Shown one piece after another: positions 1 to 12,719 of a DNA stretch of 12,719 nucleotides. Below the pieces are notes generated by a model. It ran no database searches and had not been told where the DNA came from. It was given only the letters and a program-made list of their open reading frames with translations. Each line of letters begins with the position of its first letter. Position 1 is the first letter of the stretch. Source of the DNA: a bacterium (GTDB lineage Bacteria; Hydrothermota; UBA3072; B12-G15); assembly GCA_003646055.1 (NCBI GenBank), contig QNDZ01000030.1, forward strand, positions 1-12,719, given 5' to 3'. Both the position numbers and the translations under genes were made by a program.

Positions 1-201
1 GGTTTTTCCCAGACCTGGTGGTCCAAAGAGAAGTATATGGTCAAGTGGTTCCTTTCTCTTCTTTGTTGCTTCAACAAAGACGCTCAGGTTCTCCTTCACC
101 TTATCCTGATTTATGAACTCCCTGAATGTCCTGGGCCTCAGGGACTTCTCAAGTTCTATCTCCTCTGGAAGTCTGTCAGGTCTTGTTATGTCCAGCCTGA
201 T
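1..201 (-). CDS. ruvB: RuvB Holliday-junction branch-migration ATPase, N-terminal part (cut by window edge)
   Basis: RuvB is the AAA+ hexameric motor that RuvA loads on Holliday junctions to drive branch migration. Only 67 residues are visible. They contain the family segment [10 protein letters not shown], then [15 protein letters not shown], whose GPPGLGKT (residues 60-67) is the Walker A motif; the window ends there. The frame lies directly downstream of ruvA and overlaps its end. An in-frame TAA sits a few codons upstream, and there is no ATG, GTG or TTG between that stop and the conserved RPRTFREF segment. The first in-frame GTG falls in the middle of the conserved domain. I therefore place the start at ATC (complement of 199-201), 7 bases after GGAGG. 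CTG (complement of 193-195) and ATA (complement of 187-189) are poorer choices by spacing. The identity is certain; the start is not. Confidence 0.93.
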
Positions 202-740
202 TTCAAAACCTCCTTTATAAGTTCTTCTATTTTAAGGTCTTTCTTTTTTCCCAGAACCTTTTTGATACCCTCTTCTGCCTCCTGCCTTGTAAACCCAAGT
301 TTAATGAGGGCTGATACTGCCTCTTCAGGGAGTTTTTTCACATCTTCAAGTTTCCCCTTCAATTCAAGGACGATCCTCTTTGCCGTTTTCTCACCGACCC
401 CTTTAATCCCTGAAAATCTGGAAACATCACCCTCTTCAAGTGCCTTTATAAATCCTGTATACCCAAGGCTTGATAGGATGTTCATTGCTGTTCTTGCCCC
501 AACCTTCTGAACAGATAAGAGTGATAGAAATGCCCTTTTCTCCTCCTTACTCCCAAATCCGTACACCTCAAAACCATCCTGTTTGAATACAAGGTGAACA
601 AAGACTGAATGGGTTTCTCCCTCCTTGAGCCCAACCATTGTATCGGGTGTGAGAAAAACAAAGACACCTACACCGTGAAGGTCAAAGATTGCTCCATTCT
701 CTTTTATGGATATAACTTCACCCCTGACGAACTCAACCAT
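186..740 (-). CDS. ruvA: Holliday junction DNA helicase subunit RuvA
   Basis: RuvA binds four-way DNA junctions as a tetramer, recruits the RuvB motor and works with the RuvC resolvase. The protein is 184 aa, slightly short for a family usually around 190-205. The N-terminal OB-fold domain covers residues 1-62 ([20 protein letters not shown]...). Two helix-hairpin-helix DNA-binding motifs follow: [10 protein letters not shown] (about 76-85) and [13 protein letters not shown] (about 111-123). The RuvB-contacting C-terminal three-helix domain begins at about residue 137 ([14 protein letters not shown]). The frame stays open 22 codons further upstream, inside ruvC, but homology and a GAGG motif 4 bases before the ATG at 740 fix the start there. 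It overlaps the ruvC stop by 8 bp, which implies translational coupling. Confidence 0.95.
199..213 (-). promoter_or_regulatory. Shine-Dalgarno plus ATC putative start of ruvB
   Basis: On the minus strand AAAGGAGGT is followed by TTTGAA and ATC. The GGAGG core (complement of 209-213) lies 7 bases from ATC, inside the last codons of ruvA. It is the only plausible initiation site for the ruvB frame because no canonical start codon is available there. Coupling to ruvA translation is likely, since the ruvA stop lies 11 bases past the ATC. Confidence 0.65.
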
Positions 741-1206
741 ACTCCCTCTGAAGATAACATATTGCAGTGGCAAGTGCATCAGTAGCATCTGGTGGAATCT
801 CACCATTGATACCGAGAATGTATTTAACCATCTGGCCTACCTGTTGTTTTGATGAACTCCCTGAACCTGTTAGCGCCATTTTGACCTCCCTGGGTGAATA
901 TTCAATTATTGGTATTTCTTTCAATGAAAGGAGCAGAATTATTGCCCCTCTTAGTTCTCCCAGATGTATCAGGGTCTTTGTGTTTTTTCCGAAGAAAAGG
1001 GTTTCTATAATCGAAATATCAGGTTTTTTCAGTTCCAGTACCTCTTCAATCTCCCTGTATATGCTTTTAATCCTCTCTGCAAGGGTATCCCCTTTTGACT
1101 TTATGATTCTCCAATCAGTCTCAACAAATTTCCTCTTTTTACTGTCATAGTTAATTATACCAAGCCCGGTGAAACTCAGGCCAGGGTCTATGCCAAGGAT
1201 AATCAA
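733..1206 (-). CDS. ruvC: Crossover junction endodeoxyribonuclease RuvC
   Basis: RuvC is a dimeric, magnesium-dependent, RNase H-fold nuclease that cuts Holliday junctions symmetrically. The 157-aa protein keeps all four catalytic acids: D7 in LGIDPGLS, E68 in [11 protein letters not shown], and D140 and D143 in PPDATDALA. The length matches the family. The usual N-terminus MIILGIDPG is read from a TTG at 1204-1206 (complement), whose TTGA overlaps the yebC TGA stop. AGAGGG directly abuts this TTG, and GGAGG lies 10 bases upstream. ATT (MILGIDPG) and ATC (MLGIDPG) one and two codons later would sit closer to the usual spacing from AGAGGG, so the exact initiation codon is open. It lies between yebC and ruvA in one operon. 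Confidence 0.94.
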
Positions 1207-1955
1207 CCCTCTGATGCCTCCATAAGTATATTGTCGGGTATATCAAAATTTGCATATACATTCTGGACATCAGGGTGTTCTTCAAGCGCATCCATTAACT
1301 TCAGCAAGCTGTGTGCCTTGTCACCTTCAAGTTTAACAGTTGTCTGGGGAATCTTTGTGAGGCTTGCCTCCTCAACAGGGATACCTGCTTCTTCAATTGC
1401 CTGCTTTACACTGTGGAAGGACTTTGGGTCCGTTGTTATTTCATAGTAATCCCCTTCTGTTGTAATATCCTCTGCACCTGCTTCAATGGCAATCTCAAAT
1501 ATTTTTTCCTCATCCACTGCATCTTTTTGTATGTGGATTATACCTTTCTGATGGAATATCCATGCCACACACCCACTTGTTCCAAGGTTACCACCGTATT
1601 TTGAGAAAAGATGCCTGATTTCAGATGTGGTTCTGTTTTTGTTATCAGTAGCCGCCTCAACAAGGATTGCCACACCACCGGGTCCATATCCCTCATATGA
1701 TACCTCTTCAATGGTCTGGCCTGGAAGTTCACCAGTTCCTCTTTTAATTGCCTTTTCAATATTTTCCCATGGCATGTTCTGGGCCTTTGCAGCATCAATT
1801 GCGTGTCTCAGCCTGTAATTTGATTCAGGATCACCACCACCCTCTCTTGCTGCTATCACAATTTCTCTGATGAGTTTTGTGAAGATCTGCCCTTTACGTG
1901 CATCAACCTTTGCCTTTTTATGTCTTATCTGATGCCATTTTGAATGTCCTGACAT
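1203..1955 (-). CDS. yebC: YebC/TACO1-family protein
   Basis: A 250-aa protein with the invariant family N-terminus [21 protein letters not shown], followed by a long helical first domain and two alpha/beta domains ([13 protein letters not shown] at about 89-101, [17 protein letters not shown] at about 117-133). Length is typical (240-250 aa). Family members are often annotated as transcriptional regulators (PmpR), but work on YebC and mitochondrial TACO1 supports a role in translation, relieving ribosome stalling at difficult motifs such as polyproline. Its position upstream of ruvC-ruvA-ruvB is a conserved bacterial arrangement. The ATG at 1955 is preceded by TAAGGAGG with 4-base spacing. 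It is the first gene of the operon, behind a near-consensus promoter. Confidence 0.95.
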
Positions 1956-1985
1956 AAATCCTCCTTAATGTTTTTCTTCATAAGA

Positions 1986-2014
1986 ATAATATCTTCTTTT
2001 TTGTAATAAGTCAA
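1986..2014 (-). promoter_or_regulatory. Sigma70-type promoter of the yebC-ruvCAB operon
   Basis: On the minus strand TTGACT (complement of 2009-2014), a 17-base spacer and TATTAT (complement of 1986-1991) form a near-consensus promoter. Transcription would start near 1979-1980, giving a leader of about 24 bases that contains the yebC ribosome binding site. The -35 lies just downstream of the stop of the 456-aa hypothetical gene, and no terminator is visible between them, so read-through from that gene is possible. Confidence 0.75.
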
Positions 2015-2022
2015 TACTGGAA

Positions 2023-3393
2023 TTAGAACAGTTTCATGCCTGGCATTGAGAATCCAAATCCAAGCCCTGCACAAAATCCTTTTTTTAAATAATTTAATGT
2101 AATTCCTTTTGATGTGAAAGGAATATTATCACCAATAGAGATGTAAATCTTTATTCTATGAACATTTGCGACCCTGTAAAACACCTGAGGTCCACCAGAA
2201 AAGAAATACAAATATCTATCATCCACCTGGCTTGAATTAAGAGAAACATTGATGCCCAGAAGTACCCTTTTTAATGGGGTAAATATTCCCAGACCTGTGG
2301 CAATTACCAATTCAGGAAGGCTTGTAAAAGGGTGGTTCTCTGTATAAAGTATGTGAAGCTTGGTGTAGAAAGCCCCTGTTCTCAGGAGAAGAAATCCCTC
2401 TGAAAAAATGGACTCCCTTCTTGTAAATGGTGGTGTAATCCCAATAATTGCACCCGAAGTGGTTCTGGGATAGGTAATCCCATCTTTTATTTCATATGAT
2501 TTCACTTTCCATCCTATTCCCATTCCGCTAAGCCCAGATACAAATGCAAGTGAGGCCCAACAGGAGAAAAAGCAACAATCCTGTGTAAGAGGGTCATTTT
2601 TATACTTAGATGCATATTCTTCTGAGAATTGAGTTATTGGAATCATTGAGACATTGAGGGCATATAACCCGAAGAAACCAATGCAATGACCCTTGTTTTC
2701 GTCAAATACAGCAATCAATGGGTATTGGCCAAAGGCAAGGGGTGCCAAATATATTTTTAAAACTTCCTCTTGATTCTCGGAAGGGGAAGGCATGGCAAGA
2801 AGTAACGAAAGGGTGGAGAAAAAAGTGAAGATGTAGTACTGTTTATTCAGATCCTTAAGATATGCAAACTGTTTTTTTGTAATGGCCTCTGGATGCATAT
2901 AGAGATGATTTAATATATCCAGTGTATCCACAGGAAATGAATCCAATGAGAACATTTTTTTTATTTGCCTTTTAAATTCCTTCATTGCCGCTTCAATAGT
3001 GGTGGATGTAAAGAGGAGGCTGTCTTTGAGAATGGGTGCAAAGGAATCAAGGGAATAAAACCTTACATAAAACCCCATTCTCACTAATCTGGATGACCAC
3101 CTGTATTTTGTAATAGAAAGGTGTAAGAAGTAATTACCCTCTGTTTTTTTCTTTATGAATTTTAGTAAATTTTTCTCTCCCTCAATCCCCTTACATTTTC
3201 TCAGTAAGGTATCTGATAACTTCACAATATTTTCAAAGATACGGGTCTCTTTAAGTAATTTCAGTACTGAATCTGGCTCAAAGAGGGGATTTGCAGTATC
3301 AGGAGCATTTTCAAGTAGTTCCCATGGTGTCCGCATATCCTGAAGGAGAAGAATGGTATTCCCATCCAATAAGCAGTAAATCAATAGGAGCAT
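2023..3393 (-). CDS. Hypothetical protein, possible exported beta-rich protein (composite architecture)
   Basis: A 456-aa protein that I do not recognise. Residues 1-19 are hydrophobic but lack basic residues, so they are a poor signal peptide. Residues 40-155 form a mixed alpha/beta region (for example GNYFLHLSITKYRW at about 86-99). Around residues 183-203 there is a signal-peptide-like stretch, NKQYYIFTFFSTLSLLLAMP, followed by a beta-rich half with many glycines and aromatics that ends in Phe, as outer-membrane barrels often do. Cys273, Cys274 and Cys278 cluster in DCCFFSC. There is no Shine-Dalgarno before the ATG at 3393; a TTGAAA-16-TATAAT promoter abuts it, so the mRNA is probably leaderless. 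An in-frame TGA lies 10 codons upstream. Codon use is richer in TTA and ATA than in the neighbours. It could be two genes fused, or a gene with a lost 5' end. Confidence 0.6.
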   Translation of the reverse strand: MLLLIYCLLDGNTILLLQDMRTPWELLENAPDTANPLFEPDSVLKLLKETRIFENIVKLSDTLLRKCKGIEGEKNLLKFIKKKTEGNYFLHLSITKYRWSSRLVRMGFYVRFYSLDSFAPILKDSLLFTSTTIEAAMKEFKRQIKKMFSLDSFPVDTLDILNHLYMHPEAITKKQFAYLKDLNKQYYIFTFFSTLSLLLAMPSPSENQEEVLKIYLAPLAFGQYPLIAVFDENKGHCIGFFGLYALNVSMIPITQFSEEYASKYKNDPLTQDCCFFSCWASLAFVSGLSGMGIGWKVKSYEIKDGITYPRTTSGAIIGITPPFTRRESIFSEGFLLLRTGAFYTKLHILYTENHPFTSLPELVIATGLGIFTPLKRVLLGINVSLNSSQVDDRYLYFFSGGPQVFYRVANVHRIKIYISIGDNIPFTSKGITLNYLKKGFCAGLGFGFSMPGMKLF

Positions 3394-3399
3394 ATTAAA

Positions 3400-3427
3400 A
3401 TTATATAAATTTAATAAAAAATTTCAA
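3400..3427 (-). promoter_or_regulatory. Promoter abutting the 456-aa gene (leaderless)
   Basis: On the minus strand TTGAAA (complement of 3422-3427), a 16-base spacer and a perfect TATAAT (complement of 3400-3405). Six bases (TTTAAT) separate the -10 from the ATG, so the predicted transcription start coincides with the A of the ATG. The -35 begins a few bases after the T-tract of the upstream terminator. The area is very AT-rich, so chance matches are possible. Confidence 0.6.
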
Positions 3428-3431
3428 GAAT

Positions 3432-3457
3432 AAAAAAGGGCACCCCGAAGGGTGCCC
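3432..3457 (-). terminator. Intrinsic terminator of the lipoprotein gene
   Basis: On the minus strand GGGCACCC, loop TTCG, GGGTGCCC, then six T. The 8-bp stem is perfect and GC-rich, the loop is the very stable UUCG type, and the T-tract follows immediately. It starts about 20 bases after the lipoprotein stop codon and isolates that gene from the downstream 456-aa gene. Confidence 0.92.
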
Positions 3458-3476
3458 ACCGCATAGACACCTCCTC

Positions 3477-3992
3477 TTACTCAGGATGGTTTACCTTTAT
3501 CTTCCTGAATGCAGGGAGAGATGAATATTCTTCACCATTTTCATCATAGTATTTAATGTAAATCTTGAGGTATCCTTCTCTATCATTTGGGTCAGCAGTT
3601 TCAAGGTCATCTGCATCGCCTTCATCTATGATTATCTCCTCTGTGAAACTCTCTTCACCGTGCCCTTCTACATAGGTATTTGGAATAATATCTTTGTCAA
3701 GAAGTGTGCCCACCCTGTTCCCATCCCTGTCATACAGTTCAACCTTTATTGTGGTGATGTAAAATGGATGTCCCTTTGTCTCCTTCAAGGAGAAGGACAG
3801 GTCGAATGTGTCCCTGCCAGAATCCCAGGATTGCCACCCGGCATTACTACCCTCTGGAACCACTGAAACTATCATGGTTGTGTCCGTAGAAACCTCAACA
3901 ACAGGCTTAACTGGATAGATCCCAATGGTTCCTGGTGCACAACCGAGAAGCATTACAAGCAAACCAATACCCATAAAAATGAAGATCCTCAT
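3477..3992 (-). CDS. Small lipoprotein of unknown function
   Basis: A 171-aa protein with a lipoprotein signal peptide, MRIFIFMGIGLLVMLLGC: a short basic start, a hydrophobic core and the lipobox LLGC, with Cys18 as the lipidated residue and Ala at +2. The mature part reads like a single beta-sandwich domain (FDLSFSLKETKGHPFYITTI, IKVELYDRDGNRVGTLLD) with an acidic stretch (DEGDADDLETADPNDRE, around residues 122-138). I do not recognise a named family. The frame is open two codons further to a GTG at 3998, but GGAGG overlaps that GTG and sits 5 bases before the ATG at 3992, which fixes the start. It is a single-gene unit closed by the strong terminator at 3432-3457. Confidence 0.82.
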   Translation of the reverse strand: MRIFIFMGIGLLVMLLGCAPGTIGIYPVKPVVEVSTDTTMIVSVVPEGSNAGWQSWDSGRDTFDLSFSLKETKGHPFYITTIKVELYDRDGNRVGTLLDKDIIPNTYVEGHGEESFTEEIIIDEGDADDLETADPNDREGYLKIYIKYYDENGEEYSSLPAFRKIKVNHPE

Positions 3993-4002
3993 GGCCACCT
4001 CC

Positions 4003-4030
4003 TTTTTTGATTAGATACCGTTTTTTGATT
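4003..4030. repeat. Short direct repeat TTTTTTGATT in the divergent intergenic region
   Basis: TTTTTTGATT occurs at 4003-4012 and again at 4021-4030, a shift of 18 bases. It lies between the lipoprotein start and the patatin promoter, in what would be the lipoprotein leader. It could be a protein-binding site or simply AT-rich low complexity. Confidence 0.4.
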
Positions 4031-4040
4031 TTTTGTTCCA

Positions 4041-4068
4041 ATTATAGTTTAACATAAAATTTTTATAA
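4041..4068 (-). promoter_or_regulatory. Possible promoter of the lipoprotein gene
   Basis: On the minus strand a perfect TATAAT (complement of 4041-4046) lies about 50 bases upstream of the lipoprotein ATG. The best -35, TTATAA (complement of 4063-4068, 16-base spacer), is poor. Call rests mainly on the -10. Confidence 0.35.
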
Positions 4069-4092
4069 GTCTATAGATTACTGGATTTATCC

Positions 4093-4121
4093 TTGATTTT
4101 TCATTCAATCCCATGTAAAAT
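4093..4121 (+). promoter_or_regulatory. Promoter of the patatin / GGDEF-ATPase operon
   Basis: TTGATT (4093-4098), a 17-base spacer and TAAAAT (4116-4121). Transcription would begin near 4128, giving a leader of about 15 bases with GGAGG before the ATG at 4143. Confidence 0.65.
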
Positions 4122-4142
4122 ACTCAAAAAGTGGAGGGGATA

Positions 4143-5045
4143 ATGAATCTTTTCAAAATGCCCAGGATTGGACTTGCCCTTGGAGGAGGTTCTGCTAAGG
4201 GCCTTGCACATATAGGGGTGATAAAAGTTTTTGAAGAAGAAGGTATCCCAATAGATGTAATAGCAGGCACAAGTATTGGTTCAATTGTTGGTGGACTGTA
4301 TGCACTGAACCCAGACCCACTGTATCTGGAGAATAAGGCAAGGGTTCTTATTAATTCAGATGCATTTAAGGATTTAAGGCTGGACAAGTTTAACAGGAAC
4401 CAGTCTGGAGGATGGTTTGGGAGGATAAAGTCAAGGCTGAAGGATGGTCTGACCGTTGCAGAATCCCTGATGAAGCCCTCTATTGTAGCAAAAGAGCCAA
4501 CAGAGAGGGTCTTCAAGGAACTTTTTGGTGATAAGGAGTTTTCAGATACAAGGATACCATTTGCATGCATAAGCCTTGACCTTCTCTCAGGCAATGATGT
4601 GATTTTTACAACAGGCCCTTTATGGAAGGCAACAATGGCAAGTTCTGCTATTCCTGGTATATTCCCAAAGGTTGAGTTTGAAAATTATGTTCTTGTGGAT
4701 GGAGGTGTTACTGCAAATGTTCCTATCCAGGCAGCAAGGGCACTTGGAGCAGATATTGTGATAGGTGTGATTCTTGGGAGGCAGTTGAGTCCACCAGGTG
4801 ACCTTTCAAGTGCACTTGAGGTGATACTGAGGAGCGATGAACTTGCAAAGTTCAAATTATTCAGATTAACACTGGAAGAGGCAGACTTCATTATAGATAT
4901 AGAACTCCCTGATATTCACTGGACAGAATTTGGCAGGATTGATGAATTGATACAGAGGGGTGAGGCTGCTGCAAGGTCAGCACTTGAGGGGGTGAGGAAG
5001 ATAACAAAGGGAAGGGGCTTTTTCTCCAGACTGTTCAGGAGGTGA
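4143..5045 (+). CDS. Patatin-like phospholipase (RssA/NTE-type)
   Basis: A 300-aa serine hydrolase of the patatin family, expected to hydrolyse acyl esters of phospholipids with a Ser-Asp dyad. The oxyanion-hole motif GGGSAKG is at residues 14-20, the nucleophile elbow GTSIG at 42-46 (Ser44), and the catalytic Asp186 in DGG (186-188). All catalytic features are intact. There is no signal peptide or membrane segment, so it is probably cytoplasmic; the tail FFSRLFRR is basic and aromatic and might touch the membrane. GGAGGGG lies before the ATG at 4143 with 5-base spacing; a GTG 12 bases upstream overlaps that site and is rejected. The TGA stop is part of a strong ribosome binding site for the next gene, which continues in the same frame, so the two are coupled. 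Its length and lack of extra domains resemble RssA and also the CBASS effector CapV. Confidence 0.9.
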   Translation: MNLFKMPRIGLALGGGSAKGLAHIGVIKVFEEEGIPIDVIAGTSIGSIVGGLYALNPDPLYLENKARVLINSDAFKDLRLDKFNRNQSGGWFGRIKSRLKDGLTVAESLMKPSIVAKEPTERVFKELFGDKEFSDTRIPFACISLDLLSGNDVIFTTGPLWKATMASSAIPGIFPKVEFENYVLVDGGVTANVPIQAARALGADIVIGVILGRQLSPPGDLSSALEVILRSDELAKFKLFRLTLEEADFIIDIELPDIHWTEFGRIDELIQRGEAAARSALEGVRKITKGRGFFSRLFRR

Positions 5046-5051
5046 AACATC
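5037..5051 (+). promoter_or_regulatory. Extended Shine-Dalgarno plus ATC putative start of the GGDEF-ATPase gene
   Basis: AGGAGGTGA (5037-5045) is a 9-base perfect complement of the usual 16S rRNA 3' end and contains the patatin TGA stop. ATC follows at 5049-5051, 6 bases after the GGAGG core. No ATG, GTG or TTG occurs in frame until 5229, by which point the first part of the GGDEF catalytic domain has already been encoded. Confidence 0.65.
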
Positions 5052-8006
5052 CCAGAAACAAATGCACTTGAACCATTAACCCAGGCATTCTCCAAAAAAG
5101 CCCTTCTTAATGACCTTGACGTCCTCATAAGAACAGATAAAAAGTGCTCACTTTTCTTCATAGACATTGATTATTTTAAGTTTATCAATGACCTGTATGG
5201 ACACCTTGAGGGGGATAAAATTCTCAAGATGGTTGCATCCAGAATAAAGGAGTTTCTTCCTGTGGGAGGGAGGATTTACAGGTATGGTGGTGATGAGTTT
5301 GTTGTTATCACTGCTCTCACAGACAGAGAGGAGGTACGAAAGATTGCTGAGGAAATAATCCTTCTGGAGATTGAAGGACTCCAGGTGAAGTACATATCAA
5401 CAAGCGTAGGCATAACAATATTTCCAGAACCAGGGGATACACCTGAAAGTGTTTTGAAGAGGGCTGATTTTACCCTGTTCAGGGCAAAACACGCAGGCAG
5501 GGGAGTTTACCTTTTCCACGACGACAGGATTGAGCAGGAAAGATTCACCCTTGTTGGTAGGAAAGAAGAGTTGAAAACAATGACCAGTATAGTTGATACA
5601 GTTATGAAGGGTGAAGGGTGCATAGTTGAGGTGAATGGTGAGGCAGGGATTGGTAAGACCCGTCTTGTACAGGAGTCTGCTGAACTGTTTTCCAACTGGG
5701 GAGGGCTTGTAATTTCTGCTGGTGGTGTGAGTTTTTCTACGCTTCCACCATTTTATCTCTTTACAACCATCCTGAAAGACATGTACATAAGGAACAGGGA
5801 TTTATTTTTAAGGGTTCTGGAAAACCTGTCTGGTGAATACAGGAGAAGGATAGAGTTTGTGGTTGAGAATAAACTGGATATTGAAAAGGAACCGGGTATT
5901 TTTCAGGACTCTATTTTGAACTTCTTCAGGGTTCTTTCTGTTCTTAATCCTGTAATGCTGATACTTGATGATGTCCAGTGGGCTGATACAAGGAGTATTG
6001 ACCTTATGAACATTCTTTCTTCTGGTATAAGCAGGTTTAAGATGCTCCTCTGTTACATAGTGAGAACTCCGATTTACAACAAAAGGCTTGAATACATATT
6101 GAAACTTTTCCACAGATACCCCAATTTTACAAGAATACAACTTGGTCCATTAAAAGAAGGGGATATGGAAAAACTGGCGCCACTCTTCAAAAGGATGGGG
6201 AAGAATCAACTCAAAAGGATACATAAACTTTCTGGTGGAAATCCTCTTTTTATGGAGCAACTTATAAGTGCACCAGAGATTCTTTTCAGGGGTGTTGATT
6301 ATTTTAAAGAAACCCCTGAATTAACAGGGATTATTGAGGCAAAGATAAAAAGGCTTGATGAGAACTCTGTTCTTGTTCTGAAGATAGTATCTCTCCTTGA
6401 AGAAAGCCCTGATTCGGATTTCCTCTCAAGGGTTTCGGGGATTGATAAGTTCCAGATTGAGGATATTGTGGACAACCTTTCAAAGATTGGACTGTTGCGC
6501 ATAAAGAAGGATACGAAAACATATGAGTTCACCCATGGAATTGTGAAGTGGGCGATACACAACAGGATTCCAGTGCCTGAGAGGAGGGAACTTCATAGGA
6601 GAATTGCCCAGGAGATGGTAAAAAAGTCTCCCAATACAATAAATTCAGTGTTTTCCATTGCCCATCATTTTATTTCAGCAGGGGATAAGAAAAATGCATA
6701 TGAATATACAATCAGGGCAGGGGATATGGCAGAGAGGGTCAAAGGTTACTTTGAGGCATCCAATCTCTATGGTGCTGCAATAGACCTTTTTGATGTTAAT
6801 GATGAGGAGAGAAAGATTCTTGGTGAGAGACTGGTTAATGCCCTCACCGAGAGTGGAATGGGAGAGGAGGCCGTTCAGGGTATAATGAAGGTTCTGCGGG
6901 ATGTGAGAAAGAGGGGTGAGAAGGAGAAGATTGATGGACTCTTGTACAACCTTGCTTATTCATATTACAGGGCAGGGAAACATGACGAACTTCTGAGATT
7001 CAGCGAAAAGGTGCTTGAAGAAATGGATCAGTCTTCAGGTTATTACTGGACAATCAGATTCCTTGTTGCGAGTGCAGTGAATAATGATAAAGATGCTGAT
7101 AGAACCATAGAGATAGGAAAGGCAGGACTGGAATTTTTCAAGGATAAAACTGAATCATTATACAATTATGCCTTTTCCTGCCATTTGATCTCAATAGGAT
7201 ATGTTGCCAAGCAGAGGATTAAGGAATCATTAAAATACAGTAAGAAGGCAATGGAGATATATGGGAAGACAGAAGGTGGTGTTCCTTCATGGATATGGAA
7301 TGACCATGCAGAGGTTTTAATGGCCTCTGGGAATTACAAAGAAGCAGAGAAGTGGTTGAGCAAGACCCTTGAAGCCCATGAGGATATGGGCAACCTGTGG
7401 CTTCTCTCCAGTTACATGATGAACATGGCAATAGTGGAAAGGGAGAGAGAGGAATATGTCCAGTCCAGTATGCTCCTTGAGAAGGCAATTGAATATGCAG
7501 GCATGTGTCAGGTTTTAACTGAACTTGATATTGCAAGGGCTTCAATGGTGGTCAATCGGTTGCTCCAGGAAGGAACTTCAGGATATATATCAGAGGACTT
7601 CAGGAATGAAACAATACTTAATTTCATAGATGTTTACAGGGGTGTTTCGTTAATACAGGAAGAAAAGTTTGAACAGGCTGTCAACATCCTTGTTTCTGTA
7701 TGGAACAGGGAGAAGAAATCAGGTTTCCCCATGATAGTAACCACAGGGATTGTCCTTCCACCCATGAGGATTCTTTTCCTTATAGTGATGGCGTATATTC
7801 TTGATGGTAAAGTTGGGGAGGCAGAGAGGTGGAACAGCATGCTCATGGAGGGTGCAGAACAGGGGGGAGCACATATTTACAGAAAGTATGCAGATTTTCT
7901 TGCAAGGGTTATTAAGGGTGAAAAGCCTTCATTACGTCCTTTAAACCCACTATCATTTTCTCTGGAAAAGAGGCTTGTGTGGTGGATGAAGAAGAAGTTA
8001 AAGTAG
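5049..8006 (+). CDS. GGDEF diguanylate cyclase - STAND/AAA ATPase - TPR signalling protein
   Basis: A 985-aa multidomain protein if started at ATC 5049. Residues 1-160 are a GGDEF domain expected to make c-di-GMP from two GTP: FFIDIDYFKFIND (metal site D39, D41; N47), GHLEGD (D56) and an intact GGDEF at 80-84. The RxxD inhibitory site is absent (PVGG instead). Residues from about 168 form a COG3899-like STAND ATPase: LVGR at 168-171, Walker A GEAGIGKT at 197-204, Walker B LILDDVQWAD at 304-313 and GGNPLF at 396-401, followed by a winged-helix-like segment to about 500. The rest is helical TPR-type repeats, suited to sensing or protein binding. Starting at the first ATG (5229, residue 61) would delete the metal-binding aspartates, so that start is unlikely. 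It follows the patatin gene by 3 bases, and its end overlaps the convergent hydrolase gene by 9 bp. UGA readthrough making one patatin-GGDEF-STAND chain is an alternative. Confidence 0.87.
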   Translation: MPETNALEPLTQAFSKKALLNDLDVLIRTDKKCSLFFIDIDYFKFINDLYGHLEGDKILKMVASRIKEFLPVGGRIYRYGGDEFVVITALTDREEVRKIAEEIILLEIEGLQVKYISTSVGITIFPEPGDTPESVLKRADFTLFRAKHAGRGVYLFHDDRIEQERFTLVGRKEELKTMTSIVDTVMKGEGCIVEVNGEAGIGKTRLVQESAELFSNWGGLVISAGGVSFSTLPPFYLFTTILKDMYIRNRDLFLRVLENLSGEYRRRIEFVVENKLDIEKEPGIFQDSILNFFRVLSVLNPVMLILDDVQWADTRSIDLMNILSSGISRFKMLLCYIVRTPIYNKRLEYILKLFHRYPNFTRIQLGPLKEGDMEKLAPLFKRMGKNQLKRIHKLSGGNPLFMEQLISAPEILFRGVDYFKETPELTGIIEAKIKRLDENSVLVLKIVSLLEESPDSDFLSRVSGIDKFQIEDIVDNLSKIGLLRIKKDTKTYEFTHGIVKWAIHNRIPVPERRELHRRIAQEMVKKSPNTINSVFSIAHHFISAGDKKNAYEYTIRAGDMAERVKGYFEASNLYGAAIDLFDVNDEERKILGERLVNALTESGMGEEAVQGIMKVLRDVRKRGEKEKIDGLLYNLAYSYYRAGKHDELLRFSEKVLEEMDQSSGYYWTIRFLVASAVNNDKDADRTIEIGKAGLEFFKDKTESLYNYAFSCHLISIGYVAKQRIKESLKYSKKAMEIYGKTEGGVPSWIWNDHAEVLMASGNYKEAEKWLSKTLEAHEDMGNLWLLSSYMMNMAIVEREREEYVQSSMLLEKAIEYAGMCQVLTELDIARASMVVNRLLQEGTSGYISEDFRNETILNFIDVYRGVSLIQEEKFEQAVNILVSVWNREKKSGFPMIVTTGIVLPPMRILFLIVMAYILDGKVGEAERWNSMLMEGAEQGGAHIYRKYADFLARVIKGEKPSLRPLNPLSFSLEKRLVWWMKKKLK

Positions 8007-8867
8007 GTCCTCTGCTTTTCCTGAATAGAAAACAAGTGCAGAGAGTCTTGCGATGATTTTCCTTGAACCGTGAATGCACTTCAGTATATTCAGGATACCT
8101 GACCAGTAACCCTTCCATGGATGGCTTCTTTTCACGCATTCAATTTCCTCTATTGTCAGTTCCAGTGCTGTTTTTAATCTTTCTCTGGCATTGAATATGG
8201 GTCTTCCATGGCCTGGAAGTATTATATCAATCCTTTCATCAATAAGTCTTTCAATAGATTTTAATGCATGGATTGGATTGCTTGATGGTGTAAAGAGGTT
8301 TGCTGGTGCATTCCTCCTGCCTGTTATCAGGTCACCTGATATGGCGATTCCCATGTCTTTCAGTATAAAACTCACACCATCAGGGGAATGGCCCGGGGTG
8401 AAGATTATTTTTATGCCATATCTCTCCTCTCCATCTTTGAATGCATGAACATTGCTCACCCCCCTGCCCCCCCTTATAAAAAAGAGGCCAAATCCCCTCA
8501 CCAGAACATGCGCTATGGCCATCAGGAGTATCCTTCTCCAGCCAACTGCACCTTTCAATTTTTCAAGGCAGGTATCAAGTTCCCTTTTGTTGGATGCTCC
8601 ACCTGGATTTTTTGAAAGAAGGATGTTTACTGCTTCAGGATGAGCAAAAATAGGGATGTTCCCAAACCTGTCTATCATGGAGATATGGTCTGGATGTGCA
8701 TGTGTAATCCAGATTTCGTGAATTTCAGGGAGGTTTGATGGAAGAATGCCACCCGGGTCAATCAGTATATTTCTATTTCCCCTTATAAGCACAGGGCTTG
8801 CCCAGACTATTGAGGGGAAGTACTCTATTGTATGGTTCCTACCACTGAATACGAAAAACTTACCCAT
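7998..8867 (-). CDS. Metallo-beta-lactamase-fold hydrolase
   Basis: A 289-aa protein with the complete metal-binding set of the metallo-beta-lactamase fold: HAHPDH at residues 56-61, His160 in TPGHS, Asp179 in ISGDL and His220 in LPGHGRP. It belongs to the general hydrolase branch (glyoxalase II-like, LACTB2-like); the substrate cannot be deduced. Between the HAHPDH and GH motifs there is an extra segment of about 50 residues containing a basic-hydrophobic stretch, GWRRILLMAIAHVLVRGFGLFF (about 109-130 in part), which may touch the membrane or form a substrate lid. The ATG at 8867 follows CAGGGAA and lies 8 bp inside the end of the mechanosensitive-channel gene, so the two are cotranscribed and coupled. 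The 3' end overlaps the convergent GGDEF gene by 9 bp. Confidence 0.88.
   Translation of the reverse strand: MGKFFVFSGRNHTIEYFPSIVWASPVLIRGNRNILIDPGGILPSNLPEIHEIWITHAHPDHISMIDRFGNIPIFAHPEAVNILLSKNPGGASNKRELDTCLEKLKGAVGWRRILLMAIAHVLVRGFGLFFIRGGRGVSNVHAFKDGEERYGIKIIFTPGHSPDGVSFILKDMGIAISGDLITGRRNAPANLFTPSSNPIHALKSIERLIDERIDIILPGHGRPIFNARERLKTALELTIEEIECVKRSHPWKGYWSGILNILKCIHGSRKIIARLSALVFYSGKAEDLL
8010..8043. repeat. Nested inverted repeat at the convergent gene junction
   Basis: CTCTGC-TTTTC (8010-8020) can pair with GAAAA (8028-8032) and GCAGAG (8038-8043), leaving a 7-base loop and a 5-base bulge. It lies just past the stop of the plus-strand GGDEF gene and inside the last codons of the minus-strand hydrolase. 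There is no T-tract in either direction, so it is not a standard terminator, though it might act as an RNA 3' structure. Confidence 0.35.
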
Positions 8868-9921
8868 TTCCCTGATTCACAAGGTATATGGTCTGGCTTG
8901 GGAATGCAAAATCAATTCCCATTTTTTCAAACTTTTCCTTCAATTTAAGATTTATCTCCTGTTGTATGTCCATGTACACATAGTAATCACTGGACTCCAC
9001 ATAGTAAACTATCTCAAACCTGAGCCATGAATCGTCAAAGGAGGCAAAGTGTGCCCTGTCAAAGGTGGCTTTATCTATTCTGTCAATCACCCCTTTTATC
9101 ACCCCAGGTAATTTTTTAACCTTCTCAAGTGGGGTATCATAGGTTACGCCAATGGAGAATGCAACCCTTCTCCTGTTCATTCTCCTGAAGTTTTTTATCC
9201 TTGAGTTTGTAAGGTCCTTGTTTGAAAAGACAAGTTCCTCACCACTTATGCTTCTGAGCCTTGTGCTCTTTATCCCGATATGCTCCACAGTTCCCATGAG
9301 GTCTCCAACAACAATGAAGTCGCCAATCTCAAATGGCTTATCAAAGAAGATGGTGAAGTATGCAAAAAGGTCACCAAGCACCGCCTGAGCAGCAAGTGCC
9401 ACTGCCACACCACCAATGCCCAGACCTGTGATAACAGTGGAAACATTGAAACCAAGGTTATCAAGCATGAATATAATACCACCTGCCCAGATAATTCCCT
9501 TTATAACAGTGATTATTCCTGTGATACTTCTAACCTTGTTCTCGTCCTGCTCACGCCTGAGCCAGAATCTCTCAAGACCGTAACCAGCAAGGATAACTAC
9601 TGCCCTTATCAGGAGGAAACTTAAAACAAATGTTCCAGCAATATCAAGGATTTTTGTAAGTATTGGAGTGAGTGTAAGGCGTTTCAGGGCTATATAAATA
9701 ATACCAAAGTAGAGGCCAGGAAAGACTGACCGCTCTATAATCTCCACAATCAGGTCGTCTATGGTGAGTTTTGTTTTTGAGGTGAAGGCCTTTATCCTGT
9801 GTATGGATACCTTTTCAATAATCTTCAGTATGATAAGTCCTGCAATGATGATTCCTGCACTTATCAGATAATTCAAAAGGGTATTACCAAAATAGACCCT
9901 GTTAAGAAACCCTGAACCCAT
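8860..9921 (-). CDS. MscS-family mechanosensitive ion channel
   Basis: A 353-aa membrane protein of the small-conductance mechanosensitive channel family, which opens under membrane tension to release solutes on hypo-osmotic shock. Hydrophobic helices are seen at about 14-34, 65-80, 94-114 and 133-152, followed by the signature pore helix and linker: VITGLGIGGVAVALAAQAVL at about 163-182, then FDKPFEIGDFI at about 193-203. The beta-domain (GTVEHIGIKSTRLRS) and an alpha/beta C-terminal domain follow. With about five membrane segments it is larger than E. coli MscS (three segments) and closer to YnaI-type paralogues. The ATG at 9921 has GGAGG 4 bases upstream. It is first in a two-gene operon with the metallo-hydrolase; a joint function is not evident. 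Confidence 0.92.
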   Translation of the reverse strand: MGSGFLNRVYFGNTLLNYLISAGIIIAGLIILKIIEKVSIHRIKAFTSKTKLTIDDLIVEIIERSVFPGLYFGIIYIALKRLTLTPILTKILDIAGTFVLSFLLIRAVVILAGYGLERFWLRREQDENKVRSITGIITVIKGIIWAGGIIFMLDNLGFNVSTVITGLGIGGVAVALAAQAVLGDLFAYFTIFFDKPFEIGDFIVVGDLMGTVEHIGIKSTRLRSISGEELVFSNKDLTNSRIKNFRRMNRRRVAFSIGVTYDTPLEKVKKLPGVIKGVIDRIDKATFDRAHFASFDDSWLRFEIVYYVESSDYYVYMDIQQEINLKLKEKFEKMGIDFAFPSQTIYLVNQGNG

Positions 9922-9940
9922 ATGACCTCCTTTTTATGAA

Positions 9941-9968
9941 AGGATACGCAATAATCAGAAAAATTCAA
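9941..9968 (-). promoter_or_regulatory. Possible promoter of the mscS-hydrolase operon
   Basis: On the minus strand TTGAAT (complement of 9963-9968), a 16-base spacer and TATCCT (complement of 9941-9946), 19 bases upstream of the channel ATG. The -10 is imperfect. The remainder of the 169-base gap to 10090 is AT-rich with no clear terminator for the preceding hypothetical gene. Confidence 0.45.
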
Positions 9969-10090
9969 TCCCCCCATTTGGGTTGTCTAAATGAGCGTTT
10001 ATCTATTATGCAAAGTCAGTTCTTTGATAAATTTGATTAAAGAGATACTGTAAGGGAAGAGATTAATTTGAGCCAGAGAGGAATAAAACA

Positions 10091-10678
10091 TTATTTTTCG
10101 TGAATAACTTTATCAACTATCCAGCTGCTCAACAAACCTAAATGTAGACCTATGTATGGGAAGCTTTTTGTTTCATTTTGCACGTTTGTAATTTCCAGCC
10201 CACCTGCTTCAATTCCCACAGTGACTATGAAAAGTGTGAAGTCAATACCCACAGCCCAATAAAAGTGTTGTTGATGGTCATAGCCTTCAAAGGCGTCTAA
10301 CCAGTCTCCCCATGAATTCAGAGTAAAAATGGAATAAAAGACAATAGGATAAAATCCTATTTTAGGTTTTTTGATTACCACAAGATGATAAAGAGGTACC
10401 ATCATTTCAATAAAAGCAGAACCGTATCCAGAAGCTCCCCAATCACCCTGAGCATCGGCGCCAACTCCCTCAAGCAGGATCATTCCTGCACCAATACCGG
10501 GATTTAAAAAATAGCTTCCACCCCATCCAACGGCTATTTTTCCAATTGAAATCCTTCCGCAGGACAAAGAAAATGTACCATCTAATACAGCAAAATGATG
10601 CCATCCCCCGGTTCCTTTATACCCGGAACTGACGCTAATAGGATAGATAAAAAAAAGTATAAATATCAATTTCTTCAT
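10091..10678 (-). CDS. Hypothetical exported beta-rich protein
   Basis: A 195-aa protein with a clear N-terminal signal peptide (MKKLIFILFFIYPISVSSG, cleavage near residue 18). The mature part is rich in glycine, tryptophan, tyrosine and phenylalanine, with alternating hydrophobic stretches such as FSLSCGRISIGKIAVGWGGS, AVGIDFTLFIVTVGIEAGGL and FPYIGLHLGLLS. This suggests a small beta-barrel or other outer-membrane protein, although it ends in a charged helix-like tail (DKVIHEK) rather than an aromatic residue. I do not recognise the family. No Shine-Dalgarno precedes the ATG at 10678, unlike most neighbours; the predicted leader is only about 12 bases. It has its own near-consensus promoter, is divergent from glmS and stands alone as a transcription unit. 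Confidence 0.72.
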   Translation of the reverse strand: MKKLIFILFFIYPISVSSGYKGTGGWHHFAVLDGTFSLSCGRISIGKIAVGWGGSYFLNPGIGAGMILLEGVGADAQGDWGASGYGSAFIEMMVPLYHLVVIKKPKIGFYPIVFYSIFTLNSWGDWLDAFEGYDHQQHFYWAVGIDFTLFIVTVGIEAGGLEITNVQNETKSFPYIGLHLGLLSSWIVDKVIHEK

Positions 10679-10696
10679 AGTTTAGGTCACTGTATT

Positions 10697-10725
10697 ATTC
10701 TACTCTTTTTTTCTTGTTATGTCAA
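10697..10725 (-). promoter_or_regulatory. Promoter of the 195-aa exported protein gene
   Basis: On the minus strand a perfect TTGACA (complement of 10720-10725), a 17-base spacer and TAGAAT (complement of 10697-10702). The core is identical in its hexamers and spacing to the proximal glmS promoter on the other strand. Transcription would start near 10690. Confidence 0.75.
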
Positions 10726-10756
10726 CCTTTAATCATATCCGGGGTCGGAGGTTGAC
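10721..10756. repeat. Inverted repeat between divergent promoters (possible operator)
   Basis: GTCAACCT (10721-10728) and AGGTTGAC (10749-10756) are perfect 8-base inverted arms around a 20-base centre. The left arm covers most of the -35 of the leftward gene; the right arm ends 3 bases before the distal glmS -35. The position fits a regulator of both directions. Part of the symmetry could arise because TTGAC is itself a -35 element. Confidence 0.4.
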
Positions 10757-10759
10757 TTT

Positions 10760-10788
10760 TTGACACTTTTGGTAAATCTTTGTTTTAT
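10760..10788 (+). promoter_or_regulatory. Distal glmS promoter (P1)
   Basis: TTGACA (10760-10765), a 17-base spacer and TTTTAT (10783-10788), preceded by a second TTGAC at 10752. It would start transcription near 10795, about 50 bases before glmS. Confidence 0.5.
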
Positions 10789-10795
10789 GCTGGGC

Positions 10796-10824
10796 TTGAC
10801 ATTATCTCGGTGTAAAGATAGAAT
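10796..10824 (+). promoter_or_regulatory. Proximal glmS promoter (P2)
   Basis: TTGACA (10796-10801), a 17-base spacer and TAGAAT (10819-10824). The start near 10831 leaves a leader of about 14 bases consisting mostly of the AAAGGAG ribosome binding site. Confidence 0.8.
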
Positions 10825-10844
10825 TACAGAAAAGGAGAGAGCGC

Positions 10845-12656
10845 ATGTGTGGATTTTTCGGCATTATCTACAGCGATGAGAGAAGGGAGATGGGAGAGGT
10901 CCTTTTTAAGGCAGGTAAGAGGCTCTCCTACAGGGGTTATGACACCTCAGGTGTAGGTGTTGTTGATGGGTCAGGTAATGTGGAGATAAGGAAGGATGTT
11001 GGCAAGATAGAAGAGGTTGCAGAAAAACACAGGTTCGCAGAACTTTCAGGTAAAAAGGGAATTATCCAGTTGAGGTGGGCTACTTTTGGTGTTCCATCTG
11101 TGAGGAATGCACAACCCCATAAGGACTGCACTGGTGAATTCCTTGGCGCACATAATGGGAATATCATAAATACACCTGCCCTGAGAATGAGGCTGGAGAG
11201 TTCAGGTCATAAACTTATGGGTGAGAATGATGGAGAGGTTATCCTCCATGTAATAGAGGATTACTATAAGATTACCGGTGATATGGTTCAGGCTATTGTT
11301 CAGGGAACAAAGGACCTTGAGGGTGATTTTGCATGCATTATAACAAAGAGAGATGAGGACAGGATGTTTGTGGTGAAGAAGGGTTCTTCTCTCTTTCTTG
11401 GAAAGGGAGATGGGTATTACTGTGCTTCAAGTGACCTTGCCTCAATCCTTGACCATACAAAACAGATACTCACGCTTTCAGATGGAGAGTTTGTAGAATT
11501 TGGCACTGATTATTTTATTGTAAGAGACCTTGATACAGGTGAGATTATTGAAAAGAACCTTGAGGAGATAGACCTGGATATAGGTACTGTAGAGAAGGGT
11601 TCATTCCCCCATTTTATGTTGAAGGAGATATACGAATCGCCCCAGAAGGCTCATAGTCTTATTGGGCTTATGAGCGGGAATGTGGTTTATGACGAAGGTG
11701 TAGATTTAATTAATGCCTCTCCGCGTGTATTTATAACAGGTGCTGGAACTTCTTATCATTCAGCGCTTCTTGGTACTTATTATTTTTCAAGAATCTCAGG
11801 TAAACTCCTCAATATCTCTTTTGCCTCTGATTTCAGGGAATTCTATGCTCCTGTTCTTGAGGACGATGATCTTCTTATTGCTGTTTCCCAGAGCGGAGAG
11901 ACAAAGGATGTGAAAAACGTATGCGATGTATTCAGGGAGAAGACCGAAGGGAAGATAATTTCTGTTGTGAATAATCTTGGCTCCACAATTGCACTTTTGA
12001 GCGACCTTGTGCTTCCCATTGCATCTGATATTGAGATCTCTGTTCCTGCAACAAAGACCTTTGTAAATCAGGCAATACTCTTCCTGAATATGGCAGTATT
12101 GAGTGCAAAGAAGAAGATGCTGAATGTTCCAACCATCCCCTTTGAAAAGATACCATGGATACTTGAGAAGAGTATTGAAATATCAGAGGAGTATGTTGAT
12201 AAGGTTATACAGGCAGTGGATAGGTTCAATGAGTTTTATATACTTGGTTATGGTCTCACCTATCCTGCTGCACTGGAAGGTGCTTTGAAGGTGAAAGAGG
12301 TTGTATATGTACATGCAGAGGGTATGTACTCTGGTGAGTTTAAACATGGTCCTCTCTCTATTGTGCATCAGGATTACCCTGTGTTCTTTGTATCCACCAT
12401 AGAGGACAAGTTCTTTGTCCTGTCCCACATCCAGGAGGTGAAAACCAGACTGGGAAAGGTTATCACAGTTGCTCCAGAAGACCCGGAACTTGAAGAGGTG
12501 AGTGATATATTCATCCCTCTGCCCACAGACAATCCTTACCTTGTGCCTATATCAGCGACCATATTCTTCCAGTTGCTTGCATACCACCTTGGGGTGAACA
12601 GGGGGATTGACCCTGATTTCCCCAAGAACATATCCAAAACAATAACGGTGGATTGA
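10845..12656 (+). CDS. glmS: Glutamine-fructose-6-phosphate aminotransferase (GlmS), divergent glutaminase domain
   Basis: GlmS makes glucosamine-6-phosphate from fructose-6-phosphate and glutamine, the entry step to UDP-GlcNAc, peptidoglycan and LPS. The 603-aa length is normal. The N-terminal Ntn glutaminase domain (about 1-240) has catalytic Cys2, RWAT at 77-80, HNG at 103-105 and Asp129. Two SIS sugar-phosphate domains follow: GAGTSYHSALLG at about 299-310 with SQSGET at 348-353, and YGLTYPAALEGALKVKE at about 469-485. The isomerase residues are present: Glu485, His501 in KHGP and Lys598 in NISKTITV. Oddities are RWATFG in place of RWATHG, NAQPH in place of NAHPH, and NDGE in place of TDTE. 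A diverged paralogue is possible, but the C-terminus is canonical. The ATG at 10845 has GGAG 7 bases upstream. Confidence 0.9.
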   Translation: MCGFFGIIYSDERREMGEVLFKAGKRLSYRGYDTSGVGVVDGSGNVEIRKDVGKIEEVAEKHRFAELSGKKGIIQLRWATFGVPSVRNAQPHKDCTGEFLGAHNGNIINTPALRMRLESSGHKLMGENDGEVILHVIEDYYKITGDMVQAIVQGTKDLEGDFACIITKRDEDRMFVVKKGSSLFLGKGDGYYCASSDLASILDHTKQILTLSDGEFVEFGTDYFIVRDLDTGEIIEKNLEEIDLDIGTVEKGSFPHFMLKEIYESPQKAHSLIGLMSGNVVYDEGVDLINASPRVFITGAGTSYHSALLGTYYFSRISGKLLNISFASDFREFYAPVLEDDDLLIAVSQSGETKDVKNVCDVFREKTEGKIISVVNNLGSTIALLSDLVLPIASDIEISVPATKTFVNQAILFLNMAVLSAKKKMLNVPTIPFEKIPWILEKSIEISEEYVDKVIQAVDRFNEFYILGYGLTYPAALEGALKVKEVVYVHAEGMYSGEFKHGPLSIVHQDYPVFFVSTIEDKFFVLSHIQEVKTRLGKVITVAPEDPELEEVSDIFIPLPTDNPYLVPISATIFFQLLAYHLGVNRGIDPDFPKNISKTITVD

Positions 12657-12657
12657 T

Positions 12658-12719
12658 ATGTTCTGGATAATCTTTGCCTATTACTGGGAGAATGTTGATA
12701 CAGGGAATTGTGGAACCTA
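12658..12719 (+). CDS. Start of a possible next gene (cut by window edge)
   Basis: ATG at 12658, one base after the glmS stop, opens a frame that stays open to the window end (20 codons, beginning MFWIIFAYYWENVDTG). A GGTGG motif 6 bases upstream could serve as ribosome binding site. The close spacing suggests an operon with glmS. Too short to identify. Confidence 0.4.
   Translation, partial: MFWIIFAYYWENVDTGNCGT

Follow-up and report, generated by a model that had tools for sequence, protein, structure and literature searches.

A GGDEF-ATPase-TPR gene behind a patatin gene in a Hydrothermota bacterium probably starts at an AUC codon

In a 12,719-nucleotide stretch of DNA from a bacterium of the Hydrothermota (the window, by which we mean the whole stretch analysed), a patatin-like phospholipase gene is followed by a gene for a GGDEF-ATPase-TPR protein. 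This protein is probably made as a separate polypeptide, with its fMet at AUC 5049. The observed basis is a coding N-terminus, a missing canonical start, a Shine-Dalgarno (SD) sequence with its spacing, and further genes of the same anatomy. Starts at AUU, AUC or AUA (AUH) outside infC are already known; this GGDEF gene would be a further case, in a lineage that seems to use them repeatedly. The features concerned, in window positions, are:

4143-5045, forward strand: patatin-like phospholipase gene (RssA-like), 300 aa, from ATG 4143 to the stop TGA 5043-5045; Pfam Patatin E 3.3e-32.
5037-5045, forward strand: SD AGGAGGTGA, recognized from its sequence, overlapping patatin's two final Arg codons and its stop.
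5049-5051, forward strand: ATC, proposed start codon, chosen on SD spacing, on the distance to the LT of the GGDEF domain and as the sole AUH or CTG before 5127.
5049-8006, forward strand: GGDEF - AAA_16 (STAND-like) - TPR gene, 985 codons plus stop, directly 3' of patatin.
5073-5501, forward strand: GGDEF domain (Pfam), residues 10-152 of the frame counted from 5046, with FFIDID and GGDEF motifs.
5229-5231, forward strand: ATG, first canonical in-frame start; a protein started here lacks the aspartates of IDID and, in FIND, the N and D.

At the junction the letters read AGG AGG TGA (5043-5045) AAC ATC (5049-5051) CCA GAA ACA. The original prediction held that the patatin frame ends at this TGA and that the same frame stays open beyond it with a complete GGDEF domain that includes FFIDID. 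Both statements were borne out: the continuing frame runs to a stop that ends at 8006, and its GGDEF match (Pfam E 1.1e-28) covers profile positions 5-159 of 161, which is near full length, with AAA_16 (1.3e-17) and TPR_12 (7.7e-15) matches in the same frame. Reading this frame codon by codon, we found no ATG, GTG or TTG between TGA 5043-5045 and ATG 5229, and the single in-frame CTG before 5229, at 5193, falls within the GGDEF domain, 3' of FFIDID. The predicted absence of ATG, GTG, TTG and CTG near the N-terminus therefore holds.

Translation might instead begin at ATG 5229, the first canonical codon, leaving only a C-terminal remnant of the GGDEF domain, or at a near-cognate codon within the frame, for example ATA 5127. 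An ORF finder limited to ATG, GTG and TTG gives a 925 aa protein from ATG 5229. The region upstream of this ATG, however, scores as coding solely in the GGDEF frame. Scored with a dicodon model whose training set was the genome sample minus the window, positions 5052-5228 reached +20.0 in the GGDEF frame and negative values in the other five frames; both other forward frames also contain stops over this interval, and the coding signal sets in at the codon right after ATC. The Pfam match from 5073 means that the protein must begin well before 5229, and together with the frame-specific dicodon signal it marks the stretch before ATG 5229 as coding. A start at 5229 would also remove the catalytic aspartates, as had been predicted: the IDID metal site and FIND are both lost, and D39, D41, N47, D48 and the GGDEF motif are invariant in an alignment of four genes from this genome, the window gene and three paralogues. 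A start at ATA 5127 would cost the first 26 residues, including the LT that is likewise invariant in the four aligned genes. Initiation at either internal codon is thus extremely unlikely. Gene callers restricted to ATG, GTG and TTG would cut 60 residues from the protein and so delete its catalytic aspartates.

The GGDEF domain is complete in that its metal-binding Asp residues and GGDEF signature are present, as would be expected of an active diguanylate cyclase. RxxD is the inhibitory site of GGDEF domains and is dispensable for catalysis. The domain lacks it, with PVGG where one paralogue has READ (window 5259-5300), so the usual form of product inhibition would not be expected. A literature search combining GGDEF with STAND returned no paper.

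We then compared the position of the proposed start with that in GGDEF relatives. From 36 loci we obtained 19 rows, from which two repeats and one contig-edge row (L006) were dropped. The 16 remaining relatives have their nearest canonical start 5-13 codons ahead of the domain's LT, at 11 codons in six cases. ATC 5049 lies 9 codons from LT, within this range, so a protein started there would begin where its relatives begin. All 16 informative relatives have canonical starts, and the AUC start is therefore not a family trait.

Within the frame, ATC 5049 is the only AUH or CTG codon upstream of ATA 5127, which follows 26 codons downstream. The arrangement AGGAGG-TGAAAC-ATC places it 6 nt from the SD core. 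The spacing of 6 bases given in the original prediction is right if AGGAGG is taken as the reference, and becomes 3 if the whole 9-mer is. Among genes with an SD match of at least 6 bases in the first 633 kb of the genome sample, the gap between GGAGG and the start codon is 4-6 nt in 182 of 224 and exactly 6 nt in 52 of 224. The same 633 kb holds 31 copies of AGGAGGTGA, 15 of which have no ATG, GTG or TTG opening an ORF of at least 40 codons at 4-10 nt downstream, and we rejected the 9-mer as proof of a start on this count. The prediction had argued for AUC from the SD: its modal spacing at a gene boundary stands as an argument, while the 9-mer alone is not special. As a base rate, of 4735 SD-like sites inside genes, 548 have an in-frame ATH at a distance of 4-7 nt and 183 have one at exactly 6 nt.

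Three further searches around this motif were of less use. A genome-wide count of AGGNGGN6ATH gave 280 occurrences against 203 for the reversed pattern, and was dropped since the control differs in composition. Scanning for AGGAGGTGAN{2,5}ATC found four places, the GGDEF gene included, against two for the control; of the remaining places, two share one sequence close to contig ends, in which a stop follows ATC directly, and one opens only 37 codons. In an RNA fold of 5010-5085 the SD can pair with a 5' CUCC, but the fold is equalled or bettered by 191 of 200 shuffles. Separately, L120 (contig 103 of this assembly, G000) and L121 (contig 150) share one stretch, which sits near the start of one contig and at the end of the other, and contigs of the assembly may overlap at their ends.

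Two canonical codons outside the frame could in principle serve as starts, GTG 5042 (in the SD) and ATG 5062, with a later frameshift into the GGDEF frame. Both codons exist, but both of their frames end within 9 codons, at stops at 5069 and 5077, and no obvious slippery run was seen by eye. GTG 5042 moreover sits inside the SD, like the misassigned GTG of sigR (PMC5472188). We regard a frameshifted product as barely conceivable.

Readthrough of the UGA, or selenocysteine insertion at it, would yield a patatin-GGDEF-ATPase fusion of about 1,290 aa. The two genes do share one frame, for which the chance is 1 in 3, and this UGA is the sole stop between them. UGA is, however, the commonest stop in the genome sample (307 of 657, against 261 TAA and 89 TAG), and here it is covered by the SD. 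The patatin protein matches NCBIfam RssA at E 1.5e-36, yet remains under the RssA cut-off. Its 22 best non-self matches (E 1.1e-53 or better) have stop-to-stop frames of 265-368 codons, so the 300-aa patatin stops at about the length of its closest relatives. Frames of 600-1,047 codons occur among the weaker matches. We fetched eight loci around such matches and judged four, and no GGDEF string occurs in their five long frames (two in L232, one each in L234, L236 and L237; the second L232 frame and L234 were read by eye, the other three by script). Downstream of the nearest patatin relative (G009, 57%) lies not a GGDEF gene but one that looks by eye like a phosphoribosyltransferase. ARAGORN, run on the 44% genome sample and on 30 of 39 tRNA loci, reported no tRNA with a UCA anticodon; the genome is about 81% complete. 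The frequent use of UGA as a stop and the equal length of the patatin relatives make readthrough unlikely, and overall we consider a fusion protein very improbable. The original preference for AUC over readthrough is thus supported by the family N-terminus, the modal SD spacing, the ordinary UGA and the patatin lengths, as well as by further AUH-like genes.

These further genes came from a genome screen based on dicodon coding potential and blind to AUH codons. It covered 826,625 of 1,866,734 bases (44%), made up of the window and contigs 1-29, 31-60 and 127, the last added because it carries infC. For 656 genes with an upstream stop within the contig, we looked for a coding excess of at least 12 before every ATG, GTG and TTG. 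Three of the 656 passed: the GGDEF gene (ATC), a GAF-sigma54-Fis regulator (ATC) and the thymidylate kinase gene tmk (ATA), the identities of the last two being confirmed by Pfam. All three, and infC, have an in-frame AUH 6 nt after an SD core. The contexts are GGGGGG-TAAGGT-ATC for the GAF-sigma54-Fis gene, AGGAGA-AGTAAT-ATA for tmk and AGGAGG-TGCCGG-ATA for infC; in the first two the cores are imperfect and the 6-nt spacing is a reading by eye. With a score of 4.9, infC itself fell under the threshold, which indicates that the screen misses short N-terminal extensions and that three of 656 is a lower bound. The three genes compared with relatives are:

G000 contig 33, 8784-10280, reverse strand: GAF-sigma54-Fis regulator gene (L183; relatives L193, L194 and L195).
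G000 contig 51, frame 6438-7064, reverse strand: tmk (L221; relatives L240-L253).
G000 contig 127: infC (L122/L231; L148 in the sister species G001), with what appears to be an ATA start in both species.

The sister species keeps the AUH codon in all three. Its infC has ATA in the same SD context, its tmk is 98% identical and retains ATA, and its GAF-sigma54 protein is 91% identical, with ATC retained behind a better SD, GGGAGG-TAAGGT-ATC. The apparent start of the GAF-sigma54-Fis gene is ATC in the two species of the genus, and the gene overlaps the end of the one upstream. Judged by eye via this overlapping upstream gene, the more distant relatives G008 and G009 have an ATG one codon downstream of the ATC position, where G000 has CTA and G001 has ATA. 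The G001 gene also contains an in-frame TTG further on; a start there would leave the protein shorter than its homologues.

For tmk the pattern extends through the class. Seven of ten genomes (G000, G001, G004-G007 and G009) have no ATG, GTG or TTG between the upstream in-frame stop and the FITFEG core, and in those seven an in-frame ATA was seen by eye 4-13 codons before the core. The other three have canonical codons, TTG in G003, a distant TTG in G002 and GTG in G008. That the frame of tmk relative to the gene upstream is not constant speaks against a programmed frameshift.

We also weighed whether the GGDEF gene has lost its start codon. A former ATG would then have become ATC by recent mutation, in a strain variant or through assembly error, and the gene would be barely translated or the record would carry a wrong base. 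A single base separates ATG from ATC, the other GGDEF genes have canonical starts in 16 of 16 informative cases, and the GGDEF-gene locus is present in one assembly only. A contig scan turned up 44 loci, the best of them 40% identical, and no close orthologue. Besides the gene itself, nothing better than 1.7e-60 came from searches of 60, 10 and 147 genomes, with at most five candidates per genome scored in the 147-genome search. In the sister species, contigs 35 and 205 end at points matching window 3809 and 10026; the block between these breaks holds patatin, the GGDEF gene, a metallo-hydrolase-like gene and an MscS-like channel gene. Against a loss, 985 codons remain open, the domain motifs are intact and the whole frame is strongly coding. 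In addition, AUH stands at the start position of three other genes common to two assemblies, which means that AUH starts in the genus are not sequencing errors in general. For the GGDEF gene itself, this conservation shows only that AUH initiation in the genus is credible. We consider loss of the start codon unlikely.

The AUC start would fit a mechanism of coupled re-initiation. Ribosomes translating patatin would terminate at UGA 5043-5045, within the SD AGGAGGUGA, and the 30S subunit would restart 3 nt beyond the stop, at AUC 5049. The initiator tRNA (anticodon CAU) would pair with the first two bases of AUC and the first residue would be fMet, a strong SD at the proper distance offsetting the poor third base. 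Published work implies that AUH codons would be poor starts because of the mismatch between their third base and the CAU anticodon, and because IF3 rejects complexes of this kind. Discrimination by IF3 against the AUC start would give a low output that varies with IF3 and with patatin translation. Given an SD that overlaps the patatin stop and an AUC 3 nt on, coupled re-initiation at low output would be the natural expectation. We infer AUC initiation itself, the coupling, the IF3 sensitivity and the low expression. In E. coli, extra IF3 reduces re-initiation (PMC2268962), and by analogy with sigR (PMC5472188) repression of the GGDEF gene by IF3 would be expected.

Several published systems resemble the proposed start. 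The original prediction named IF3 genes as the known class with AUU or AUC starts, which is too narrow, since pncA, ccpN, citZ and cvfC1 (AUU/AUA) and sigR (GUC) have been published (PMC13398362, PMC13009471, PMC5472188). The GGDEF gene shares with infC (AUU, AUC or AUA; here ATA) the AUH codon, a long SD, the 6-nt spacing and the lack of a nearby canonical start. However, infC is the autoregulated IF3 gene, whereas ours is a signalling gene that immediately follows one for a phospholipase. In S. aureus, Ribo-Ret mapping placed AUA starts at infC, ccpN and citZ and an AUU start at cvfC1, with extended SDs at the infC, cvfC1 and ccpN sites (PMC13009471). Reporters with AUH starts gave about 10% of AUG in poor medium, and ccpN up to 30% in rich medium (PMC13009471). 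The ccpN, citZ and cvfC1 cases are, like ours, AUH starts outside infC, but in other genes, and that text does not use the word AUC (PMC13009471).

The Streptomyces gene sigR, repressed by IF3, has its GUC start 3' of an SD with a misleading GTG (PMC5472188). Both sigR and the GGDEF gene are signalling genes in which the GTG inside the AGGAGGTG SD is not the start and the true start would be a C-ending codon downstream, although that codon is GUC in sigR and AUC here (PMC5472188). In Borrelia pncA (BBE22), which starts at AUU, databases list a truncated protein without catalytic residues and the true start is an AUH codon, the situation proposed for the GGDEF gene (PMC13398362). The S. aureus sites were mapped (PMC13009471), the sigR start was located by stop-codon scanning and Edman degradation (PMC5472188), and the pncA start is backed by structure and biochemistry (PMC13398362), whereas the GGDEF start is predicted from sequence.

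The wider point beyond the GGDEF gene is the apparently repeated occurrence of AUH starts in one lineage, tmk included. If such starts do recur, as seems to be the case here, the IF3 level could influence several genes besides infC. It is possible, if doubtful, that AUA and AUC are regular minor start codons outside infC in this lineage, and that tmk, the GAF-sigma54 gene, the GGDEF-ATPase gene and infC form an IF3-tuned set that connects c-di-GMP signalling and nucleotide supply with the state of translation. The ATG/GTG/TTG-restricted callers that would truncate the GGDEF protein would also misplace the starts of tmk, infC and the sigma-54 regulator.

Finally, 30 infC loci were processed by script, which left the N-terminus unplaced in 10 and misplaced it in one, and we quote a few clear cases. 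Some other infC genes of the phylum have ATT (L128, L142) or ATC (L141) after the SD. The same three genes also carry an in-frame GTG within or before the SD.
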